From Haloplanus sp. GDY1 (GTDB lineage Archaea > Halobacteriota > Halobacteria > Halobacteriales > Haloferacaceae): a DNA stretch of 64,000 nt. The DNA lies in the NCBI RefSeq assembly GCF_023703775.1, contig NZ_CP098514.1, positions 1,860,001 through 1,924,000 on the forward strand, read 5' to 3'. Shown here one piece after another: positions 1-64,000 of this stretch; the stretch's first letter is position 1; each line of letters begins with the position of its first letter. The notes beneath the pieces are model-generated. The model searched no databases and was not told the DNA's origin. It saw only the letters and a program-made list of their open reading frames with translations. Both the position numbers and the translations under genes were made by a program.

Positions 1-1200
1 GAGCGCGGTGACGATCATCGGCACCGCCACCTCGGCGGCGCCGTAGCGCAGGAAGACGACGCCCGCGACGGCGAAGACGGCGATGATCCCCGTCAGCAGC
101 GAGTCCGTGCGGAACTCCGCCCCCTGACTCGGCGCGATGTACGACGAGGTGCCCTCGCCGTCCGGGCCGATGTCGAGGGAAGCGGGGAGCGCGCCGGCGC
201 GCAGGTTGATCGCGACCTCTCGGGCCTCGCTGAAGTTCCGCGTCTGGAGGACGAACCGGGGGTCCTGTGCCCAGTCGCCGGACCGCATGTCGCTCGCCAG
301 CCCCGGACTCATGCCGAAGGAGTTGACGACCTGTCCGTCGACGATCAGGAGCAGGCACGCGTCGGTGCCGTTCGGCGAGGTGGCGTAGCTACACCGCGTG
401 CCGCCCCGCTGGGCGAGTCCCGTCTGGATCATCCGCTCCTGGAACTGCGGGGCCACGCTCTCCCGAACCACGACCGGGACGTTGGGCAACTGGCCCTCGC
501 CGCCCTGCTGGGCGTTCCCGATGCTCTGGAAGTCGTTCCGTTCCAGTACGGTCGTCTGCTGGTAGGTGCCGTTGTCCGTCGGGTAGTAGGTGTCGACGCG
601 GACGTTCCCGCGCTGGTTCACCAGGTCCACGACCTCCTGGCGGCTCTCGTCGGGCACCTCGATGAGGATGTAGTACTCGCCCGTCGGGGTGGTGATCTGC
701 TGGACCGTTCCGCCGGAGAGCCCCGCCTCGTTGATCTTGTTCGAGAGGATGTCGATGGTCTGTTGTCGCGTCGCCTCGGTGACGCCCTCGCGGGTCGTCC
801 CGTAGGCGTAGCCCGCGGCGTCGAGGGCGTTCCCGAGTTCCTGGGACGTGACGCCGCTGGCGGTCACCTCGACCGTCCCGGCGGTCTGGGTCTGCCGCCG
901 AACGGTCACGTCGGCGACGGTCACGTTCTCCAGTTGCGTCGCCACGTTGCGTTCGACCTCGGGCGGGTCGGTGCCGTCGAACTCGACCTCCTCGGCGGTG
1001 ACGCCGACCAGCGGAGCGCGGATGCGGGTCCCACCCGAGAGCTGGAGGCCGTACTGGAGGTTGGTCACGCCGCTACTCGCCAGCCCCGGCGCGTCGGTGC
1101 CGTCGTCCGCCGCCATCGTCGGCGAGAACAGCGCGAAGAGGCTCGCACAGAGGACGACCACGAGCAGGATGACCCGCCAGTTGTCACGGATCGCCCCCAT
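1..1200 (-). CDS. secD: Protein-export membrane protein SecD (3' part cut by window edge)
   Basis: SecD works with SecF as a membrane complex that helps proteins through the Sec61/SecY channel. The visible 400 residues start with one membrane segment (about residues 10-30), followed by a large extracytoplasmic domain. A second membrane segment begins near residue 375, just before the window ends. The family motif region LQLSGGTRIR follows the first helix, as in other SecD proteins. The start ATG shares one base with the secF stop (TGATG), so the two are translationally coupled with secF first, the usual haloarchaeal order. The C-terminal transmembrane block lies outside the window. Confidence 0.93.
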   Translation of the reverse strand, partial: MGAIRDNWRVILLVVVLCASLFALFSPTMAADDGTDAPGLASSGVTNLQYGLQLSGGTRIRAPLVGVTAEEVEFDGTDPPEVERNVATQLENVTVADVTVRRQTQTAGTVEVTASGVTSQELGNALDAAGYAYGTTREGVTEATRQQTIDILSNKINEAGLSGGTVQQITTPTGEYYILIEVPDESRQEVVDLVNQRGNVRVDTYYPTDNGTYQQTTVLERNDFQSIGNAQQGGEGQLPNVPVVVRESVAPQFQERMIQTGLAQRGGTRCSYATSPNGTDACLLLIVDGQVVNSFGMSPGLASDMRSGDWAQDPRFVLQTRNFSEAREVAINLRAGALPASLDIGPDGEGTSSYIAPSQGAEFRTDSLLTGIIAVFAVAGVVFLRYGAAEVAVPMIVTAL

Positions 1201-2075
1201 CAGTTACCCACCCCCTCGTACTTGTACCAGCGCAGCAGGCTGAGGTTGAGCATGTAGGTGTTCATCAGGTCGGTCGCGAGACCGAAGACGAGGACCGTCC
1301 CGATGGCGGCGAGCAGCTGGATTCCGAACAGCGTCGCCACGACGGTCATGACGGCCATCGCGGCAAGCGACGTGAGCGTCATGGTCACGCCGGTCCGCAT
1401 GGCGCGGTGGGTCGACTCGTAGAACCCGCCCGACCGTCTGAGGATGTGGTTGTTGAGCAGGATGTCGGAGTCGACGCTGTACCCGATGATCATCAGGAGG
1501 GCGGCGACGGTGCCGAGCGTGAGTTCGATGCCGAGGACGTTCATCAGCGCCACCGGGATCACGATGTCGGAGAAGGCGGAGACGACCACGGCGATGGAGG
1601 GGACGAACGTCCGGAACATCAGGAAGACCAGGGCGCTCATCCCGAAGAAGGCGAAGGCGACGCCGCCGAGCGCGAGCTGCTGGGTGCGCGACCCGAAGTT
1701 CGCGGAGACCGTGTAGCTCGACTCCACGTCGAATCCCGCCGCCCGCGCCTGCTCCTCGAGCGTCGACACCCCCGCCTCGTCGGTCTGGAAGGTCAGGATG
1801 TACGTGTCGTCGGTGGGCACGCTCCGGATCGATTCGGGATCCGGATCGAACGCCTGCTGGATGCGTTCGCGTGCCTGGCCGTCCGGTGCGTCGACCGCGA
1901 CGCGTATCTCCGCGCCGCCGGTGAAATCGAGGCCTGGATCGACAGGCGCGCCGGTCGCGACGTACCACCCCGAGATGATCAGGAGGGCGACGGCGAGTAT
2001 CGCGAGGGGTACGGCGGCGAGCTGGCGATTCGTGTACCGGGTGTAGTCCACCTCCGGTACTTCGAACGCTACCAT
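1200..2075 (-). CDS. secF: Protein-export membrane protein SecF
   Basis: This is the partner of SecD in the Sec-dependent export accessory complex. The protein has 291 residues: a first membrane helix at about 18-40, the SecF/SecD signature LDFTGGAEIRV right after it, an extracytoplasmic domain to about 150, and then a block of five hydrophobic helices. The length fits archaeal SecF. The ATG chosen gives the family-typical start just before the first helix; reading further upstream gives only arginine-rich, non-homologous sequence. It is first in the operon, and secD follows with a one-base overlap. Confidence 0.94.
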   Translation of the reverse strand: MVAFEVPEVDYTRYTNRQLAAVPLAILAVALLIISGWYVATGAPVDPGLDFTGGAEIRVAVDAPDGQARERIQQAFDPDPESIRSVPTDDTYILTFQTDEAGVSTLEEQARAAGFDVESSYTVSANFGSRTQQLALGGVAFAFFGMSALVFLMFRTFVPSIAVVVSAFSDIVIPVALMNVLGIELTLGTVAALLMIIGYSVDSDILLNNHILRRSGGFYESTHRAMRTGVTMTLTSLAAMAVMTVVATLFGIQLLAAIGTVLVFGLATDLMNTYMLNLSLLRWYKYEGVGN

Positions 2076-2189
2076 GCCCGCCGGTCCAGCCCGACGCCTA
2101 CTAAGCCTTCTTATGTCCGTCGGGGGGCGCTCGCTCCGCGGGGCCGCCGCACCGACACGCCCATTATCGGCCCCGTCGACCGGCATCCC

Positions 2190-2891
2190 ATGGGCCTCGT
2201 CGCCGAATACGAACTCCCTTGCGAGGGGTTGCCACTCGTCGACGTCGCCGCGGCCGTCCCGAACGCGACGCTCGAGGTGGAGATCCAGTTCAACCACGGC
2301 GACCGACCCCCGTTTCTCGTCCACGCGACGCACGAGTCGCCGTCCGCGGTGGAGCGCGCCCTCGCCTCCTCGCCGTTCGTGGACCGGTACGTCCGCGTCG
2401 GCCGGGCGGGCGAGACGTGCCGGTACAAGGTCAGGCCGGCCGTCGGGATGGAGGCACAACTCGGGGCCCACCTCGACGACCTGGACGACCTCCGGGCGCT
2501 GGCGAGGGCGGACGCCATCGTCGAGCGCATCCGCGTCACGCCGACGGGGTGGACCCAGTCGACCTGGTTCGCCGACCGGGCGGCTTTCGACGAGTTCCGG
2601 CGCTTCTGGACCAGAAACGACGGGTTCCGCCTGCGCCGGCTCACGCGTGACGGCGACCCCGAGGCGCCGGGCGACGGGTTGACCGACCCGCAGCGCGAGG
2701 CGCTCCGGGCCGCCTACGGGATGGGCTACTTCGAGATTCCGCGCGACGCCTCGCTCGACGACGTGGCGGCGGAACTCGGGATCACCGCCTCGGCGCTCTC
2801 GGAACGGCTGCGGCGCGCCCAGACTCACCTCGTCGAGACGACCGTCGCGCCGACGTGGCCACCCCTTCCGGATAAAGGACGCCACGACTGA
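2190..2891 (+). CDS. Bacterio-opsin activator-type HTH regulator
   Basis: A 233-residue DNA-binding protein. The last 60 or so residues (LTDPQREALRAAY onwards, through LGITASALSERLRRAQ) match the HTH_10 domain of the bacterio-opsin activator family, which is abundant in haloarchaea. The first 150 residues form the ligand or partner-binding part seen in short family members, without PAS or GAF domains. It is divergent from secF, with about 115 bases between the starts. The effector and targets cannot be read from sequence. The ATG used follows the divergent gap; longer upstream reading enters the secF antisense strand. Confidence 0.88.
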   Translation: MGLVAEYELPCEGLPLVDVAAAVPNATLEVEIQFNHGDRPPFLVHATHESPSAVERALASSPFVDRYVRVGRAGETCRYKVRPAVGMEAQLGAHLDDLDDLRALARADAIVERIRVTPTGWTQSTWFADRAAFDEFRRFWTRNDGFRLRRLTRDGDPEAPGDGLTDPQREALRAAYGMGYFEIPRDASLDDVAAELGITASALSERLRRAQTHLVETTVAPTWPPLPDKGRHD

Positions 2892-2933
2892 GAGTGGGAC
2901 TTTCCGGGGGCGGTCACCCACCTCCGGCCGGTC

Positions 2934-3731
2934 ATGCGAACCGTAACGTCGGCCGACGGCACGCGCATCGCGTACGAACGACACGGCGACGGACGGCCGC
3001 TGCTCCTCCTCCACGGTGGGCTGACTCGGCGGTACTGGGACCCGGTCGTCCCCGAGTTCGCGGACGACTACGCGGTCTTCACGCCGGACCGCCGCGGCCG
3101 CGGGGAGAGCGGCGACCGCGAGGCGTACGGCATCGATCGCGAGGTGGCGGACGTCCGGGCGCTGATCGACGCGGTCGAGGGTGAGCCGGTGCTGTTCGGG
3201 CACTCCTTCGGCGGCCGCATGGCCGTCGAGGCCGCCCGCGTCGAACCCGTGGCGGGGGTCGTGGCCTACGAGCCCGCCTACCTCGTCGACGAGTACCGGA
3301 AGGAGGCCGACCTGGCGGCCCGGATGGCGGCGCGACTCGACGCCGGCGAGCCCCGCGAGGCGGCACGACTCCACGTCCGCGAGGTGATCCACGGCGGGGA
3401 GATCGACGACCTGGACGCGTGGCTCGACGGGTGGCCGCCCTGGCCCGCCCCGGTGGAACACGTCGAGAACACGCTTCGGATGAACCGCGCCATCGAGGAG
3501 CAACCGCTCCCCGACTCGCTCGACGTCGGCGCGCCGACGCTCCTCCTGACCGGGAGCGAGGGACCCGAACACCTCCGTGAGAGCGTCCGTGCGGTCAACG
3601 AGGCCCTCCCGAGCGGCCGTCTCGTCGAGTTCGAGGGCATCGGTCACGGCGGGCCGGCGGAATCCCCCGAGCGCGTCGCCGCCACCGTGCGGCGCTTCCT
3701 GGCCGAGGTGGCGCCGCCGCGGACGGGTTAG
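2934..3731 (+). CDS. Alpha/beta-fold hydrolase
   Basis: A 265-residue alpha/beta hydrolase. The oxyanion region LLLLHGG is at about 23-29, the nucleophile elbow GHSFGG has Ser91, and a C-terminal GHGGPAE segment supplies the catalytic His. Family knowledge points to an esterase, lactonase or similar enzyme, but the substrate is not predictable. No signal peptide is seen, so it is cytoplasmic. It follows the HTH regulator on the same strand after about 40 bases and may be its co-transcribed partner. Its stop overlaps the convergent DUF5812 gene by four bases (TTAG). Confidence 0.88.
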   Translation: MRTVTSADGTRIAYERHGDGRPLLLLHGGLTRRYWDPVVPEFADDYAVFTPDRRGRGESGDREAYGIDREVADVRALIDAVEGEPVLFGHSFGGRMAVEAARVEPVAGVVAYEPAYLVDEYRKEADLAARMAARLDAGEPREAARLHVREVIHGGEIDDLDAWLDGWPPWPAPVEHVENTLRMNRAIEEQPLPDSLDVGAPTLLLTGSEGPEHLRESVRAVNEALPSGRLVEFEGIGHGGPAESPERVAATVRRFLAEVAPPRTG

Positions 3732-4198
3732 GGGAGATAGCGCACAGAGACCACGCCCGGTTCCGACCGCACGACCACCCGGGCGACGCCGAGGCGGGCC
3801 GCACGCGACCGGAGGCCCTCCTCGTCGTCGAGGACGTCCGCGACGGCGGCGTCCGTCTCCCCCTCGGACACCGTGAGGACGTGGAGTTCGCCCGTCCCCG
3901 CGCGCTCGCGTCGGGTGAGTTCGCCGACCGCCTGCTCGCCGGCGATTTCGCGGGCGAGCGTCGTCGGCGCCTCCGCGCTCTCCTCGACGCTGATCGTCCA
4001 GCGCTCCGTCACCTCATCCAGCCGCCACGCCACCTCCAGCGGCGGTTCCGGGACGACCGTTCCCTCGATGGCCTCGCCGACCGTCACGTCCGGGTTCGTC
4101 GCCAGCGTGTGGACCTGCCCGTCGTCGACGTCGGTCAGGACGGCCGCGTCGCCGTCGGCGGCCGTCACGAGGAAGGTCCCCGTCTTCTCGTCGGTCAT
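3728..4198 (-). CDS. DUF5812 family protein
   Basis: A 156-residue acidic protein resembling the haloarchaeal DUF5812 family, which starts MT-[DE]-KTGTFLVT and carries repeated small beta-rich segments. The family has no known function. The sequence shows no membrane segment, metal site or catalytic motif. The first 60 residues look like an OB- or TRAM-like beta domain, which is only an inference. It is a single gene converging on the hydrolase, with the two stop codons interleaved. Confidence 0.8.
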   Translation of the reverse strand: MTDEKTGTFLVTAADGDAAVLTDVDDGQVHTLATNPDVTVGEAIEGTVVPEPPLEVAWRLDEVTERWTISVEESAEAPTTLAREIAGEQAVGELTRRERAGTGELHVLTVSEGETDAAVADVLDDEEGLRSRAARLGVARVVVRSEPGVVSVRYLP

Positions 4199-4279
4199 GT
4201 GCGGGGGTAGGCGGTCGACGGGTTTCGGCGTTTCGTCACGGCGGGAGGTCTATGTCGGTCGCGGGTCGACTGCGACGCG

Positions 4280-4852
4280 ATGCTTCCGCTCTGGCGGGTG
4301 ACGCGCAACCGCTTCGGCAAACGGCTCCACGCTCGCCTCGACGACGCGGGCGTCACGGTGAGTCGCCTCGACGAGTACCGGGCGCCCGTCCCCGCGGGCT
4401 ACGAGGCGTCGTCGCCCGACGGCGCCTCGATACGGCCGGCCGACCCCGCCGCAGTCCCCGAGTCCGTGCCGACCGACGAACTCGTCGACGGCGAGACGGC
4501 CCTCGTCGCCGCCGACGGTGGCGTCGTCGGCTACCTGTTCGTGAGCGTCGACGCGACGGTACCGGTGCCGGAACTCGGAACCGAACTGGCGTTCGACGGC
4601 GGCTACGTCCGGCGGCTCTACGTCGACCCGGACCACCGCCGCCGTGGCATCGCCACGGGCCTCGTCGACGCCGCGAAGGCCCACGCCGCCGACCGGGGGG
4701 CGGACGACGCCGCCGCGCTCGTCGCCGTCGACAATCGCCCCTCGCAGTGGACCTTCGAGGCCCAGGGCTTCAGGCGGGTGGCCCGCCACGCCTACGACCG
4801 CCTGTGGGGCCTAGAACGGCGACGACGACGCCCGCTTCCCGACGGCAACTGA
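4280..4852 (+). CDS. GNAT family N-acetyltransferase
   Basis: A 190-residue GNAT acetyltransferase. The C-terminal half holds the core: a strand ending VRRLYVDPDHRRRGIATGL, the acetyl-CoA pyrophosphate-binding R/Q-x-x-G-x-A loop, then the NxPSQWTFEAQGF segment typical of motif B. The N-terminal 60 residues are family-specific. The substrate is unknown. It is a stand-alone gene followed by an AT-rich gap, and an arginine-rich tail (ERRRRRPLP) ends the protein. Confidence 0.87.
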   Translation: MLPLWRVTRNRFGKRLHARLDDAGVTVSRLDEYRAPVPAGYEASSPDGASIRPADPAAVPESVPTDELVDGETALVAADGGVVGYLFVSVDATVPVPELGTELAFDGGYVRRLYVDPDHRRRGIATGLVDAAKAHAADRGADDAAALVAVDNRPSQWTFEAQGFRRVARHAYDRLWGLERRRRRPLPDGN

Positions 4853-4952
4853 GAGATATATACCGGGAGGTGAGTATATATTTGACTTTATATTATACAT
4901 TTGTTCCCTAAAATTTAATCCGTAGCCGCTACACCGTGGGGGTAGAGGCGCA
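4853..4952 (+). promoter_or_regulatory. AT-rich intergenic region with TATA-like element
   Basis: This 100-base gap is far more AT-rich than its surroundings. T-rich tracts just after the GNAT stop could end transcription, as archaeal terminators do. The AAAATTTAA stretch at about 4910-4918 is a plausible TATA box, predicting a start roughly ten bases before the ATG of the phosphatidyltransferase gene. Positions are inferred by eye. Confidence 0.5.
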
Positions 4953-5651
4953 ATGACGGACAAGGGGCTCTCCACGATACGGGGTGTGATCGACGGACTC
5001 GACGGGCGGGCGACCCGGATGATCGAATCCTCGCGCGACGGCAACATGGTCGCGCGGCTCGGCGGCGCCGACTGGCTGAGTCTCGGGGCGCTGTTCTGTG
5101 CCTGGGTCGGCGGCGTCCTGTTCCTGCGCGGCGAGCCGAACTGGGCGATCCTGGCGACGCTCGCGGGGTTCGGCTTCGACAAACTCGACGGGTTCTACGC
5201 GCGGTGGACCGGCGAAAGCTCCCGGTTCGGCCGGGGAATCGACTCCTTCATCGACGTGTTCGTCTACCTCGTCTCCGGCGCGTTGCTCTATCACTACACG
5301 ATGGCGCCACACCCGGTCGCGAGCGTGGTCGTCGGCTTCGTCCTCCTGATGTTCGGCGGCCTGCGGCTGGTTCGCCACACGGCCGAGGGGTTCGGCTCCG
5401 AGGACGATACGAGCTACTACGTCGGCACCACCGTCGTCCACACCAACGTGGTCGTCCTGGCGAACTACTTCCTGATCAGGCTCGTCGATCCGTGGAACGG
5501 CTGGCTCGCCGGCCTCTCGATCCTCCTCGTCTGCCCGCTGATGACCTCCCAGTATCACGCGTACAAGACCGACGTGGGACACTGGCTGGTGGCCGGGTTC
5601 GGCGCCGTCGCCGTCGCCCTCTGTCTCGCCATCGAGTTCGGCGCGATATGA
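4953..5651 (+). CDS. CDP-alcohol phosphatidyltransferase family membrane protein
   Basis: A 232-residue polytopic membrane enzyme carrying the complete family signature D76-x2-D79-G-x2-A-R-x8-G93-x3-D97-x3-D101, whose four Asp residues bind two metal ions. Such enzymes move a phosphoalcohol from CDP onto an acceptor alcohol, as in archaeal phospholipid synthesis. Which alcohol is used cannot be told. It begins a tight operon: its stop overlaps the start of the PHP gene (ATGA), and a VTT-domain membrane protein follows, which supports a lipid or envelope role. Confidence 0.9.
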   Translation: MTDKGLSTIRGVIDGLDGRATRMIESSRDGNMVARLGGADWLSLGALFCAWVGGVLFLRGEPNWAILATLAGFGFDKLDGFYARWTGESSRFGRGIDSFIDVFVYLVSGALLYHYTMAPHPVASVVVGFVLLMFGGLRLVRHTAEGFGSEDDTSYYVGTTVVHTNVVVLANYFLIRLVDPWNGWLAGLSILLVCPLMTSQYHAYKTDVGHWLVAGFGAVAVALCLAIEFGAI

Positions 5652-6319
5652 CCGACGCGGTCAGGTTCGACCCGCACGTCCACTCGACGGCCTCCTACGA
5701 CGCCGACGCGACGGTCGACCGCCTGCTCGACCGCGCGGCGAGCGTCGGACTGGACGCCCTCGCCGTCACCGACCACGACGCCATCGAGGCGTCGCTCCGG
5801 GCGGTCGAGCGCGCCCCCGACTACGGCCTCGTGGCGGTACCCGGCGTCGAGGTGTCGACCGCCGACGGCCACCTCCTCGCCCTCGGCGTCGAGAGTCGGC
5901 CCGACCCCGGCCGGTCGCTCCCCGTCACCGTCGACGCCGTCCGCTCGCTGGGCGGGGTGAGCGTCGTCCCTCATCCCTTCCAGCGCTCGCGCCACGGCGC
6001 CCCGGCCTCGGCCATCGAGGACGCCGACCCCGACGCCGTCGAGGTGCACAACGCCCACACGCTCCTCGGCGTCCGCAACGGGCAGGCCCGCGCGTTCGCC
6101 CGCCGACACGGCGTCCCCGGCATCGGGGCGAGCGACGCCCACGAGGCGCCGCTGGTCGGTCGCGGGTACACCGAACTGACCGTCGACGACGCCGACCCAC
6201 TCACCGCCGGAGCCGTCCTCGACGCCGTCCGCGCCGGGCGCACCACCGCCCGCGGACGCCGGACGACGGCCGGACAGTTCCTCCGGAAGTACCTCGTCAA
6301 CGCGAGCCTGCTGGTGTGA
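5648..6319 (+). CDS. PHP domain phosphoesterase
   Basis: A 223-residue PHP-domain protein. Metal-binding motifs are visible in order: DPHVHS at residues 7-12, VTDHDAI at about 40-46, PGVEVS near 65, VVPHPF near 103, and a C-terminal GASDAHE. This is the full metal-ligand set of a PHP hydrolase. PHP enzymes cleave phosphoesters such as small phosphates or nucleic acid ends; the substrate here is unknown. It overlaps both neighbours by four bases (ATGA upstream, GTGA downstream), so it is translated with the lipid-type transferase and the VTT protein. Confidence 0.9.
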   Translation: MTDAVRFDPHVHSTASYDADATVDRLLDRAASVGLDALAVTDHDAIEASLRAVERAPDYGLVAVPGVEVSTADGHLLALGVESRPDPGRSLPVTVDAVRSLGGVSVVPHPFQRSRHGAPASAIEDADPDAVEVHNAHTLLGVRNGQARAFARRHGVPGIGASDAHEAPLVGRGYTELTVDDADPLTAGAVLDAVRAGRTTARGRRTTAGQFLRKYLVNASLLV

Positions 6320-6996
6320 TCGACGACCCCTTCGCGTCCCCGGCGATGCGCCGGCGGGCGATCCGACGTGCACTCCTCGTCGTCGCGGCGCTCGCCGTCG
6401 GTGCCGTCCTGATCGGCCGGTTCGCCCCCTTTCTCGCCGATCCGGCGTGGATCCGCGGGACCGTCGAGCGCTTCGGCCCCCTCGCTCCCCTGGCGTTCGT
6501 CTGCCTGCAGGCGCTCCAGGTCGTCGCCGCGCCCATCCCGGGACAGGCGCTCGGCGGCGTCGGCGGCTACCTGTTCGGCACCTGGCCCGGTTTCGTCTAC
6601 AGCATGGTCGGCGTCACCGTCGGAAGCGCCGTCGCGTTCGTCCTCGCGGAGCGGTACGGCCGCCCCTTCGTCGAGCGGACCTTCGACGCCGACGCGGTCG
6701 ACCGGTTCGACGCCGTCGCCGACGACGTCGGACCGGTCGCCCTCTTCGCGCTCTTTCTCCTCCCCACCTTCCCCGACGACCTGCTCTGTGCGCTCGCGGG
6801 CGTCTCCACGATGCGCCTCCGGACGCTCCTCGCGCTCGTCGTGGTGGGGCGGGCGCCCTCCTTCGCGCTCGTCGCGTACGCGGGCGACAGCGCCGCGGCC
6901 GCCGAACCGCTCGCGGCCCTCACGGCCCTCGGCGGCGTCGCCCTGCTGACCGCCGCCGTCTACGCCGTCCGTGCCTACCGCACCGCCAGCGCCTAG
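6316..6996 (+). CDS. VTT-domain (TVP38/TMEM64, DedA-like) membrane protein
   Basis: A 226-residue membrane protein with about six hydrophobic segments. The motif PIPGQALGGVGGYLFGTWPG and the later LLPTFPDDLLCALAG are the paired VTT/SNARE-associated re-entrant loops. DedA and TMEM64-type proteins are linked to lipid scrambling or recycling. The start is taken as the GTG that overlaps the PHP stop (GTGA); an ATG ten codons in (MRRRAIRR) is a possible alternative. Co-translation with a phosphatidyltransferase fits a membrane-lipid unit. It ends in a CTAG shared with the convergent gene. Confidence 0.87.
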   Translation: MIDDPFASPAMRRRAIRRALLVVAALAVGAVLIGRFAPFLADPAWIRGTVERFGPLAPLAFVCLQALQVVAAPIPGQALGGVGGYLFGTWPGFVYSMVGVTVGSAVAFVLAERYGRPFVERTFDADAVDRFDAVADDVGPVALFALFLLPTFPDDLLCALAGVSTMRLRTLLALVVVGRAPSFALVAYAGDSAAAAEPLAALTALGGVALLTAAVYAVRAYRTASA

Positions 6997-7499
6997 CGAA
7001 ACAGCCGGTGGCAGACCGGCACGAACAGCGCCGCGACCAGCGGCGGGACGACGCCCGCGACCTGCGGGAGGGCGTACAGCGCGGCGATCAGGGGCGCCAG
7101 CGCGCCGGTCGGCGTCGTCTGCTGGTCGGGGGGAACCGAGGCGACGAGGCCGACGTACAGCGACAGGACGAACACGTAGCCGGTCGCCGCGAGGGCGGCG
7201 TCGTAGGGACCCTCGCTGCCCCCTTCACGCCGGTGGCGACGCGCCACGAACAGGACGGGGGCGACGAGCGGGACGACCACGAACAGGCCGACGACCGCGA
7301 AGAAGGACCGCGAGAGCGTCAGCGTCCCGCCCCCGCCGGTCGTGTTCGCGATGACGGCCACGAGCGCGGTGACGAAGAGCAGGCCGACGGCGAGGGTCAG
7401 CAACCCGCCGAGGACGACGTAAGACCGGAACAGCCGCGAGTCGCTCGCCCGGAAGGCGTAGGGGAACGCGCCGACGACGCCGCCGTAGTCGTCTGCCAT
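6993..7499 (-). CDS. Haloarchaeal integral membrane protein, function unknown
   Basis: A 168-residue protein with about four hydrophobic helices (near 30-50, 65-85, 105-125 and 135-160) separated by short polar loops. No catalytic motif is seen and I do not recognise the family; it looks like one of the conserved haloarchaeal membrane proteins of unknown role. The N-terminal stretch (ADDYGGVVGAFPYAFRAS) is amphipathic. It converges on the VTT gene with interleaved stop codons and stands alone on its strand. Confidence 0.72.
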   Translation of the reverse strand: MADDYGGVVGAFPYAFRASDSRLFRSYVVLGGLLTLAVGLLFVTALVAVIANTTGGGGTLTLSRSFFAVVGLFVVVPLVAPVLFVARRHRREGGSEGPYDAALAATGYVFVLSLYVGLVASVPPDQQTTPTGALAPLIAALYALPQVAGVVPPLVAALFVPVCHRLFR

Positions 7500-7543
7500 C
7501 GCCGGCCGTAGTGCTCGCGGCGAGTTAACGGGCGCGGTATCGC

Positions 7544-8038
7544 TCAGCGGCGCACGTACGCGGGGTCGTCGCCGCCGTCGACCCGTTCGGCGGCGTCAAG
7601 CAGGACCAGCCACGAGAGCAGGTCCGCGACGCGCTCCCGCCAGACCGACTCCCAGCGCGACGGGTTCGCGTGGCGCTCCCACGCGGGCACCGACTCGCGG
7701 ACGGTCGCGAAGGCCTCCGCGGCCGTCAGCGGGTCGCCCCCCAGCGCGTCGTGGACGGCCTCGGCGGCGAACACCCGGTCGAGGAGGGCGGCGCGACAGC
7801 CCGCGACCGTCGCCTCCGTGTCCGTCCGCCGGAACCCCGAGGACGTCTCCTCGGCGAGTTCGAGGGCGCGGAGGAAGGTGAGCCACGTCCGCGCCGCGTC
7901 GCGGTCCGGAAGGTCGAGGCGGTCGAGCAGGCGGGCACAGCAGTCGTCCTCGGCGCCGGGGACCAGCGGGACCGCCGCCTGGGCGCGGGAGACGAACGCG
8001 AACGTCTCGGGCGCGGGGGGGACGGGTTTGAACTTCAC
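7544..8038 (-). CDS. Conserved haloarchaeal protein, function unknown
   Basis: A 164-residue soluble, mainly alpha-helical protein starting at a GTG that overlaps the mch stop (GTGA). It begins with KFKPVPPAPETFAFV, then helical segments rich in Leu, Ala and Glu and a Trp-containing C-terminal region (WERHANPSRWESVW). No motif is recognised. Translational coupling to mch suggests a shared expression programme and perhaps a role in one-carbon metabolism, but that is inference from position only. Confidence 0.72.
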   Translation of the reverse strand: MKFKPVPPAPETFAFVSRAQAAVPLVPGAEDDCCARLLDRLDLPDRDAARTWLTFLRALELAEETSSGFRRTDTEATVAGCRAALLDRVFAAEAVHDALGGDPLTAAEAFATVRESVPAWERHANPSRWESVWRERVADLLSWLVLLDAAERVDGGDDPAYVRR

Positions 8039-8967
8039 AGCCCGAACGACTCGGCCAGCAGGTCGTGGTTCGTCGCCCCGAGCGCGTGGGTCGGGCCGTC
8101 GATCACGTCGACGGTCACCTGCGCGGGCGCGAACACGGACTCGGGCACCTCGTAGAAGTCCCAGTCGGCGTCCTCGAACACCTGCTCGAAGGGCGTGTCG
8201 TACTCGTCGGCGGCCGTCGAGGGCACCTCGTCGAACCGGTCGAAGTCCTCGCGGACCTGCAGGTACACCTGCCCGCCGTAGGCCAGCGCGTCGTTGGTCC
8301 GGCCCATCGCCACGTCCTCGTCGCGGCTGACGGGGGCGACGGGGGCGCTCCCGGCCGCCGACACCACGTCCGTCGGGTCGTAGCCGAGTTCGAACAGGCG
8401 AAAGAGCGCGAGTTCGGGCGCGCGTGCCGCGGCGCTGACGCTCCCGGCCATCGACCCCGTGGGGTAGGTGGGCAGGAACACGCCGCTGACCCCGACGCCC
8501 GCGCGGTCGGCCACCTGCTCGGCCGCCGCGTCGCCCGGCAGCGTCGCCGCCTCGACGGTCAGGACGGTGAGGTCGAACTCGTCGTAGTAGCCGACCGCCT
8601 CGAACTCACCCTCCTCGCCCACGAGCGCCCGCGCCGGTCCCGACCCGAGGCCCTCGACTCCCTCGGCGACGAGTTCCCACCCCGCCTTCTGCGAGCAGAG
8701 CAGCGCGAGCGCCGGCTTGTCGGTCGTCAGTTCCACGTGGGGGAACGGCGTGCCCGCCACCTCGTCCATCCGGGTCTGGACCGTCGCCAGCCCCGCGGTC
8801 TGAATCTCGGCGAGCAGCAGTCCGGCCTCCAGACCCCCCGCGGCCGCGACGCCGAAGTCGAGCACCGTCGCCCCCGAGTCGAGTTCCGTCACGTCGACGT
8901 TGAGTTCGCCGGCGAAGTCGATGGCTTCGTCGACCAGCTCGACGGCCATCCGATTGAGACTCTCCAT
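8035..8967 (-). CDS. mch: Methenyltetrahydromethanopterin cyclohydrolase
   Basis: A 310-residue protein matching Mch, which converts methenyl- to formyl-tetrahydromethanopterin. Typical segments are the N-terminal SLNRMAVELVDEAI, the central LCSQKAGWE, GSGPARAL and VFLPTYPTGSMAGS, and GRTNDALAYGGQVYL towards the end. Haloarchaea are not methanogens, but a lone mch homologue is known from the group and may work with a folate-type carrier. The gene is upstream of, and coupled to, an unknown small protein. Confidence 0.92.
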   Translation of the reverse strand: MESLNRMAVELVDEAIDFAGELNVDVTELDSGATVLDFGVAAAGGLEAGLLLAEIQTAGLATVQTRMDEVAGTPFPHVELTTDKPALALLCSQKAGWELVAEGVEGLGSGPARALVGEEGEFEAVGYYDEFDLTVLTVEAATLPGDAAAEQVADRAGVGVSGVFLPTYPTGSMAGSVSAAARAPELALFRLFELGYDPTDVVSAAGSAPVAPVSRDEDVAMGRTNDALAYGGQVYLQVREDFDRFDEVPSTAADEYDTPFEQVFEDADWDFYEVPESVFAPAQVTVDVIDGPTHALGATNHDLLAESFGL

Positions 8968-9050
8968 GCGGTCGGCTTGGGCGCTATCGGTTAAATGGGT
9001 TGTCGGTGCCGCGCCGGTTCCGCTCGGGGATCCTCGGAGCGACGAACGAC

Positions 9051-9062
9051 CACGATATCGTG
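9051..9062. promoter_or_regulatory. 12-bp perfect palindrome CACGATATCGTG
   Basis: A perfect inverted repeat between mch and nasA, about 84 bases upstream of the mch start and 240 upstream of nasA. It is a candidate operator for a dimeric regulator of mch or the nas operon. Function is inferred from symmetry and place only. Confidence 0.35.
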
Positions 9063-9289
9063 ATCGATAGCGACATGCTCGTATTAGGGCGGGATATTTC
9101 CTAGTATTGTTTCGATATTGTCCAAGAGTATAGACGTATGATCACACAACACTTTTGTCTCGCGAATGTCCACGGTTCTCCGGAACTGCAACTCATACGG
9201 GAGTTATATGGCCATGATTCTGACTATTCGGGGAGAGATACGCGGGAGAGCTAGGAGTTGTTGGCACCGTAGTGGCGGCTGGACGCGTC

Positions 9290-9294
9290 GGAGG
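9290..9294 (+). promoter_or_regulatory. Shine-Dalgarno sequence of nasA
   Basis: GGAGG lies five bases before the nasA ATG. Many haloarchaeal transcripts are leaderless, so a strong site here supports the chosen start and predicts a leadered nas transcript. Confidence 0.6.
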
Positions 9295-9299
9295 GCGGG

Positions 9300-11441
9300 A
9301 TGACCGATCCGGTACCCACGACGTGTATGCGCTGTGCGGTCGGGTGTGGACTGATCCAGCGGGGCGTCGACATCGGCTACGGCGTCGACGCCGTGCGCGG
9401 GAACGCGAACCACCCCGTGAACCGCGGGATGGCGTGTTCGCGTGGCATCGAGGAGACGGCCGACCCGGAGGGGGAGTGGCTCACGCGGCCGATGGTCCGC
9501 CGTGACGGCGACCTGCGGAAGACCACGTGGGACACGGCGCTGTTCGAGGCCCAGCGTGGACTCGGGGAGGCGATGGACGTCTCCCCCGACGCCGTCGCGG
9601 TCCTCGGGAGCGGCCAGCAGACCAACGAGGCGGCCTACGCCCTCGGCAAACTCGCCCGCGGCGGCATCGGCACGCGCTACTACGACGCCAACACCACGCT
9701 CTGCATGGCGAGTGCGGTGACCGCCTACTACGACGCCTTCGGCAGCGACGCGCCGCCGCCGACCTACGAGGACATCCCCGAGGCGACCAACCACGTGGTC
9801 TGGGGGGCGAACCCCGCGGTCGCCCACCCAGTCATGTGTCGCTGGATCACGGGCAGTGCCGACGAGGGCGGCGGCGAACTGACCGTCGTCGACCCCGTGC
9901 GGACGAAGACCGCCGGGGCGGCCGACCGCCACGTGCAGGTCGACCCGGGGCGTGACCTCGAACTCGCCCGCGCGGTCCTCGCGCGGGTCGTCGAGACGGG
10001 CGGCGTCGACGAGGCGTTCGTCGCGGCGGCGACGGCCGGTTTCGACGACCTGGTCGCCGCCCTCCCCGAACCGGCCGTCGCGGCGGATCGCGCCGGCGTC
10101 CCGATGGAGGCCGTCGACCGCCTGGTCGAGACGCTGGCGGACGACACCCTGATCTACTGGGGGATGGGCGTCAACCAGAGCGTCCGAGGGACCGACACCG
10201 CGGGCGCGCTGATCGACCTCTGTCTCGCCACGGGGAACCTGGGACCCGGGAGCGGTCCCTTCTCCCTCACGGGACAGGCCAACTCGATGGGGACCCGGGT
10301 CTGCTCCTCGAAGGGGACCTGGCCCGGCCACCGCGACTTCGACGACCCCGACGAACGCGCCTTCGTCGCCGAGACGTGGGACGTCCCGGTCGACCGCCTC
10401 CCCGACGACACCGGTCCCGGACCCGTCGGCACGATCGACGCCATCGAGACCGGGCCGGTCGAGGCGGTGTACGCCGTCGCCACCAACCCCGTCGCGGGGA
10501 TGCCCGACGCCACGGACGTGGCCGACCGCCTCGACGACGCCTTCCTCGTCGTGCAGGACGCCTTCCGGACCGAGACGGTCGAGCACGCGGACGTGGTGTT
10601 GCCCGCGGCGACGTGGGGGGAGTCGAACGGCACCGCGATCAACATGGAGCGCACCGTCTCGCGGGTCCGCCCCGCGAGCGACCTGCCCCGCGGGGTGCGG
10701 ACCGACCTCGACATCGTCGCGACGCTCGGGAACGTCCTCGTCGACGGCCTGTTCGACCGGCCGGCCGACCCCGAGTCGGTGTTCGCGGAGTTCGCGGCCA
10801 TGACCGCCGGCACCGACGCCGACTGCTCGGGGATCGACTACGACCGCCTCGACGAGGAACTCGCGGTTCGCTGGCCGGCGCCGGACGCCGAGACGAGCGC
10901 GGGGTATCGATATTACGACGGCGAGGGGTCGGGAAGCGTCGGGACGGACGACGACTGGTCCTTCCCGACCCCCTCCGGGAGGGCGCGGTTCGACGCCGGC
11001 ACCGGTCGCCCCCTCCCCGAGGCGCCCGACGACGACTACCCGCTCACCCTGACGACCGCCCGCGAGGCCGACGGCTACAACACGGGGGTTCGCTCGCGTC
11101 CCTCGCCGGAGGACCCCGGCACCCTCGTCGCGCGGCTACACCCGGACACCGTCGCCGAGCGACGCGGCGCGGTCGAACCCAACGAGGCGGACGAACTCCA
11201 CGCCCGGATCGAGTCGCGACGGGGGAGCGCGATCGCGCGGATCGCCCCCGACGACGCCATCCCGCCGGGGGTGGTGTGGCTGCCGATCCACCACCCGGCG
11301 ACGAACGGCCTCACGCATCCGGCGACCGATCCGCGCTCCGACGAACCGAACCTCAAGCAGTGCGCGGTGCGACTCACGCGCCCCGAGACGGAGTCGACGA
11401 CGCCCGCCTTCGAGCGTGAGCGGCCGCCCCAGCGCCCATGA
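9300..11441 (+). CDS. nasA: Assimilatory nitrate reductase, molybdopterin oxidoreductase
   Basis: A 713-residue bis-MGD molybdoenzyme of the NapA/NasA type that reduces nitrate to nitrite in the cytoplasm for nitrogen assimilation. Cys9, Cys12, Cys16 and Cys46 form the [4Fe-4S] site. Cys135, in TTLCMASAV, is the expected Mo ligand. NQSVRGT, SLTGQANSMG, a late ESNGTAINMERT segment and a C-terminal dinucleotide-binding domain ending NLKQCAVRL follow. No Tat signal is present, which argues for an assimilatory enzyme. The ATG is preceded by GGAGG. The downstream narK start overlaps the stop (ATGA). No nitrite reductase is in view, so nitrite must be handled elsewhere. Confidence 0.9.
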   Translation: MTDPVPTTCMRCAVGCGLIQRGVDIGYGVDAVRGNANHPVNRGMACSRGIEETADPEGEWLTRPMVRRDGDLRKTTWDTALFEAQRGLGEAMDVSPDAVAVLGSGQQTNEAAYALGKLARGGIGTRYYDANTTLCMASAVTAYYDAFGSDAPPPTYEDIPEATNHVVWGANPAVAHPVMCRWITGSADEGGGELTVVDPVRTKTAGAADRHVQVDPGRDLELARAVLARVVETGGVDEAFVAAATAGFDDLVAALPEPAVAADRAGVPMEAVDRLVETLADDTLIYWGMGVNQSVRGTDTAGALIDLCLATGNLGPGSGPFSLTGQANSMGTRVCSSKGTWPGHRDFDDPDERAFVAETWDVPVDRLPDDTGPGPVGTIDAIETGPVEAVYAVATNPVAGMPDATDVADRLDDAFLVVQDAFRTETVEHADVVLPAATWGESNGTAINMERTVSRVRPASDLPRGVRTDLDIVATLGNVLVDGLFDRPADPESVFAEFAAMTAGTDADCSGIDYDRLDEELAVRWPAPDAETSAGYRYYDGEGSGSVGTDDDWSFPTPSGRARFDAGTGRPLPEAPDDDYPLTLTTAREADGYNTGVRSRPSPEDPGTLVARLHPDTVAERRGAVEPNEADELHARIESRRGSAIARIAPDDAIPPGVVWLPIHHPATNGLTHPATDPRSDEPNLKQCAVRLTRPETESTTPAFERERPPQRP

Positions 11442-12787
11442 CGAACAAGATCGAGCAACTGATCCTGGCGACGGTCGCCTTCTTCTGGGCGTTCCTGATG
11501 TGGTTCTCGACCGCCGCCTTCAGCCCCAGCATCGGCGAGTTCTACGGCCTCACCACCGGCCAGCTCGCCCTGCTCGCGAGTTCGGCCATCTGGCTCGCAC
11601 CGCCCGGGCGCGTGCTCGCGGGGTGGGCCGCCGACCGCCTCGGCGCCCACAACGTCTTCACGATCATCCTCGCGTACTCCGGCGTCGTCAGCATCCTCTC
11701 CGCGTCCGCCTCGGGGATCGGCTTTCTCTCCGACTTCGAGGTCCTGTTCGTCGAGCGCATGGTCGTCGCCTCCGCGGGCATCAGCTTCGTCGTCGGCATC
11801 CAGCACGTCGCCCAGTGGTTCGACGAACACGAGATCGGGACCGCCGAGGGGCTGTACGCCGGCACCGGCAACGTCGGCGCCGGCGTCGGGGCGCTCCTCC
11901 TGCCCCGGCTGTACGGCACCAACTTCTCGGACGCGTTCCTGCACCTGGGGATCGTCGCGCTGGCCATCGCCGTCGTCTACAAGTGGCGGGGCCAGCCCGC
12001 GAAGGACCGGGCGACCGCCGAGGCGGCGAAGGCCAACACCTCGCTGGGCGACACGCTGTTCGTGTGGACGCGCTTCGCCGCCATCGCCCTGATGCTCGGC
12101 TACGCCATGTCCTTCGGCCTCGAAATCGCGATGAACTCCTGGCTGCCGAGCTACTACGCCGAGGGCTTCGACGGCGCCATCGCCGACCTGGGCTTTACCG
12201 GCACCGCGGCCATCCAGACCGCCGCCGGCACCTTCGCGGCCGTCCAGTCGTTCAACGCCTCGCTGTTCCGTCCCTTCTCGGGGTACATGTCCGACCTCTG
12301 GCAGCGCAAGGGGTGGACGCCCTACCCGATGCTCTCGACGACGCAGGAGTACTCGCCGCGCGTCCACTGGCTGATGACCGCACTCATCCTCATCACGCTC
12401 GCGATGGTCGCGCTGACGCTCGTCGGTCTGGCGGGGCTGCTCCCGGCCTCCGTCGTCGTCCTCGCGATCTTCGGGATCACCGTCAGCTTCGGCACCGGCG
12501 GCGTCTTCGCCATCGTGCCCGTCCTGTTCGAGGACCGTCCCGGAACGGCCTCGGGCTTCATCGGCGGCATCTCCACCTCCGGCGGCATCGTCTACCCCCT
12601 CGTCTACGGCTACGTCCCGAACATCCACGTGGGCTACGCCGTCGTCGCGCTCGTCTTCTTCGTCCCGTTCATGCTGTTTTACGTCTGGGCGATGCGCTAC
12701 GAGGAGGACCCCCGGGAACACGGCATCGGCTCCGCCAGGCGCTGGCTTGGCAGCAAGAGCCCGACGGCCACGGGAGGTGACGACTGA
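11438..12787 (+). CDS. NarK-type MFS nitrate/nitrite transporter
   Basis: A 449-residue major facilitator protein with about twelve hydrophobic helices. The motif GRVLAGWAADRLGAHN between helices 2 and 3 is the MFS signature, and GNVGAGVGALLLPRLYG and FGTGGVFAIVPVLF resemble the Gly-rich nitrate signature regions of NarK/NasA-type porters. Its start overlaps the nasA stop, so uptake and reduction are co-translated. A tiny membrane protein gene follows with a one-base overlap. Nitrate import is the likely role, nitrite export less so. Confidence 0.86.
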   Translation: MTNKIEQLILATVAFFWAFLMWFSTAAFSPSIGEFYGLTTGQLALLASSAIWLAPPGRVLAGWAADRLGAHNVFTIILAYSGVVSILSASASGIGFLSDFEVLFVERMVVASAGISFVVGIQHVAQWFDEHEIGTAEGLYAGTGNVGAGVGALLLPRLYGTNFSDAFLHLGIVALAIAVVYKWRGQPAKDRATAEAAKANTSLGDTLFVWTRFAAIALMLGYAMSFGLEIAMNSWLPSYYAEGFDGAIADLGFTGTAAIQTAAGTFAAVQSFNASLFRPFSGYMSDLWQRKGWTPYPMLSTTQEYSPRVHWLMTALILITLAMVALTLVGLAGLLPASVVVLAIFGITVSFGTGGVFAIVPVLFEDRPGTASGFIGGISTSGGIVYPLVYGYVPNIHVGYAVVALVFFVPFMLFYVWAMRYEEDPREHGIGSARRWLGSKSPTATGGDD

Positions 12788-12927
12788 TGAGCGAGGCCGA
12801 CGCCGAGTACGACGACTGGTACCGGTGGGGGAAGGCCGTCCTCTATCTGGAGATGGTGATCGCCGTCCTCGTGACGGTCTTTTCGCTCTATCTCGCCTTC
12901 AACGGGCAGGCGGCGGGCATCGCCTGA
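12787..12927 (+). CDS. 46-residue single-pass membrane protein of the nas operon
   Basis: A small frame starting at the ATG that shares one base with the narK stop (TGATG). The protein has an acidic, aromatic N-terminus (SEADAEYDDWYRWGK), one hydrophobic helix at about residues 17-39 and a short tail. Its codon use fits the neighbours, and the coupling to narK argues it is real. It is likely an accessory subunit of the transporter or a small membrane regulator, but no family is recognised. Its stop abuts the convergent MTH1187-type gene, forming the palindrome TGATCA. Confidence 0.7.
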   Translation: MSEADAEYDDWYRWGKAVLYLEMVIAVLVTVFSLYLAFNGQAAGIA

Positions 12928-13242
12928 TCACTCCCGGTCGCCACGGGCCGGCCGCCCCAGCGCGTCCTCGACGCCCGCGACTTTCGCCGCCGCAGGGGCG
13001 TCGCTCGCCCGCTTGTCGTCGATCTTCAGGACCGTACTCACCCGGTCGGCCTCGACGGCCCGGTGCGCGGCCTCACAGGCGGCAAAGAGCGTGCCCACGT
13101 CGTCGCTCTCGATCACCGTCCCCATCGGGTTCGTCTCGTAGCTCACGTCGAAGTCCTCCAACGCGGCCACCGCGTCGGCCACGTCGTCGGCCATGCTCCC
13201 TTCCCGTACCGGTGCGACGCTCAGCAGTGCGACGACGGTCAT
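12928..13242 (-). CDS. MTH1187-type thiamine-binding protein
   Basis: A 104-residue protein of the MTH1187/YkoF-like (former DUF77) family: small ferredoxin-like domains that form tetramers and in some members bind thiamine. The typical start VVALLSVAPVREGSM and the ETNPMGTVIESDD segment are present. It lacks membrane segments and is cytoplasmic. It stands alone and converges on the nas operon with no bases between the stops. A role in thiamine handling is inferred from the family. Confidence 0.86.
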   Translation of the reverse strand: MTVVALLSVAPVREGSMADDVADAVAALEDFDVSYETNPMGTVIESDDVGTLFAACEAAHRAVEADRVSTVLKIDDKRASDAPAAAKVAGVEDALGRPARGDRE

Positions 13243-13274
13243 GGGCGGGGAGAGGGCGCCCGGGGGGATGGGCG

Positions 13275-14168
13275 TTACTCCCGGGTCGCCTCGACCACCG
13301 AAGGCTCGTCGTCCAGCCGGATCCGGAGGGTGTCGTCCCCGCAGTCGACCCGGACCGTGGCCCGCCAGGGGTCGGTTCCCGTGACCCTCGTGCGCTCGTC
13401 CGAGGCGGCGAACGGCAGCGTCCAGACGTGTCGGCGCGTCACGTCGACGGCGTGGTCGTGGAAGAAGGAGACGACGGCGGGGTGCCTGACGAGGAGGCCG
13501 CCGAGGCGGGTGTACAGCGAGCCGTCACACGTCTCGCAGGTGTGGAGGACGCGGTTCCGGATGGCGGGGTTGTCGCGCTGGGGCATCTCCGCGTCCGGCG
13601 GCAGGACGCGGGCGCGCATCCGACCGCAACACCAGGGACAGACCCCCGTCGCCATCGACGCGATCTCGCGCTGGATGTGCTCGTTGGCCGCCCGGAGGAC
13701 GCCCTCCCGTTCCCGCTCGGCGAGGCTGCTCGGCGGGCAGAAGTACTTGTAGAACACCGCGTCGCAGTCGTCGGCACCACACCGCACCCGGAACATGCTG
13801 TCGCGGTAGCCGGCCACCTGTGGCGCGCCGCAGACGTGACAGTCGGCGTCGAGTTCGAACGGCTCGATCCGCACCCGCTCGGTGAAGGTGCCCGCCTTCA
13901 TGGCCTGATACACCCGCACGCCGGGGTAACTGAGGCGGTAGCCGTCGTCCGTCTCCTCGACGAACTGCCCCAGCAGCTGTTTCAGGTGGTAGTTGAACCG
14001 ACCGCTGCCCGCGATGTCGGCCCGGCGTCGCAGCTCCGAGAAGGTGAGCGTCTCCGGCACGCCGGGGGTGGAGGCGTCGCCGAGCGCCCTGATGATCTTG
14101 ATCCGCGTCCGGTCGGCCAGCAGCGTGAACGCGTCGTCGGGGCGTAGGCCGTCGGAGTCGTCCGTCAC
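13275..14168 (-). CDS. ArsR-like winged-helix protein with Cys-rich C-terminal domain
   Basis: A 297-residue putative regulator. Residues about 10-85 form a winged helix (LLADRTRIKIIRALGDAS, then SGRFNYHLKQLLGQFVEE). The C-terminal part carries several Cys pairs (CHVCG, CGADDC, CPWCCG, CETC), probably zinc sites, in the arrangement of a haloarchaeal regulator family (DUF7351-like; the name is not certain). The start is taken as a GTG just before TDDSDGLRPDD; upstream in-frame sequence is low-complexity and belongs to the antisense of the next gene. It is divergent from a second HTH gene. Confidence 0.8.
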   Translation of the reverse strand: MTDDSDGLRPDDAFTLLADRTRIKIIRALGDASTPGVPETLTFSELRRRADIAGSGRFNYHLKQLLGQFVEETDDGYRLSYPGVRVYQAMKAGTFTERVRIEPFELDADCHVCGAPQVAGYRDSMFRVRCGADDCDAVFYKYFCPPSSLAEREREGVLRAANEHIQREIASMATGVCPWCCGRMRARVLPPDAEMPQRDNPAIRNRVLHTCETCDGSLYTRLGGLLVRHPAVVSFFHDHAVDVTRRHVWTLPFAASDERTRVTGTDPWRATVRVDCGDDTLRIRLDDEPSVVEATRE

Positions 14169-14310
14169 TGTCAGTACGTCGGGGGTACGCCCACATATAC
14201 GCTTGGCCGCCGCCACGCCGAAACGCGCCGCCGTCGCCCGGTCGTCGCCGTCTGCATGGTGAGTCACGCCGGGGATTTTAGACGCCGGACCCGCCACTGG
14301 GTGTCGACGG

Positions 14311-15084
14311 ATGTCGGACACTCCGCTCGAATACCTGCTCGGCTCGCAGACGCGCCCCCAGACGCTGACCGCCCTCCGGGAGGCGGGACCGCTCCCGGTT
14401 CGCCGACTCGAAGAGCGGGTGTCCGCGTCCCGGCGCACGCTGAAGCGCACGCTCCGGGAGATGGAGTCCCGCGGCTGGGTGTACCCCACCGACGGGGCGT
14501 ACGGACTCACGGCCCTCGGCGCGGAGCTACTCTCGGCCCACGACCGATTTCGGGAGCGCGCGCGGGTCGCCCGTGACGCCCGGCCGTTCCTCGAACGGAT
14601 CCCCGCCTCGGCGTTGGACCTCGACGTCGACGCGCTCGCCGAGGCGACGGTGATCCGCCCCGACGAGGACACCACCGCGCCCGTGGACCGCCTCCTCGAC
14701 ATCCGAGACGGGGCGGCCGAACTCCGGGAGGTGGCGCCCTTCGTCATCCGCGACACCGTCGATCAACTCGCCGACCGGGTGGACGACGACGCCCCGCCCG
14801 ACGTGACGCTCGTCCTCGAGGACGCCGAGCCGACGCCCGCCGAGTTCTCGCGCGCGTACTGCGAGCGGTTCGACGACCTGCTCGCGGCGTCGAGCGTCGA
14901 CGTCTACGTCACGCCCGACGACGTGCCGTTCGCGTTCGGCGCCGCCGACGGCCACGCCTTCGTCGGGTCGACGGGGCGCGACGGCATGCCGGGCGCGCTC
15001 CTCGAGGGCGACGACCCCGCCATCGTCGACTGGGTCGAGCGGTCGATGGAGCGGTATCTCGACCGCGCCGACCCGGTGTCGTAG
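14311..15084 (+). CDS. HTH regulator with FilR1-type sensor domain
   Basis: A 257-residue protein. The N-terminal winged helix (residues 5-75, TRPQTLTALREAG then SASRRTLKRTLREMESRGWV) is followed by a DUF1724/FilR1-like domain, first described in a methanogenesis regulator and widespread in haloarchaea as a ligand-sensing part. No membrane segment is seen. It is divergent from the winged-helix gene upstream with 142 bases between. DNA targets cannot be predicted. Confidence 0.85.
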   Translation: MSDTPLEYLLGSQTRPQTLTALREAGPLPVRRLEERVSASRRTLKRTLREMESRGWVYPTDGAYGLTALGAELLSAHDRFRERARVARDARPFLERIPASALDLDVDALAEATVIRPDEDTTAPVDRLLDIRDGAAELREVAPFVIRDTVDQLADRVDDDAPPDVTLVLEDAEPTPAEFSRAYCERFDDLLAASSVDVYVTPDDVPFAFGAADGHAFVGSTGRDGMPGALLEGDDPAIVDWVERSMERYLDRADPVS

Positions 15085-15126
15085 CCCGCCGACGGGTTCA
15101 TTAGCCACAGCGCGCAACCCCGGAGC

Positions 15127-15657
15127 ATGTACGCGGTGGTCGGCTGTTCGGCGTGTCGCGCGCTGTGGTTGCTCGCGGACCCCGGGGACGCGGAGACGGC
15201 GACCTGCCCGCGCTGCCGGCGGCGCCACCGGACGGCGGACCTGAAGCGCTTCTACACCGCCGCGGACCGCGAGGCCGCCCGCGAGGCCCGGGCGGCGATG
15301 CTCGCGGACCGGGCCGACGCGACCGACGCGTTCGAGGCGACGCCCTCGGTGGCCGACCTCGACGCCGCGGCCGACGACGCCGTCGTCGACGACCGGGAGT
15401 ATCTCGACGCCGCGGGCGTCGACGCCGACGCCGCCGCGGCGGCCGGGGAGCGAGCGACCGGCGGCGACGGCGGGAGTCAAAGCCGCCCCGAAATCGTCCG
15501 CGACGCCCTCCGGACGCTCGACTCGCCCGCGGCGGCCGACGTGATCGAGTACGCGAGCGAGCGCGGCGTCCCCGCGGACGCCGCGGCCGACCTGCTCGAC
15601 CGACTGGTGCGCCGGGGCGAGGCCAGCGAGTCGGGCGGGACGTACCGGTTGCTGTAG
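15127..15657 (+). CDS. DUF5817-type zinc ribbon protein
   Basis: A 176-residue protein. The start YAVVGCSACRALW with CPRC twenty residues later makes a four-Cys zinc ribbon, the DUF5817 hallmark in haloarchaea. A very Ala/Asp-rich linker follows, then a C-terminal winged-helix-like block (RPEIVRDALRTLDSP to LLDRLVRRGEASESGGTYRLL). The design suggests DNA or RNA binding, but no function is known. Its stop abuts that of a tiny convergent membrane gene. Confidence 0.8.
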   Translation: MYAVVGCSACRALWLLADPGDAETATCPRCRRRHRTADLKRFYTAADREAAREARAAMLADRADATDAFEATPSVADLDAAADDAVVDDREYLDAAGVDADAAAAAGERATGGDGGSQSRPEIVRDALRTLDSPAAADVIEYASERGVPADAAADLLDRLVRRGEASESGGTYRLL

Positions 15658-15777
15658 CTACAGCCAGCCGAGCAGCCGCGCGATCGTCAGCACCGACACG
15701 ACCACGCCCAGCAGGAGCTTCAGGAACCGGAGCCAGCGGGTGAGGTGGTCGGGTGGGGCCGGGTTCGCGTCCGACAT
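15658..15777 (-). CDS. 39-residue single-pass membrane protein
   Basis: A short frame with a polar N-terminus (SDANPAPPDHLTRW) and one hydrophobic helix from about residue 18 to the end (FLKLLLGVVVSVLTIARLLGWL minus the first residues). Such mini-proteins are common next to haloarchaeal genes but are often unannotated. Its TAG abuts the TAG of the zinc ribbon gene, making the palindrome TAGCTA. It lies downstream of hmgA on the same strand after about 90 bases. Function unknown. Confidence 0.62.
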   Translation of the reverse strand: MSDANPAPPDHLTRWLRFLKLLLGVVVSVLTIARLLGWL

Positions 15778-15869
15778 GGCGTGCCGCCGGCGCGGGTGGC
15801 CGGCGCGTCGACCGAGGCGCGCGGTGCCGGTAAAGGCGAGCCACGGCCGCGCGGCGAAAGTGAACGCCG

Positions 15870-17096
15870 TCAGCGCCCGAGCGACTCGTGCGCCGAGGAG
15901 AGGTGCCGGGAGCCGAGCGCCGCGAGCAGGGAGAGTTCGCCAGCCAGCGCGCCGACGGCCACCGCCTCGGCGAGGGCGTCCGCGTTCGATCCGGGCGGGT
16001 CGCCGCCGCCGGCGACGCCCAGGACCTCGAGGCCCTCGGCCTGCGTCGGGAGTTTCGTGCCGCCGCCGACGGTGCCCACCTCCAGGCTCGCCAGCGAGAC
16101 GCTGACGTACAGCCCCCCCTCCCGGACCTCGGCGGTCGTGATGGCGTTGGATCCCTCGACCACCTGCGCGGCGTCCTGCCCCGTCGCGAGGAACATCGCG
16201 GCGACGACGTTGGCGACGTGGGCGTTGAACCCCAGGCTGCCGGCCTTCGCGCTCCCGACGTGGTTCTTTCGCGTGTTCACCTCGGCGACGGCCTCGGGGG
16301 TGGTGTGGAGGCGCTCCTCGACGACGTCCCGGGGGAGGGTCACGTCGGCGGTGACGCTCCGGCCCCGCCCCTCGACGGCGTTGATCGCCGCGGGCTTTTT
16401 GTCCGTACAGAGGTTGCCCGAGAGCGCGACCAGGGAGGCGCCCGTCCGCTCCTCGATGGCCTCGGCGGCCGCCCGGGTGGCGATGGTGGCCATGTTCATC
16501 CCCATGGCGTCCTTGGTGTCGTAGCGGAACCGCAGGAAGACGGAGTCGCCGACGACGTAGGGGGTGACGTCCCGGAGTTCGCCGTGACTCGTCGTCGCCT
16601 CGGCGGCCTCCCGGAGCGTCCCCTCGTTGTCCCGAACCCACTCGACGAGCGCCGCGGCTTCGGCCACGTCGGTCACCCGGAAGACGGGCGCGCGGGTCAT
16701 CCCCGACTTGGTGACCCGGGCGGTGGCGCCGTCGGCCGCGTCGATCACCGAACAGCCGCGGTTGACGCTCGCGATCAGGGCGCCCTCCGTCGTCGCCATC
16801 GGGAGGTACCGCTCGCCGGTCAGCGACCCGCCGTGGACGGTCACCGGACCGGCCACGCCCATCGGGATCCGGGCCGCGCCGATCATGTTCTCGACGTTGG
16901 CGTCGGCGCGCTCGGCCGGGAAGCCGTAGGCGCCGACGGCGTCGAGGGAGACGCCGGCCTCGGCCTCGACGAGGCGCCGTCTCGCGGTCGCCGCCGTGTC
17001 GGCGTCGGCGTGTGCTTCGAGTTCGTGGATCCGCAGGTCGCCGTCGCGGACCCGTTCGACGAGGGCCTCGGCGTCCGCGTCCGAGTCGTCGGTCAT
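15870..17096 (-). CDS. hmgA: Hydroxymethylglutaryl-CoA reductase (NADPH)
   Basis: A 408-residue class I HMG-CoA reductase, making mevalonate for the isoprenoid lipids of the archaeal membrane. Signatures are ENMIGAARIPMGVAGP (substrate region), DAMGMNMATIA (catalytic and nucleotide binding), GTVGGGTKLPTQ and a C-terminal SRHLSSAHESLG with the catalytic His. It lacks the membrane anchor of eukaryotic enzymes. In haloarchaea this enzyme is the target of mevinolin. It is monocistronic, with its own upstream gap. Confidence 0.96.
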   Translation of the reverse strand: MTDDSDADAEALVERVRDGDLRIHELEAHADADTAATARRRLVEAEAGVSLDAVGAYGFPAERADANVENMIGAARIPMGVAGPVTVHGGSLTGERYLPMATTEGALIASVNRGCSVIDAADGATARVTKSGMTRAPVFRVTDVAEAAALVEWVRDNEGTLREAAEATTSHGELRDVTPYVVGDSVFLRFRYDTKDAMGMNMATIATRAAAEAIEERTGASLVALSGNLCTDKKPAAINAVEGRGRSVTADVTLPRDVVEERLHTTPEAVAEVNTRKNHVGSAKAGSLGFNAHVANVVAAMFLATGQDAAQVVEGSNAITTAEVREGGLYVSVSLASLEVGTVGGGTKLPTQAEGLEVLGVAGGGDPPGSNADALAEAVAVGALAGELSLLAALGSRHLSSAHESLGR

Positions 17097-17188
17097 GCCC
17101 GACCCGTGACGCCGCGCGCGCCTAAGCGTTACCGGTCCGGTCGGCCCACGTCCACAAGGATTACTCCCCGCGGCGCGAAAGTGGGGCC

Positions 17189-17641
17189 ATGGAGCTATCG
17201 AGCCCCGCCTTCCGAGACGGCGACCCCATCCCCCGGCAGTACGGCTACACGGCGGCGAACGTCAACCCGCCGCTGGAGATCTCCGACGCCCCTAGCGGGG
17301 CGGAGTCGCTCGTCCTCGTCGTCGACGACCCCGACGCCCTCGAACCCGCGGGGAAGGTCTGGCGTCACTGGCTGGTGTGGAACGTCAACCCGACGCGCAA
17401 GCGCATCCCCGAGGACTGGTCGACCGACACCGCCACGGCCGTCGAGGGCGAGAACGACTACGGCGAGGTGGGCTACGGCGGCCCGAACCCCCCGGACGGC
17501 GAACACACCTACCGGTTCCGACTGTTCGCGCTGGACACCGACCTCGACGTTCCCGCGGGCGCGACCCTCGACGACCTGGAGCGGGCGATGGAGGGACACG
17601 TGATCGAGGAGGCGACCTACGAGGGGACGTACGCCCCCTGA
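17189..17641 (+). CDS. YbhB/YbcL (PEBP) family protein
   Basis: A 150-residue phosphatidylethanolamine-binding-protein-like protein. It begins MELSSPAFRDGD and contains the family segments NVNPPLEIS, LVVDDPDA, HWLVWNV and the loop GYGGPNPPDGEHTYRF. The family binds small anionic ligands; bacterial and archaeal roles are unclear. No signal peptide is present, so it is cytoplasmic. It is divergent from hmgA, with about 90 bases between. Confidence 0.92.
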   Translation: MELSSPAFRDGDPIPRQYGYTAANVNPPLEISDAPSGAESLVLVVDDPDALEPAGKVWRHWLVWNVNPTRKRIPEDWSTDTATAVEGENDYGEVGYGGPNPPDGEHTYRFRLFALDTDLDVPAGATLDDLERAMEGHVIEEATYEGTYAP

Positions 17642-17645
17642 TCGC

Positions 17646-18155
17646 CTACGAGAAGTCGAACTCCGAGCGGTTGGCGACGAAGTCCTCGACGGAGATCTCC
17701 ACGTTCTCGACGATCCGTTCGACGGGTCGCTCGACGGGCCGTTCGGCGGCCGTGGCGTCGGCCACCGCGTCCTCGAAACGGACGACGGCGGTGCTCAGCG
17801 CGTAGATCTGCCGGTTGAGTTCGAGCAGCTTCCGGAACACCCGGTCGCGTTCCGCCTCCGGATCGACCCAGTCGTCCCCCTCGGCGGTCGGGGGAGCCCC
17901 CCGGTCGTCCGCCTCCGCCGTGACCGACGCGCTCTCCCGCCGCTCTCGCAACGACAGCACGACGGTGATCGCGATACATCGGTCGAGGTTCTCGAACAGT
18001 TCGCCGTGGACGCCCTCCGCCTCGACCCGCTCGTCGAGTTCGTCCCGGATCCGTGTCAGCTCCACGAGCCAGTCCTCCAGCACCCGCCGGCGTTGCTCAC
18101 AGGCACCCACCACCTCGCGTGGCGTCCCCGCTTCGGACCGGTCGTTGTCGCTCAT
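17646..18155 (-). CDS. Conserved haloarchaeal helical protein, function unknown
   Basis: A 169-residue acidic protein, nearly all alpha-helix, with Cys21 and Cys60 the only Cys residues. An early heptad-like stretch (RRRVLEDWLVELTRIRDELDERVEA) and a later one (VFRKLLELNRQIYALSTAVVRF) suggest coiled-coil pairing. No motif or family is recognised. It converges on the PEBP-type gene with four bases between the stops and is monocistronic. Confidence 0.7.
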   Translation of the reverse strand: MSDNDRSEAGTPREVVGACEQRRRVLEDWLVELTRIRDELDERVEAEGVHGELFENLDRCIAITVVLSLRERRESASVTAEADDRGAPPTAEGDDWVDPEAERDRVFRKLLELNRQIYALSTAVVRFEDAVADATAAERPVERPVERIVENVEISVEDFVANRSEFDFS

Positions 18156-18249
18156 GCCAGAACCATCGGCTCCCGACGCAATATTTCCGTTGGTAGTCTG
18201 TCATCATCCGCGCGGGATCGACCGTGGCGGCGGGAACGAGCGGTGACTG

Positions 18250-18771
18250 TCAGAACAGCGTCCGGTCGCAGGAGCCACAGAGGTTCTGCTCTTTCTTGTC
18301 GACCTCGCGGACGGTCGGCGAGAAGCTCATCACGCAGCGCTCGTTGTCGCAGTGTTCGAGGCCGACGGTGTGACCGATCTCGTGGACGATCTCCTTGCGC
18401 ACGCGGTCGGCGAACACCTCCGACTGGGGCTTGGAGGTGATGCCGCCGTCGGAGGAGGTCTGCAGGCGGTACGTCGAGACCACGGAGCCGTTGCCGTTCA
18501 GGTAGGCGAGGCCGAAGACGTAGTTCCGGCGGCGGTAGTAGAGGTCCTCGGAGGTGATGCCGATGTTCTTCTCGCCGGACCCCTCGCGGCTGGCGAGTTC
18601 GATGAACTCCTCGGCACGGTACTGGTTTCGGCTCCGATCGAACGCGCCGTCGGGGATCGGCTGGGCGTCGTGGACCGTCACGTCGCAGTCGTAGACCGCT
18701 CGCAGCCCGGCAGAAGCCTCGCGTTTCACCTGTGCCGGGACGTCCCCGATCGGCACGATGTCGACGAGCAT
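18250..18771 (-). CDS. amzA: Archaemetzincin zinc metalloprotease
   Basis: A 173-residue protein with the archaemetzincin motif HEIGHTVGLEHC (catalytic zinc, HExxHxxGxxHC) followed by Cx4C, a Met-turn (VMSF) and a CGSC pair that completes a second, structural zinc site. These soluble metzincin-like proteases are widespread in archaea, and their substrates are not known. A TATA-like box sits about 28 bases before the ATG, predicting a leaderless transcript. The gene is divergent from a UPF0146 gene, with only 39 bases between the starts. Confidence 0.93.
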   Translation of the reverse strand: MLVDIVPIGDVPAQVKREASAGLRAVYDCDVTVHDAQPIPDGAFDRSRNQYRAEEFIELASREGSGEKNIGITSEDLYYRRRNYVFGLAYLNGNGSVVSTYRLQTSSDGGITSKPQSEVFADRVRKEIVHEIGHTVGLEHCDNERCVMSFSPTVREVDKKEQNLCGSCDRTLF

Positions 18772-18795
18772 GGGAGGAGTTAAGCGCGGCCCCGC

Positions 18796-18804
18796 TATAA
18801 ATAT
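18796..18804 (-). promoter_or_regulatory. TATA box of the archaemetzincin gene
   Basis: TATAAATAT (ATATTTATA on the minus strand) is centred about 29 bases before the archaemetzincin ATG, the right distance for leaderless transcription. It is too close to the divergent UPF0146 start to serve that gene as a leaderless promoter. Confidence 0.6.
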
Positions 18805-18810
18805 CCCGAC

Positions 18811-19230
18811 GTGACGGCTCCGCGCTCCGAACTCGCCGCCAGGCTCGCCGGCTACGACAGCCTCGTCGAGGTGGGGATCGGTCGCCGTCCGGAGGTAGCC
18901 GCCGCCCTCGTCGACGCCGGCTGTGACGTCGTCGCGACGGACGTGTTCGACCCCCCCGTTCCCGAGGGCGTCCGGTTCGTCCGCGACGACGTGGTCGCCC
19001 GGGCCGAGGGCCTCGCGGGCGACGACCCCGGCGACCCCTACCGCGTCGACGCCGTCTACGGCCTGAACCTCCCCGCCGAACTCCAGTCGGCCGCCCGCGA
19101 CGTCGCCCGCGCCGCGGGCGCCGACTGCCTCTTTACCACCCTCGGCTTCGAGGAGCCGACGATACCCGTCGACCGCGAGTCGGCGGGCCGCGAGACGCTG
19201 TACGTCGCCCGGCCGGCACGTCACAGATAG
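18811..19230 (+). CDS. UPF0146 family protein
   Basis: A 139-residue protein of the archaeal UPF0146 family, small Rossmann-like proteins resembling a methyltransferase core. LVEVGIGRRPEVAAAL matches the glycine-rich first loop and VVATDVFDP the second strand. No methyltransferase activity has been assigned that I know of. The start is a GTG, chosen because it directly precedes the conserved domain. It is divergent from the archaemetzincin gene. Confidence 0.8.
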   Translation: MTAPRSELAARLAGYDSLVEVGIGRRPEVAAALVDAGCDVVATDVFDPPVPEGVRFVRDDVVARAEGLAGDDPGDPYRVDAVYGLNLPAELQSAARDVARAAGADCLFTTLGFEEPTIPVDRESAGRETLYVARPARHR

Positions 19231-19290
19231 CGGGGACCGTTGCCGGCGTGTCAATCGGGATGCAGGTGGCGACCGTACTCGGCCACGCAC

Positions 19291-19905
19291 ATGTCCGTAG
19301 AAGAACACGAATCCGGGGACGAACCGGGCCACCACCACGAACGCGTCGACGCCGCCGTCGAAGCCCACGACGACTGGGCGCGGCGCCGACGCAAGGGGAT
19401 TCCGACGGACGAGCGGTTGCTCGTCGTCGCCTGCATGGACGAGCGCATTCCCGTCGAGGCGGCCCTGGGCATCGACCTCGGCGACGCCCAGATCTACCGC
19501 AACGCCGGCGGGAAGGTGACCGACGACGTGATCCGGTCGGCGGCGCTGACGACGCAGTTTTTCGACACCGAGGAGATCATCGTCGTCAACCACACCGACT
19601 GCGGGATGATGAGTGCGTCCGACGACGCCGTCGTCGAGGGCTTGGCGGCCGCCGCCGCCGGGAGCCTCGACGACGTGGCCCTCGATCCCTCGCTCCCCGA
19701 ACTGTCCATCGGCGACGCGAGCGTCGCCGACTGGGTGCGCATGACGGACGATATCGACGAGGCCTGCGCGGCGCAGGTGCGCTATCTCGACGAGCACCCC
19801 CTCGTCGACGCGACGGTCCACGGCTACGTCTACGAGGTTGAGAGCGGCCACCTGCGCCACCCCGGGGGTCGGATCGCCGAGGAGATCAGTACGCGCGCCG
19901 AGTGA
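19291..19905 (+). CDS. Beta-class carbonic anhydrase
   Basis: A 204-residue beta carbonic anhydrase interconverting CO2 and bicarbonate. Zinc ligands are Cys48 in ACMDER, His101 and Cys104 in NHTDCG; Asp50 and Arg52 form the catalytic dyad. A His-rich, acidic N-terminus (ESGDEPGHHHERVD) precedes the domain. The ATG used (SVEEHESGD) is preferred over an in-frame start 17 codons earlier, whose extra residues look non-coding. A single gene between UPF0146 and a VOC protein. Confidence 0.9.
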   Translation: MSVEEHESGDEPGHHHERVDAAVEAHDDWARRRRKGIPTDERLLVVACMDERIPVEAALGIDLGDAQIYRNAGGKVTDDVIRSAALTTQFFDTEEIIVVNHTDCGMMSASDDAVVEGLAAAAAGSLDDVALDPSLPELSIGDASVADWVRMTDDIDEACAAQVRYLDEHPLVDATVHGYVYEVESGHLRHPGGRIAEEISTRAE

Positions 19906-19946
19906 CGCGGTGAACGGTTAAGAACCAGGCCCACGCACCGACACGC

Positions 19947-20309
19947 ATGGACGTCCTGCACACGGCGCTCGAAGTGACCGACCTCGACGAGACGCGGCGG
20001 TTCTACGAGGACCTCCTCGGCCTCGAACGCTCCCGCGAGTACGAGAAAGACGGCGTCAGGAACTACTACGTCACGGGGTCGGGGCCGGCGGAACTCCAGT
20101 TTCGCGTCGTCGACGAGGTGCCGTCGCCGGCGGGCATCGAACACGTCGCCGTCGCGGCCACGGACGTGGACGCCACCGTCGAGGAGGCGGCCGCGGAGTG
20201 GGGCGACGTCGTCGAGCGGGAGCCCGCGACCCTGGAGCGCGTGAACCGGCGGCTGGCCGTCCTGACCGACCCCGACGGCTACAGCGTCCACGTCATCGAG
20301 GAGCTATAG
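19947..20309 (+). CDS. VOC (glyoxalase/bleomycin resistance) family protein
   Basis: A 120-residue vicinal-oxygen-chelate protein with two beta-alpha-beta-beta-beta modules. His6 in VLHTALEV, Glu in the strand ending [13 protein letters not shown] and the C-terminal Glu in YSVHVIEEL could make the metal site, as in lactoylglutathione lyase-like proteins. The substrate is not predictable. It sits between carbonic anhydrase and a HAD hydrolase on the same strand, with short gaps. Confidence 0.85.
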
Positions 20310-20343
20310 AAAGGCACTTGCCCCGACGACCCGGCCACCGCAC

Positions 20344-21207
20344 ATGGACGTGGACGCGGTCGTACTCGACATCGACGGGGTGCTCGTCGACGTGGCGGAC
20401 TCCTACCGCCGGGCCATCGTCGAGTCCGTCGAGCGGGTGTACGGGCGGACGGTCGACGACGCCGGCGTCCAGCGGTTCAAGAACGCCGGCGGCTTCAACA
20501 ACGACTGGGAACTCACCGACGCCGTGGCGCTGTTCGTCCTCGCCCGCGAGGCGGGCTACGAGGCGGAGCTGTCGGCGTTCACCGACGCCGTCGCCGCCCG
20601 CGGCGGCGGGCTGGCGGCCGCCGAGGCGGTCGTCCGGGACGCCGACGTCGACCACGACGCCGTCTTCGACCGCTGGGACCCCGACCGCCTGCGCGAGACG
20701 TTCCAGGCGCTCTACCTCGGCGCGGACCTGTACCGCGACCTGGAGGGCGGCGAGCCCCCCTTCGAGACGCGGGGCTACATCCACGACGAACCCGTACTGG
20801 CCGCGGAGTCGACGCTCGACGCGCTGACCGAGCGGTTCGCCGTCGGCGTACTGACGGGGCGGCCGGCCGCGGAGGCGACCATCGCGCTCGACCGCGTCGG
20901 CCTCTCGGTCCCCGACGACCACCGGTTCACGATGGACGACTGGGAGGAGGGCAAACCCCACCCCCGGGCGCTGACGACGCTCGCGGCGCGCCTGGACGCG
21001 ACGCGGGTGGCCTTCGCGGGCGACACCCTCGACGACGTGGGGACCGCAGTGAACGCCGCCGAGGCCGACCCCGACCGGACCTACCACGGGGTCGGGGTCC
21101 TGACCGGCGGCCTGAGCGGCGATGCCGGCCGGCGGGCCTTCGAGTCGGCCGGCGCCGACGCCGTGATCGAGACGGTCAACGACCTGCCGGGCCTGCTGGA
21201 GCCGTGA
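20344..21207 (+). CDS. HAD hydrolase, TIGR01548 subfamily
   Basis: A 287-residue HAD-superfamily phosphatase-like protein. Motif I is [12 protein letters not shown] (nucleophile Asp9), motif II is VLTGRP, the motif III lysine lies in EEGKPHP, and motif IV is FAGDTLDDV. The long cap between motifs I and II fits the archaeal TIGR01548 subfamily, whose substrate is unknown. Its stop overlaps the GTG of a tiny membrane gene (GTGA), so the two are co-translated. Confidence 0.88.
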
Positions 21208-21377
21208 GCGTCGACCGCTCGCTGTTCGCCGGCGTCTTCCTCGCGCTCCTCGTCGTCGTGGTCGTCGCCACCGCCGCCGTCGCCCCGCCGGACCCGTACA
21301 CGCAGCTCCGGGGGATCGTTCCGGGCGCCGTCGTCGCCCTCCTCGTCGCGCTCCTCGTCGCCGTCGGCGGCGAATAG
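21204..21377 (+). CDS. 57-residue two-helix membrane protein
   Basis: A small frame with a GTG start overlapping the HAD gene stop. It has a hydrophobic helix at about residues 8-28, a short polar loop ([10 protein letters not shown]) and a second helix at about 37-55, ending GGE. The gene fits the coding style and spacing of its neighbours. The family is not recognised; the tight coupling suggests it is made together with the HAD phosphatase. Confidence 0.66.
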
Positions 21378-21422
21378 GACCAGTCCCGACACGCTTACTT
21401 CCGGCGCGGCCACAGTCCCTCC

Positions 21423-22091
21423 ATGCGAATCGCACTACTCGGCGGGACCGGCGACATCGGCGAAGGGCTCGCCCTCCGGTGGGCCTTCCACACCGATCAC
21501 GAGGTCGTGATCGGGTCGCGGGACCCCGAGAAGGCCCGCGCGAAGGCCGCGGAGTACGAGACCGAACTGTCGAGTCGCGGCGTCGACCGGAAGGTGAACG
21601 GCTTCGAGAACGCGATGGCGGCCGACCGGGCGCGCGTCGTCGTCCTCGCGGTCCCCGCCTACCACGTCAGCGACACCGTCGAGGCGGTGGCCGACTCCCT
21701 CGACGAGGGGGACGTCCTCGTCACGCCCGCGACGGGGATGCAACGCGACGAGGACGGCTTCCACTACCACCGGCCGAGCGCCGGGAGCGTGACGCGACTG
21801 GCCGTCGACGCCGCCCCCGAGGGCGTGTCGGTCGTCGGCGCCTTCCACAACCTCGCGGCCGGCCGCCTCGCGGATCTGGACGCCGACCTCGGCGTCGACA
21901 CCCTCCTCGTCGCCGACGACCCCGACGCCAAGGAGACGGTTCGTCTGCTCGCTGACGGCATCGACGGACTTCGCCCCCTCGACGCCGGTGGCCTCGCCAA
22001 CGCCCCGGAGATCGAGGCGCTGACGCCGCTGCTCATCAACGTCGCCACGAACAACGAGGGGCTCCACGACCTCGGGGTTCGCTTCGTCTAG
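21423..22091 (+). CDS. npdG: NADPH-dependent F420 reductase
   Basis: A 222-residue Rossmann-fold enzyme moving hydride between NADPH and coenzyme F420. The N-terminal MRIALLGGTGDIGEGLALRWA is the NADP-binding loop, IGSRDPEKA follows for the 2'-phosphate, and the late NAPEIEALTPLLIN segment is typical of the family. It shows that the organism uses F420. It stands alone, converging on hisE, with the two TAG stops sharing CTAG. Confidence 0.93.
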   Translation: MRIALLGGTGDIGEGLALRWAFHTDHEVVIGSRDPEKARAKAAEYETELSSRGVDRKVNGFENAMAADRARVVVLAVPAYHVSDTVEAVADSLDEGDVLVTPATGMQRDEDGFHYHRPSAGSVTRLAVDAAPEGVSVVGAFHNLAAGRLADLDADLGVDTLLVADDPDAKETVRLLADGIDGLRPLDAGGLANAPEIEALTPLLINVATNNEGLHDLGVRFV

Positions 22092-22390
22092 AACCGCGTT
22101 TCGAGTTCGTCCCGCAGGTCGTCGACGGTCCGATCCTTCATCGCCAGCAGGACGAGCAGGTGATAGACCAGGTCCGCGGACTCGGCGACCAGTTCCTCCC
22201 GGTCGTCCGCCTTCGCCGCGAGGATCACCTCGGTCGCCTCCTCGCCGATCTTCTCCAGCGTCGCGTCCTCGCCTTTCTCGTGGGTGAACAGCGACGCGGT
22301 GTAGGAGCCCTCGGGGAGTTCGTCGCGGCGGTCCTCGATGGTGGCAAAGAGCGCGTCGAGGACGGCCTCGGGGTCCGAGTCGTCGGTCAT
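22088..22390 (-). CDS. hisE: Phosphoribosyl-ATP diphosphatase
   Basis: A 100-residue HisE of the MazG-like all-helical fold, removing pyrophosphate from phosphoribosyl-ATP in the second step of histidine synthesis. Metal-binding Glu and Asp residues sit in EKIGEEATEVILAAK and ADLVYHLLVLLA. The ATG at TDDSDPEAVLD gives the usual length. It overlaps npdG by four bases at the 3' ends and lies downstream of pdxT on the same strand, 37 bases apart. Confidence 0.94.
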   Translation of the reverse strand: MTDDSDPEAVLDALFATIEDRRDELPEGSYTASLFTHEKGEDATLEKIGEEATEVILAAKADDREELVAESADLVYHLLVLLAMKDRTVDDLRDELETRF

Positions 22391-22427
22391 GTGCGCCCGG
22401 ACGGCCGGCGGGGGCAAGGGCCTGTCG

Positions 22428-23039
22428 CTACGCCTCGGCGCCGGTCCGCAGCGGGTCGAACAGCGCGAGGCGGTGGAGGCGGTCGTCGGCCGTGAGTTCC
22501 GGGTGGAAGGAGGTGGCGACGACCGGGCCGTCGCGGATCGCCACGGGACGGCCCTCCACCGTCGCGATCACGTCCACGCCGGGACCCACCTCGTCGACGA
22601 CGGGCGCGCGGATGAACACCGCGTGGAAGGGGTCGTCCAGTCCCTCGACGTCGAGGTCGGCCTCGAAGCTGTCGACCTGTCGGCCGAAGGCGTTGCGGTC
22701 GACGGCGGCGTCGACGACGCCGAGCGTGTCGACGCGGTCGTCGCGGGCGTCCCGCGAGGCGACGATGAGACCGGCACACGTCGCGAGGACGGGGGTGCCG
22801 GCCGCGACGCTCGCGACGATCTCCTCGGCGATGCCCTCCGCGTGGAGCAGTCGGGAGATGGTCGTCGACTCGCCGCCGGGGAGCGCGAGGGCGTCACAGT
22901 CGGGGACCACCCCCGATTCGCGGATCTCGACGACCTCGACGTCGCGATCCGTGGCGGCCGCTGCGCGTTCGATCCCCGCGACGTGTTCGCTCACGTTGCC
23001 CTGGACGGCGACGACGCCGATCCGGTGGCCGCCCGTCAC
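22428..23039 (-). CDS. pdxT: Pyridoxal 5'-phosphate synthase glutaminase subunit PdxT
   Basis: A 203-residue class I glutamine amidotransferase supplying ammonia to PdxS for vitamin B6 synthesis. The PdxT hallmarks are [12 protein letters not shown] at the N-terminus, LPGGEST, the nucleophile region ATCAGLI and SFHPELT with the His-Glu pair. The start is a GTG that overlaps the Sec61-beta stop (GTGA). pdxS is not in the window. Genes run sec61-beta, pdxT, then hisE on the minus strand. Confidence 0.94.
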
Positions 23040-23200
23040 AGCGAGACGACGTTCAGCACCTGCACGAGGACGCCGAAGAGGACGCCGAACGCGACGACGG
23101 TCTTCGGATCGATCCGAATGGCGTTGCGGTCCTCCGCGTCGAAGTAGCGGACGAGGCCCGCACTCGACATCAGTCCGCCGCCGCCCTGACTTCCACTCAT
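23036..23200 (-). CDS. secG: Preprotein translocase subunit Sec61-beta (SecG)
   Basis: A 54-residue tail-anchored protein, the small subunit of the archaeal Sec61 channel. The Gly/Ser-rich N-terminus ([15 protein letters not shown]), the conserved [19 protein letters not shown], and a single C-terminal helix are diagnostic. The gene is too short for most automatic filters. It precedes pdxT with a four-base overlap. Confidence 0.94.
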
Positions 23201-23305
23201 ACGCCTCCATCGGCACGTCGGCGGCCTAAACGTTTCGCTCCGCCGAGGATCGTCGCCGGATGGGGAACGCTTATCCGGGCCGCTCCGGTACCGGTCGACG
23301 GACCA

Positions 23306-23572
23306 ATGACCGTTCGACTGCTCGACTTCTACGCCGACTGGTGTGGGCCGTGTGACGCCCAGGACCCGATCCTGGAGGAACTGGCCGCCGACTACGGGGA
23401 CGTCGAGTTCGAGAAGATCGACGTCGACCAGGACCAGGACACCGCCAACGAGTACCAAGTGCAGTCCCTCCCCACCGTGGTCGTCGAGAACGACGACGGC
23501 ATCGTCGACCGCTTCGTGGGCGTCACCCAGCGGCCCGACATCGAGGCCGCCCTCGAACAGGCCGGCGCCTGA
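23306..23572 (+). CDS. Thioredoxin-family protein
   Basis: An 88-residue thioredoxin-like protein with the active site WCGPC (Cys13 and Cys16) after LLDFYAD, the cis-proline segment SLPTVVV and a C-terminal helix. It is short for a thioredoxin because it lacks the usual first strand and helix. It reduces disulfides in the cytoplasm or acts as a specialised redox partner. A single gene, divergent from sec61-beta. Confidence 0.92.
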
Positions 23573-23708
23573 CACGTCGCTCCGCCTCCCGTCCGTTCTC
23601 CCCGCGAGCCACGACCCCGCAGCCACGACTATCGGCCGTCCAATCCCCGCCGCAGCAAGTTTCGATACTAGCCACTACTCTCGGGATAAGCATTGCAAAA
23701 TCCAAAAA

Positions 23709-23716
23709 TTATATAT
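23709..23716 (+). promoter_or_regulatory. TATA box of the small zinc-binding protein gene
   Basis: The run ATTATATAT is centred about 27 bases before the ATG at 23740, in an AT-rich stretch. The spacing predicts a leaderless transcript starting at that ATG, and argues against the earlier ATG at 23729, which opens only a four-codon frame. Confidence 0.65.
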
Positions 23717-23739
23717 CCTACTGGACGTATGAGTTCCAT

Positions 23740-23883
23740 ATGAGCCGAAAACGCAACACCGCCCGCATCGCCTCGCACACCGAGTACGCCCGCACCCGGA
23801 TCCAGTGTGTCGGCTGTGGCCAGGTCGCCCCCGCCGAGGGCGAGGGCGCCGCCCGGAAACTGTGCGTACGGTGCAGTGGCTGA
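23740..23883 (+). CDS. 47-residue four-Cys zinc-binding protein
   Basis: A micro-protein with a basic N-terminus (SRKRNTARIASHTEYARTRIQ) and two Cys pairs, CVGC at residues 23-26 and CVRC near the end, a likely zinc finger. Haloarchaea encode many such small CxxC proteins, some with roles in stress or gene control. A TATA box at the right spacing supports the start. The DUF7511-like gene begins one base after the stop. Confidence 0.75.
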   Translation: MSRKRNTARIASHTEYARTRIQCVGCGQVAPAEGEGAARKLCVRCSG

Positions 23884-23884
23884 G

Positions 23885-24073
23885 ATGGCGGCCACGGACG
23901 CCCCCTCGACGGCCGACCTGCGGTCGACCCCGGAGTTCGAACTGGAGTGTCTCTTCGACGACCCGTCGGATCCCTCGGAACTGACCATCTTCACCCCGGA
24001 GGACGGGAAACTCGCGACGGAGTGGATCTCCGCCGACCGGACGACGGCCCGCTCGCTGGACCGCCTCCGGTAG
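23885..24073 (+). CDS. DUF7511-like small acidic protein
   Basis: A 62-residue acidic protein. Its pattern FELECLFDDPSDPSELTIF then ATEWISADRTTARSLDRL resembles the haloarchaeal DUF7511 family of unknown function, though the name is from memory. No membrane segment or Cys pair is seen. It starts one base after the zinc-protein stop, so the two are almost certainly co-transcribed from the same TATA box. Confidence 0.72.
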   Translation: MAATDAPSTADLRSTPEFELECLFDDPSDPSELTIFTPEDGKLATEWISADRTTARSLDRLR

Positions 24074-24128
24074 CGTCCCGTCGGCGAATCCCCACCGTTA
24101 TGGCGGTCGAACCCCAACCCGGGTTTAA

Positions 24129-24746
24129 ATGGGCATCCTCGAAGACAAGTCCCGGGCGCGGCTGTTCTACAAGTACCTCTCGACGGTGTACGACCGGGTC
24201 AACCCGTTCATCTGGAACGAGGAGATGCGCGCGGAGGCGCTCTCGCTTCTCGATCTGGACGCCGGCGACCGGGTGCTCGACGTGGGCTGTGGGACCGGCT
24301 TCGGCACCGAGGGGCTGCTCCAGTACACCGACGACGTCCACGGACTGGACCAGAGCATCCACCAGATGGAGAAGGCCTTCGAGAAGTTCGGCCGCACGGA
24401 CGAGGTGAACTTCTACCGCGGCGACGCCGAGCGACTCCCCTTCGCCGACGACAGTTTCGACGCCGTCTGGTCGTCGGGATCCATCGAGTACTGGCCCAAT
24501 CCGGTCGACGCTCTCGCGGAGTTCCGCCGGATCGTGAAGCCCGGCGGACCGGTGCTCGTCGTCGGTCCTAACTACCCTAGCAGTTCGGTGTTCCAGCGCC
24601 TCGCCGACGCCATCATGCTCTTCTACGACGAGGCGGAGGCCGACCGGATGTTCGCCGAGGCCGGCTTCGAGGACGTCGAACACGTGACGATGGGGCCGAC
24701 GTACAACCCCGACATCGCGATCACGACGCTGGCTCGCGTCCCCTAG
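24129..24746 (+). CDS. SAM-dependent methyltransferase, quinone (MPBQ/MSBQ) type
   Basis: A 205-residue class I methyltransferase. The SAM-binding loop is VLDVGCGTGFGTEG (about 56-69). The segments YDRVNPFIWNEEMR and WSSGSIEYWPNPVDAL closely resemble the methyl-benzoquinol methyltransferases of plastoquinone and tocopherol synthesis, suggesting that this enzyme methylates a menaquinone precursor. That substrate is inferred. Its CTAG stop overlaps a convergent gene. Confidence 0.84.
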   Translation: MGILEDKSRARLFYKYLSTVYDRVNPFIWNEEMRAEALSLLDLDAGDRVLDVGCGTGFGTEGLLQYTDDVHGLDQSIHQMEKAFEKFGRTDEVNFYRGDAERLPFADDSFDAVWSSGSIEYWPNPVDALAEFRRIVKPGGPVLVVGPNYPSSSVFQRLADAIMLFYDEAEADRMFAEAGFEDVEHVTMGPTYNPDIAITTLARVP

Positions 24747-25174
24747 GCGGTCGCGGACAGGACGGCCAGCCGTCGCCCGCCGCGGCGCAGTTCGACGGTC
24801 ACGCGGGCGCCGGCCGCGATCGACGGCCGGTTCGTCGACGCGACCCGGAAGGACGCCCGCTCGCCCGGAGTCCACGTCGGATCGGCGGCGGCGTTGAACG
24901 GCCCGGTTGGGCCCGGATGGAACCCCTCGGCCGAGAAGAACGGCACCGGCGGCTGGTGGGCGAGGGGGTCGCCGTCGACGCGGACGACCACGTCGAGTCG
25001 GCGCACGTCGACCGCCGTCCCCGCGCGGTGGGTGAGGGCGACGCGGTCGCCGTCGACCGAGAGCGTCGGCGCGACCGTCGTCGACGCCGCGGGCAACGCC
25101 CCGATCGAGAGGCCGCCGACGGCGACGCCGACGACGAGGGCGATCAGGAGTCCGATCGCAGTCCGACCGGCCAT
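24743..25174 (-). CDS. Pilin-like secreted or membrane-anchored protein
   Basis: A 143-residue protein with one N-terminal hydrophobic helix (about 5-28) and an outside domain that is mostly beta-strands. The pattern (VALTHRAGTAVDVRRLDVVV, then WTPGERASF) resembles the C-terminal domain of archaeal type IV pilins (DUF1628-like). A clear prepilin peptidase site is not visible, so pilus assembly is not assured. It lies just downstream of the DUF7096-like gene, 16 bases apart, on the same strand. Confidence 0.7.
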   Translation of the reverse strand: MAGRTAIGLLIALVVGVAVGGLSIGALPAASTTVAPTLSVDGDRVALTHRAGTAVDVRRLDVVVRVDGDPLAHQPPVPFFSAEGFHPGPTGPFNAAADPTWTPGERASFRVASTNRPSIAAGARVTVELRRGGRRLAVLSATA

Positions 25175-25190
25175 GGGTCGGCTGGCCGCG

Positions 25191-26552
25191 TCACGGGTGA
25201 TAAAGGTCGGCCACGGCCCCGTCCATCGGCGTCGCCGTCGCCGTGGGCGTCGCGTTTCCGTCGTTCTCCGACGCGTTGCCGGACGCCGGGGTCACCGCCA
25301 CGCGCGGCGGAACGCCCGGTGGGACGACGGCGCTGACGTTCTCGCCCCGGGCCTCGGCGGTGACTGTGTACTGACGGTTGGGTGAGAGCGTCCAGACCGT
25401 GCCGTCGTCGCCGGTCGATCCGATGGACTCCGGCGGGGTCGGTCCCGCCTTGACCGCGACGGCCGCGTCGACGGGGTCGCCGGTCGCCTCGTCGACGACC
25501 CGTATCTGGACGGGGCCGCCGGGGTAGGTGTGGTTCACGACGAGGCGGAGGCTCCCGGCGGTTCGCTCGATCCGCTGGTCCCTGACGACGGTGTCGAGCG
25601 GGCGACGCTGGTGTTCGGCGTAGACGACGCGGGCGTTGCTGTCGACGAAGGCGGTCAGGTCGCCACGACTGTGACCGATCCTGACCGGATAGGTCTCGCC
25701 GCCGCCGAACACCTGCGTCTGTTCGCGCGTCGTGTTCCAGATGACCGGGTAGCTCGTGGCGACGATGTCGAGGGCGACCTCGAGTTCGATGGCGTCGCCG
25801 GCGCCGTTCCGAAGGTCGCCCCGGTAGGCCTCCCGGTAGTACGTGTCGCCGATGATGGTCGACACGGTGACGCTCTCGGCGCTGGTAGCGACGTAGAACC
25901 GGTGGGGCTCGGCCTCGCCGCCGAGCACCGAGCGGGCGTGCGCCCGGACGGGACCTTCGAACGCCGAGAGGCGGTTCCCGATGGAGGCCAGCCGACCGCG
26001 GTCGATGTCGAACCCGCTCGTGTCGGCGGCGAGTTCCTCCAGCCGCGACCGCCGGTCGTTGAGTTCCTGTGCGGTGATGCTGATGTCGACGAGCGCGACG
26101 AGCAGTTCCTGGCCGGTGATCTCGTCCCGGCTGTAGGCCCCGACCGCCGCCGTCTGTCGGCGGTCGAGGTCGTCCACCGCCGCCTCCAGTTCTTCGATCG
26201 CCGTGCGGAGGCGTTCGCGGCGGAGTTCGGTGGTGTCGGCCCGCTCGACGCGCTCGACCATCGCCAGCGTTCGGAGCCGGGCGGTCGTCGCGTTCGTCGA
26301 CAGCCCGACCGCGGGACCGAGGTCGACGTAGTGTTCGGCCACGGTGGACCGCTCGACCGATTCGGGGGGGACGTCGAGGACGTTGATCTGCTGGAGCGTC
26401 GTCCCGTTGCCGTCGGTCTGGGCGACGACCGGGGCGTCGATGGCGGCGGGCCGGGACGCGGAGCGCTCGGTGGCACCGCCGGCGAGGCCACCTGCAGCCC
26501 CGACCGCCGAGGAGAGGAGGAGGGCAGCCACGAGAACGGGGAGGGCTCTCAT
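25191..26552 (-). CDS. Secreted DUF7096-like protein
   Basis: A 453-residue exported protein. A signal peptide (MRALPVLVAALLLSSAVGAA) is followed by a helical region with coiled-coil character (RRERLRTAIEELEAAVDDLDRR, about 110-190), a beta-rich domain, then a carboxypeptidase-regulatory-like fold (PVQIRVVDEATGDPVDAAV) and a Thr/Pro-rich tail. No transmembrane anchor closes it. The DUF7096 label is my recollection of the family. It is divergent from a membrane-anchored HTH protein, with 129 bases between, hinting at shared control. Confidence 0.76.
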   Translation of the reverse strand: MRALPVLVAALLLSSAVGAAGGLAGGATERSASRPAAIDAPVVAQTDGNGTTLQQINVLDVPPESVERSTVAEHYVDLGPAVGLSTNATTARLRTLAMVERVERADTTELRRERLRTAIEELEAAVDDLDRRQTAAVGAYSRDEITGQELLVALVDISITAQELNDRRSRLEELAADTSGFDIDRGRLASIGNRLSAFEGPVRAHARSVLGGEAEPHRFYVATSAESVTVSTIIGDTYYREAYRGDLRNGAGDAIELEVALDIVATSYPVIWNTTREQTQVFGGGETYPVRIGHSRGDLTAFVDSNARVVYAEHQRRPLDTVVRDQRIERTAGSLRLVVNHTYPGGPVQIRVVDEATGDPVDAAVAVKAGPTPPESIGSTGDDGTVWTLSPNRQYTVTAEARGENVSAVVPPGVPPRVAVTPASGNASENDGNATPTATATPMDGAVADLYHP

Positions 26553-26681
26553 CGCGCGACGGTACAGTCGCCTGCTACTAAAACCCCGCCTTCCGTCTCA
26601 CGTCTGACGGCCGCTATCTCGCCGACAGGGGCTCTGTGCCGATGGAAAGCGTTTTCCCGTCTCATCGAGACGCACGAAGTA

Positions 26682-27893
26682 ATGCGGATCGCCGCGCCCC
26701 TCCTCGCCCTCCTGGTCCTTCTGGCCGGGGCCCTCCCCGCGGTGGCACTCGCCGAGACCGGCGGGTCCGCCACCGCGGACGCGGGAGACGTCGCCCCGTC
26801 GTCCGCCGCCGAGCGCCCGGCACTCGCGGGGCCACCCCTCGCTCGCATCGACGAACCGGTCGTCACCGAGTTCTACATCGCCCCCGACCCCGACGGGAGC
26901 GCCCGGTGGAACGTCTCGGTTCGATACAACCTCTCTACCGAGGCCGACCGGGCCGCCTTCGACCGGTACGGACGGGCGTTCGAGGCCGGCGACGCCGGCG
27001 TAGGGATCGGCGGCCCCTTCTTCCGGACGCTCGCCGGCGAGGCGAGTCGGGCGACCGGCCGGGAGATGGCGATCAGGAACCTCAGCCGGAACGCCACCGT
27101 CCACAACGGCACCGGCGTCCTCAGCATCACCTTCACCTGGACGAACTTCGTCACCGCCACCGAGAGCGGCTTCATCGTCGAGGACGCGGTGTTGATGCCC
27201 GACAACCGGACGTGGCTCGCCTCCATCGGCCCGTCGCAGCGACTGGTCGTCGAGACGCCCGCCGACTACCAGGTGACTGACACGCGATTCGGTCTCGACA
27301 ACGGGTCGGTCGTCATCCAGGGCCCCCACACCTTCCGCGAACCGCTCACCATCTCCTACCAGCGGACCGCGACCGAGGAGCCGGAGCCGGAGGGGCCGCC
27401 CTGGTCGCTGATCGGCGGCGCCCTGCTGGTGGGGCTGGGACTCGTCGCCGCCGCCGTCTACGCCCGCCGCCGCGGCGACGGGGCGGCGGCACCGGCGACG
27501 ACGCCCGACGAGGGGGCCGACGCGCCGCCCGAGGAGTCGTCGACGGCCGATGCGGAGCCGCGCGAGGCCGACGCCGCCGACTCGACGACCGACGACTCGG
27601 TGACCGACGACTCGGCGACCGACGACTCGGTGACCGACGACTCGGCGGCCGACGACTCGGCGGCCGACGACGGCGTCGACCCCTCCCTGCTCTCGGACGA
27701 GGAGCGAGTCGAGCGCCTCCTCGACGAGAACGGCGGGCGGATGAAGCAGGCACGGATCGTCCGGGAGACGGGGTGGTCCGACGCCAAGGTGTCCCAGTTG
27801 CTCTCGACGATGGCCGACGAGGGACGGATCGAGAAGCTCCGGCTCGGGCGCGAGAACCTCATCTCGCTGCCCGACGAGGACGCCGAGACGTAG
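26682..27893 (+). CDS. Membrane-anchored protein with C-terminal HTH domain
   Basis: A 403-residue protein. A signal sequence (about 1-24) precedes an outside beta-rich domain to about residue 230. A transmembrane helix at about 242-262 is followed by an acidic, repetitive linker and a cytoplasmic winged helix (RMKQARIVRETGWSDAKVSQLL). Haloarchaea have several such one-component membrane regulators (DUF7345/DUF7343 type). It is likely a sensor of envelope state controlling nearby or distant genes, which is inference. The divergent secreted protein is a natural partner candidate. The ATG was chosen because a signal peptide starts there. Confidence 0.82.
   Translation: MRIAAPLLALLVLLAGALPAVALAETGGSATADAGDVAPSSAAERPALAGPPLARIDEPVVTEFYIAPDPDGSARWNVSVRYNLSTEADRAAFDRYGRAFEAGDAGVGIGGPFFRTLAGEASRATGREMAIRNLSRNATVHNGTGVLSITFTWTNFVTATESGFIVEDAVLMPDNRTWLASIGPSQRLVVETPADYQVTDTRFGLDNGSVVIQGPHTFREPLTISYQRTATEEPEPEGPPWSLIGGALLVGLGLVAAAVYARRRGDGAAAPATTPDEGADAPPEESSTADAEPREADAADSTTDDSVTDDSATDDSVTDDSAADDSAADDGVDPSLLSDEERVERLLDENGGRMKQARIVRETGWSDAKVSQLLSTMADEGRIEKLRLGRENLISLPDEDAET
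27582..27671 (+). repeat. Six tandem 15-bp units in the linker of the HTH protein
   Basis: Six units coding Ser-x-(Thr/Ala)-Asp-Asp follow one another without gaps. Most differ only at the second codon (GTG or GCG), so the copies are recent or kept uniform. They form an acidic spacer between membrane helix and HTH domain, and copy number could vary between strains. Confidence 0.8.
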
Positions 27894-27896
27894 GGG

Positions 27897-29243
27897 CTAC
27901 GGGCGCCCGGCCGGTGCGAGCACGCGCCACGCGAGCCGCGGGTGAACCAGCGTCGTCGGCGGACGCTCCATCGAGAGGACGCGAAACAGCGCCTCCCGCA
28001 GGACGCCGTCGGCGTGGGCGCGGCGGGTCAAACGCGACAGGTACCGGTTCACGAGGGCGGCCCCGCGGGGTCGCGGGCCGGTCGTCTCCGGGAACCGGCA
28101 GTCGGCGCCGACCGCGAGCAGCCACGCCGTGTCGACGACGCCGCCGACCCGGCGGGCGACCGCCGGCGCGAGGGGTCGGTCCGTCGTCGCGAGCGCGTCG
28201 TGGAGGTGACGCGCCTCGAGTGCGGCCACGGACATCCCCTGTGCGTAGAGCGGGTTGAAACTCGCGACGGCGTCGCCGACGACGAGCAGGCCAGCCGGCA
28301 ACCGATCGAGGCACTCGTAGCGGTGCCGGCGGTTCGTCGGGAAGGGGTAGTGGGCGACGTCCTCGTCGACCCACTCCCGCGTCTCCAGCACCCGGCGGAC
28401 GTGCGGGATCGGCAGGCCCGCGGCGAACGCCACGACGCCCGCCGGGTCGGTCGGCGGGCGGTCGCCGTGGACGCCGCCGACGGTCACGATCCAGCGATTC
28501 CCCTCCACGGGCAGGACGCTGGCCGCGCGCGGACACGAGGGGTCCGGCGTCACGACGAACGCGCGGCGGTCGGCCGACGGCCGGCGCACGAGCGCCGTGC
28601 TGTAGGCCAGGTCGATCCGAACCTCGTCGACGGCGGGGGGCGCGTAGCCGCTGTCGGCCAACCACGCCGGCGTCCGACTCGCCCGCCCGCTGGCGTCGAC
28701 GGTCAGGTCGGCGTCGAGGCGCTCCGTCCCCGTTTCGGTCCGGAGGACGACGCCGGTTACCGCCCGTCCGTCCGTGCGGTAGTCGGTCACGTGACAGCCG
28801 GACCGGATCCGGACGCCGTCCAGCGCGACGACCCGTCGGCGGAGCAGCCACTCGTAGAGCGGCCGCGTCGCGGCGTACTGGGGGCGGCATCGCGGGCCGT
28901 CGGCGAGGAAGCCGCCCTCGGCGTAGAAACGGACGTCGCGCGCGCCGTCGAGTTCCAGGCCGCCGGCGTCGAGCAGGTCCCGACAGTAGCCCGGAAACAA
29001 CGCCTCTAGCGTGGCTCGTCCGGCCTCCAGCATGACGTGGATGTGGCGGGCCTGGGGCACGCCACGGCGGGCGACCGGCCCCGCCGGCGGCGGGTCGCGT
29101 TCGAGGACGGTGACGGCGTCGAACGCGTCGGCGAGGACGCGCGCGGCGAGGAGCCCGGCCACGCCCGCACCCACCACCACCGCGTGGTCGCCACGCGCCG
29201 TCACCCGGTCCGCGTCGTACCCCGGGGCGGTCGCGAGCGTCAT
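27897..29243 (-). CDS. FAD-dependent oxidoreductase (monooxygenase-like)
   Basis: A flavoprotein of about 448 residues with the dinucleotide motif VVVGAGVAGLLAARVLADA near the N-terminus, the second FAD motif VVGDAVASFNPLYAQGMSVA near residue 280, and DLTVDASGRASRTP between them. This is the layout of aromatic hydroxylases and geranylgeranyl reductase-like proteins. The substrate is unknown. Start uncertain: the ATG used lies about 30 bases after a TTAAC-like box, while in-frame starts at 29288 and 29300 would take in the palindrome. It is divergent from etfB. Confidence 0.84.
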   Translation of the reverse strand: MTLATAPGYDADRVTARGDHAVVVGAGVAGLLAARVLADAFDAVTVLERDPPPAGPVARRGVPQARHIHVMLEAGRATLEALFPGYCRDLLDAGGLELDGARDVRFYAEGGFLADGPRCRPQYAATRPLYEWLLRRRVVALDGVRIRSGCHVTDYRTDGRAVTGVVLRTETGTERLDADLTVDASGRASRTPAWLADSGYAPPAVDEVRIDLAYSTALVRRPSADRRAFVVTPDPSCPRAASVLPVEGNRWIVTVGGVHGDRPPTDPAGVVAFAAGLPIPHVRRVLETREWVDEDVAHYPFPTNRRHRYECLDRLPAGLLVVGDAVASFNPLYAQGMSVAALEARHLHDALATTDRPLAPAVARRVGGVVDTAWLLAVGADCRFPETTGPRPRGAALVNRYLSRLTRRAHADGVLREALFRVLSMERPPTTLVHPRLAWRVLAPAGRP

Positions 29244-29287
29244 AGTGACCCCGTGGTCTTCGCGGGACTGTGTGTTAAGTGTTGTCA

Positions 29288-29299
29288 TGTCACGTGACA
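29288..29299. promoter_or_regulatory. 12-bp palindrome TGTCACGTGACA
   Basis: A perfect inverted repeat in the gap between the divergent FAD oxidoreductase and etfB. It sits midway if the oxidoreductase starts at 29243, and is a candidate operator for both genes. Function is inferred from symmetry and position. Confidence 0.4.
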
Positions 29300-29357
29300 C
29301 CGATGGACACGGCAGGTTCCAACAGAGCCTTTACGCCCGCCCGGGAAGGTCCCCCGC

Positions 29358-30149
29358 ATGAAGGTTCTCGTGACCGTCAAGGAGGTCGCCGAAGTCGCCG
29401 ACGACTTCGAGATCGAGGGGCTGTCCGTCCCGGAGACGTTCCTCGAGTACGACCTCAACGAGTGGGACGACTACGCCGTCGAGGCGGCCGTCCGGATCGC
29501 GGAGGAGCGCGAGGAGGACGTGGAGGTCGTCGCCGTCACGGTCGGCCCGGAGCGGAGCGAGGAGACGATCCGCATGGCCCTCGCCAAGGGCGTCGACCGC
29601 GCGGTGCGGGTCTGGGACGACGCGCTGGCGGCGGCGGAACTGGTCGATCCGACGGCGACCGCCCGCGTCATCGCGGCCGTCGCGGAGGCCGAGGACCCCG
29701 ACCTCGTCCTCTCGGGGGTGCAGGCGGCGGACGACGGGTTCGGCGCCACCGGCGTCGCCCTCGCCGAACACCTCGATTACGGGTGGGCCGCGGTCGTGAA
29801 CGACCTCGAACTCGACGGCGACGAGGCCGCCGTCCGCCGGGAACTCGAGGGCGGCGTCGAGGAACTCACGACCGTCCCCCTCCCCGCCGTCCTCACGATC
29901 CAGACGGGGATCAACGAGCCGCGGTACGCGAGTCTGCGGGGGATCCGCCAGGCACAGCGCAAGGAACTCGACGTCCGGACCCTCGGCGACCTGGGGCTCG
30001 ATCCGGCGGTGCTGGACGGCGACCTGACGCTCGCGGGGATGAAGAAACCCGAGAGCGAGTCCGACGCCACGCTGTTCGAGGGGAGCCCCGAGGAGACGGC
30101 CGCGGATCTGGAGACCGTCCTGCGGGACGCGGGGGTGGGCGCCGAATGA
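29358..30149 (+). CDS. etfB: Electron transfer flavoprotein subunit beta (FixA)
   Basis: A 263-residue EtfB, carrying the nucleotide-binding half of the electron transfer flavoprotein that takes electrons from acyl-CoA or other dehydrogenases. The start MKVLVTVKEV, NEWDDYAVEAAVRI, GVQAADDGFGATG and PAVLTIQTGINEPRYASLRGI are typical. It is longer than minimal EtfB, with an acidic C-terminal extension. The etfA start overlaps its stop (ATGA). Confidence 0.95.
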   Translation: MKVLVTVKEVAEVADDFEIEGLSVPETFLEYDLNEWDDYAVEAAVRIAEEREEDVEVVAVTVGPERSEETIRMALAKGVDRAVRVWDDALAAAELVDPTATARVIAAVAEAEDPDLVLSGVQAADDGFGATGVALAEHLDYGWAAVVNDLELDGDEAAVRRELEGGVEELTTVPLPAVLTIQTGINEPRYASLRGIRQAQRKELDVRTLGDLGLDPAVLDGDLTLAGMKKPESESDATLFEGSPEETAADLETVLRDAGVGAE

Positions 30150-31099
30150 GCGACGGCGACGTCCTCGCGGTCGCGGAACACCGCCGCGGCGACCTCCGGC
30201 CGGTGAGCTTCGAACTGATCGCGGCCGGGCGCGACCTGGCGGAGGACCTCGGCGGCGACCTGCACGTCGCGGTGATCGGCGGCGACGTGGACGGCCTCGC
30301 CGAGCGCCTGAACCGCGCGGGCGTCGAGGCGATACACACCGTGCCCGAGGGCGAGGAGTTCAACCACGACGTGTACGCGGCGGCGACGACGGCGCTGTTC
30401 GAGTCGCTGGAGCCGAGCGTCCTCCTCCTGCCCAACAGCGTCAACGGCCTCGACTACGCGCCGGCGGTCGCGACGCGGCTCTCGACCCCGCTGGTCAGCG
30501 ACGCGGTCGGGCTGACGGTCGAGGACGACCTCGTCGTCACCCGCGAGATGTACGGCTCGAAGGTGGAGACGACCGTCGAGGTGGCGGCCGACCCCGTCGC
30601 CCTGACGATCCGGGGCGGCGAGTGGCCGGCGGCCGAGGAGCCCGGCGACGCCGAGATCACCCCCTTCGAGGTCGACGTCGGCGACCTCCGCTCGACGGTA
30701 CGGGGGTTCGAGGAGGTCGGCGCCGGCGACGTGGACATCAGCGAGGCGGAGTTCATCGTCTCGGTCGGCCGCGGCATCGAGGAGGAGGAGAACCTGGAAC
30801 TCGTCGAGGAGCTAGCCGACGCCCTCGACGCGACGCTCGCGGCCTCGCGGCCCATCGTCGACAACGGCTGGCTGCCGAAAAACCGGCAGGTCGGACAGTC
30901 GGGCAAGGTGGTGACGCCGAAGGTGTACCTCGCGCTGGGTATCTCCGGGGCGGTCCAGCACGTCGCGGGCATGAAGGGCGCGGACACGATCATCGCGGTC
31001 AACACGGACCCCGACGCCCCCATCTTCGACATCGCCGACTACGGCGTCGTCGACGACCTGTTCGAGGTCGTCCCGGAACTGATCGAGCGCTTCGAATAG
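30146..31099 (+). CDS. etfA: Electron transfer flavoprotein subunit alpha (FixB)
   Basis: A 317-residue EtfA, the FAD-binding partner of EtfB. The C-terminal domain shows the classic FAD motifs: VSVGRGIEEEENLE, LAASRPIVDNGWLP, GQSGKVVTPKVYLALGISGAVQH and AVNTDPDAPIFDIADYG. It is co-translated with etfB. An ETF-quinone oxidoreductase would normally accept the electrons, but no such gene is beside it. A prenyl synthase gene follows 38 bases later. Confidence 0.96.
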   Translation: MSDGDVLAVAEHRRGDLRPVSFELIAAGRDLAEDLGGDLHVAVIGGDVDGLAERLNRAGVEAIHTVPEGEEFNHDVYAAATTALFESLEPSVLLLPNSVNGLDYAPAVATRLSTPLVSDAVGLTVEDDLVVTREMYGSKVETTVEVAADPVALTIRGGEWPAAEEPGDAEITPFEVDVGDLRSTVRGFEEVGAGDVDISEAEFIVSVGRGIEEEENLELVEELADALDATLAASRPIVDNGWLPKNRQVGQSGKVVTPKVYLALGISGAVQHVAGMKGADTIIAVNTDPDAPIFDIADYGVVDDLFEVVPELIERFE

Positions 31100-31137
31100 C
31101 GTCACGTACTTGCCGCGCCCGCCCCTTCGCCCGGGCA

Positions 31138-31980
31138 ATGGAGTACCTGGATCGCCGCGTCGGGCTGGTGAACGACCGCCTGGAGTCGCTCGTCGAGGCG
31201 GTCGAGCCGCCGGAACTCGCGGCGCAACTCGATCACGTCGCCCTGGCCGGCGGGAAGCGGGTCCGGCCGGCGGTGACGGTGCTGACCTGCGAGGCCGTCG
31301 GCGGGTCCCCGGCCGACGCCGTCGACTTCGCGGTGGGGGTCGAACTCGTCCACAACGCGTCGCTGGTGATCGACGACATCATCGACCGCTCGGCGGTGCG
31401 CCGGGGCACCCCGAGCGCGTGGGAGGCGTTCGGCTACGGGCCGGCCATCGTCGCCAGCGACGGCCTGCTGGGCGAGGCCTTCGCGCTCTTCTCGGAGAAC
31501 GAGCGGGCGATGCGGATCGTCGCCGAGGCGATGGTCGAACTCGGCGAGGGGGAGGCGACGGAACTGGTCGCCCGCCCGACGGACGAGGCGGAGTACATGG
31601 AACTCGCGCGCCGGAAGACGGGCGTCCTCTTTCGCGCGGCGGCGGAACTGGGCGCGGTGGCCGGCGGCGCCGACGCCTTCACCGTCGAGTCACTCGGGGA
31701 TTACGCCGAACGGGTCGGCGTCGCCTTCCAGATCCGGGACGACGTGCTCGACGCCACCGCCGACGCGGACGACCTCGGGAAGCCGACGGGACAGGACGCG
31801 GAGATGGACCGGCCGTCGCTGGTGCAAGTGACTGACCTCTCCCCGGAGGCGGCCAACGAGCGGGCGCGTCGGGAGTCGGATCGGGCGCTCTCGGCGCTCT
31901 CGGCGGCCGACACCCAGGACGTCGACGCCGTCGACTACCTGCAGGACCTCGCGGAGTTCGTCGTCGTCCGGGAGCGTTAG
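31138..31980 (+). CDS. Polyprenyl synthetase (trans-isoprenyl diphosphate synthase)
   Basis: A 280-residue prenyl transferase adding isopentenyl units to allylic diphosphates. The first aspartate-rich motif is DDIID, preceded by LVHNASLVI; the second is the variant QIRDDVLD. AGGKRVRPAVTV binds diphosphate. It is shorter than typical geranylgeranyl or farnesylgeranyl synthases (about 340 residues), so product length is uncertain. It follows etfA on the same strand and may belong to the same transcript. Confidence 0.9.
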   Translation: MEYLDRRVGLVNDRLESLVEAVEPPELAAQLDHVALAGGKRVRPAVTVLTCEAVGGSPADAVDFAVGVELVHNASLVIDDIIDRSAVRRGTPSAWEAFGYGPAIVASDGLLGEAFALFSENERAMRIVAEAMVELGEGEATELVARPTDEAEYMELARRKTGVLFRAAAELGAVAGGADAFTVESLGDYAERVGVAFQIRDDVLDATADADDLGKPTGQDAEMDRPSLVQVTDLSPEAANERARRESDRALSALSAADTQDVDAVDYLQDLAEFVVVRER

Positions 31981-33092
31981 GCCGGATCGACGCCCGTCGG
32001 GAACCGCGACTCCGCGATGGCGAAGGTGAGGGTGCTGAGGACGCCGAGCAGCGTCCCGACCGTGAGCGCCACCGCGAGGTCGGTCAGCGTGAGCGTGGTC
32101 ACGCCCGCGACCGGCGGGAGCAGGAACCCCGAGACGGCGTAGAGGACGACGGCGATGGCGGCGACGTAGAACGGGGCGTTGAGGTAGCGCCACTTGAACC
32201 GATCGGCGAGGTACTCGTCGGTCACCTGGCCGAGACTGCTGGTGATCCCCGCCGCGGCGAACCACCGGATCGCGCCGTTGACGAGGGCCGCGAGCACCGT
32301 CACCGCCGTCGGGTCGCCCGCGATGCCGGCCTCGACGGTCCGCAGCGTCGAGACGCCCTCGGCCCCGCCGACGATCAACAGCGCCGCCGCGACGACGTAC
32401 GTGATGATCGTCACCCGGCCGGCGTAGAGGACGTTCCGCACCCGGTCGGCGGCCTCGTCGACCGTCGATTCGAGGCCGAGCCCGCGGAACAGCGTGTAGA
32501 GGCCGAGCAGCGCGGAGATGAGGCCGAGGACGGCCGCGCCGGGCACGTCGAAGAAGGTGGCGATGGTGACGAAGGGGTAGATCAACAGGAGGATGCCGAG
32601 CGGCACCAGCAGCGTCCCGCGGGTTTCGGGATCCGCGAGCACCTGCTTCATCGTGTAGTACATCGACTCCAGGTTCTGGGCCTGTCGGACGACCACCCGG
32701 CGGACGCTGTCGATGGGGACCCGCGAGCGGATGACGGGGAGCACCGACTCGTCCTGTGCCCCGTCGGTGATGACGATGGCCCGGACGGACTCGCCGGTCG
32801 CGAGTTCGGCCAGCACCCGGTCGACCTCCTCCCCGACGGCGCGGGTAGCCCGGACCTCGCTGCCCTGGACGCCCGTGACCGCGGCCACCTCCACCTCCTC
32901 GCTCTCCTCCGCGCGGAGGTCGTCGAGGACGTGCAACCCCTGGAACATGACGTTCACGTCGGAGTCCTCGGGGTCGGTGGTGGCGAGGGCGACGGCGGCG
33001 TCCCTGACGGCGTCCCGACCGACGACCGGCGTCTCGATGCCGGTCTTGCGGCCGAGGTCGTCGTCGAGGTCCACACAGAGCACCAGGAGCAC
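31977..33092 (-). CDS. DUF373 family membrane protein
   Basis: A 371-residue DUF373 protein. The soluble N-terminal half begins LLVLCVDLDDDLGRKTG and includes a variable ITDGAQDE segment. The C-terminal half has about five or six hydrophobic helices. The family is archaeal and of unknown function. It is convergent with the prenyl synthase (TTAG overlap) and divergent from a zinc-finger gene. Confidence 0.9.
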   Translation of the reverse strand: MLLVLCVDLDDDLGRKTGIETPVVGRDAVRDAAVALATTDPEDSDVNVMFQGLHVLDDLRAEESEEVEVAAVTGVQGSEVRATRAVGEEVDRVLAELATGESVRAIVITDGAQDESVLPVIRSRVPIDSVRRVVVRQAQNLESMYYTMKQVLADPETRGTLLVPLGILLLIYPFVTIATFFDVPGAAVLGLISALLGLYTLFRGLGLESTVDEAADRVRNVLYAGRVTIITYVVAAALLIVGGAEGVSTLRTVEAGIAGDPTAVTVLAALVNGAIRWFAAAGITSSLGQVTDEYLADRFKWRYLNAPFYVAAIAVVLYAVSGFLLPPVAGVTTLTLTDLAVALTVGTLLGVLSTLTFAIAESRFPTGVDPA

Positions 33093-33177
33093 GCCAGTCC
33101 GTAGGCCACCCGGATATTTCTGTTTTCGGGGGGCACCACGGAAAGAGTTAACACGTCACAAAGATAATTGGTAACGC

Positions 33178-33378
33178 ATGTCAACCACGAACCGATCCGG
33201 CTCGACGCCGTTCGGTCGGCTCCGCGCCCACTACGAGGAGTCGCGGGCGGCGTGTCCGGCCTGCGGTCACGAGGACACCGAGGGGGAGTGGCGCGTGACC
33301 GCGGCGGGGCGGCGCGTCGAGTACCGCCACCGCTGTCCGAGCTGTGACGCGGTGGACACGCTCGAATTCAGCCTGTGA
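33178..33378 (+). CDS. HVO_0649-type zinc finger protein
   Basis: A 66-residue protein with CPAC and CPSC pairs about 25 residues apart and the flanking GRRVEYRHRCPSC pattern, matching the haloarchaeal HVO_0649 zinc finger family. It is too small for catalysis and likely binds nucleic acid or protein. Its end overlaps the convergent DUF2070 gene by 11 bases. Confidence 0.86.
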   Translation: MSTTNRSGSTPFGRLRAHYEESRAACPACGHEDTEGEWRVTAAGRRVEYRHRCPSCDAVDTLEFSL

Positions 33379-35278
33379 GGAAGAAGATCAGGACGCTGAC
33401 CGCCATCGCGACGAGGATGATGACCGCCGCGAGCGCCCCGCCCATCGAGACGAGCGCGTTCGCGTGACTGGCGAGCGTCTCCGTGCGGTCGTTGCCGAAG
33501 ACCGTCACCTCGGCGCGTTCCGTCGCCAGAGCCGCCGACACCGGTTCCAGATCCGCGACGGCCTCGTCGACCAGGCGCTCGATCAGCGCGACGAACTCGC
33601 CGTGGTCGATGGCGGCGCCGACCTGGTTGTCCGCCTCGACGCTGTTGACGATGTGGGTGTCCGTCGTCATCACCTCGGCGGCGTCGATGGACCCGCCGGT
33701 GGTCACCGCGTCGACGACGCGACCCCGGAGGCCGGGCACCATGTTGTTGCCGTCGACGAGGACGTACGCCGTGTGCTGGCCCGCCACCTCGACGACGGCG
33801 ACGCGGACGCCGAGGGGGCCGATGCCGTCGAGCGCGTCCCAGTCCGTCCGGTCCCAGGCGACGCCGAGGTCGACACGACCGCGCGGCGCCTCGCTCAACC
33901 GCTGGCCCGCCCGCTTCGCCGCCGAGATCATGTCGAACGCGCGCTCGCTGCCCGGCGTGACGTGGCCCAGGTCCTCGCCCTGGAGGCCGTTGTTGGAGTT
34001 GTGGGCGTCGACGAGGAGCACGTCGTCGAGGCCGACGGTGCGGGCCTCCGCCGCGGCCGAGAGGCCGACGCCGTACTCCACGTCGTCGGCGAAGCCCGGA
34101 GCGTAGGTGGCGACCAGGAGGGCGTCGTCGCCGAAGGCCTGGCCGAGCATCGACGCCTCCCCCGACTCCGTGCGGACGCTCCGGGTCGCCTCCGGGTCGT
34201 ACGTGAGTCGCTCCCCCGCGGCGTCGATGGCGTCGAGGATGGCGTCGACTTCGCGTTCGGTCACGAGGTTGAAGTCGTGACCGGCGGTGGCGTGGGGCGG
34301 GAAGACGAGCCCCTCGGTGTGTTCGGCGACGCGGACGGGGAAGTTCCCGCCCCCGATCTCCCCCATCGGTCCCGGGTGGATCATCGGGAGGACGAACCGC
34401 GCCTTCTCGGCCCCGTCGTCGTCGCGGAAGGACAGCACCGTCACGGGGACGACGGCCTCCTCCCCGAGTTTCTCGAAGAAGTCCTCGAGTTCCCGGGAGC
34501 CCTCGGCGACGTGGCCGACGAAGCCCCTGATGAAATCGAGGACGGACACGCCGAGGCTGCGCTGCCACGGCCGGTCGATCACCCGGATGAACGTGTAGAC
34601 GGCGCCGGCGTAGATCACGCAGGTGACCCCGAGCAGCAGGAAGTGGTTGGCGTCGATGACCCACAGTTCCGGCGGCGCCTCCGAGGCCCGCGAGAGGTAC
34701 GGCATCAGGTAGGCGTCGACCAGCGGGCCGCCGAGTTCCAGATACCGGACGGTGCCGCTGTAGACGAACAGGAAGAGCGCGGAGACGACCGTCTGGAGGC
34801 TCGCGGGCACCGCGGCGATCAGGAGCGAGGACTGGGAGACGGCCATGACCACCAGCAGTCGGAAGGCGAAGATGGAGGCCAGCGCGATGATCAACGCGTC
34901 GTAGACGAAGGTCTGCCCCAGCGGCGTCACCAGCGAGACGATGCCCGCCGCGGTGACGATGGCGACGAGGATGAGTTCACAGAGCAACGCCAGCAGCGAG
35001 GAGCGATTCGGCGTGAGTTTGCCGCCGACGAACCGGTCGACGCCGGTCGTCCCGAGCGACGCGATGATCGTCGGCAGACCGATGAAGAAGATGCCCTGCC
35101 AGGCGTCACGACCCAGGATGAGCAGGTTTCGCCACGTCGGCGACGTGCCGCCGGAGTCGAAGGCGGCGACCCCCGCCATCGCGGCGATGACGAGCGCGAA
35201 CCCGAGGCTGGCGTACCAGCTCGGGGCGGTGAAGATGTACCGCGACAGCCCCGCGAGGTCGGACTGGGTGGCCGTCAT
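33368..35278 (-). CDS. DUF2070 family membrane protein
   Basis: A 636-residue protein of the archaeal DUF2070 family. The N-terminal third has six or seven hydrophobic helices. The C-terminal two thirds is soluble and contains MIHPGPMGEIGGGNFP, VDAHNSNNGL and a His- and Asp-rich set that could bind metal, like a hydrolase fold. One helix closes the protein (ALAAVIILVAMAVSVLIFFL). The function is unknown; an enzymatic role on the cytoplasmic face is inference. Monocistronic. Confidence 0.91.
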   Translation of the reverse strand: MTATQSDLAGLSRYIFTAPSWYASLGFALVIAAMAGVAAFDSGGTSPTWRNLLILGRDAWQGIFFIGLPTIIASLGTTGVDRFVGGKLTPNRSSLLALLCELILVAIVTAAGIVSLVTPLGQTFVYDALIIALASIFAFRLLVVMAVSQSSLLIAAVPASLQTVVSALFLFVYSGTVRYLELGGPLVDAYLMPYLSRASEAPPELWVIDANHFLLLGVTCVIYAGAVYTFIRVIDRPWQRSLGVSVLDFIRGFVGHVAEGSRELEDFFEKLGEEAVVPVTVLSFRDDDGAEKARFVLPMIHPGPMGEIGGGNFPVRVAEHTEGLVFPPHATAGHDFNLVTEREVDAILDAIDAAGERLTYDPEATRSVRTESGEASMLGQAFGDDALLVATYAPGFADDVEYGVGLSAAAEARTVGLDDVLLVDAHNSNNGLQGEDLGHVTPGSERAFDMISAAKRAGQRLSEAPRGRVDLGVAWDRTDWDALDGIGPLGVRVAVVEVAGQHTAYVLVDGNNMVPGLRGRVVDAVTTGGSIDAAEVMTTDTHIVNSVEADNQVGAAIDHGEFVALIERLVDEAVADLEPVSAALATERAEVTVFGNDRTETLASHANALVSMGGALAAVIILVAMAVSVLIFFLTG

Positions 35279-35375
35279 TTGTGGGCTCGACGAGACGGGG
35301 CGTCGTAAATCCCTCCCTTCGCCGGACCGAACCGTGGGGCGGCGGGCCGGGGGAGCGTCACGGACGCCGCCGCTC

Positions 35376-35924
35376 TCACCGACAGCGGGCGATGAAGTTC
35401 TCGAACACTTCCTCGCCCTCCGCGGTGTGGGCGACTTCGGGGTGCCACTGGACGCCGTAGAGTTCCCGCGCCGGATCGCTCATCGCCTCGATGTCACAGA
35501 CGTCGCTCTCCGCAGTGTGCGTGAAGCCGGCGGGGAGGGCCGTCACCTCGTCGGCGTGGCTCGCCCACACGCGCGTCTCGGGGGCGAGCGACCCGACGAG
35601 TGGGTCGTCGTCGTCGACGATGCGGACGTCGACGTCGGCGTAGCCGCCGTAGTCGCCGGGGCCGACCGCGCCGTCGAGTTCCGCGGCGATGATCTGCATG
35701 CCGAGACAGATGCCGAGGACCGGCACGTCCAGTTCCAGGTACTCCGCACAGCGTCCGATGCGATCCATGTCGGGGCCGCCCGAGAGGACGAGGCCGTCCG
35801 CGTCGAGGTCGGCCGGGGGCGTGGTGTTGTCGACGATTTCGGTGTCCACGCCCGCGTCGCGGAGCGCCCGCCGCTCCAGGTGCGTGAACTGGCCGTGGTT
35901 GTCGACGACGACGATCCGGGTCAT
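35376..35924 (-). CDS. guaAA: GMP synthase subunit A (glutaminase)
   Basis: A 182-residue class I glutamine amidotransferase, the ammonia-producing half of the split archaeal GMP synthase. It carries VVVDNHGQFTHLERR at the start, the nucleophile elbow GICLGMQ, and QWHPEVAHT with the His-Glu pair. The ATP-pyrophosphatase half (subunit B) is not in the window. It is preceded and followed by unrelated genes on the same strand. Confidence 0.94.
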   Translation of the reverse strand: MTRIVVVDNHGQFTHLERRALRDAGVDTEIVDNTTPPADLDADGLVLSGGPDMDRIGRCAEYLELDVPVLGICLGMQIIAAELDGAVGPGDYGGYADVDVRIVDDDDPLVGSLAPETRVWASHADEVTALPAGFTHTAESDVCDIEAMSDPARELYGVQWHPEVAHTAEGEEVFENFIARCR

Positions 35925-36012
35925 TACCGCCGCCTAGTGGGGTAGCGCGTAAAAGCGGTCCGGAACCGGTCGGCCGGACGTCGCGACGGCCGCCGAGGAG
36001 GCCGACGGCCGA

Positions 36013-36528
36013 TCACTCCCGATCCGCCCGCTCCGCGGCCGTCGAGAACCCGAACTCCCGTCGCTCCTCGCTCCGGCGCGCCTCGCGGGCGGCGAGGGCC
36101 TCGGCGTCCGGGCCGGCGTCGTCGTCGACGCGCGCCCACCCCGCGTGGACCTTGGCGTGACACCAGCGACACAGCGCGACCGTGATCTCGTGGGTGGGGT
36201 CGTCGCTCCCGCCGTACGACAGGTGGTGTTCCTCCAGCAGCGGCCGGCTGTCGTCGTGGGCGATCCGCACGTCCTCCAGCCCGCACCGCCGGCACTCCCG
36301 GCCGTCGGTCGTCGAGCGGTAGTGGGGGCAGTCCCGCCACGTGGCGTCCTCGTCGGCGGCGACGCAGGCGTAGCCGGCCTCGCGGCGGGCGGCGGCGAAC
36401 GCGGGGTCGTCGCCGGCGCGTTCCAGCGCGTACCGGCAGCGCCCGTCCGAGGTCAGGTGGTCACACCGCCCGGCGTGGGCGTACGGGTCGTCCACCCCGA
36501 CCGGGGTGCCCGTCGGCGTCCGCTCCAT
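36013..36528 (-). CDS. HNH-like zinc protein
   Basis: A 171-residue protein. An N-terminal Cys-rich region (CDHLTSDGRCRY, and a later Cys pair) precedes an HNH-type core: CRRCG, then LEEHHLSYGGSD, then ITVALCRWCHAKVH. This gives two Cys pairs plus the conserved His-Asn/Asp-His type residues of HNH endonucleases. Whether it cuts DNA is uncertain; other domestic HNH-like proteins only bind. An in-frame start nine codons earlier is possible. No restriction or mobile genes are nearby. Confidence 0.76.
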   Translation of the reverse strand: MERTPTGTPVGVDDPYAHAGRCDHLTSDGRCRYALERAGDDPAFAAARREAGYACVAADEDATWRDCPHYRSTTDGRECRRCGLEDVRIAHDDSRPLLEEHHLSYGGSDDPTHEITVALCRWCHAKVHAGWARVDDDAGPDAEALAAREARRSEERREFGFSTAAERADRE

Positions 36529-36569
36529 GGGGTAGCCGAGCGGGGGAACGGGCAAGAATCCCCCGGCGA

Positions 36570-36743
36570 TCAGCGGCGGTCACGCTCGTCGTCCGGCAGG
36601 TCCCGGCGCGCGGTCCGCTCGGCCGCCTCGCGGTCCATCACCTCGCGGTCCGCGCGTTCGGCCCGGACCAGCCAGTACAGCACCAGCGGCGCCCCCACTC
36701 CGAAGAGCAGGACGGAGACGAGGACGGCGGCACCCTCGGCCAT
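36570..36743 (-). CDS. 57-residue single-pass membrane protein
   Basis: A small frame beginning immediately after the stop of the zinc ribbon gene, with no bases between. It has one hydrophobic helix (residues 5-26, VLVSVLLFGVGAPLVLYWLV) and a highly charged tail (RADREVMDREAAERTARRD). The charge pattern puts the tail in the cytoplasm. The direct coupling supports a real gene. Family not recognised. Confidence 0.66.
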   Translation of the reverse strand: MAEGAAVLVSVLLFGVGAPLVLYWLVRAERADREVMDREAAERTARRDLPDDERDRR

Positions 36744-36953
36744 TCACCCGAGGAACACGTCGACGATGTCGCTGCCCCGCGACCCGGCGTCGCGGTAGAG
36801 TTCCGAGTAGCCACAGTCGACACACGACACCACCCGGAAGGAGTTGGTCTGGATGTCGAACATCTTGCTGAGGCCGCCCCCGGTGGTGGAGATCGTCCCC
36901 ACGTCGGTCTCGGTGGAGCCACACTTCGGGCAGCCGCGGTCGTCGGCGTCCAT
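36744..36953 (-). CDS. Zn-ribbon protein (COG3478-like)
   Basis: A 69-residue protein with CPKC near the start and CVDC near residue 50. The segment GTISTTGGGLSKMFDIQTN between them, with FRVVSC before the second pair, is typical of small predicted nucleic-acid-binding zinc ribbons of the YpzJ/COG3478 kind. It is first in a two-gene unit with the tiny membrane protein. The ATG used directly precedes the conserved ribbon; an in-frame start nine codons earlier adds arginine-rich residues only. Confidence 0.8.
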   Translation of the reverse strand: MDADDRGCPKCGSTETDVGTISTTGGGLSKMFDIQTNSFRVVSCVDCGYSELYRDAGSRGSDIVDVFLG

Positions 36954-37064
36954 ACCCGGTCGTTCTCGGCGTCGGGGCAAAACCCTCCCGGAGGGTCAAA
37001 TCCTCGCTTGTGAGAGAACCCCACACGGCCGTGGACGCGGGCGGACCCGACCCGTGAGCGGCCG

Positions 37065-38021
37065 TCAGGAGTACTGATCGTGGATGTTCTCCGCCTCCGA
37101 GGCGCGACTCGACGCCAGGTCGAGCAGGTCGTCGACGACGTCGGCGAAGGCGTCGGCCCGCGCCGGGAGGTCGTTGCTCCGTTCGTCCAGCCGGTCCTCC
37201 GCGTCGCTCAGGACCTCGTAGGCCCGGTCGGCCGTGTCGGCGGCCTCGTCGGTCCGGTCGTCGTCGATGTCGTCGCGCGCGTCGGCGATCAGCGTGAGGC
37301 CGTTCCGGATGTCCGCCGCGTCGTCGCCGAGGGCGTCGAGGGTCTCCGTCTCGTCGAGCAACTGGGTCACCTTCGACTCGTACTCGTCCTCGCTGACGGC
37401 GTCGGTCACCGACGCGGCCGAGGCGTCCATCTCCTCCTGGAGGGTGTTCGTCGGGTCCGACAGCTCCTCGGACGCCGTCTCGACGCGTTCGATGTCGTCC
37501 TCGGCGTCCTGCAGGTCGTTGTCGTCCATGTGGGAGTACGCCTCGCGCAGGGCGTCGTGGCCGTCGACGAGCCAGGACTGGGCGTCGGTCGCCAGCGTGA
37601 GGAACCGCTGCATCGTATCGAGGGCGTCGACCGTCTCCCGTTGCTCGTCGGTCGTCGCCTCGACTTCCGCCTCGGCGAGCGCTCGCTGCACGCGATCCAG
37701 CCGCAGGAGGACGTCCCGCGCCCGGAACTCCTCCGTCTCGGCGGTCACCGACAGGAGGTCGTCGGTGACGCCGCCGGTGTAGACGTAGACGGCCTCGGTG
37801 AATCGGTCCTGGGCGGCGTCGATCTGCTGGGCTGCCTCCGGCGACGCCTCGGGTTCGGGGGTTGCCGTCGCCGTCGGCGTCGCGGTCGGTTCGGGCGTCT
37901 CGGTGGCGGTCGGTTCGGGCGTCCCGGTGGGGGTTGCCGTGGCGTCCGATCCGCTCGGCTCTCCGCCGAAGCAACCGGCCACGAGGGGGGTCAGGGCGAC
38001 GAGGAAGGCGCGTCGATCCAT
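37065..38021 (-). CDS. Tat-exported lipoprotein, helical
   Basis: A 318-residue lipoprotein. The N-terminus MDRRAFLVALTPLVAGC has twin arginines and a lipobox ending at Cys17, so it should be exported by Tat and lipid-anchored on the outside. A Thr/Pro/Glu repeat linker (about 25-60) is followed by a long acidic helical region with DDIERVETASEEL-type heptads. No catalytic motif is seen. It may be a surface scaffold. Divergent from the next membrane gene, with a 169-base gap. Confidence 0.83.
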   Translation of the reverse strand: MDRRAFLVALTPLVAGCFGGEPSGSDATATPTGTPEPTATETPEPTATPTATATPEPEASPEAAQQIDAAQDRFTEAVYVYTGGVTDDLLSVTAETEEFRARDVLLRLDRVQRALAEAEVEATTDEQRETVDALDTMQRFLTLATDAQSWLVDGHDALREAYSHMDDNDLQDAEDDIERVETASEELSDPTNTLQEEMDASAASVTDAVSEDEYESKVTQLLDETETLDALGDDAADIRNGLTLIADARDDIDDDRTDEAADTADRAYEVLSDAEDRLDERSNDLPARADAFADVVDDLLDLASSRASEAENIHDQYS

Positions 38022-38190
38022 GGGCGACCAACGGGTTTCAGATCAGTAAAACGTATCGATGCTGTCAGACGCACGTGAGACACGAACGAACCGATTTCGA
38101 AGGGCCGAGACGCTCTGTGAGACGTGCGTCAGACACATATCAGATTTAGATAAAAACATATAGGTCGTCGTCGCCGCACAGAAACGGACG

Positions 38191-38934
38191 ATGACCCTCC
38201 AAGATTCGTCCGCGGGTCGCGGGGTCGACGGTGTGGGCATCAGGGCCGTCGGACTCGTCGTCGCCCTGCTCGTCGTCGACGCCGCGTGGAACCTCTCGCT
38301 CAACACGCTGCTCGACCGGTCCGGGATGGCGGAGACGATCGGCGTCACGTTCGACGTGGTGCTCCCGCTCACGGTCCTCGGCGCGGTCGGCGGCCTCGCC
38401 GTCTCCACCGTCGCCGGCGTCGCCGTCCTCGCGGCGCTGGTGCGGGTGTTCGCGCCCGACACCGACGCGCTCGGGGGCGGGCAGTCGCCCGCCGAGACGC
38501 TGCTGACCTACGCGCGGGCCGTCGTCGTCGCGCTCGTCGGCCTCGTCGCCGCCGGCGTCGGCCTCGCCGCCCTCGTCGTCCCCGGCCTCGTCGTCCTCGT
38601 CCACCTGCCGCTGGTGTTCGTCGCCGTCGCCGGCGACGGCGAACCCATCGGGCGGGCGGTCGAACGGACCTGGACGCGGGCCCGCGGCAACCGCGCCCGC
38701 GTCGCCGCCGTCGGCCTCGCCGTCGTCGCCGTCCCCCTCGCGGTCACCGTGGTCGCCACCCTCACGGCCCTGCTCCCTCCCCTCGTCGAACTCGCCGTCG
38801 GCGTCGTCGTCACCGGCGTCGCCGCCGCGGCGGGCGTCGCCGCCTTCACCGCCATCGCCGACTCCATCGACGGGCAGTCCGCCGGGTCGTCCCGGACCGA
38901 CCGGGTGAACCCGACCGCCTCGGGTCGGCTGTAG
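38191..38934 (+). CDS. Haloarchaeal polytopic membrane protein, function unknown
   Basis: A 247-residue protein with about five or six hydrophobic helices of Ala/Val/Leu bias and the segment GRAVERTWTRARGNRARV between them, a layout seen in a large group of uncharacterised haloarchaeal membrane proteins. The stop overlaps the start of the DUF192 gene by one base (TAGTG), so the two are coupled. Function unknown. Confidence 0.75.
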   Translation: MTLQDSSAGRGVDGVGIRAVGLVVALLVVDAAWNLSLNTLLDRSGMAETIGVTFDVVLPLTVLGAVGGLAVSTVAGVAVLAALVRVFAPDTDALGGGQSPAETLLTYARAVVVALVGLVAAGVGLAALVVPGLVVLVHLPLVFVAVAGDGEPIGRAVERTWTRARGNRARVAAVGLAVVAVPLAVTVVATLTALLPPLVELAVGVVVTGVAAAAGVAAFTAIADSIDGQSAGSSRTDRVNPTASGRL

Positions 38935-39284
38935 TGGCCCGGGTGATCCACCGCGACGGCCGCGTTCTCGCCACGGACGTGACCGTCGCCGACTCCGTTC
39001 TCGCGAAGGCCCGCGGCCTCATGTTCCGCCGCTCGTTCCCCGACGGCTCGGCCCTCGTCTTCCCCTTCGGCGGCGTCGCGACCCGGACGCTCCACATGGT
39101 CGCCGTCCCGTTCGACATCGACGCCCTCTGGCTCCGGGACGGGCGGGTCGAGCGGGTCTCCCGCCTGTCCGCGTGGACGGGGCTCGGGCGTGCGCCCGCC
39201 GACACGGTGATCGAACTCCCCGCGGGCGCCGCCGACGGCGTCGAGGCTGGCGACGCGGTGCGGGTCGAGGGTGCGGAGCTTTAA
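38934..39284 (+). CDS. DUF192 family protein
   Basis: A 116-residue DUF192 protein: VADSVLAKARGLMFRRSFPDG, FPFGGVATRTLHMVAVPFDIDALWL and the late PAGAADGVEAGDAV are family hallmarks. It is a small beta-rich domain of unknown function, sometimes exported; here no signal is seen. The GTG that overlaps the previous stop is used; a second GTG three codons in is possible. Co-transcribed with the membrane protein before it. Confidence 0.87.
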   Translation: MARVIHRDGRVLATDVTVADSVLAKARGLMFRRSFPDGSALVFPFGGVATRTLHMVAVPFDIDALWLRDGRVERVSRLSAWTGLGRAPADTVIELPAGAADGVEAGDAVRVEGAEL

Positions 39285-39309
39285 GCCCGCCGGGAACCCG
39301 GGGTGGTGT

Positions 39310-39648
39310 ATGGAGATCCGATCCAGCGACGACGCCGAGACGACCGAAGCGGTCCCCGACGTCCACCTCTCGCAGTTGGCCGCGGGGGAGAAGATCAGCG
39401 TCCAGGGGTACACCATCGACCCCGGGGCGACGGTGCCGGAACACAGCCACCCCCACGAGCAAGCCGGCTTCGCCACCCGCGGCGAGGCCGTCTTCGTGGT
39501 CGACGGCGAGGAGCGCGTCGTCGGCGCCGGCGACTCCTACGTCATCCCCGGGGACGAACCCCACGCCGTCGAGAACCGCGGCGACGAACCGTTCGAGGGC
39601 GTCGACCTCTTCAGCCCGCCCCGGACCGACCCCGACTGGCAGGACTGA
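39310..39648 (+). CDS. Cupin domain protein
   Basis: A 112-residue single-domain cupin. Motif 1 is EHSHPHEQAGFATRGEAVF (metal-binding His, His and Glu); motif 2 is GDSYVIPGDEPHAVEN with the fourth His. Single cupins may act as dioxygenases, isomerases or metal-responsive binding proteins. No partner gene points to a substrate. The ATG lies 25 bases after DUF192. Confidence 0.88.
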   Translation: MEIRSSDDAETTEAVPDVHLSQLAAGEKISVQGYTIDPGATVPEHSHPHEQAGFATRGEAVFVVDGEERVVGAGDSYVIPGDEPHAVENRGDEPFEGVDLFSPPRTDPDWQD

Positions 39649-39688
39649 CCGGCGGACCGGGCCGTCGAATCCGCGTTGCACACATCCG

Positions 39689-41290
39689 CTACCCCTCCCG
39701 TCGGAGCCGTTTCACCACGAACGACTCGTCGAGTTCGCCGAGGAACTCCCCGAGTCGCGGCCCCTCGGTGTCGTCGAAGAAGAGCCGGTAGCCCGCCGCG
39801 AAGAAGTCGCCCACCTCGACGCCGTGGTCCCGGGCCGTCTCGTACATCTCGCCCTGGATCGCCTCGCCGTCGTGGCCCTCGGCCACGAAGTCCGCGAGGT
39901 CCTCCAGCGCGGCGACCACGTCCGGGTCGAAGTCCGTCTCGGGCAGGTCGGCCTGCAGGCGGTAGTTGTACGCGTTGTCCATCCGCTCGGCCCACGTCCG
40001 CGCCCGCTCGACGCGTTCGAGCGCCTCCTCGATCGCCCACGCGGGGGTGTCGTCGTCGAAAAAGCCCTGGTTGCGCGCCATCCGGATCCGGAGGTCCCGG
40101 TCGTCGGTCATGCCGAGGACCGCGGCGAAGGTGTAGGGCAGGCGCACCCGCTCCTCGCGAACCTCGTCGACGAGGAAGGGGTAGGCGCGCTCGGCGAGGG
40201 GTCGCAGGTCCTCGTCGTCCGCCTCGCCGAAGTAGACCCGCTCGAAGCGGTCGAACTCGTCGACCAGCAGGTCGATGCGCTCCCGGTCGAAGTCCTTGGC
40301 TCGCTTCGGGTTGCGCACGAAGAAGTAGCGCAACACCTCGGGTTCGAGGAGGGCGAGCACCTCGTCGACGGTGACCACGTTGCCCGACGAGGAGGAGAGG
40401 GGTTCGCCGTCCAGCGTGAACCACTCGTAGGTCATCGGCACCGGCGGGTCGACGTCGAGGACGCGGCGGGCGATCTCCTCGCCGCTCGGCCACGACCCCT
40501 CGGCGTGGTCCTTCCCGAACGGTTCGAAGTCGACGCCGAGGACCTTCCACTGGGCGGGCCACTCGAAGCGCCACGGGAGTTTGCCCTCCCGCAGCGTCGC
40601 GGTCCCCTCGTGCCCACAGCCGTCGATGTGGTCGCCGCCGGCGTCGAGGCCGGAACAGGCGTAGGCGACCTCGCCGGCGTCGAGGTCGACGTCCCTGACG
40701 TCCTGTGTCAGCTTCCCGCACGCCGAACACTGCGGCATGAAGGGGACGTAGTCCTCGTCGACGCCGTCCTGGTACTCGGCGAGGACCTCGCGGGCGAGGT
40801 CACGCTTCGCCAGCACCTCGCGGGTGACCGCCTCGAACTCGCCGGACTCGTAGAGGGCGGTGTTCGACACCATCTCGACGGGGACGCCGACGGCCTCGGC
40901 GCTCCGGGCCAAGAGGTCGGTGAAGTGGGCGCCGTAGGAGTCGCTCTCGCCGAAGGGGTCGGGGATGTCCGTGTAGGGCTTGCCGAGGTTGCGTCCCAGG
41001 GCGCCGGCGTCCACCTCGCCGAGGCCGACGAGGGTCCAGTCCGAATCGGCGAGTCGGCGCGGCACCGCCCGCAGGGCGTCGCGGTCGTCGCTGGTGAACA
41101 CCTGTCGGACCTCGTGGCCGCGCTCCCGGAGGACCGCGGCGACGAAGTAGCCGCGCATGATCTCGTTGAAGTGGCCGAGGTGGGGGACCCCGGAGGGGGA
41201 GACGCCGCCCTTGATCACGATGGGGTCCTCCGGGTCGCGGGCCTCGATTTCGTCGGCGACGTCGTCGGCCCAGAAGGCGTTGTGGCTCAT
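39689..41290 (-). CDS. lysS: Lysyl-tRNA synthetase, class I
   Basis: A 533-residue class I LysRS, the archaeal type unrelated to the bacterial class II enzyme. The HIGH-like motif is SGVPHLGHFNEIMRGYF (about 33-49); the KMSKS-like motif is SSSSGNVVTVDEVL. A Cys cluster (CSAC, later CSGLD and CGHEG) suggests a zinc site in the middle. The start overlaps the pyrH stop by four bases (ATGA), so pyrH-lysS is an operon. Confidence 0.96.
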   Translation of the reverse strand: MSHNAFWADDVADEIEARDPEDPIVIKGGVSPSGVPHLGHFNEIMRGYFVAAVLRERGHEVRQVFTSDDRDALRAVPRRLADSDWTLVGLGEVDAGALGRNLGKPYTDIPDPFGESDSYGAHFTDLLARSAEAVGVPVEMVSNTALYESGEFEAVTREVLAKRDLAREVLAEYQDGVDEDYVPFMPQCSACGKLTQDVRDVDLDAGEVAYACSGLDAGGDHIDGCGHEGTATLREGKLPWRFEWPAQWKVLGVDFEPFGKDHAEGSWPSGEEIARRVLDVDPPVPMTYEWFTLDGEPLSSSSGNVVTVDEVLALLEPEVLRYFFVRNPKRAKDFDRERIDLLVDEFDRFERVYFGEADDEDLRPLAERAYPFLVDEVREERVRLPYTFAAVLGMTDDRDLRIRMARNQGFFDDDTPAWAIEEALERVERARTWAERMDNAYNYRLQADLPETDFDPDVVAALEDLADFVAEGHDGEAIQGEMYETARDHGVEVGDFFAAGYRLFFDDTEGPRLGEFLGELDESFVVKRLRREG

Positions 41291-42003
41291 CGGCTCCAGC
41301 CGTCCGGATCCTCGTCACAGCCCTCGGGCACCACGTCGGTGCCGGTGTGTTCGCCCCGGAGGACCGCCGCCTCGATCCGTTCCGGGTCGGTGCCGTCGAG
41401 GACTATCGTGCGCATCTTCGAGCGCTCGATGAGCTTCGCCGCCAGCAGGTCGACGGGTGCCGACGCGCCGGCCCCGCGGCTCATTGGTGCGATCAGGTCG
41501 ACGAGTTGCGAGCCCGTGAGCCGGTCGTACTGCTCCGCGTCGGCGTCGGTGGCGGGGTCGGCGCTGAACACGCCGTCGACGCTCGTGGCGTAGACCAGCA
41601 GGTCGGCGTCGACGTACTCCGCGAGCGCCGCCGCCACGGCGTCGGTGGTCTGGCCGGGCATGACCCCGCCCATGACCGGCACGTCGCCCCGGCGCAACGC
41701 CTCGCCGGCTTCCTCGTAATCGTGGGCCGGAGAGGGTGCCGAGAGGTCGTCGAGCGCCCCGATCAGCAGGCGGGCGTTGAGCCGCGTCACGTCGATGCCG
41801 AACTGATCCAGCTGTACCTCGTTGGCGCCGAGCTGACGCGCCGTCCCGATGTACTCGCGGGCGACGCCGCCGCCCCCGACGACCGCGCCGACCTCGCAGC
41901 CCTCGTCGACGAGGCCCTCGACCGCCGCCGCGTGGCCCGCGACGCGGTCGGCGTCGAGGTCCGGCGCGAGGACGCTCCCGCCGATGGAGATCACGACTCG
42001 CAT
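41287..42003 (-). CDS. pyrH: UMP kinase (archaeal type)
   Basis: A 238-residue amino acid kinase-fold enzyme phosphorylating UMP. It shows VVISIGGSVLAPDLDA at the start, VGGGGVAREYIGTAR, YATSVDGVFSADP and KMRTIVLDGTDPERIEAAVLRGEHTGT, all typical. The ATG at RVVISIGGS is used; an in-frame start six codons earlier is less likely. It leads the pyrH-lysS operon. Confidence 0.94.
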   Translation of the reverse strand: MRVVISIGGSVLAPDLDADRVAGHAAAVEGLVDEGCEVGAVVGGGGVAREYIGTARQLGANEVQLDQFGIDVTRLNARLLIGALDDLSAPSPAHDYEEAGEALRRGDVPVMGGVMPGQTTDAVAAALAEYVDADLLVYATSVDGVFSADPATDADAEQYDRLTGSQLVDLIAPMSRGAGASAPVDLLAAKLIERSKMRTIVLDGTDPERIEAAVLRGEHTGTDVVPEGCDEDPDGWSR

Positions 42004-42117
42004 TACGCGTCCGGTAGCCACGAGGCCGGCTTAAGGGTTGTCAAGCGTCCACCGTGCGTGAGTCGTCCGCGTGGGCCGTCGAGTCACAGTTAAGGGTCCG
42101 CGCCCGCTTCTCGACGT

Positions 42118-42900
42118 ATGAAGACGCTCAACCTCGTCGGTCCGGACGCCGTCGACCTGGCCGACCGTCTCGTCCCGCGACTCGACGGCCGGGTCGCGAC
42201 CGTGGAGACCCTCCCCGAAACCGCCGCCCGCGACACCGACGCCGGCGCGGCCTACGGCCTCTCGGCCGACGGCTCGTGGATCGGTGCCGGCGACGGCGAG
42301 ACGCTCGACGACCTGCTTGACTCGCTGACGCCCGACTACGAGTACGCCCTCACCGTCGGCTTCGCGGACGCACGCCTCCCGACGGTCGCCATCGGCGACG
42401 CCGAGGCCGCGGGCGAGATCGTCGCGACCGTCCCCGAGGCGGCCGAGGCCGACCTCGATCCGATCCTCGACGTCGTCGACGACCTCGACCCCCGCGTCAC
42501 GCTCGAATCGCTCGTCCAGCGGGCCAAGGCGTCGCCCATGGCGGAGCGGTCCGGCGCCATCGCCACCTTCACCGGCCGCGTCCGGGTGAAGGACGGCGAG
42601 GACGACGCTCCGACCACGCACCTGGAGTTCGAGAAGTACGAGGGCGTCGCCGCCGACCGCATGCGGACCATCCGGAGCGAACTCGAGGCGCGCGACGGCG
42701 TCTTCGAGGTGCTGATGCACCACAGGACCGGCGTCATCGGCGAGGGCGAGGACATCGTCTTCGTCGTCGTCCTCGCGGGCCACCGCGAGGAGGCCTTCGA
42801 CACCGTCGAGGACGGCATCAACCGCCTCAAGGACGAGGTGCCCATCTTCAAGAAGGAGTCCACGGCCGACGAGGAGTTCTGGATCCACGAGAAGGCCTGA
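42118..42900 (+). CDS. MobB-like / molybdopterin synthase MoaE fusion protein
   Basis: A 260-residue two-part protein. Residues about 1-115 resemble MobB-like domains (KTLNLVGPDAVDLADRL), but no intact P-loop GxxxxGK[ST] is visible. Residues about 130-255 are MoaE: SPMAERSGAIATFTGRVR, LEFEKYEGVAADRMR, HHRTGVIGEGEDIVFVVVLAGHREEAF, VPIFKKE and EEFWIHE, with the catalytic Lys pair. MoaE with MoaD puts sulfur into molybdopterin. Haloarchaeal fusions of this kind are known. Cofactor for NasA would depend on it. Divergent from pyrH. Confidence 0.88.
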   Translation: MKTLNLVGPDAVDLADRLVPRLDGRVATVETLPETAARDTDAGAAYGLSADGSWIGAGDGETLDDLLDSLTPDYEYALTVGFADARLPTVAIGDAEAAGEIVATVPEAAEADLDPILDVVDDLDPRVTLESLVQRAKASPMAERSGAIATFTGRVRVKDGEDDAPTTHLEFEKYEGVAADRMRTIRSELEARDGVFEVLMHHRTGVIGEGEDIVFVVVLAGHREEAFDTVEDGINRLKDEVPIFKKESTADEEFWIHEKA

Positions 42901-42975
42901 GACGCCGGATCGGCGCCCGACCCCGCGCAGATATATTCTACAAAATTTCTCAGAAACAAACGCTTTGAGCGGCCT

Positions 42976-43040
42976 GTAAAACGTTTCGAGGGCTCGTAAA
43001 AGGTTCTGAATGTTTCGCGAAATCGGGAAAATCGGTAAAA
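42976..43040 (+). repeat. Three GTAAAA repeats in ~20-bp register upstream of the DUF7123 gene
   Basis: GTAAAA occurs at 42976, 42996 and 43035, spacings of 20 and 39 bases, close to multiples of about two helical turns. The first two copies share a longer context, a GGCCTGTAAAACGTTTCGAG-like unit of about 20 bases. They lie within an AT-rich gap just before the promoter and could be binding sites for a regulator spaced on one DNA face. Confidence 0.5.
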
Positions 43041-43069
43041 CTGCCCGAACTGCTCCGAACGTTCCTGCC

Positions 43070-43077
43070 TTTATAAC
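43070..43077 (+). promoter_or_regulatory. TATA box of the DUF7123 gene
   Basis: TTTATAAC is centred about 41 bases before the ATG. A transcription start roughly 27 bases on would give a leader of about 15 bases, containing GGAGAG as a possible weak ribosome site. Confidence 0.55.
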
Positions 43078-43114
43078 ATCCTCCGGGGTATACGGAGAGT
43101 CGAGGCGAAACCCA

Positions 43115-43369
43115 ATGAGCGCAACCGCAGACCCCTCCACCGACTCCGACGACAGTGCGTCCAAAGAGGAGCGGCTCAAGCAGTACCTCCTCTCGAAGGC
43201 CCAGGACGGTGAACACTACTTCAAGAGCAAGTTCATCGCGGACGAGGTCGACCTCTCGCCCAAGGAGATCGGCGCCCTGATGGTCAAGCTCCGGGACTCG
43301 GCCTCGGACCTCACCGTCGAGAAGTGGTCGTACACGAGCGCGACCACGTGGCGAATCGAGGCCGCCTGA
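43115..43369 (+). CDS. DUF7123 small HTH-like protein
   Basis: An 84-residue protein. After a Ser/Asp-rich start, KEERLKQYLLSKAQDGEHYF and KSKFIADEVDLSPKEIGALMVKLRDS resemble a winged-helix core (DUF7123-type in haloarchaea). It likely binds DNA; the chromatin or regulatory role is inferred. The ATG is favoured because the upstream in-frame sequence falls in the AT-rich promoter gap. An unusually well-furnished promoter region with repeats precedes it, suggesting strong or controlled expression. Confidence 0.82.
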   Translation: MSATADPSTDSDDSASKEERLKQYLLSKAQDGEHYFKSKFIADEVDLSPKEIGALMVKLRDSASDLTVEKWSYTSATTWRIEAA

Positions 43370-43464
43370 TTCCCCCGTCCCCGCTGCGCCACGCCGCCCC
43401 GTTCCCCCGCGCCCCGCCCCCGCTGTCACGGGTTTTATACCGCTGAGCGACCTACCCGATACCG

Positions 43465-44592
43465 ATGGACGGAGCCGACGGACCGCCGTCAGAGGCCCTC
43501 GAAACGGTGTTTTACGTCCGTGAAACCGACCGCGAGGGCGACCGCCTTCGCTACTACGGCGAGCCGCTGGTGCCGAAGCGGTCCCTGGTCGACGAACTCC
43601 GGGAGCCCTTCCGGCGCGCCGGCTACCGACTGGATCTGGAGGCCGGGCGCGAGCCGTGGGAGACGGTGGTCGTCGCCACCCCCGCGGACGGCCGCATCGA
43701 CGGGGTTCCGTGGACGAACCTCGCGCTCTTCGTCGCGACGGTGCTCTCGACGCTGTTCGTCGGCGCCGTGGCCTGGTACTACATTCCACCGGCCGAACTC
43801 GCGGCCAACCCCCTGCTCGTCCTGCGGGCGTGGCCCTTCACCGCCGCCGTACTCGGCGTGTTGACGACCCACGAACTCGGCCACTACCTCGTCGGCCGGT
43901 ATCACGGCGTCGACGTGTCCCTCCCCTACCTCATCCCCTTCGTCGTCCCGTTCGGGACGCTCGGAGCCATCATCCGGATGCGGGGGCGGATGCCCGACCG
44001 GAAGACGCTGTTCGACATCGGCGTCGCCGGCCCGCTCGCCGGCCTCGCCGCCACCGTCGTCGTGACGGCCATCGGGCTCTCGCTCGACCCGATGACCATT
44101 CCCCCGAACGTCGTCGACGCGTCCGGCCGGATCATCGTCTTCAACAACCCGCCCTTGCTCGACCTGATCGCCCGGGCGCTCGGCCAGCCCACTAGCTACG
44201 CCGACCCGACCAAGACGGTCCATCCGGTCATCATCGGGGGCTGGGTGGGGATGTTCTTCACCGTCCTCAACCTGCTTCCGGTCGGCCAACTCGACGGCGG
44301 TCACATGGTGCGAGCGATGCTCGGGCGCCGGCAGGAGACGGTCGCCTCCCTCGTGCCGCTCGCCCTCTTCTCGCTCGCGGGGTATCTCTACTACGTCCGG
44401 AACCTCGGGTTCAACGAGTCGGTCGGGCTGTGGGCCGTCTGGGGCCTGTTCGCGACGATCATCGCCTACAACGGCCCGGCGAACCCCGCCGACGAGACGC
44501 CGCTCGGCTGGAAACGGCAGGTCCTCGGAGTCCTCACCTTCGCCCTCGGCGCGCTCTGTTTCCTGCTGGTGCCCATCCAGCTGCTCGGCTAG
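43465..44592 (+). CDS. Site-2 protease family (M50) membrane metalloprotease
   Basis: A 375-residue intramembrane zinc protease. HELGH at residues 136-140 gives two His ligands and the catalytic Glu; the third ligand is in GQLDGGHMVRAM at about 275. Six or more hydrophobic helices follow an N-terminal soluble region of about 80 residues. Such enzymes release membrane-tethered regulators or clear signal peptides. The natural substrate is unknown; a membrane-anchored HTH protein elsewhere in the window is a speculative candidate. It ends in a CTAG shared with thiL. Confidence 0.92.
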   Translation: MDGADGPPSEALETVFYVRETDREGDRLRYYGEPLVPKRSLVDELREPFRRAGYRLDLEAGREPWETVVVATPADGRIDGVPWTNLALFVATVLSTLFVGAVAWYYIPPAELAANPLLVLRAWPFTAAVLGVLTTHELGHYLVGRYHGVDVSLPYLIPFVVPFGTLGAIIRMRGRMPDRKTLFDIGVAGPLAGLAATVVVTAIGLSLDPMTIPPNVVDASGRIIVFNNPPLLDLIARALGQPTSYADPTKTVHPVIIGGWVGMFFTVLNLLPVGQLDGGHMVRAMLGRRQETVASLVPLALFSLAGYLYYVRNLGFNESVGLWAVWGLFATIIAYNGPANPADETPLGWKRQVLGVLTFALGALCFLLVPIQLLG

Positions 44593-45458
44593 TGGTCGTA
44601 TCCCCGGTCCGGTAGCGGCTCGCCGTCGGCGACGACCCCCGACTCGGTCACCCGACCGAGTCGGGTCACCGGCACCGGAAGCGACGGCCGAATCGCCTCC
44701 AGATCGGCCGACTGCGCCGTGAACACGAGTTCGAAATCCTCGCCGAAGAAGGCCGAAAGCTCCCGCCGCTCGGCCTCGTCGGCGGCCACGGCGTCGACGC
44801 CCGGGTCGACCGGGAACCGGTCCCACGACACCTCGAACCCGCAGTCGCTCGCCGCCGCGAGCTGGTGGAGCGAGCGAGCGAGGCCGTCCGAGGAGTCCAT
44901 CATCGCCGTGGCGACGGGGGCCAACGCCCGCCCGGCCCCCACCCGCGGCTCGAACCGGAAGAGGTCGTTCCCCCGCTCCCGGTTGCCGGCCTCGAACTCG
45001 CGGATGGCGGCGCCGGTCCGACCGAGCGTCCCGGTCACGTAGACGGCGTCGCCGGGGGCGGCGCCGTGGCGGTAGACGGGCTCCTCGGCCCGGCCGACGA
45101 CGGCGCCGGCGACGGTGAACTCGTCGTGATCGTCGAGGTCACCGCCGACGTACCGGGCGTCGACCGCCTCGCAGACGTCGGTCGCGCCCGCGACGAACGC
45201 CTCGATCTCGTCGGGGTCGAACGCCGGCGCCCCGTAGGCGGCGACGGCCGCCGTCGCCGCCCCGCCCATCGCCGCCACGTCCGACAGCGACGCGCCGACG
45301 GTCCGCCAGCCCGCCGTGTACCGACTCACCCCCGACGGGAAGTCCGTGCGCTCGTGGAGCATGTCCGTCGTCAGAACCAGCCCGTCGATCACCGCCGCGT
45401 CGTCGCCCGCCCCGTCGACGAGTTCGGCGAGGGATGCCAGCGCGCTCCGTTCGTCCAT
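44589..45458 (-). CDS. thiL: Thiamine-monophosphate kinase
   Basis: A 289-residue ThiL of the AIR-synthase superfamily, making thiamine diphosphate from the monophosphate. Signature segments are GDDAAVIDGLVLTTDML near the start, ASLSDVAAMGG, VGGDLDDHDEFTV and MDSSDGLARSLHQLA. The extra-N-terminal region of longer ThiL proteins is reduced. It converges on the site-2 protease by CTAG and is divergent from a flippase-like gene. Confidence 0.93.
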   Translation of the reverse strand: MDERSALASLAELVDGAGDDAAVIDGLVLTTDMLHERTDFPSGVSRYTAGWRTVGASLSDVAAMGGAATAAVAAYGAPAFDPDEIEAFVAGATDVCEAVDARYVGGDLDDHDEFTVAGAVVGRAEEPVYRHGAAPGDAVYVTGTLGRTGAAIREFEAGNRERGNDLFRFEPRVGAGRALAPVATAMMDSSDGLARSLHQLAAASDCGFEVSWDRFPVDPGVDAVAADEAERRELSAFFGEDFELVFTAQSADLEAIRPSLPVPVTRLGRVTESGVVADGEPLPDRGYDH

Positions 45459-45544
45459 GGCCGGGGTTCGCGGCCGCGAAACAAAAACCCCCGACGCGGT
45501 CCCGATTCGGAGGGTTAATGCGTGGGCTCCCCCTCGGCCGAGAC

Positions 45545-46573
45545 ATGGCTGGCGGACGACTCCGGGCGACCGTCCTCGGGTTCGCCGGTGCGCTCGTCGT
45601 CTTCGCCGTCCTCTTCTCGCTCGCCGGCGTCGACGACCTCCTCGCCCAGCTGGCGAACGCCGACCTGCGGCTCGTCGGCCTGGTCTTTCTCGTGACGCTC
45701 GGCTGGCTGGCGGCCTGGGGGTTCGCCCTCCGGACCGTGCTCGACGTCCTCGGGGTGTCGCTGTCGGTCCCCGAGGCGCTGTTCGTCTTCACCGGCGCGA
45801 TGTTCGCCAACAACGTCACCCCCTTCGGCCAGGCGGGCGGCGAGCCGATCACCGCCCTGCTCATCTCGCGGGTGGCCGACACCGAGTACGAGACCGGACT
45901 GGCCGCCATCGCGAGCGTCGACACGCTCAACTTCGTCCCCTCGATCACCATCGCGCTCATCGGCGTCGGCTACTTCGTCACCGAGACGGCCTTCGGCACG
46001 AGTCGACGGCTCGAACTCGCCCTCGTCGCGGTGATCGGGCTCGCCGTCGGCGTGCCCGCGCTCGTCTACCTCGGCTGGCAGCGCCGCTACCGGCTGGAGC
46101 GGCGGGTGGTCGGCCTCGTGACGCCGGCCGTCCGCCGGGTGGCGCGTCACGTTCCCCGGATGCCGGTGCCGACCGTCGGCGGGATCGAGGGCCGGATCAA
46201 CGGCTTCTTTCGCGCCATCGAGCGCGTGGCGGCGAACCCCCGAGGGCTCGCCGTCGCGCTCGCGCTCTCCTCGGTCGGCTGGTTCTTCCAGATGCTCGGT
46301 CTGTGGCTCGCCTTCAGGGCCATCGGCACCCCCATTCCCCTCTCCGTCGCGCTCTTCGTCGTCCCCATCGGCGCCATCGCGGGCGTGACGCCACTCCCCG
46401 GCGGCGCCGGCGGCATCGAGAGCGTCCTCGTCGTCCTGCTGGTGGCGGCGCCGCTCCCGACGGTCACCGAACCGATCGCGCTCGCCGCCGTCGTCGTCTT
46501 CCGGGGGATGGTCTACTGGACGCCGACGGTGCTCGGCGGCCTCGCCACCGGCGTCGTCGGCGTCCGGTCGTAG
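45545..46573 (+). CDS. Flippase-like (UPF0104/AglD-type) membrane protein
   Basis: A 342-residue membrane protein with about eight helices. The segments NNVTPFGQAGGEPI and VTPLPGGAGGIESVLV are the conserved loops of the lysylphosphatidylglycerol synthase membrane-domain family, whose archaeal members include flippase-like partners of glycosylation. A start nine codons earlier is possible, but an AT-rich box about 30 bases before the chosen ATG supports it. Exact role unknown. Confidence 0.85.
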   Translation: MAGGRLRATVLGFAGALVVFAVLFSLAGVDDLLAQLANADLRLVGLVFLVTLGWLAAWGFALRTVLDVLGVSLSVPEALFVFTGAMFANNVTPFGQAGGEPITALLISRVADTEYETGLAAIASVDTLNFVPSITIALIGVGYFVTETAFGTSRRLELALVAVIGLAVGVPALVYLGWQRRYRLERRVVGLVTPAVRRVARHVPRMPVPTVGGIEGRINGFFRAIERVAANPRGLAVALALSSVGWFFQMLGLWLAFRAIGTPIPLSVALFVVPIGAIAGVTPLPGGAGGIESVLVVLLVAAPLPTVTEPIALAAVVVFRGMVYWTPTVLGGLATGVVGVRS

Positions 46574-46596
46574 CCGGCGCGCGGCTAATACGATGG

Positions 46597-46604
46597 GTTT
46601 AAAC
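46597..46604 (+). promoter_or_regulatory. TATA box of the S19e gene
   Basis: GTTTAAAC is centred 28 bases before the S19e ATG, the spacing of a leaderless haloarchaeal promoter. It is also a perfect palindrome, but the AT core alone explains that. Confidence 0.65.
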
Positions 46605-46628
46605 GCCGTCCGCGGGAACCCTGCGCCA

Positions 46629-47084
46629 ATGGTAACCCTCTACGACGTGCCGGCGGACGCGCTCATCGACGAGCTCGCCGACCGGCTCGCCGACCGCATC
46701 GAGGAGCCCGGCTGGGTGAACTACGCCAAGACCGGTACCAGCAAGGAACTCCCGCCCCAGCAGGAGGACTTCTGGGCCACGCGCGCCGCGAGCCTCCTGC
46801 GAAAGGTCGCCGTCGACGGCCCCGTCGGGGTCGACCGGCTCTCGACCGCCTACGGCGACCGCAAGCAGGGCTCGACCCGCTACCGCGTCGCCGCCAACCA
46901 CACCGAGGCCGGCAGCAAGAAGATCATCCGAACCATCCTCCAGCAGCTCGAGGACGAGGACCTCGTCTCGACCGCACAGGGCGAGGGGCGCGTCGCCACG
47001 CCCGAGGGCCAGAGCCTCCTCGACGAGGTGGCCGCGGACGTCCTCGACGACCTCGACCGACCGGAACTCGAGAAGTACGCGTAG
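46629..47084 (+). CDS. rps19e: 30S ribosomal protein S19e
   Basis: A 151-residue archaeal/eukaryotic-type small-subunit protein. It starts [16 protein letters not shown], then [36 protein letters not shown] (in pieces) and [28 protein letters not shown], all highly conserved. The TATA box at the right spacing fixes the ATG; an in-frame ATG 12 codons earlier overlaps that box. It leads a run with the PDCD5 homologue and a PP-loop protein. Confidence 0.96.
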
Positions 47085-47131
47085 TCCGAACGTCCGAAAT
47101 CGTTTTCACCGCTTCGACGGAATCCGTACCT

Positions 47132-47494
47132 ATGAGTGGAAACCCCGACGACGAACGGATCGAGGAGCTTCGCCAGCAGAAGATGCAGGAACTCAAAGAG
47201 CAGGCCCAGGAGGGCGGCGGCGGCGCCGGCGACCGGGCGGAGGCCCAGCAGGCCGCCCAAGAGCAGGCCGAGGCCCAGAAGCAGGCGCTCCTGAAACAGC
47301 ACCTCACCGACGGCGCGCGCCAGCGACTCAACGCCGTCCAGATGTCGAAACCCGAGGTCGCCGACAAGGTCGAACAGCAGATCGTCGCCCTCGCTCAGAG
47401 CGGCCGCATCCAGGACCGCATCGACGAGGACCAGATGCGCAAGCTGCTGAAGGAGCTCACGCCCGACAAGAGCTTCGACATCCGCCGTCGATAG
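47132..47494 (+). CDS. PDCD5-family DNA-binding protein
   Basis: A 120-residue helical protein matching archaeal PDCD5 homologues: [16 protein letters not shown] at the start, a Gln/Ala/Glu-rich helix, then [26 protein letters not shown] in pieces and [17 protein letters not shown] at the end. It binds DNA or the chaperone/translation machinery. The S19e-PDCD5 order is a common archaeal pairing. The next gene overlaps by one base (TAGTG). Confidence 0.93.
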
Positions 47495-48084
47495 TGGACG
47501 CCGCACTCCTGTTCAGCGGCGGGAAGGACTCGGCGCTCGCGGCGCTCGCGCTCGACCGGTTCTACGACGTGACCCTCGTCACCGCCACCTTCGGGATCAC
47601 CGACGACTGGCGACACGCCCGGCGGGCGGCCGAGCGCCTCGACTCCCCCTTCCGGACGCTCGACCTGGACCCCGACGTGGCCGCCGACGCCGTCGACCGG
47701 ATGGTCGACGACGGCTACCCCCGAAACGGCATCCAAGCGGTTCACGAACACGCCCTCGAACGCGTGGCCGCCCTCGACGTGGCCGCCGTCGCCGACGGCA
47801 CCCGGCGCGACGACCGCGTCCCCACCGTCTCCCGGGCGACGGCCCAGAGCCTCGAGGATCGCCACGGCGTCGACTACCTCGCACCCCTCACCGGCTTCGG
47901 GCGGGGCGCCGTCGACCGCCTCGTCGACACCCACCTCGACGTTCGCGTCGGTCCGAGCGAGGCGATCCCCCGGGCCGACTACGAGGCCGAACTCCGCGCC
48001 CTCCTCGCGGACCGCGAGGGCGACGACGCCGTGGAGGCCGTCTTCCCCGACCACGAACAGACGGTCGTCCGCGGCCGGGCCTGA
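47494..48084 (+). CDS. PP-loop ATPase-like protein
   Basis: A 196-residue protein with the PP-loop SGGKDSALAALAL right at the N-terminus, which binds ATP and adenylates a substrate, as in tRNA-modifying, GMP synthase-type or diphthamide ligases. The rest (GTRRDDRVPTVSR, PLTGFGRGAVDRLV) is typical of a small archaeal stand-alone family (DUF7411-like). The substrate is unknown. The start is a GTG overlapping the PDCD5 stop, so it is translationally coupled to two translation-related genes, a hint of a role in RNA or protein modification. Confidence 0.85.
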   Translation: MDAALLFSGGKDSALAALALDRFYDVTLVTATFGITDDWRHARRAAERLDSPFRTLDLDPDVAADAVDRMVDDGYPRNGIQAVHEHALERVAALDVAAVADGTRRDDRVPTVSRATAQSLEDRHGVDYLAPLTGFGRGAVDRLVDTHLDVRVGPSEAIPRADYEAELRALLADREGDDAVEAVFPDHEQTVVRGRA

Positions 48085-48144
48085 TCGCCCCGTCCCCGCG
48101 GCCGCCGTCGGTACGCCGAAGTGACTGGACGCGAAAGCGGGTCC

Positions 48145-48870
48145 ATGAACCTCGTCGAAGCCCTCGGGGCCGACGCCAAACTCGTCTGCGTCGTCGGCGC
48201 CGGCGGGAAGAAGACCACGCTGTACGCCCTCGCCGACCGCATCGACCGCGCCGTCGTCACCGCCACCGTTCGCATCCCCATCTTCGACGACCACGTCGCG
48301 GCGGTGCGCGTCACGCGCGACCCCGTCGGCGCGCTCCGCGACGCGACGGACTGGCCGCTCGGCCTCGTGCCCGAGCGCGAGCGGTCGGATCGCTACCTCG
48401 GCTACGACCGCGAGACGGTCACCGCCATCCGCGCGACGCCGGGGCCAGAGACGGTGCTGGTGAAAGCCGACGGGGCCCGCACCCGCCTGCTGAAGGCGCC
48501 GAACGAAAGCGAACCGCAGGTGCCCGCCACCGCCGACACCGTGATCCCCGTCGCGAGCGCTCGCGTGGTCGGCAAGCCCCTCACCGAGGACCACGTCCAC
48601 CGGCCCGAACGGGTGGCGGCCCTCACCGGCCGGTCGCTCGGCGATCCGATCCGCGCCGAGGACGTGGGGACCGTCCTCGCGAGTCGCGCCGGCGGCCGCA
48701 AGCGCGTCCCCCCGACGGCGACGGTCGTGCCGCTGATCAACATGGTCGACGACGAGGAACTGGCGGCGACGGGTCGGGACGTCGCCGCCGCCGTCCACGA
48801 GCGAGCCGACGTGTCCCGCGTGGTGCTCGCGCGGATGGCCGAGCCCGAAGTGGTCGACGTGATCGACTAG
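48145..48870 (+). CDS. yqeC: YqeC-type molybdo/seleno-hydroxylase accessory protein
   Basis: A 241-residue protein with P-loop CVVGAGGKKTTLYALAD and the later LVKADGARTRLLKAPNESEPQ and TADTVIPVAS patterns of YqeC, an accessory factor linked to selenium- or molybdenum-dependent hydroxylases. The ATG at NLVEALGADAK fits the family; an earlier in-frame start adds eight residues. No hydroxylase is present in this window. It converges on mobA with CTAG, so both molybdenum-linked genes share a terminator region. Confidence 0.85.
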   Translation: MNLVEALGADAKLVCVVGAGGKKTTLYALADRIDRAVVTATVRIPIFDDHVAAVRVTRDPVGALRDATDWPLGLVPERERSDRYLGYDRETVTAIRATPGPETVLVKADGARTRLLKAPNESEPQVPATADTVIPVASARVVGKPLTEDHVHRPERVAALTGRSLGDPIRAEDVGTVLASRAGGRKRVPPTATVVPLINMVDDEELAATGRDVAAAVHERADVSRVVLARMAEPEVVDVID

Positions 48871-49484
48871 CCCTCCAGCCGTCGCTCCGCGTCGACGAAG
48901 TCCTCCCGGGTGTTGCAGTTCTCGAACGTGTGGGGGTGGCCGTGGTCGCGCACCTCCGCGGCGTCGACGACGACGAAATCCAGGTCGAACAGCGGGGCGA
49001 CGATCCGCTCCTCGCCGGCCGCCAGCGCCGCCTCGCAGGCGTCGGCCATCGCCGCCGCCCGGTAGACCGCGTGGGTGGTCTCGAACCACTGCTCCGGCCG
49101 GGGGACGGCGGCGTCGTGGCCCGCCGCCCGCTCGAACAGGTACGCGACGAAGTCGGCGTCGACGAAGGGCATGTCACAGGCGACGACGAAGGCGTACTCG
49201 GTGTCGACGGCGCGAAGCCCCGTCGCCATCCCCGCCATCGGTCCCTCGTCGGGGTACTCGTCCTCCGCGAACCGAACCGGCACGGCCGCGCCGTCGAGGG
49301 CGTCGCTGATCGCCGGCACCTGTTCGGCCCGGCAGTTGACGACGACGGCGTCGACGGCCGGGGCGACCCGGTCGACCACCCGCCGGATCATGGGCGTCCC
49401 CGCGAGGGGCGCGACCGCCTTGTCCTCGTCGCCGAACCGCGTCGACCGACCGCCGGCGAGCACGACGGCTGTGCGCTCGGGCAT
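48867..49484 (-). CDS. mobA: Molybdenum cofactor guanylyltransferase
   Basis: A 205-residue MobA joining GMP to molybdopterin to make MGD, the cofactor form used by NasA. The nucleotidyltransferase signature VVLAGGRSTRFGDEDKAVAPLAG is at the start; VACDMPFVD is the metal-binding Asp region and CNTREDFVDAE ends it. A TATA-like AAAAAGG box lies about 26 bases before the ATG. It follows truA on the minus strand, but a strong terminator separates them. Confidence 0.93.
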   Translation of the reverse strand: MPERTAVVLAGGRSTRFGDEDKAVAPLAGTPMIRRVVDRVAPAVDAVVVNCRAEQVPAISDALDGAAVPVRFAEDEYPDEGPMAGMATGLRAVDTEYAFVVACDMPFVDADFVAYLFERAAGHDAAVPRPEQWFETTHAVYRAAAMADACEAALAAGEERIVAPLFDLDFVVVDAAEVRDHGHPHTFENCNTREDFVDAERRLEG

Positions 49485-49505
49485 GACCCCAGCTACAACA
49501 CCCAC

Positions 49506-49513
49506 CTTTTTAC
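49506..49513 (-). promoter_or_regulatory. TATA-like box of mobA
   Basis: The minus-strand run GTAAAAAG is centred about 26 bases before the mobA ATG, the spacing expected for leaderless transcription independent of truA. Confidence 0.5.
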
Positions 49514-49561
49514 TTCGTCGGGTCGTGCTTCGCGCGACCGCTCCTCGCAAAAAGCTGGACC

Positions 49562-49604
49562 AAAAACGGCCGCGACTCGCTCCCTCGGGAGCGAGTCGCG
49601 GTCG
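49562..49604 (-). terminator. Hairpin plus T-run terminator after truA
   Basis: A 15-bp perfect inverted repeat (CCGCGACTCGCTCCC, 49570-49584, with 49587-49601) leaves a two-base loop; a G-T pair and two more pairs extend the stem to 49567-49604. Read on the minus strand, the stem is followed at once by a TTTTT run and, 17 bases later, a second one. This is the form of an intrinsic terminator, unusual in haloarchaea, where T-runs alone usually suffice. It should end truA transcription before mobA. Confidence 0.75.
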
Positions 49605-49620
49605 GTCGTGCTGGACCGCT

Positions 49621-49688
49621 CCGCACCGCACAGCACTCCTCCGCACCGTACCGCCCCGCACCGCTCCGTCCCGCACCGCCCCGCAACG
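49621..49688 (-). repeat. Degenerate CCGCACCG repeat in the truA 3' region
   Basis: CCGCACCG occurs at 49621, 49641, 49656 and 49671, with a one-base variant (CCGCAACG) at 49681; spacings are 20, 15, 15 and 10 bases. On the minus strand this is a run of GG pairs (CGGTGCGG units) directly after the truA stop and before the hairpin. It is non-coding in the sense direction. A structured 3' end is an inference. Confidence 0.65.
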
Positions 49689-49692
49689 CCAC

Positions 49693-50496
49693 TCACTCGA
49701 TTCCGTCACACAGGTCGCCGACGACCCGTTCGGCGGTCAGCGCCGCCACCCGACGCTCCCCGAAGACGTCGCGCGCGCTCTCGGCCGCGTCGGGGTCGAC
49801 GGCGAACGCGACGCCCGGATAGGTCACGTCCGCGAGGACGAGCGGCGTCGCCGGCGCGGTGGGCACGCCCGCCGGCCCGTCGAGGGACTCGGGACCGAGG
49901 ACCCGATCCACGCGCTCGGGGTCGCTCTCGCCGGTACCGACCGCCCGGACCAGCGACGCGATCCGACGGACCATGTGCCGGGCGAACCCGCCCGCCGAGA
50001 GCGTCAGGACGAGGAACGCCCCGTCCCGTTCGCCGGCCGCGTCGAGGCGCCGGACGGTCCCCTCGTCGTCGGTCGTGAGGTTGTGGAAGTCCGCCTCGCC
50101 CGAGAGTCGGTCGAGCGCCGCGCGGGCGCGGTCGTCGTCGACGTCGGGCGCGTACAGGTGATAGCGGTAGGTGCGCCGGGTCGCGTCGTGGGTGGCGTGG
50201 AAGTCCGCGGGAACGTCGGCGCTCGCCCACGCCCGGACCGTCCCCGGGAGCTCCCCGTTCAGCGCGGCGGGCGAGAGCCACTCGGGCGCCTCGAAGGCGA
50301 CGGTCTGGGCCAGCGCCGAGACGCCGGCGTCCGTGCGCCCCGCGGCGGCGTACCCCCGCGGCACGTCGCCGTCGAGGACGCCGAGGGCACGGAGCGCGTC
50401 GAGGAGGGCGTCCTCGACGGTCGGCCGGTCGGGCTGGCGCTGGAAGCCCGCGTACGGCCGACCGTCGTAGGCGATGCGGAAGGCACGGGTCGGCAT
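49693..50496 (-). CDS. truA: tRNA pseudouridine synthase A
   Basis: A 267-residue TruA, converting uridines of the tRNA anticodon arm to pseudouridine. The start RAFRIAYDGRPYAGFQRQ, the catalytic AAGRTDAGVSALAQ (Asp nucleophile) and FARHMVRRIASLVRAVG are diagnostic. Single gene, with the repeat and hairpin at its 3' end. The nrdB gene is upstream on the same strand, 90 bases away, so truA may be read from its own promoter. Confidence 0.95.
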   Translation of the reverse strand: MPTRAFRIAYDGRPYAGFQRQPDRPTVEDALLDALRALGVLDGDVPRGYAAAGRTDAGVSALAQTVAFEAPEWLSPAALNGELPGTVRAWASADVPADFHATHDATRRTYRYHLYAPDVDDDRARAALDRLSGEADFHNLTTDDEGTVRRLDAAGERDGAFLVLTLSAGGFARHMVRRIASLVRAVGTGESDPERVDRVLGPESLDGPAGVPTAPATPLVLADVTYPGVAFAVDPDAAESARDVFGERRVAALTAERVVGDLCDGIE

Positions 50497-50586
50497 CGGC
50501 GGGGGTCCGGGCGCCGCGAAGTTATAGGTCGCGGATCGACGGCGGGGCCGAGACGACGGCCGGGGGACGACGGCAGTCGGCCGCCC

Positions 50587-51579
50587 TCACCAGTCCAGCG
50601 ACCCGCCGCTCCGGTACTCCGTCACCTGCGTCTCGAAGAAGTTCTTCTCCTTGTTCAGGTCGACCTGTTCGGACATCCACGGGAACGGGTTGTCGGTGCC
50701 GTACTGAGCGGGGAGATCCAACTGTTCGAGCCGTCGATCCGCGACGTGTTCGACGTAGTCCGCGAACCCCTCGCCGCTCATCCCCAGCACGTCGTCGGGA
50801 CACGCCTCGTGGGCGTAGATCCGTTCGAGTTCGACCGCCTCGGTGACGAGGTCGGTCACTTCCCGACCGAACTCCTCCGTCCAGACGCCGGGGTTCTCGG
50901 AGCGGATCTGGTTGATCAGGTCGACGCCGAACCCGACGTGGAGCGACTCGTCGCGCATGATGTACTCGAACTGCTGGCCGATGCCGACCATCTTGTTCCG
51001 CCGCTTCAGGCCGAGCATCATGGCGAAGCCCGCATAGAAGAACACGCCCTCCATGATGACGTAGAACCCGACCAGATCGCGGAGGAACTCGCGGAGGTCA
51101 GCGTCCGTCTCGATGGTGAACTCGTCGCGGTCGATGGCCCGCGTCAGGTCGACCACGAACTCGTCTTTCTCGCTGATCGACGGGATGCGGTCGTACATCC
51201 CGTACATGTACTCGGGGTCGAACCCGAGGGAGTCACAGCAGTAGATGAACGTGTCCGTGTGGATGGCCTCCTCGTAGGCCTGCCGGAGGAGGTACTGTCG
51301 GCACTCCGGCGCGGTCACGTACTCGTAGAGCGCGAGGACGACGTTGTTCGCGGTCAGCGACTCCGCGGTGGAGAAGAAGCCGAGGTTCCACTCGACGAGC
51401 CGTCGCTCCCCCTCGGTGAGCGCGTCGCCGTTCCACTGCCGGACGTCGTCCTGCATCGGGATCTCTTGGGGAACCCAGTTGTTCGCGACGCCGGATTCGT
51501 AGTACTCGCGCGCCCAGTCGTAGTCGATGGGCAGGATCTTGTTCGGGTCGTGCTGATCGTCGTTGGCGATTACTGGCAT
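50587..51579 (-). CDS. nrdB: Ribonucleotide reductase beta subunit, class Ic-like
   Basis: A 330-residue R2 protein housing the metal centre that starts the radical for deoxynucleotide synthesis. Metal ligands by alignment to E. coli NrdB are Glu73, Glu104, His107, Glu177, Glu211 and His214. The radical-Tyr place is Phe111 (EAIHTDTF where E. coli has ETIHSRSY), and the first ligand is Glu rather than Asp. Both are hallmarks of class Ic R2 with a Mn/Fe centre. It follows nrdA by 31 bases in the nrdR-nrdA-nrdB operon. Confidence 0.93.
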   Translation of the reverse strand: MPVIANDDQHDPNKILPIDYDWAREYYESGVANNWVPQEIPMQDDVRQWNGDALTEGERRLVEWNLGFFSTAESLTANNVVLALYEYVTAPECRQYLLRQAYEEAIHTDTFIYCCDSLGFDPEYMYGMYDRIPSISEKDEFVVDLTRAIDRDEFTIETDADLREFLRDLVGFYVIMEGVFFYAGFAMMLGLKRRNKMVGIGQQFEYIMRDESLHVGFGVDLINQIRSENPGVWTEEFGREVTDLVTEAVELERIYAHEACPDDVLGMSGEGFADYVEHVADRRLEQLDLPAQYGTDNPFPWMSEQVDLNKEKNFFETQVTEYRSGGSLDW

Positions 51580-51610
51580 GGGTGTGTGGTGTGGGTCGGT
51601 CGGCGAGCGG

Positions 51611-54067
51611 TCACTGGCAGGCGTCGCAGGTCGGATCCTCGACCCGACAGAGGTCGTCGGACTCGGCGTCGGTCGTCTCGGCGTCGGTCGTCTCGGCGTC
51701 GGTCGCCGGCCCAGTCCCGGTGCCGCCGTCCCGGTGCTGAGTCTTGCCGTACTCCGCCATGTCGAGGGTCGACTTCTCGATCTGTGAGGCGCCGAGGGTG
51801 CGCAGGTAGTAGGTGGTCTTGAGCCCGAGTTCCCACGCCGTCCGGTAGACGTCGTCAAGGAGCGAGCCGTCCGTACTCGGGAAGAACACGTTGTGCGAGA
51901 CGGACTGGTCGATCCACGTCCCGCGCGCGGCGGTCAGCCGCAGTTGGTGGCGCGGATCGATCTCGAAGGCGCTCCGGTACAGTTCCCGGACGTCCTCGGG
52001 GATCGCCTCGACGTCCTGAATCGAGCCGTCGTGGTACTTGATGCGGTCGACCATCTCCTCGTCCCAGAGGTCGCGCTCGCGGAGGGCGTCGACGAGGTGG
52101 TCGTTGACGACCGTGAAGTCGCCGCTCATGTTCGACTTGACGTAGAGGTTCGAGTACAGCGGCTCGATGGATGGGGTCGTCCCGTTGATGGTGGAGATGG
52201 TCGCCGTCGGCGCGATTGCCATCGTGTTGGAGTTGCGCATCCCGTGGTCCGCGACGTGTTCCCGGACGGCGAACCAATCCAGGGTCTCCGCCCGGTCGGT
52301 CGGGACCTCGACGCCGCGTTCCGCTTCCAGCAGGTCGACGGTGTCCTGCGGGAGCAGTCCCCGGTCCCACTTCGACCCCTCGTAGGAGGGGTAGGCGCCA
52401 CGCTCCTTCGCGAGTTTCGAGGAGTGCAGGATCGCGTGATACGAGACGAACTCCTGCCAGCGGTTGGCCGCCTCGACGGCGCGGTCGCTCGCCATCGGGA
52501 TCCCCGCCTCCATGAGCGCCTCGTGAAAGCCCATCGTCCCGAGGCCGATCGGCCGGTGACGCAGGTTCGAGCGTTCGGCCTCCTCGGTGGGGTAGAAACA
52601 GAGGTCGACGACGTTGTCGAGCATCCGCATCGCCGTCCCGATGGTGTCGGCCAGGTGTTCGCGGTCGAGTTCGCCGTCGGCGACGTGGGTCGCGAGGTTC
52701 ACGCTGCCGAGGTTACAGACCGCGTGTTCGTCCTCGCTCGTGTTGAGCGTGATCTCCGTACAGAGGTTCGAGGAGTGAACGACCCCCTCGTGGTCCTGCG
52801 GCGACCGGACGTTACAGGGATCCTTGAACGTGATCCAGGGGTGTCCGGTCTCGAACAGGCGGGTGAGGGTCTTCCGCCAGAGTTCCTCGGCGTCGACCGT
52901 CTCGTACTGGCGGAGGTCGCCCGCCTCGGCCCGCCGTTCGTACTCGCGGTAGGTCGCCTCGAACTCCTCGCCGTAGGTCTCGTGGAGGTCCGGCACCTCG
53001 TCGGGCGAGAAGAGCGTCCACTCGCCGCCCTCGCGGACGCGCTTCATGAAGAGGTCGGGGATCCACGCCGCCGTGTTCATGTCGGGCGTGCGCCGGCGCT
53101 CGTCGCCGGTGTTGCGCTTCAGATCGAGGAACTCGGGGAAATCGAGGTGCCAGCACTCCAGATACGCACAGGCCGCCCCGCGTCGCTTCCCCGAGCGGTT
53201 GATCGCGGCCGTCACGTCGTTGGAGATGCGGAGGAAGGGGACCGTCCCCGTCGACTCGACGCCCGTCGAGGAGATGAGCGACCCCGCAGCGCGGACGTTC
53301 GTCCAGTCGTTGCCGAGGCCGCCGCTCCACTTCGAGAGCTTCGCGTGGGACTTGTAGGCCTCGAAGATCCCCTCCAGATCGTCGGGGATCGTCGTCAGGT
53401 AACACGAGGAGAGCTGTGGGTGCCGCGTCCCGCTGTGGAACAGGGTCGGCGAGGAGGGGGTGAACTCGAGCGTCGAGAGGACGTCGTAGAACTCCTCGGC
53501 GCGCGCCTGCGGGTCGTCCTCGTCGAGGGCCAGCCCCATCGCGACCCGCATCCAGAACGCCTGCGGGAGTTCGAGCCGCTCGCCGTCGGTCGTCTTGAGG
53601 AAGTAGCGCTGGTAGAGCGTGTCCAGCGCCATGTACTCGAAGCGCTCGTCCCGCTCGGGGACGAGATACGCGGCCAGGGCGTCGAGGTCGAACAGTTCGG
53701 TCAGCCGGTCGTCGAGGATGTCGCGTTCGACGCCGCGCTCGACGTTCTCGACGAACGTCTCCCGGTAGGCGCGGTCGAGTTCGAAGCCCGTCAGATCCTC
53801 GCCGATGACCTCCCGGTAGTACCGCTGGCGGAAGACGTCGGCGGCAATGTGCTTGTACGCCGGTTCGCGCTCGATGCGCGCGGTCAGGACCTGGAGGATG
53901 CCCTCGAAGAGTTCCGCCTCGTCGGCGCCCTCGTAGAGGTTGCGCTCGGCCTCGGCGACGAGTTCGTCGACCGTCTCGTCGTCGACGACCTCGGCGTCGG
54001 CGGTGCGTGCGCGGTTCAGTACGGTTCGAACGGCGTCACTGATCGTCGTCGGTTCGGGATGACTCAT
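51611..54067 (-). CDS. nrdA: Ribonucleotide reductase alpha subunit
   Basis: An 818-residue class I R1. Cys222 (LSSCYL) and Cys451 (VCNLGSVNL) are the reducing pair; Cys436 and Glu438, with Asn434, in NLCTEI form the thiyl-radical site. The C-terminus DPTCDACQ gives the CxxC that re-reduces the active site. No ATP-cone precedes the R1 N-domain, so the overall activity switch appears missing. A short repeated linker (TDAET, a 15-bp unit three times) lies before the tail. Its start overlaps nrdR by 32 bases. Confidence 0.95.
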   Translation of the reverse strand: MSHPEPTTISDAVRTVLNRARTADAEVVDDETVDELVAEAERNLYEGADEAELFEGILQVLTARIEREPAYKHIAADVFRQRYYREVIGEDLTGFELDRAYRETFVENVERGVERDILDDRLTELFDLDALAAYLVPERDERFEYMALDTLYQRYFLKTTDGERLELPQAFWMRVAMGLALDEDDPQARAEEFYDVLSTLEFTPSSPTLFHSGTRHPQLSSCYLTTIPDDLEGIFEAYKSHAKLSKWSGGLGNDWTNVRAAGSLISSTGVESTGTVPFLRISNDVTAAINRSGKRRGAACAYLECWHLDFPEFLDLKRNTGDERRRTPDMNTAAWIPDLFMKRVREGGEWTLFSPDEVPDLHETYGEEFEATYREYERRAEAGDLRQYETVDAEELWRKTLTRLFETGHPWITFKDPCNVRSPQDHEGVVHSSNLCTEITLNTSEDEHAVCNLGSVNLATHVADGELDREHLADTIGTAMRMLDNVVDLCFYPTEEAERSNLRHRPIGLGTMGFHEALMEAGIPMASDRAVEAANRWQEFVSYHAILHSSKLAKERGAYPSYEGSKWDRGLLPQDTVDLLEAERGVEVPTDRAETLDWFAVREHVADHGMRNSNTMAIAPTATISTINGTTPSIEPLYSNLYVKSNMSGDFTVVNDHLVDALRERDLWDEEMVDRIKYHDGSIQDVEAIPEDVRELYRSAFEIDPRHQLRLTAARGTWIDQSVSHNVFFPSTDGSLLDDVYRTAWELGLKTTYYLRTLGASQIEKSTLDMAEYGKTQHRDGGTGTGPATDAETTDAETTDAESDDLCRVEDPTCDACQ

Positions 54068-54560
54068 GATTCGGTGTGGTCGCGGCGGACCCGCTGGCGT
54101 CGGAGGCGTCGTCGCCGTCGAGGACGGCGTCGAGTTCGCGGAGGAACTCCTCGGGATCGGAGAAGGCCTCGTAGACCGAGACGAAGCGGATGTAGGCCAC
54201 CTTGTCGACCGCGCGCAGTTCCTCGGAGACGACGTCCCCGACGAGCGTCGTCGAGACGATGCGCGTGTCGCGCTCGCGGAGCGCGTCCTCGACGCGGTCG
54301 ACGAGGGCCGTCACGGTGTCGTCGTCGACCGGGCGCTTCTCGACCGCCCGCTCGATCCCCGCACGCAGTTTGTCCCGGTCGTAGGGCTCGATGCTCCCGT
54401 CCCGCTTTTTCACCTGCAACGTCTCCCACTCGGGGCGCTCGTACGTCGTGAACCGGAACGAACAGCGCTGACACTCCCGTCGCCGCCGCACGGTCATCGA
54501 ATCGGTCGCGCCCGTGTCGACGACGTTGGTTCGGCCGTGGCCGCAGTCGGGACAGTCCAT
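54036..54560 (-). CDS. nrdR: Transcriptional repressor NrdR
   Basis: A 174-residue NrdR, the nucleotide-sensing repressor of ribonucleotide reductase genes. The zinc ribbon has CPDC and, after VRRRRECQRC, the second pair; the ATP-cone (VKKRDGSIEPYDRDKLRAGIERA) follows. The acidic tail after about residue 140 is lineage-specific. The ATG at MDCPDCG is the usual family start; a GTG three codons earlier is less likely. A palindrome sits at the expected operator place upstream. First gene of nrdR-nrdA-nrdB. Confidence 0.94.
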   Translation of the reverse strand: MDCPDCGHGRTNVVDTGATDSMTVRRRRECQRCSFRFTTYERPEWETLQVKKRDGSIEPYDRDKLRAGIERAVEKRPVDDDTVTALVDRVEDALRERDTRIVSTTLVGDVVSEELRAVDKVAYIRFVSVYEAFSDPEEFLRELDAVLDGDDASDASGSAATTPNHESSRTDDDQ

Positions 54561-54591
54561 AGTCGTCACTGTTCGTGCCTCCGGACGGTTA

Positions 54592-54608
54592 ACCCCATAT
54601 GTTGGGGT
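54592..54608. promoter_or_regulatory. Candidate NrdR operator: ACCCCA-N5-TGGGGT palindrome
   Basis: A perfect 6-bp inverted repeat with a five-base centre (TATGT on the plus strand) lies 32-48 bases before the nrdR ATG, touching the GGTTAACC box that looks like the core promoter. A degenerate copy (ACCGCA-N5-TGGTGA) starts 29 bases further upstream. Paired 16-17 bp palindromes are how NrdR boxes occur in bacteria; whether NrdR binds here is inference. Confidence 0.5.
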
Positions 54609-54721
54609 CGTCGGTGTCCAACCGCAACATCTGGTGACCGACGGTCGCTACTTAAATCTTACCAACGGACTTTAGATAGAACAAATCAGATTGAGTTCGG
54701 CGCGAGGATCGGCGACGGGAA

Positions 54722-55255
54722 TCAGGCCGGGACGGCGGCCGACTCGACGGCCGAGAGCGTCTCGCTCATGAAGTCCGGCAGGTCGTCGGGGACGCGCGAG
54801 GTGACGAGGTTGCCGTCGACGACGACGGACTCGTCGACGTACGTCGCCCCCGCGTTCTCGATGTCGACTTCGAGCGGCCAGTACCCCGTCGCCTCGCGGC
54901 CCTCGAGGACGTCGGCGCTGATGAGCAACTGAGCGCCGTGACAGATGGCGGCGATGGGCTTGTTCCGCTCGTCGAACGCCGCCACGACGTCGGCCGCCTC
55001 CGGCGCCTCGGTTCGCAGGCTCTCCGGCGAACCGCCGCCGGGAATCACGAGGAGGTCGTACTCGTCGGCCCACCAGTCGGCGTCGTGCTCGTCGATGGCC
55101 CAGTCCGCTTCGAAGGTGTACCCGTGTTTGCCGTCGATGGCGTCGCCGTCTGGCGTCGCGACGTCGACGTCCCACGCCTCCTCCTGGAGGCGGCGGTACG
55201 GATAGTTGAACTCGCTGTCCTCGAAGCCGTCCGTGGCGATGACGAGCCCCTTCAT
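54722..55255 (-). CDS. DJ-1/PfpI family protein
   Basis: A 177-residue DJ-1/PfpI protein. The nucleophile elbow AAICHGAQLL carries the Cys; LLVIPGGGSPESLR precedes it, and MKGLVIATDGFEDSEF at the start supplies the conserved Glu. Members act as proteases, deglycases or chaperones; the PfpI-type pattern fits a stress function. It has its own AT-rich promoter and stands alone between the nrd operon and hisS. Confidence 0.9.
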   Translation of the reverse strand: MKGLVIATDGFEDSEFNYPYRRLQEEAWDVDVATPDGDAIDGKHGYTFEADWAIDEHDADWWADEYDLLVIPGGGSPESLRTEAPEAADVVAAFDERNKPIAAICHGAQLLISADVLEGREATGYWPLEVDIENAGATYVDESVVVDGNLVTSRVPDDLPDFMSETLSAVESAAVPA

Positions 55256-55285
55256 GGCTCCACCGATCGATTGGTTGCGATTCTA

Positions 55286-55296
55286 CAAAAATATTG
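55286..55296 (-). promoter_or_regulatory. TATA-like box of the PfpI-type gene
   Basis: AATATTTTT on the minus strand lies about 35 bases before the ATG, predicting a short leader. The gap is AT-rich and otherwise featureless. Confidence 0.5.
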
Positions 55297-55378
55297 GGAA
55301 TAGTGGGGAACTGTGGCAACCGAACGGCCGTTAGCGCATCGGAAACGGACGGATGGAAAGAGAGAGCGAGTCCCTTTA

Positions 55379-56677
55379 TTACTCGAAGTCGTCGTAGGTC
55401 GGCCGGTCGCGGTCGCCGGGGAAGTCGTCGACGGGTGCGGTCGTCTGGTCGCCGCTCTCCATCTCCTTGATCGTCACCTCGCCGTTCTCCAGGTCACGCT
55501 CGCCGACGATGACGACCGTCTCGGCGTTGACGCCGTCGGCGTAGGACATCTGCGCGCCGAAGCTCCGACCCGCGAGGTCCGTCTCGACGACGTGGCCCCG
55601 ATCCCTGAGGTCGCGGGCCACCCGCGCGGCCGTCCCCCGCGTGTCGCCAACCGAGAGGACGTAGTAGTCCGTCGAGAGCGCCTCCTCGGGCCACTCGCCC
55701 GCGCGCTGGAGGAGCAAGGAGAGGGTGGCGTGGCCGGGCGCGACGCCCACCGCGGGCGTGGGCTGGCCGCCGTAGCTCTCGATCAGGTCGTCGTACCGGC
55801 CGCCGCCGAAGACGGCCCGGGACACCTCGCCCTGCGTGTCGAAGCACTCGAAGACGGTCCCGGTGTAGTAATCGAGGCCGCGGGCCGTCTCCAGCGAGAC
55901 GGAACAGTACTCGCGGACGCCGAAGTCGGCGGCGGCGTCCAGCACCTCCCGTAAGTTCCCCACCGCGTCGGCCACGTCGTCCGTGCCCGCGAAGTCCGTG
56001 AGTTCGTCGAGGTCCTCGCTCGCCAGCAACTCGTCGAACTGCTCGGCCTGCCCGTAGGAGAGCCCCGCCTCGTGCAGCAGGTCGTAGTACTCCGCGGGGT
56101 CGATCTTCGCCGACTTGTCGACCGCGCGGATCGCCTCGCGGACGTCCACGTCGGCGTCGAACGCCCGGAGGAGGCCGCCGAGGATGTCGCGATGGGAGAC
56201 CCGGAACTCGAAGTCCGCGGCCTCGAGTCCGAGCGCCGTGAGGGCGTCGGCCGCGTACGCCAGGATCTCGGCGTCGGCGGTCGGCTCCGCCGACCCGAAG
56301 ACGTCGACGTTGGTCTGGTAGAACTCGCGGAAGCGGCCCTGCTGGACCTGCTCGTACCGCCAGAACGGCCGGGTCGACATCCACTTGATCGGCTTCTGGA
56401 GTTCCTGCCCCTTCGCGACGACCATCCGCGCCACCGTCGGCGTCAGTTCCGGCGTCAGGGCGACGTGGCGGCCGCCCCTGTCCTCGAAGGCGTACAGTTC
56501 CTCGACGATCTCGTCGCCGCTCTTGTCGGTGTAGAGGTCGACGGCCTCCAGCGCCGGCGTTCCGATCTCGCGGAACCCGTACCGCCGGGCCGTCCCCTCC
56601 AGCACGTCGGCCACCGCCCGCCTGGCGGCCATCTCCTCGGGGTAGAAGTCGCGGAACCCCTTGAGTCGGTCGTACAT
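55379..56677 (-). CDS. hisS: Histidyl-tRNA synthetase
   Basis: A 432-residue class II HisRS charging tRNA-His. Motif 2 is in KWMSTRPFWRYEQVQQGRFREFYQ (seen in pieces) and motif 3 near the Gly-rich VFGGGRYDDLI; the HisRS signature LETARGLDYYTGTVFE is present, and the C-terminal anticodon-binding domain begins near residue 330. The ATG at YDRLKGFRDFYP is the standard start; earlier in-frame sequence overlaps the divergent transporter gene. Confidence 0.95.
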   Translation of the reverse strand: MYDRLKGFRDFYPEEMAARRAVADVLEGTARRYGFREIGTPALEAVDLYTDKSGDEIVEELYAFEDRGGRHVALTPELTPTVARMVVAKGQELQKPIKWMSTRPFWRYEQVQQGRFREFYQTNVDVFGSAEPTADAEILAYAADALTALGLEAADFEFRVSHRDILGGLLRAFDADVDVREAIRAVDKSAKIDPAEYYDLLHEAGLSYGQAEQFDELLASEDLDELTDFAGTDDVADAVGNLREVLDAAADFGVREYCSVSLETARGLDYYTGTVFECFDTQGEVSRAVFGGGRYDDLIESYGGQPTPAVGVAPGHATLSLLLQRAGEWPEEALSTDYYVLSVGDTRGTAARVARDLRDRGHVVETDLAGRSFGAQMSYADGVNAETVVIVGERDLENGEVTIKEMESGDQTTAPVDDFPGDRDRPTYDDFE

Positions 56678-56780
56678 GTCGCGTCGTCGGCGCCGGCCGC
56701 GCTTGAAACCTGCCCTTTCGGAAGCGGAAGCCCTTGCTCCCACACGGAGGTTGAGACGCCCCGACGGCGACCGGCCCTCC

Positions 56781-57737
56781 ATGTCCCTCGTCTCCGCGTT
56801 CACGTCGGCCATCCTCCCCATCGTGTCGGTCATGGGTCTCGGCTACGTGCTCGCCGCCGCGCTCGACGTCGACGTCGACCCCCTGAACGACGTGGCGCTC
56901 TATCTCTTCCTCCCCGCGCTCATCTTCTACAGCATCGTCACGACGACGCTCTCGGGCGGCACCGTCGTCCGCATCTTCGTCGGCGTCGGCCTCTTCGTCG
57001 CCGCCATGATGGCGCTCGCGGAACTCGCCGACCGGCTGCTGGGCGTCCCCGAACCCTACCGGAGCGCGGACGTGCTGGCGGGAGCGCTCCCCAACGCCGG
57101 CTTCTACGGCATCCCGCTCGCCGAGTTCGCCTTCGGCGACATCGGCCGGACGACCGCCGTCCTCTACATCACCGCGCAGTCGTTCCTGATGTACACCCTC
57201 GGCGTCTACGTCGCCTCCCGCGGCGGCGGCGAGGCGGGCATCGGCGCGATCAAGGAGATCTTCCGCCTCCCGCTCGTCTACGCCATCGCCGCCGCGGGCG
57301 TCGTCCGGTTCCTGGGGATCGCACCCCCCGCCGACGGCACGTTCATGTCCACCACCCAGCTCGTCGGCGACGCCTCCATCCCGCTGATGCTCGTCATCGT
57401 CGGCGTCCAGCTCTACGGCCTCGAGTACGGCAACGTCCGCCGGGTGATCCGACCGTCGATCATCAAACTCGTCGTCGCCCCGGTGGCCGGCCTCGGCGTC
57501 GCCCTCGCGCTCGGGGAGTTCGGCGACGTCGCCGTCGCCCGGGTGTTCGTCCTGCTGTGTGCGACGCCCGTCGCGCTCATCCCCCTCGCGCTCACCCTCT
57601 CGTACAGCGACGTGGCGGAGCGCGAGGGGCTCTCGGCCTCCGAGTACCTCACCATGACCATCTTCGTGACGACCATCGCCAGCGTCCCGGTCCTGACGCT
57701 CTTGATCACGCTGCTCCGGGACGGCGTCCTGCTCTGA
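56781..57737 (+). CDS. AEC family transporter (auxin efflux carrier-like)
   Basis: A 318-residue membrane transporter with about ten hydrophobic helices. ALPNAGFYGIPLAEFAFG and DASIPLMLVIVGVQLY are the two inverted-repeat hallmark segments of the AEC family. Substrates in archaea are unknown; relatives carry organic acids. Divergent from hisS with about 100 bases between. A second membrane gene follows 40 bases later. Confidence 0.88.
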   Translation: MSLVSAFTSAILPIVSVMGLGYVLAAALDVDVDPLNDVALYLFLPALIFYSIVTTTLSGGTVVRIFVGVGLFVAAMMALAELADRLLGVPEPYRSADVLAGALPNAGFYGIPLAEFAFGDIGRTTAVLYITAQSFLMYTLGVYVASRGGGEAGIGAIKEIFRLPLVYAIAAAGVVRFLGIAPPADGTFMSTTQLVGDASIPLMLVIVGVQLYGLEYGNVRRVIRPSIIKLVVAPVAGLGVALALGEFGDVAVARVFVLLCATPVALIPLALTLSYSDVAEREGLSASEYLTMTIFVTTIASVPVLTLLITLLRDGVLL

Positions 57738-57777
57738 TCGGCCAACGCTTTTGCCCGCTCGCTCGCTCGGTCCCCAC

Positions 57778-58527
57778 ATGGCAGCGACCGTTCGGGGAAC
57801 GATTCGGGGCATGGGACGGCGAGCGAATCCGGCCTTCGCCGTCGGCGCCGTCGCCGTCCCCGTCGCCGCCCTCGCCTACGCGCTCGTGTTCGCGCCCGTC
57901 GTCCAGCACATCTACGTCCACGTCATGGCGGGGGTGTTGTGGACCGGTATCGACCTCTTCATGGCCATCGTCCTCGGCCCGGTCCTCGGCGGCCTCCCCG
58001 TCGAGGAACGCGCCAGCGTCTTCCAGCGGTTCACGCCCAAGATGGCGTTCCTGATGCCGTCGCTCGCGCTCGTCACCATCGGCGGCGGCGTCACGCTCGC
58101 CGAGCGCATGGGGGTGTTCCCCCACGCCGACCCGTGGATCGCCCTGTTGACGCTGGCGTCGACCGTCCCCGCGCTCCTCCTGATCGGCTGGCAGTTCGAC
58201 GCCCTCGACGACCCGCGGTGGCTCGCCGCCTTCGCCGTGGCCCTCCTCGGCGGCGGCGCCTACCTCGCCGTCACCGCCTCCGCGTTCGGCATGACCTCGC
58301 CCACCATCCTCCTCGCGCTCGCCATCGTCACCGTCCTCACCGTCCTCGGCTTCGGCGTCCTCCTCCCCGGCGAGGTGCGCATCTACCGCCAGCTGGCGTC
58401 GGGCGACCCCGACCCCGAGGTGGTCAGCCGGATCGGGATGCGAAACGCGCGACTCAGCGGCCTGCAGGGGCTCTTCCAGCTCGCCATCGTCGTCGTGATG
58501 GTCTACCTTCGCTGGGGCGGGTTCTAG
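57778..58527 (+). CDS. Haloarchaeal membrane protein, CopD-like
   Basis: A 249-residue protein with about seven hydrophobic helices. HIYVHVMAGVLWTGIDLFMAIVLGPVL near residues 40-70 (given in pieces: HVMAGVLWTG, MAIVLGPVLGG) carries conserved His residues like copper-resistance D or DUF2269-type proteins, which may bind haem or copper. The assignment is weak. The ATG follows the AEC gene by 40 bases, so both may share a transcript. It ends in a CTAG shared with the convergent gene. Confidence 0.74.
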   Translation: MAATVRGTIRGMGRRANPAFAVGAVAVPVAALAYALVFAPVVQHIYVHVMAGVLWTGIDLFMAIVLGPVLGGLPVEERASVFQRFTPKMAFLMPSLALVTIGGGVTLAERMGVFPHADPWIALLTLASTVPALLLIGWQFDALDDPRWLAAFAVALLGGGAYLAVTASAFGMTSPTILLALAIVTVLTVLGFGVLLPGEVRIYRQLASGDPDPEVVSRIGMRNARLSGLQGLFQLAIVVVMVYLRWGGF

Positions 58528-58988
58528 TTCCTGATCGCCGAGTAGGCCGCACTCAGGACGAACAGGACCCCCACGCCGATCAGCAGGAAGGGCTTGTTGC
58601 TCCGCTCGTGTTCGAGGAAGGCGTCACCGGGGTCGTCGGTCGGCACGTACGCCGTCGTCGTCTCCCCCGGCTCGTACGGCTCCAGGACGTCCCTCGCGGC
58701 CGCCTCGGTGTCGAAGTCCTTGCCGAGCGTCCCCGGATACACGTTCGAGGAGGCGTACTGCTCCCCCTCGTAGCGGTACTGGAAGGTCACCTGCGGGACG
58801 TACGAGACGCTCCGCCTGCCGCTGTTTCGCTCGACGGACGTGTCGGTGACCGTCGCCGTCACCTCGACGGTGGAGTCGAGCGCCGCCGACTGCGTGGTGT
58901 AGCTGTACGCGCCGTACCCCATCGAGGCGAGTCCGATCAGCAGGGTCAGGGCGATTCCGATCCGGCTCGTCGGACCGTTGATCTGCAT
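58524..58988 (-). CDS. DUF3592 domain membrane protein
   Basis: A 154-residue protein with two hydrophobic helices flanking one outside beta-rich domain. The helices lie at about 10-30 and 134-152; between them TVEVTATVTDTSVERN and YEPGETTTAYV match the DUF3592 pattern. No function is known. Stops are shared (CTAG) with the membrane gene it converges on; divergent from pgi. Confidence 0.85.
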   Translation of the reverse strand: MQINGPTSRIGIALTLLIGLASMGYGAYSYTTQSAALDSTVEVTATVTDTSVERNSGRRSVSYVPQVTFQYRYEGEQYASSNVYPGTLGKDFDTEAAARDVLEPYEPGETTTAYVPTDDPGDAFLEHERSNKPFLLIGVGVLFVLSAAYSAIRN

Positions 58989-59096
58989 GGTCGAGGGCGC
59001 GGCGGCGCGCCGCTTAAATCCCGGTCCGGTGCTTCCCGCTCGGAGGCTCGCGACGAACGGGAAACCGTTTTGCCCCATCGCGTCCCCGTGCTCCCC

Positions 59097-60383
59097 ATGT
59101 ACGTCGACATCGGCAACGCGCTCGACGCCGAACCCCGGCTGACGCGGCCGGCGCTGGACCGCCTGGACGAGCGCGTCGCCGACGCCCACGGCCGGATCGA
59201 ACGCGGCCGCACCGACGCCGAACACGGCTACGCGGCCCTGAACCTGCCCGACACCGCCGACCCGGACGCCGTCCGGGAGGCCGTCTCCCGCTTCGACGAC
59301 CCCGCGGCGGTCCTGACCGTCGGCATCGGCGGGAGCGCCCTCGGCGCCGCGACGCTCGCCGAGGCGCTCGGGGCGGGCCTCGATCACCACGTCCTCGACA
59401 ACGTCGACCCCGCCGCCGTCCGCGCGCTCCTCGATACCCTGCCGCTCGCGGACACGGTGGTCCACGTCGTCTCGCGGTCCGGCACCACTGCGGAGACGCT
59501 GGCGAACTTCCTGGTCGTCCGCGAGGCGATGGACCGCGCGGGCGTCGACTGGACCGAGCGGACGCTCGTCACGACGGGCGCCGAGGGCAACCTCCGCGAC
59601 CTGGCCGACCGGCACGACCTGCCCGCCCTCGACGTGCCCGCGGGCGTCCCCGGCCGCTTCTCGGCGCTCTCGACGGTCGCGCTCCCGGTCGCGGCCATCG
59701 CGGGCGCCGACCTGGAGGCCCTGCTCGCCGGTGCCCGCGCCGAGGCCGACCGGCTCGCGGGGTCGCTGTTCGAGTCGCCCGCCTACGCCTACGGCGCCGC
59801 CTGCTACGCGCTGGAGCGCCGGGGCGCGGGGATCAACTGCGTGATGCCCTACGCCGAGTCCCTGGAGTGCTTCGCCGAGTGGTTCGCCCAGCTGTGGGCC
59901 GAGAGCCTGGGCAAGGACGCCGTCGGCCAGACGCCCGCCCGGGCGCTCGGCGCCACCGACCAGCACTCCCAGTTGCAGCTCTACCGCGCCGGCCCCCGCG
60001 ACAAGCTCGTCACGCTCGTCCGGCCGCGGGAGCGCCCCGACGTGCCCATCCCCGAGACGGAACTCGACGGCCTCGCCTACCTCGGCGGCGGGAGCCTCGG
60101 CGACCTGCTCGACGCGGAGTTCCGGGCGACGGAGGCGAGCCTCGCGGCCGCGAACTGCCCGAACGTCCGGATCGAGGTGGACCGACTCGACGAGCGCGGC
60201 GTGGGCGAACTCGTCTACGGGCTGGAGGCGGCCTGCGTGTTGTACGGCGAACTCGCCGGCGTCGAGACGTTCACCCAGCCGGCGGTGGAGTGGGGGAAAC
60301 GCGCCGCGCGGGGCCTGCTCGGCGGCGGCGACGTCGACGAGGCCGACGCGGTGGGCGAGAAGCGCCGTCTCGTCATCGACTGA
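59097..60383 (+). CDS. pgi: Glucose-6-phosphate isomerase
   Basis: A 428-residue sugar isomerase of the PGI superfamily, linking glucose 6-phosphate and fructose 6-phosphate in gluconeogenesis. VGIGGSALGAATLAEAL, VHVVSRSGTTAETLAN, LGATDQHSQLQLYRAGPRD and the C-terminal FTQPAVEWGKRAARGLL are the family's sugar-phosphate and catalytic (Glu, Lys, His) segments. It is shorter than the bacterial enzyme, as in other haloarchaea. Single gene with a gap of about 110 bases upstream. Confidence 0.94.
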   Translation: MYVDIGNALDAEPRLTRPALDRLDERVADAHGRIERGRTDAEHGYAALNLPDTADPDAVREAVSRFDDPAAVLTVGIGGSALGAATLAEALGAGLDHHVLDNVDPAAVRALLDTLPLADTVVHVVSRSGTTAETLANFLVVREAMDRAGVDWTERTLVTTGAEGNLRDLADRHDLPALDVPAGVPGRFSALSTVALPVAAIAGADLEALLAGARAEADRLAGSLFESPAYAYGAACYALERRGAGINCVMPYAESLECFAEWFAQLWAESLGKDAVGQTPARALGATDQHSQLQLYRAGPRDKLVTLVRPRERPDVPIPETELDGLAYLGGGSLGDLLDAEFRATEASLAAANCPNVRIEVDRLDERGVGELVYGLEAACVLYGELAGVETFTQPAVEWGKRAARGLLGGGDVDEADAVGEKRRLVID

Positions 60384-60412
60384 TACTTACTCCCGGGCCG
60401 ACTGCCCCCCGT

Positions 60413-61351
60413 ATGGTCAACGAACTCCTCGTGACCGGGGCGATGCTCCACCTGCTCGGCGGGCTGGTGCTCGCGACGCTCGTCCACCAGGACGCGTCGC
60501 TCCGGGGGAGCGACCGTGCGACGGCCTTCGGCCTCGCGGCGCTCGTCTTCGGCCTGGTTTTCGCCGTGGGGTACTACCTCCGTCGCGAGCGCGTGGGCGA
60601 CCTGCCGTCCGACGCCGCGGCCCGGCGCGCGTCCGCGGTCGAACGGGCGTGGGGCCTGCTCCGGAGCCTCCTCCTGATCGTCGCGGCCTTCCTCACGGCG
60701 ACGGCGGTGGTCGGCCTCGGGGCGAACGCGCTGGTCGCGGCCGGCCTCGTCGCCCAGGGGACGCTCGAATACCGGGTCGTCGGGGCCGTCCTCCAGTTCG
60801 TGGGCTTCGGCGTCGCCGTCGGCGGCTACCTCGCGATCACCGGAGAGCGGGACCTCCTGCAGATCCGATCCCCCACGCTCCGGCACCTGGGGCTGATCGT
60901 CGTCGGCGTCGTCGTCCTCGTGGGCGCCCAGCTCCTCATCGCGCGCCTGCTGGCGGCGCTCAGCGTCGAGGTGGCACAGAACCAGGTCGTCGTCACCGGG
61001 CAGCAGGACCCCCGCTACTTCCTCTATATGATCCCCGTCGCCATCCTGCTGGTCGGGCCGTTCGAGGAACTCGTCTTCCGCGGCGGCGTGCAGGGCATCC
61101 TCCGGCGCACCTGGGGTCCCTCGGTCGCCATCGCCCTCTCCAGCGTCCTGTTCGGCCTCGTCCACTGGATCGCGCTCACGGGCGGCGGTGGCTCCCGGGT
61201 CCCCTACGTCACCGTCGCGGCCACCCTCGGGCTCGTCCTCGGCTACCTCTACGAGCGGACGCGGAACCTCGTCGTCCCCGCGGTCGTCCACGGCCTCTAC
61301 AACACCGTCCTGTTCGGCGCCCAGTACCTCGTCGCGACGGGGGCGGTTTAA
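60413..61351 (+). CDS. CPBP family intramembrane metalloprotease
   Basis: A 312-residue membrane protein with about eight helices. The CPBP motifs are EELVFRG (Glu218, Glu219 and Arg223), FGLVHW with His251, and VVHGLYN with His293; these form the glutamate/histidine active site of Rce1-type abortive-infection proteins. The substrate is unknown. It follows pgi by 29 bases but is probably independent in role. Its TTAA stop overlaps the convergent coiled-coil gene. Confidence 0.92.
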   Translation: MVNELLVTGAMLHLLGGLVLATLVHQDASLRGSDRATAFGLAALVFGLVFAVGYYLRRERVGDLPSDAAARRASAVERAWGLLRSLLLIVAAFLTATAVVGLGANALVAAGLVAQGTLEYRVVGAVLQFVGFGVAVGGYLAITGERDLLQIRSPTLRHLGLIVVGVVVLVGAQLLIARLLAALSVEVAQNQVVVTGQQDPRYFLYMIPVAILLVGPFEELVFRGGVQGILRRTWGPSVAIALSSVLFGLVHWIALTGGGGSRVPYVTVAATLGLVLGYLYERTRNLVVPAVVHGLYNTVLFGAQYLVATGAV

Positions 61352-62322
61352 CTCAGCTCGATCCCCAGGTCCTCGAACTGCTCGGACACCAACCGCTCGA
61401 CCTCGCCCCAGTCGACCGGCGGTTCGAGGTCGGCGATGGCCGCCTCGAACCGATCGAGCGACGCCGCGACGTCCGCGCGTCGCTCCGCGAAGTCGTCGAC
61501 CGCCGACTCGGCGGCGTCGAGGCGGGTCGAACACGCCTCGTGGCGCTCCGCCAGCGAGTCCAGCCGGCTCCGCAACGTCGCCAGTTCGTCGCCGTACGCG
61601 CCGTCCTGCTCGGCCAGCCACGAGTCGAGTTCCGCGAGTTCCGTCCGGAGTTCCTCGAAGACGACCCCCATGACCCGCTGGAGGTGGTAGGCCGCCAGCC
61701 ACGCGTCGAACGGGTCGACCCCACGCCCGCCGCCCGCTTCGAGCAGGTCGAGGAGCCCCTCCGTGTTGTCGAGGTACTCCTCGAAGCCGTCGAGTTCCTC
61801 CGCGAAGGAGTCGAGTCGGGTCTCCGGGTCGTGGAGCCACGTCTCGAACTCCTCGATCTCCTCCTCGAGGTGGTGGCAGTTGTGCGCGACCATCCCCACG
61901 GTCCGCTCGCACCGCCACACCCAATCCGCGGCCTCACAGCAGGCTGCGGCCGTCGACGGCGCCCGCTCCGTCTCCGCCAGCCGGTCGAGGACGGCGTCGA
62001 GGTCCGACCGGAACGTCTCGAACTCGTCCTCGTACTCGTCGATCCGGCCCTGGACCTGGGTGGTGTCGCGAACCGCCGGATCGAGTGGCGCCAGCACCTC
62101 GCGGAGCCGTTCCTCGACGTCGTCGACGTCCTCGGCGACGGCGCGACACTTCCGGCGGCACTCCTCGTGCCAGACCGTGATCGCGTCGGTCGCGTCCCGG
62201 CCGTCAGCCGCGCGCTCCTCGATACCCGCCAGCACGCCCTCGGTGACGTCGTCGCCGTCGTCCGCCGCGACCCGTTCGCGGACGGCCGAGACGGCGACGC
62301 CACCATCTCGCTCGTCACTCAT
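61348..62322 (-). CDS. Haloarchaeal coiled-coil protein, function unknown
   Basis: A 324-residue, highly acidic, nearly all helical protein. Long heptad stretches (DDVEERLREVLAPL, RIDEYEDEFETFRSDLDAVLDRL in pieces, HLEEEIEEFETWL, ELDGFEEYLDNTEGLLDLL) alternate with a central Cys/Trp/His cluster (CCEAADWVWRC, HNCHH) that could bind metal. I do not recognise a family. It may be a structural or scaffold protein. Divergent from idi. Confidence 0.74.
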   Translation of the reverse strand: MSDERDGGVAVSAVRERVAADDGDDVTEGVLAGIEERAADGRDATDAITVWHEECRRKCRAVAEDVDDVEERLREVLAPLDPAVRDTTQVQGRIDEYEDEFETFRSDLDAVLDRLAETERAPSTAAACCEAADWVWRCERTVGMVAHNCHHLEEEIEEFETWLHDPETRLDSFAEELDGFEEYLDNTEGLLDLLEAGGGRGVDPFDAWLAAYHLQRVMGVVFEELRTELAELDSWLAEQDGAYGDELATLRSRLDSLAERHEACSTRLDAAESAVDDFAERRADVAASLDRFEAAIADLEPPVDWGEVERLVSEQFEDLGIELS

Positions 62323-62430
62323 CGGTCGGGTTTCGTGAGCCCCACAGTTAGGTGATTCGAGGCGCGCCGACACGGCCCGTGGCGACCCGGCACCGAAGAC
62401 GCCATTACCCTCGCTCCCGCAACGTCGGGC

Positions 62431-63006
62431 ATGAGTGCGAACGAGGGCGGCGACGCCGGGACGGCGGGGCGACACCCCAACGCCGAACAGGAGGTCATCG
62501 CCGTCGACGCCGACGATCAGGAGCAGGGGACGGTCAACCGCCTCGACGCCCACACCGGCGACGGCGTCCGCCACCGCGCCTTCACCGCCCTCGTCTTCGA
62601 CGGCGAGGGGCGGATCCTGCTGGCCCAGCGCGCGCCGGGCAAGCGCCTCTGGGACACCCACTGGGACGGCACCGTCGCCTCCCACCCCCGACCGGGGGAG
62701 AGCCAGAAGGAGGCCACCCGGAAGCGCCTCGTCGACGAACTCGGCGTCACCTCCGACCAGTACAGCGACCTCCGGGTGACGGACAAGTTCGAGTACAAAC
62801 GCTACTACGAGAACGCCGGCCTGGAGTGGGAGGTCTGCTCCGTGCTGCAGTGTACCCTCGACGACACGACCCTCGACCCCGACGAGTCGGAGGTCGCCGG
62901 CCGACTGTGGGTGGAGTACGACCACCTCCACGACAACCCCGCCTGGTACCGACAGCTCCGCCTCTGTCCGTGGTTCGAGATCGCGATGCGCCGTGACTTC
63001 GACTGA
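62431..63006 (+). CDS. idi: Isopentenyl-diphosphate isomerase, type 1
   Basis: A 191-residue Nudix-fold IDI-1 interconverting isopentenyl and dimethylallyl diphosphate. HRAFTALVFDGEGRILL starts the domain; WDTHWDGTVASHPRPGES with the metal-binding His, the Nudix-like EATRKRLVDELG, and WEVCSVL are typical. Most archaea use the type 2 enzyme; haloarchaea may have type 1, often alongside type 2. The JAMM gene starts 14 bases before the idi stop. Confidence 0.93.
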   Translation: MSANEGGDAGTAGRHPNAEQEVIAVDADDQEQGTVNRLDAHTGDGVRHRAFTALVFDGEGRILLAQRAPGKRLWDTHWDGTVASHPRPGESQKEATRKRLVDELGVTSDQYSDLRVTDKFEYKRYYENAGLEWEVCSVLQCTLDDTTLDPDESEVAGRLWVEYDHLHDNPAWYRQLRLCPWFEIAMRRDFD

Positions 63007-63427
63007 GCCGCTCGCCCTCACCGCGGCCGTCCGGGACGCCCTCCTCGACCACGCCGGGGAGGGCGCCGCCCGCGACCCGCCCGCGGAGGTCTGTGGCGTC
63101 CTCTCGGGGACGCGCGGGCCGCCCGACCGGGTGACCGACGCCCACCGCGTCGACAACGTCGCCGCCCACCCCCGCAGCGAGTACGAACTCGACCCCGAGG
63201 CGACGGTGGCGACGATGGACCGCCTCGAAGCCGCGGGCGAGGAGGCCGTCGGCTTCTATCACTCCCACCCCGAGAGCCCCGCGAGGCCGAGCGCGACCGA
63301 CCGGGCGCGGGCGACCTGGACCGGCTACGTCTACGCCATCGTCTCGCCGCCCGAGACGATCCGCGCCTACCGCTTCACCGGCGAGGGGTTCGACGAACTC
63401 CCGGTTCAGGTCGAGAGCCGGGAGTAG
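62993..63427 (+). CDS. JAMM/MPN+ metalloprotease (desampylase-like)
   Basis: A 144-residue JAMM protease. The metal site is complete: Glu32 (PAEVCGVLSG), then His90, His92 and Asp103 in HSHPESPARPSATD (H-x-H-x10-D). Haloarchaeal members (HvJAMM1-type) remove SAMP ubiquitin-like modifiers from proteins, so this is likely a desampylase. SAMPs also serve as MoaD-like sulfur carriers, which would link it to the MoaE fusion gene. The start is a GTG inside idi; its end overlaps the convergent gene by 22 bases. Confidence 0.91.
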   Translation: MTSTEPLALTAAVRDALLDHAGEGAARDPPAEVCGVLSGTRGPPDRVTDAHRVDNVAAHPRSEYELDPEATVATMDRLEAAGEEAVGFYHSHPESPARPSATDRARATWTGYVYAIVSPPETIRAYRFTGEGFDELPVQVESRE

Positions 63428-64000
63428 GCGGCCCACGAGGAGTCGACCGCCGGCGCCGCGATCCGCTCGCCGTCGACGTGGGCGCTCCCGCCCTCCTCGC
63501 TCTCGGCGACCCGGCCGACCCGCGCGGCCGGCGTGCCCCGCTCGGCCAGCGCCGCCAGCACGTCGTCGGTGCCGGCGGGATCGACGGTCAACACGAGCGA
63601 CCCCGACGACGTCGCGGTCCAGGGGTCGACGTCGAGGGCGGCACACGTCTCGACCACGCCGGGACGGACCGGGACGCGATCCCGCTCGATTTCGAACCGG
63701 ACGCCGGCGCTCTCGGCCATCTCGACGAACGCGCCGTGGAGGCCGCCCTCGGTGGCGTCGTGCATCGCGGTCACCGGCCCCGCGGCCGCGGCGGTCAGGG
63801 CGTCGCGGACGCAACTGGCCTCGTCGAGTCGCGCCCGTGCCGTCGCCAGCGTCTCCGGCGGGAGGTCGATGCGGTCGGGGAACAGCGTCGTCAACAGCCC
63901 GGTCGTCTCGACGGCCGGCCCCCTCGTGACCAGCAGGTCGTCGCCGGGGCGGGCGCCGTCCGGGCGCACCACGTCGGCGGCGTCGCCGACGGCCAGCGCC
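63406..64000 (-). CDS. AIR synthase/HypE-like protein (5' end cut by window edge)
   Basis: The C-terminal about 198 residues of an AIR-synthase-superfamily protein. PGDDLLVTRGPAVETTGLLTT, TAMHDATEGGLHGAFVEMAE and a C-terminal GTPAARVGRV pattern match HypE-like/COG1973 archaeal proteins of uncertain role rather than ThiL or PurM. The frame runs on to the window edge, so the start lies outside. Its end overlaps the JAMM gene by 22 bases, tail to tail. Confidence 0.8.
   Translation of the reverse strand, partial: ALAVGDAADVVRPDGARPGDDLLVTRGPAVETTGLLTTLFPDRIDLPPETLATARARLDEASCVRDALTAAAAGPVTAMHDATEGGLHGAFVEMAESAGVRFEIERDRVPVRPGVVETCAALDVDPWTATSSGSLVLTVDPAGTDDVLAALAERGTPAARVGRVAESEEGGSAHVDGERIAAPAVDSSWAAYSRLST

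Follow-up and report, generated by a model that had tools for sequence, protein, structure and literature searches.

A 46-residue single-helix membrane protein encoded directly after narK is a candidate subunit of one branch of haloarchaeal NarK-like transporters

What does the short open reading frame that follows the probable nitrate transporter gene of Haloplanus sp. GDY1 encode, and does its product serve the transporter? The frame was found in a window of 64,000 nucleotides (the whole stretch of DNA that was analyzed), where an initial annotation had placed it at the end of the nitrate assimilation operon and had proposed for its product the role of a small partner or regulator of the transporter. 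The features on which the argument depends are given below, with coordinates counted from the first nucleotide of the window.

9300..11441, + strand: nasA, assimilatory nitrate reductase, which opens the unit (NCBIfam NF041323, 1206 bits, cut-off 1000)
11438..12787, + strand: narK-like MFS transporter gene, 449 aa, C-terminal GGDD (MFS_1 PF07690; TIGR00886 below cut-off)
12773..12780, + strand: Shine-Dalgarno-like GGAGGTGA within the final codons of narK, 6 nt upstream of the small-gene ATG (read in the sequence)
12787..12927, + strand: small gene for a 46-aa single-helix membrane protein, candidate transporter subunit (conservation, codon selection, helix model)
12838..12900, + strand: transmembrane codons of the small gene, residues 18-38 (VLYLEMVIAVLVTVFSLYLAF) (hydropathy, conserved face)
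12928..13242, - strand: thiamine-binding-protein family gene, a convergent neighbor outside the unit (PF01910, 70.9 bits, cut-off 24.9)

The nasA stop and the narK start overlap by 4 bases (ATGA). The narK stop codon TGA (12785-12787) and the ATG of the small gene (12787-12789) have a single base in common (TGATG), and the coordinates place it at 12787, confirming the shared base that had been noticed at the outset. At the other end, the stop codon of the small gene (12925-12927) adjoins that of the convergent thiamine-binding-protein gene with 0 bases between them. Because the nitrite/sulfite reductase genes of the source genome are located at least about 349 kb from nasA (G000:C1:2220418-2221647 and 2311313-2312548), the local unit consists of nasA, narK, and the small gene. 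The description of the small gene as the end of the nitrate assimilation operon holds for this unit, but not for every relative: a molybdenum cofactor guanylyltransferase (MobA-type) gene comes next, on the 3' side, in 2/4 plasmid records.

In these four records (L073-L076), the narK-small gene pair resides on large plasmids, a location that may partly account for its patchy spread over families. A ferredoxin-nitrite reductase gene adjoins nasA, or is separated from it by one small gene, in three of the four. Other small genes were seen at L073:2321-2458 (Halobaculum sp. XH14; 45 aa) and L075:4490-4630 (Halarchaeum sp. CBA1220; 46 aa). Each bridges the nitrite reductase gene and the gene that comes next (nasA or narK), overlapping the former at its end and the latter at its start; both display no hydrophobic stretch by eye and are annotated as hypothetical.

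The protein encoded immediately upstream of the small gene belongs to the major facilitator superfamily (MFS_1, PF07690; 83.2 bits, cut-off 33.4). It also matched the NarK model TIGR00886 across residues 8-383 (149.9 bits, E 9.8e-44); as this score falls under the model's cut-off of 311.7, we label the protein NarK-like. Nitrate is its presumed substrate because of the nasA operon context. Transporters of the NarK type have been described as monomeric (PMC2483277).

The 46-codon frame at 12787-12927 is a real, conserved protein gene. When 392 genomes of the order were searched with the protein, 20 of them, the source genome included, gave strong matches (E 1.5e-26 to 1.6e-12). The match after these had an E value of 0.008; altogether, 116/392 genomes gave a match at E <= 1, and the scores of the remaining 96 (E 0.008-1) suggest chance similarity. 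A small-protein profile run against 170 genomes of the family gave 12 matches, including four additional intact copies and one relic. Together with one plasmid record (L075), the 20 copies from the order and the four from the family make up 25 distinct intact loci. The initial annotation had staked its proposal on conservation of the frame downstream of narK in related species, and there it is indeed conserved. Family members range from 42 to 70 residues in length, and 14 alignment positions are identical in all 20 sequences.

Codon-level comparisons, like the helix-face and distance analyses below, used 24 of the 25 loci, with L008 left out. Over 276 pairs, mean pN divided by mean pS came to 0.35 in frame, as opposed to 1.41 and 1.67 when the frame was shifted; the median dN/dS was 0.23 (267 pairs with dS defined). 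Third codon positions were 2.3 to 2.5 times more variable than the other two, and the shifted frames held stops in 18/24 and 3/24 loci. The codons of the small gene are under purifying selection, and the retention of the frame across genera together with this codon pattern is beyond chance.

A pattern scan of an 84,980-species collection returned nine loci, all of which we take to lie in haloarchaeal genera; the scan needed exact back-translated patterns and missed some members known from the protein search. Four matches outside the order, among 294 genomes of the phylum, were rejected: they spanned 14-18 residues (E 0.005-0.007), two had an internal stop, and all were taken as chance. Likewise rejected were apparent fusions to narK, since the lengths of 494 and 530 aa run from stop to stop, and narK there has its own stop and lies in another frame.

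The encoded protein has one hydrophobic stretch. The top 21-residue hydropathy window covers residues 18-38 (mean Kyte-Doolittle value of 2.29), and AlphaFold, given 10 homologues, modeled a single long helix from residue 3 to residue 40, with a pLDDT of at least 90 at 21/46 residues. Both the single clean transmembrane helix and the acidic, aromatic N terminus that had been read from the sequence were recovered. R13 and K16, just ahead of the helix, suggest that the N terminus is inside; this is a weak indication because the N terminus is acidic. In the 20-sequence alignment, it is the membrane helix of the protein that is conserved, rather than a soluble tail. The conservation moment of the helix at 100 degrees (residues 19-40) was equaled by 0.5% of 10,000 shuffles, with 100 degrees the top of the scanned angles and 120 degrees near it (6.96 versus 6.1). 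The conserved face comprises L19, E22, M23, A26, T30, S33, L34, A37, and G40, none of them more than 61 degrees from a common direction, the pattern expected of a helix that packs on another membrane protein. Counting against this reading, the invariant Y20 and F32 and the nearly invariant L28 and F38 lie off the face.

Existing family models gave the protein no name. No Pfam or NCBIfam cut-off was reached by any of the 20 members, and no solved structure matched the small-protein profile at E <= 10. PsbN was considered and rejected: the Pfam model scored 12.4 bits for the source protein and at most 14.9 among the 20 members (cut-off 25), and NCBIfam NF009650 reached at most 16.6 bits (E 0.0051; cut-off 70). 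This subthreshold likeness was seen in 12/20 members, falls within the membrane helix (residues 24-38), and is probably due to composition. In three of the four plasmid records, the relatives are annotated as "hypothetical protein"; the fourth record, whose gene table is incomplete, has no entry. The gene can thus be called unlisted, as it was initially, with respect to that one record and not to the other three.

The small gene is linked to a single branch of NarK. Matches to the source NarK occur in 163/392 genomes of the order (E <= 1e-60), and the 20 best of them (E <= 1e-207, 73-100% identity) come from exactly the 20 genomes that have the small gene; the 21st shows 49% identity (E 1e-98). 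In every intact locus examined (25/25), the small gene lies directly 3' of narK. In a NarK tree, the 25 proteins accompanied by the small gene and the 11 that lack it fell on opposite sides of one branch with a support of 100/100. The small-protein profile matched 26/26 loci of the small-gene NarK branch, relic included, at E <= 6e-20, and its best match to any frame of 51 loci with other NarKs had an E value of only 1.8. One of the 51 loci comes from a genome of the genus, and the others represent 50 of the 143 genomes of the order whose only NarKs are of other kinds; the remaining 93 were covered by the whole-genome search for the small protein. No strong match lacking an adjoining narK was found in the 392 order or 170 family genomes. 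Distances between small proteins correlate with those between the corresponding NarKs (r = 0.66; 0/5000 permutations as high; 24 loci), which shows co-inheritance rather than contact. Over the same 24 loci, the small protein diverges more than NarK does (mean between-locus distance 0.37 versus 0.22), a point against the subunit reading.

Within the genus, all 12 genomes are consistent with this pairing. Five have an intact small gene and a NarK of the same branch, five have neither NarK (E <= 1e-20) nor the small gene, and one, a genome that is 79% complete, has a NarK of a different kind and lacks the small gene. The last, G423, holds a relic at about positions 4600-4970 of locus L136 (G423:C1:3417000-3429000). 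The syntenic place lacks nasA and residues 1-373 of narK, and a stop at the invariant W11 interrupts the small frame. This shared decay, a single case, suggests that without NarK the small protein is useless.

The junction between the two genes is likewise uniform in kind, with 19 one-base overlaps, five abutting pairs (TGAATG), and one four-base overlap among the 25 intact loci. In all of these loci, the C terminus of NarK reads GGDD (once GGDDW), versus 0/50 other NarKs. The codons for this end contain the motif GG[AG]GG[TC]GA, which is present in 25/25 loci with the small gene versus 2/50 without it, the pattern having been framed after the loci were inspected. For comparison, we took AGGAGGTGAT to be the Shine-Dalgarno sequence. 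The exact match to it runs to 8-10 bases in 15/25 small-gene loci, including the source locus, and to 4-6 bases in the other 10; loci with other NarKs match at 3-8 bases, mostly 3-4. The narK ends of other NarKs were measured in 50 of the 51 loci, given that L082 has no narK end; L059, where the narK frame contains a stop, was counted. A separate reading of the other-NarK loci from the order covered 49/50, L082 again excepted.

Work on other gene pairs gives this arrangement a possible meaning. In Haloferax volcanii and Escherichia coli, 13 of 14 overlapping pairs tested were strictly coupled in translation (PMC6728339). Pairs encoding subunits of a complex account for 45.2% of closely spaced versus 5.6% of widely spaced gene pairs in H. 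volcanii, with 54.8% of the close pairs falling outside the complex class (PMC10666635). A study cited in PMC6728339 concerns, by its title, the lack of use of Shine-Dalgarno motifs at 5' leaders in H. volcanii. If such motifs are apparently unused there, the site at the end of narK is likelier to act in restarting after termination.

We therefore propose, with a probability of about 0.7, that the small protein is a co-translated, single-helix subunit of one haloarchaeal branch of NarK-like transporters and is needed for their stability or activity. Ribosomes that terminate on narK would restart at the overlapping ATG of the small gene, aided by the Shine-Dalgarno-like site in the end of narK. 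The small protein would in this way be produced beside NarK at a set ratio, as the gene arrangement and the Haloferax data on other gene pairs suggest. Its helix would insert into the membrane, probably with the N terminus inside, and may pack on NarK through the conserved face (L19 through G40). Most likely, it would be required for the folding, stability, or transport activity of NarK, like small helices elsewhere. Binding to NarK, the positive sense of the role, and nitrate as the substrate are what we infer here. An AlphaFold model of a read-through chain of narK and the small gene had a mean pLDDT of 45.5 and a pTM of 0.46 from an alignment of 16 rows, whose lack of depth probably explains the low confidence; the chain came from three Halarchaeum loci with both frames in phase, the intervening TGA being translated as glycine (NCBI table 25). 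Between the two roles offered by the initial annotation, that of a partner gains from branch co-occurrence, gene overlap, decay in the relic, and the helix face, and that of a regulator loses ground.

Such a regulator, inhibiting or gating NarK upon a change in nitrogen status in the way that MgtS acts on PitA or SgrT on PtsG, seems unlikely to us. Switches of the MgtS type are usually under control of their own, whereas the small gene overlaps or abuts narK in 25/25 intact loci, so that separate control is not apparent. Constant co-translation and the lack of a strong free-standing copy fit a constitutive subunit or stabilizer better than a switch. Small proteins that inhibit transporters do exist, as cataloged in PMC10710835, and it is from them that the regulator reading draws its plausibility.

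Quite improbable is a job of the small protein's own, in nitrogen metabolism or membrane physiology, with mere co-inheritance in the operon. Every member is tied to a single NarK branch, and the linkage may thus have one origin; with effectively one origin, the linkage, the GGDD end, and the motif could all have been co-inherited rather than kept by function. However, no strong copy without narK was found in the 392 order and 170 family genomes, and in the lone relic (G423) the small gene is broken along with narK.

Still less probable is a helper of NasA, that is, a membrane tether that positions either the nitrate reductase, a cytoplasmic enzyme, or its ferredoxin beside the transporter. It is true that nasA is present in 20/20 order genomes with the small gene and lies upstream of narK at the source locus. 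The small gene is nevertheless absent from 157 of the 177 genomes with nasA (among 392 of the order), and its conserved part is the membrane helix rather than a soluble tail. Furthermore, the pair of narK and small gene is intact in Halarchaeum where nasA does not adjoin narK. In the 12-kb stretch of the Halarchaeum plasmid record (L075), no nasA is annotated or was found by search, and a search of L068 also found none; in L069 and L071, the end of nasA is >2 kb upstream of narK. The many nasA genomes without the small gene (157/177) and the Halarchaeum arrangement point to NarK rather than NasA as the partner.

Finally, it is hardly credible that the frame is spurious and kept only through the 3' end of narK or an RNA element: a hairpin that resembles a terminator and has a T-rich tail does lie within the small gene (12862-12878, + strand; one found versus 0.1 expected) and could be chance, but the frame begins at the last base of narK, so that overlap offers no explanation for its conservation, and synonymous change is far above amino-acid change, with most variation at third codon positions.

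If the proposed subunit role is correct, transport assays, heterologous expression, and structural work on the small-gene NarK branch must include the small gene. Proteins currently called hypothetical, or absent from annotation, would gain a supported hypothesis of function. A natural experiment is moreover at hand in genomes that have NasA in common but whose NarK-like carriers differ in having or lacking the extra helix.

Among known systems, MetS, part of the methionine importer MetP of Corynebacterium glutamicum, is a one-helix small subunit whose gene lies beside that of a secondary transporter; MetP belongs to the NSS family, not to MFS. An NCBIfam scan of the 20 members gave no MetS-type match. 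In being a short protein with one transmembrane helix, the small protein is AcrZ-like in manner, and AcrZ on AcrB is likewise a transmembrane helix on a larger transporter (PMC7267776). WatS1 (55 aa) and MgtS (31 aa) are also very short proteins that act on transporters (PMC10710835). Unlike in these three cases, the partner here is an MFS protein and the small gene overlaps the transporter gene. The passages on small proteins in PMC10710835 name no MFS partner, and "NarK" is absent from its main text. More generally, we found no open-license paper whose title or opening abstract lines describe a small NarK partner. The nearest operon is nasABC of Haloferax mediterranei, the same reductase-transporter unit with nasA and the NarK-like nasB; it is set apart by its description, in which the MobA-like nasC follows nasB and a small membrane gene goes unmentioned in the passages on this unit (PMC8143581, PMC2483277).

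NRT2/NAR2 stands with AcrZ and the small proteins of PMC10710835 among the closest functional likenesses, even though NAR2 is presumably a much larger protein than the 46-aa small protein. Comparison via family models revealed no kinship to NAR2/NRT3, no Pfam family exceeding its cut-off in the 20 members. In plants and algae, the nitrate transporter NRT2 requires its partner NAR2 for function and for membrane localization (PMC4232926). We consider the chances about even that the haloarchaeal pair is an obligate two-subunit transporter, in which an MFS carrier is joined by a co-translated separate helix as an independent archaeal counterpart of NRT2/NAR2, and, as far as our searches show, the first case in which such a small subunit is proposed for a NarK-like protein. 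If so, two-component nitrate transport of the plant kind gains an independent parallel in the archaea.
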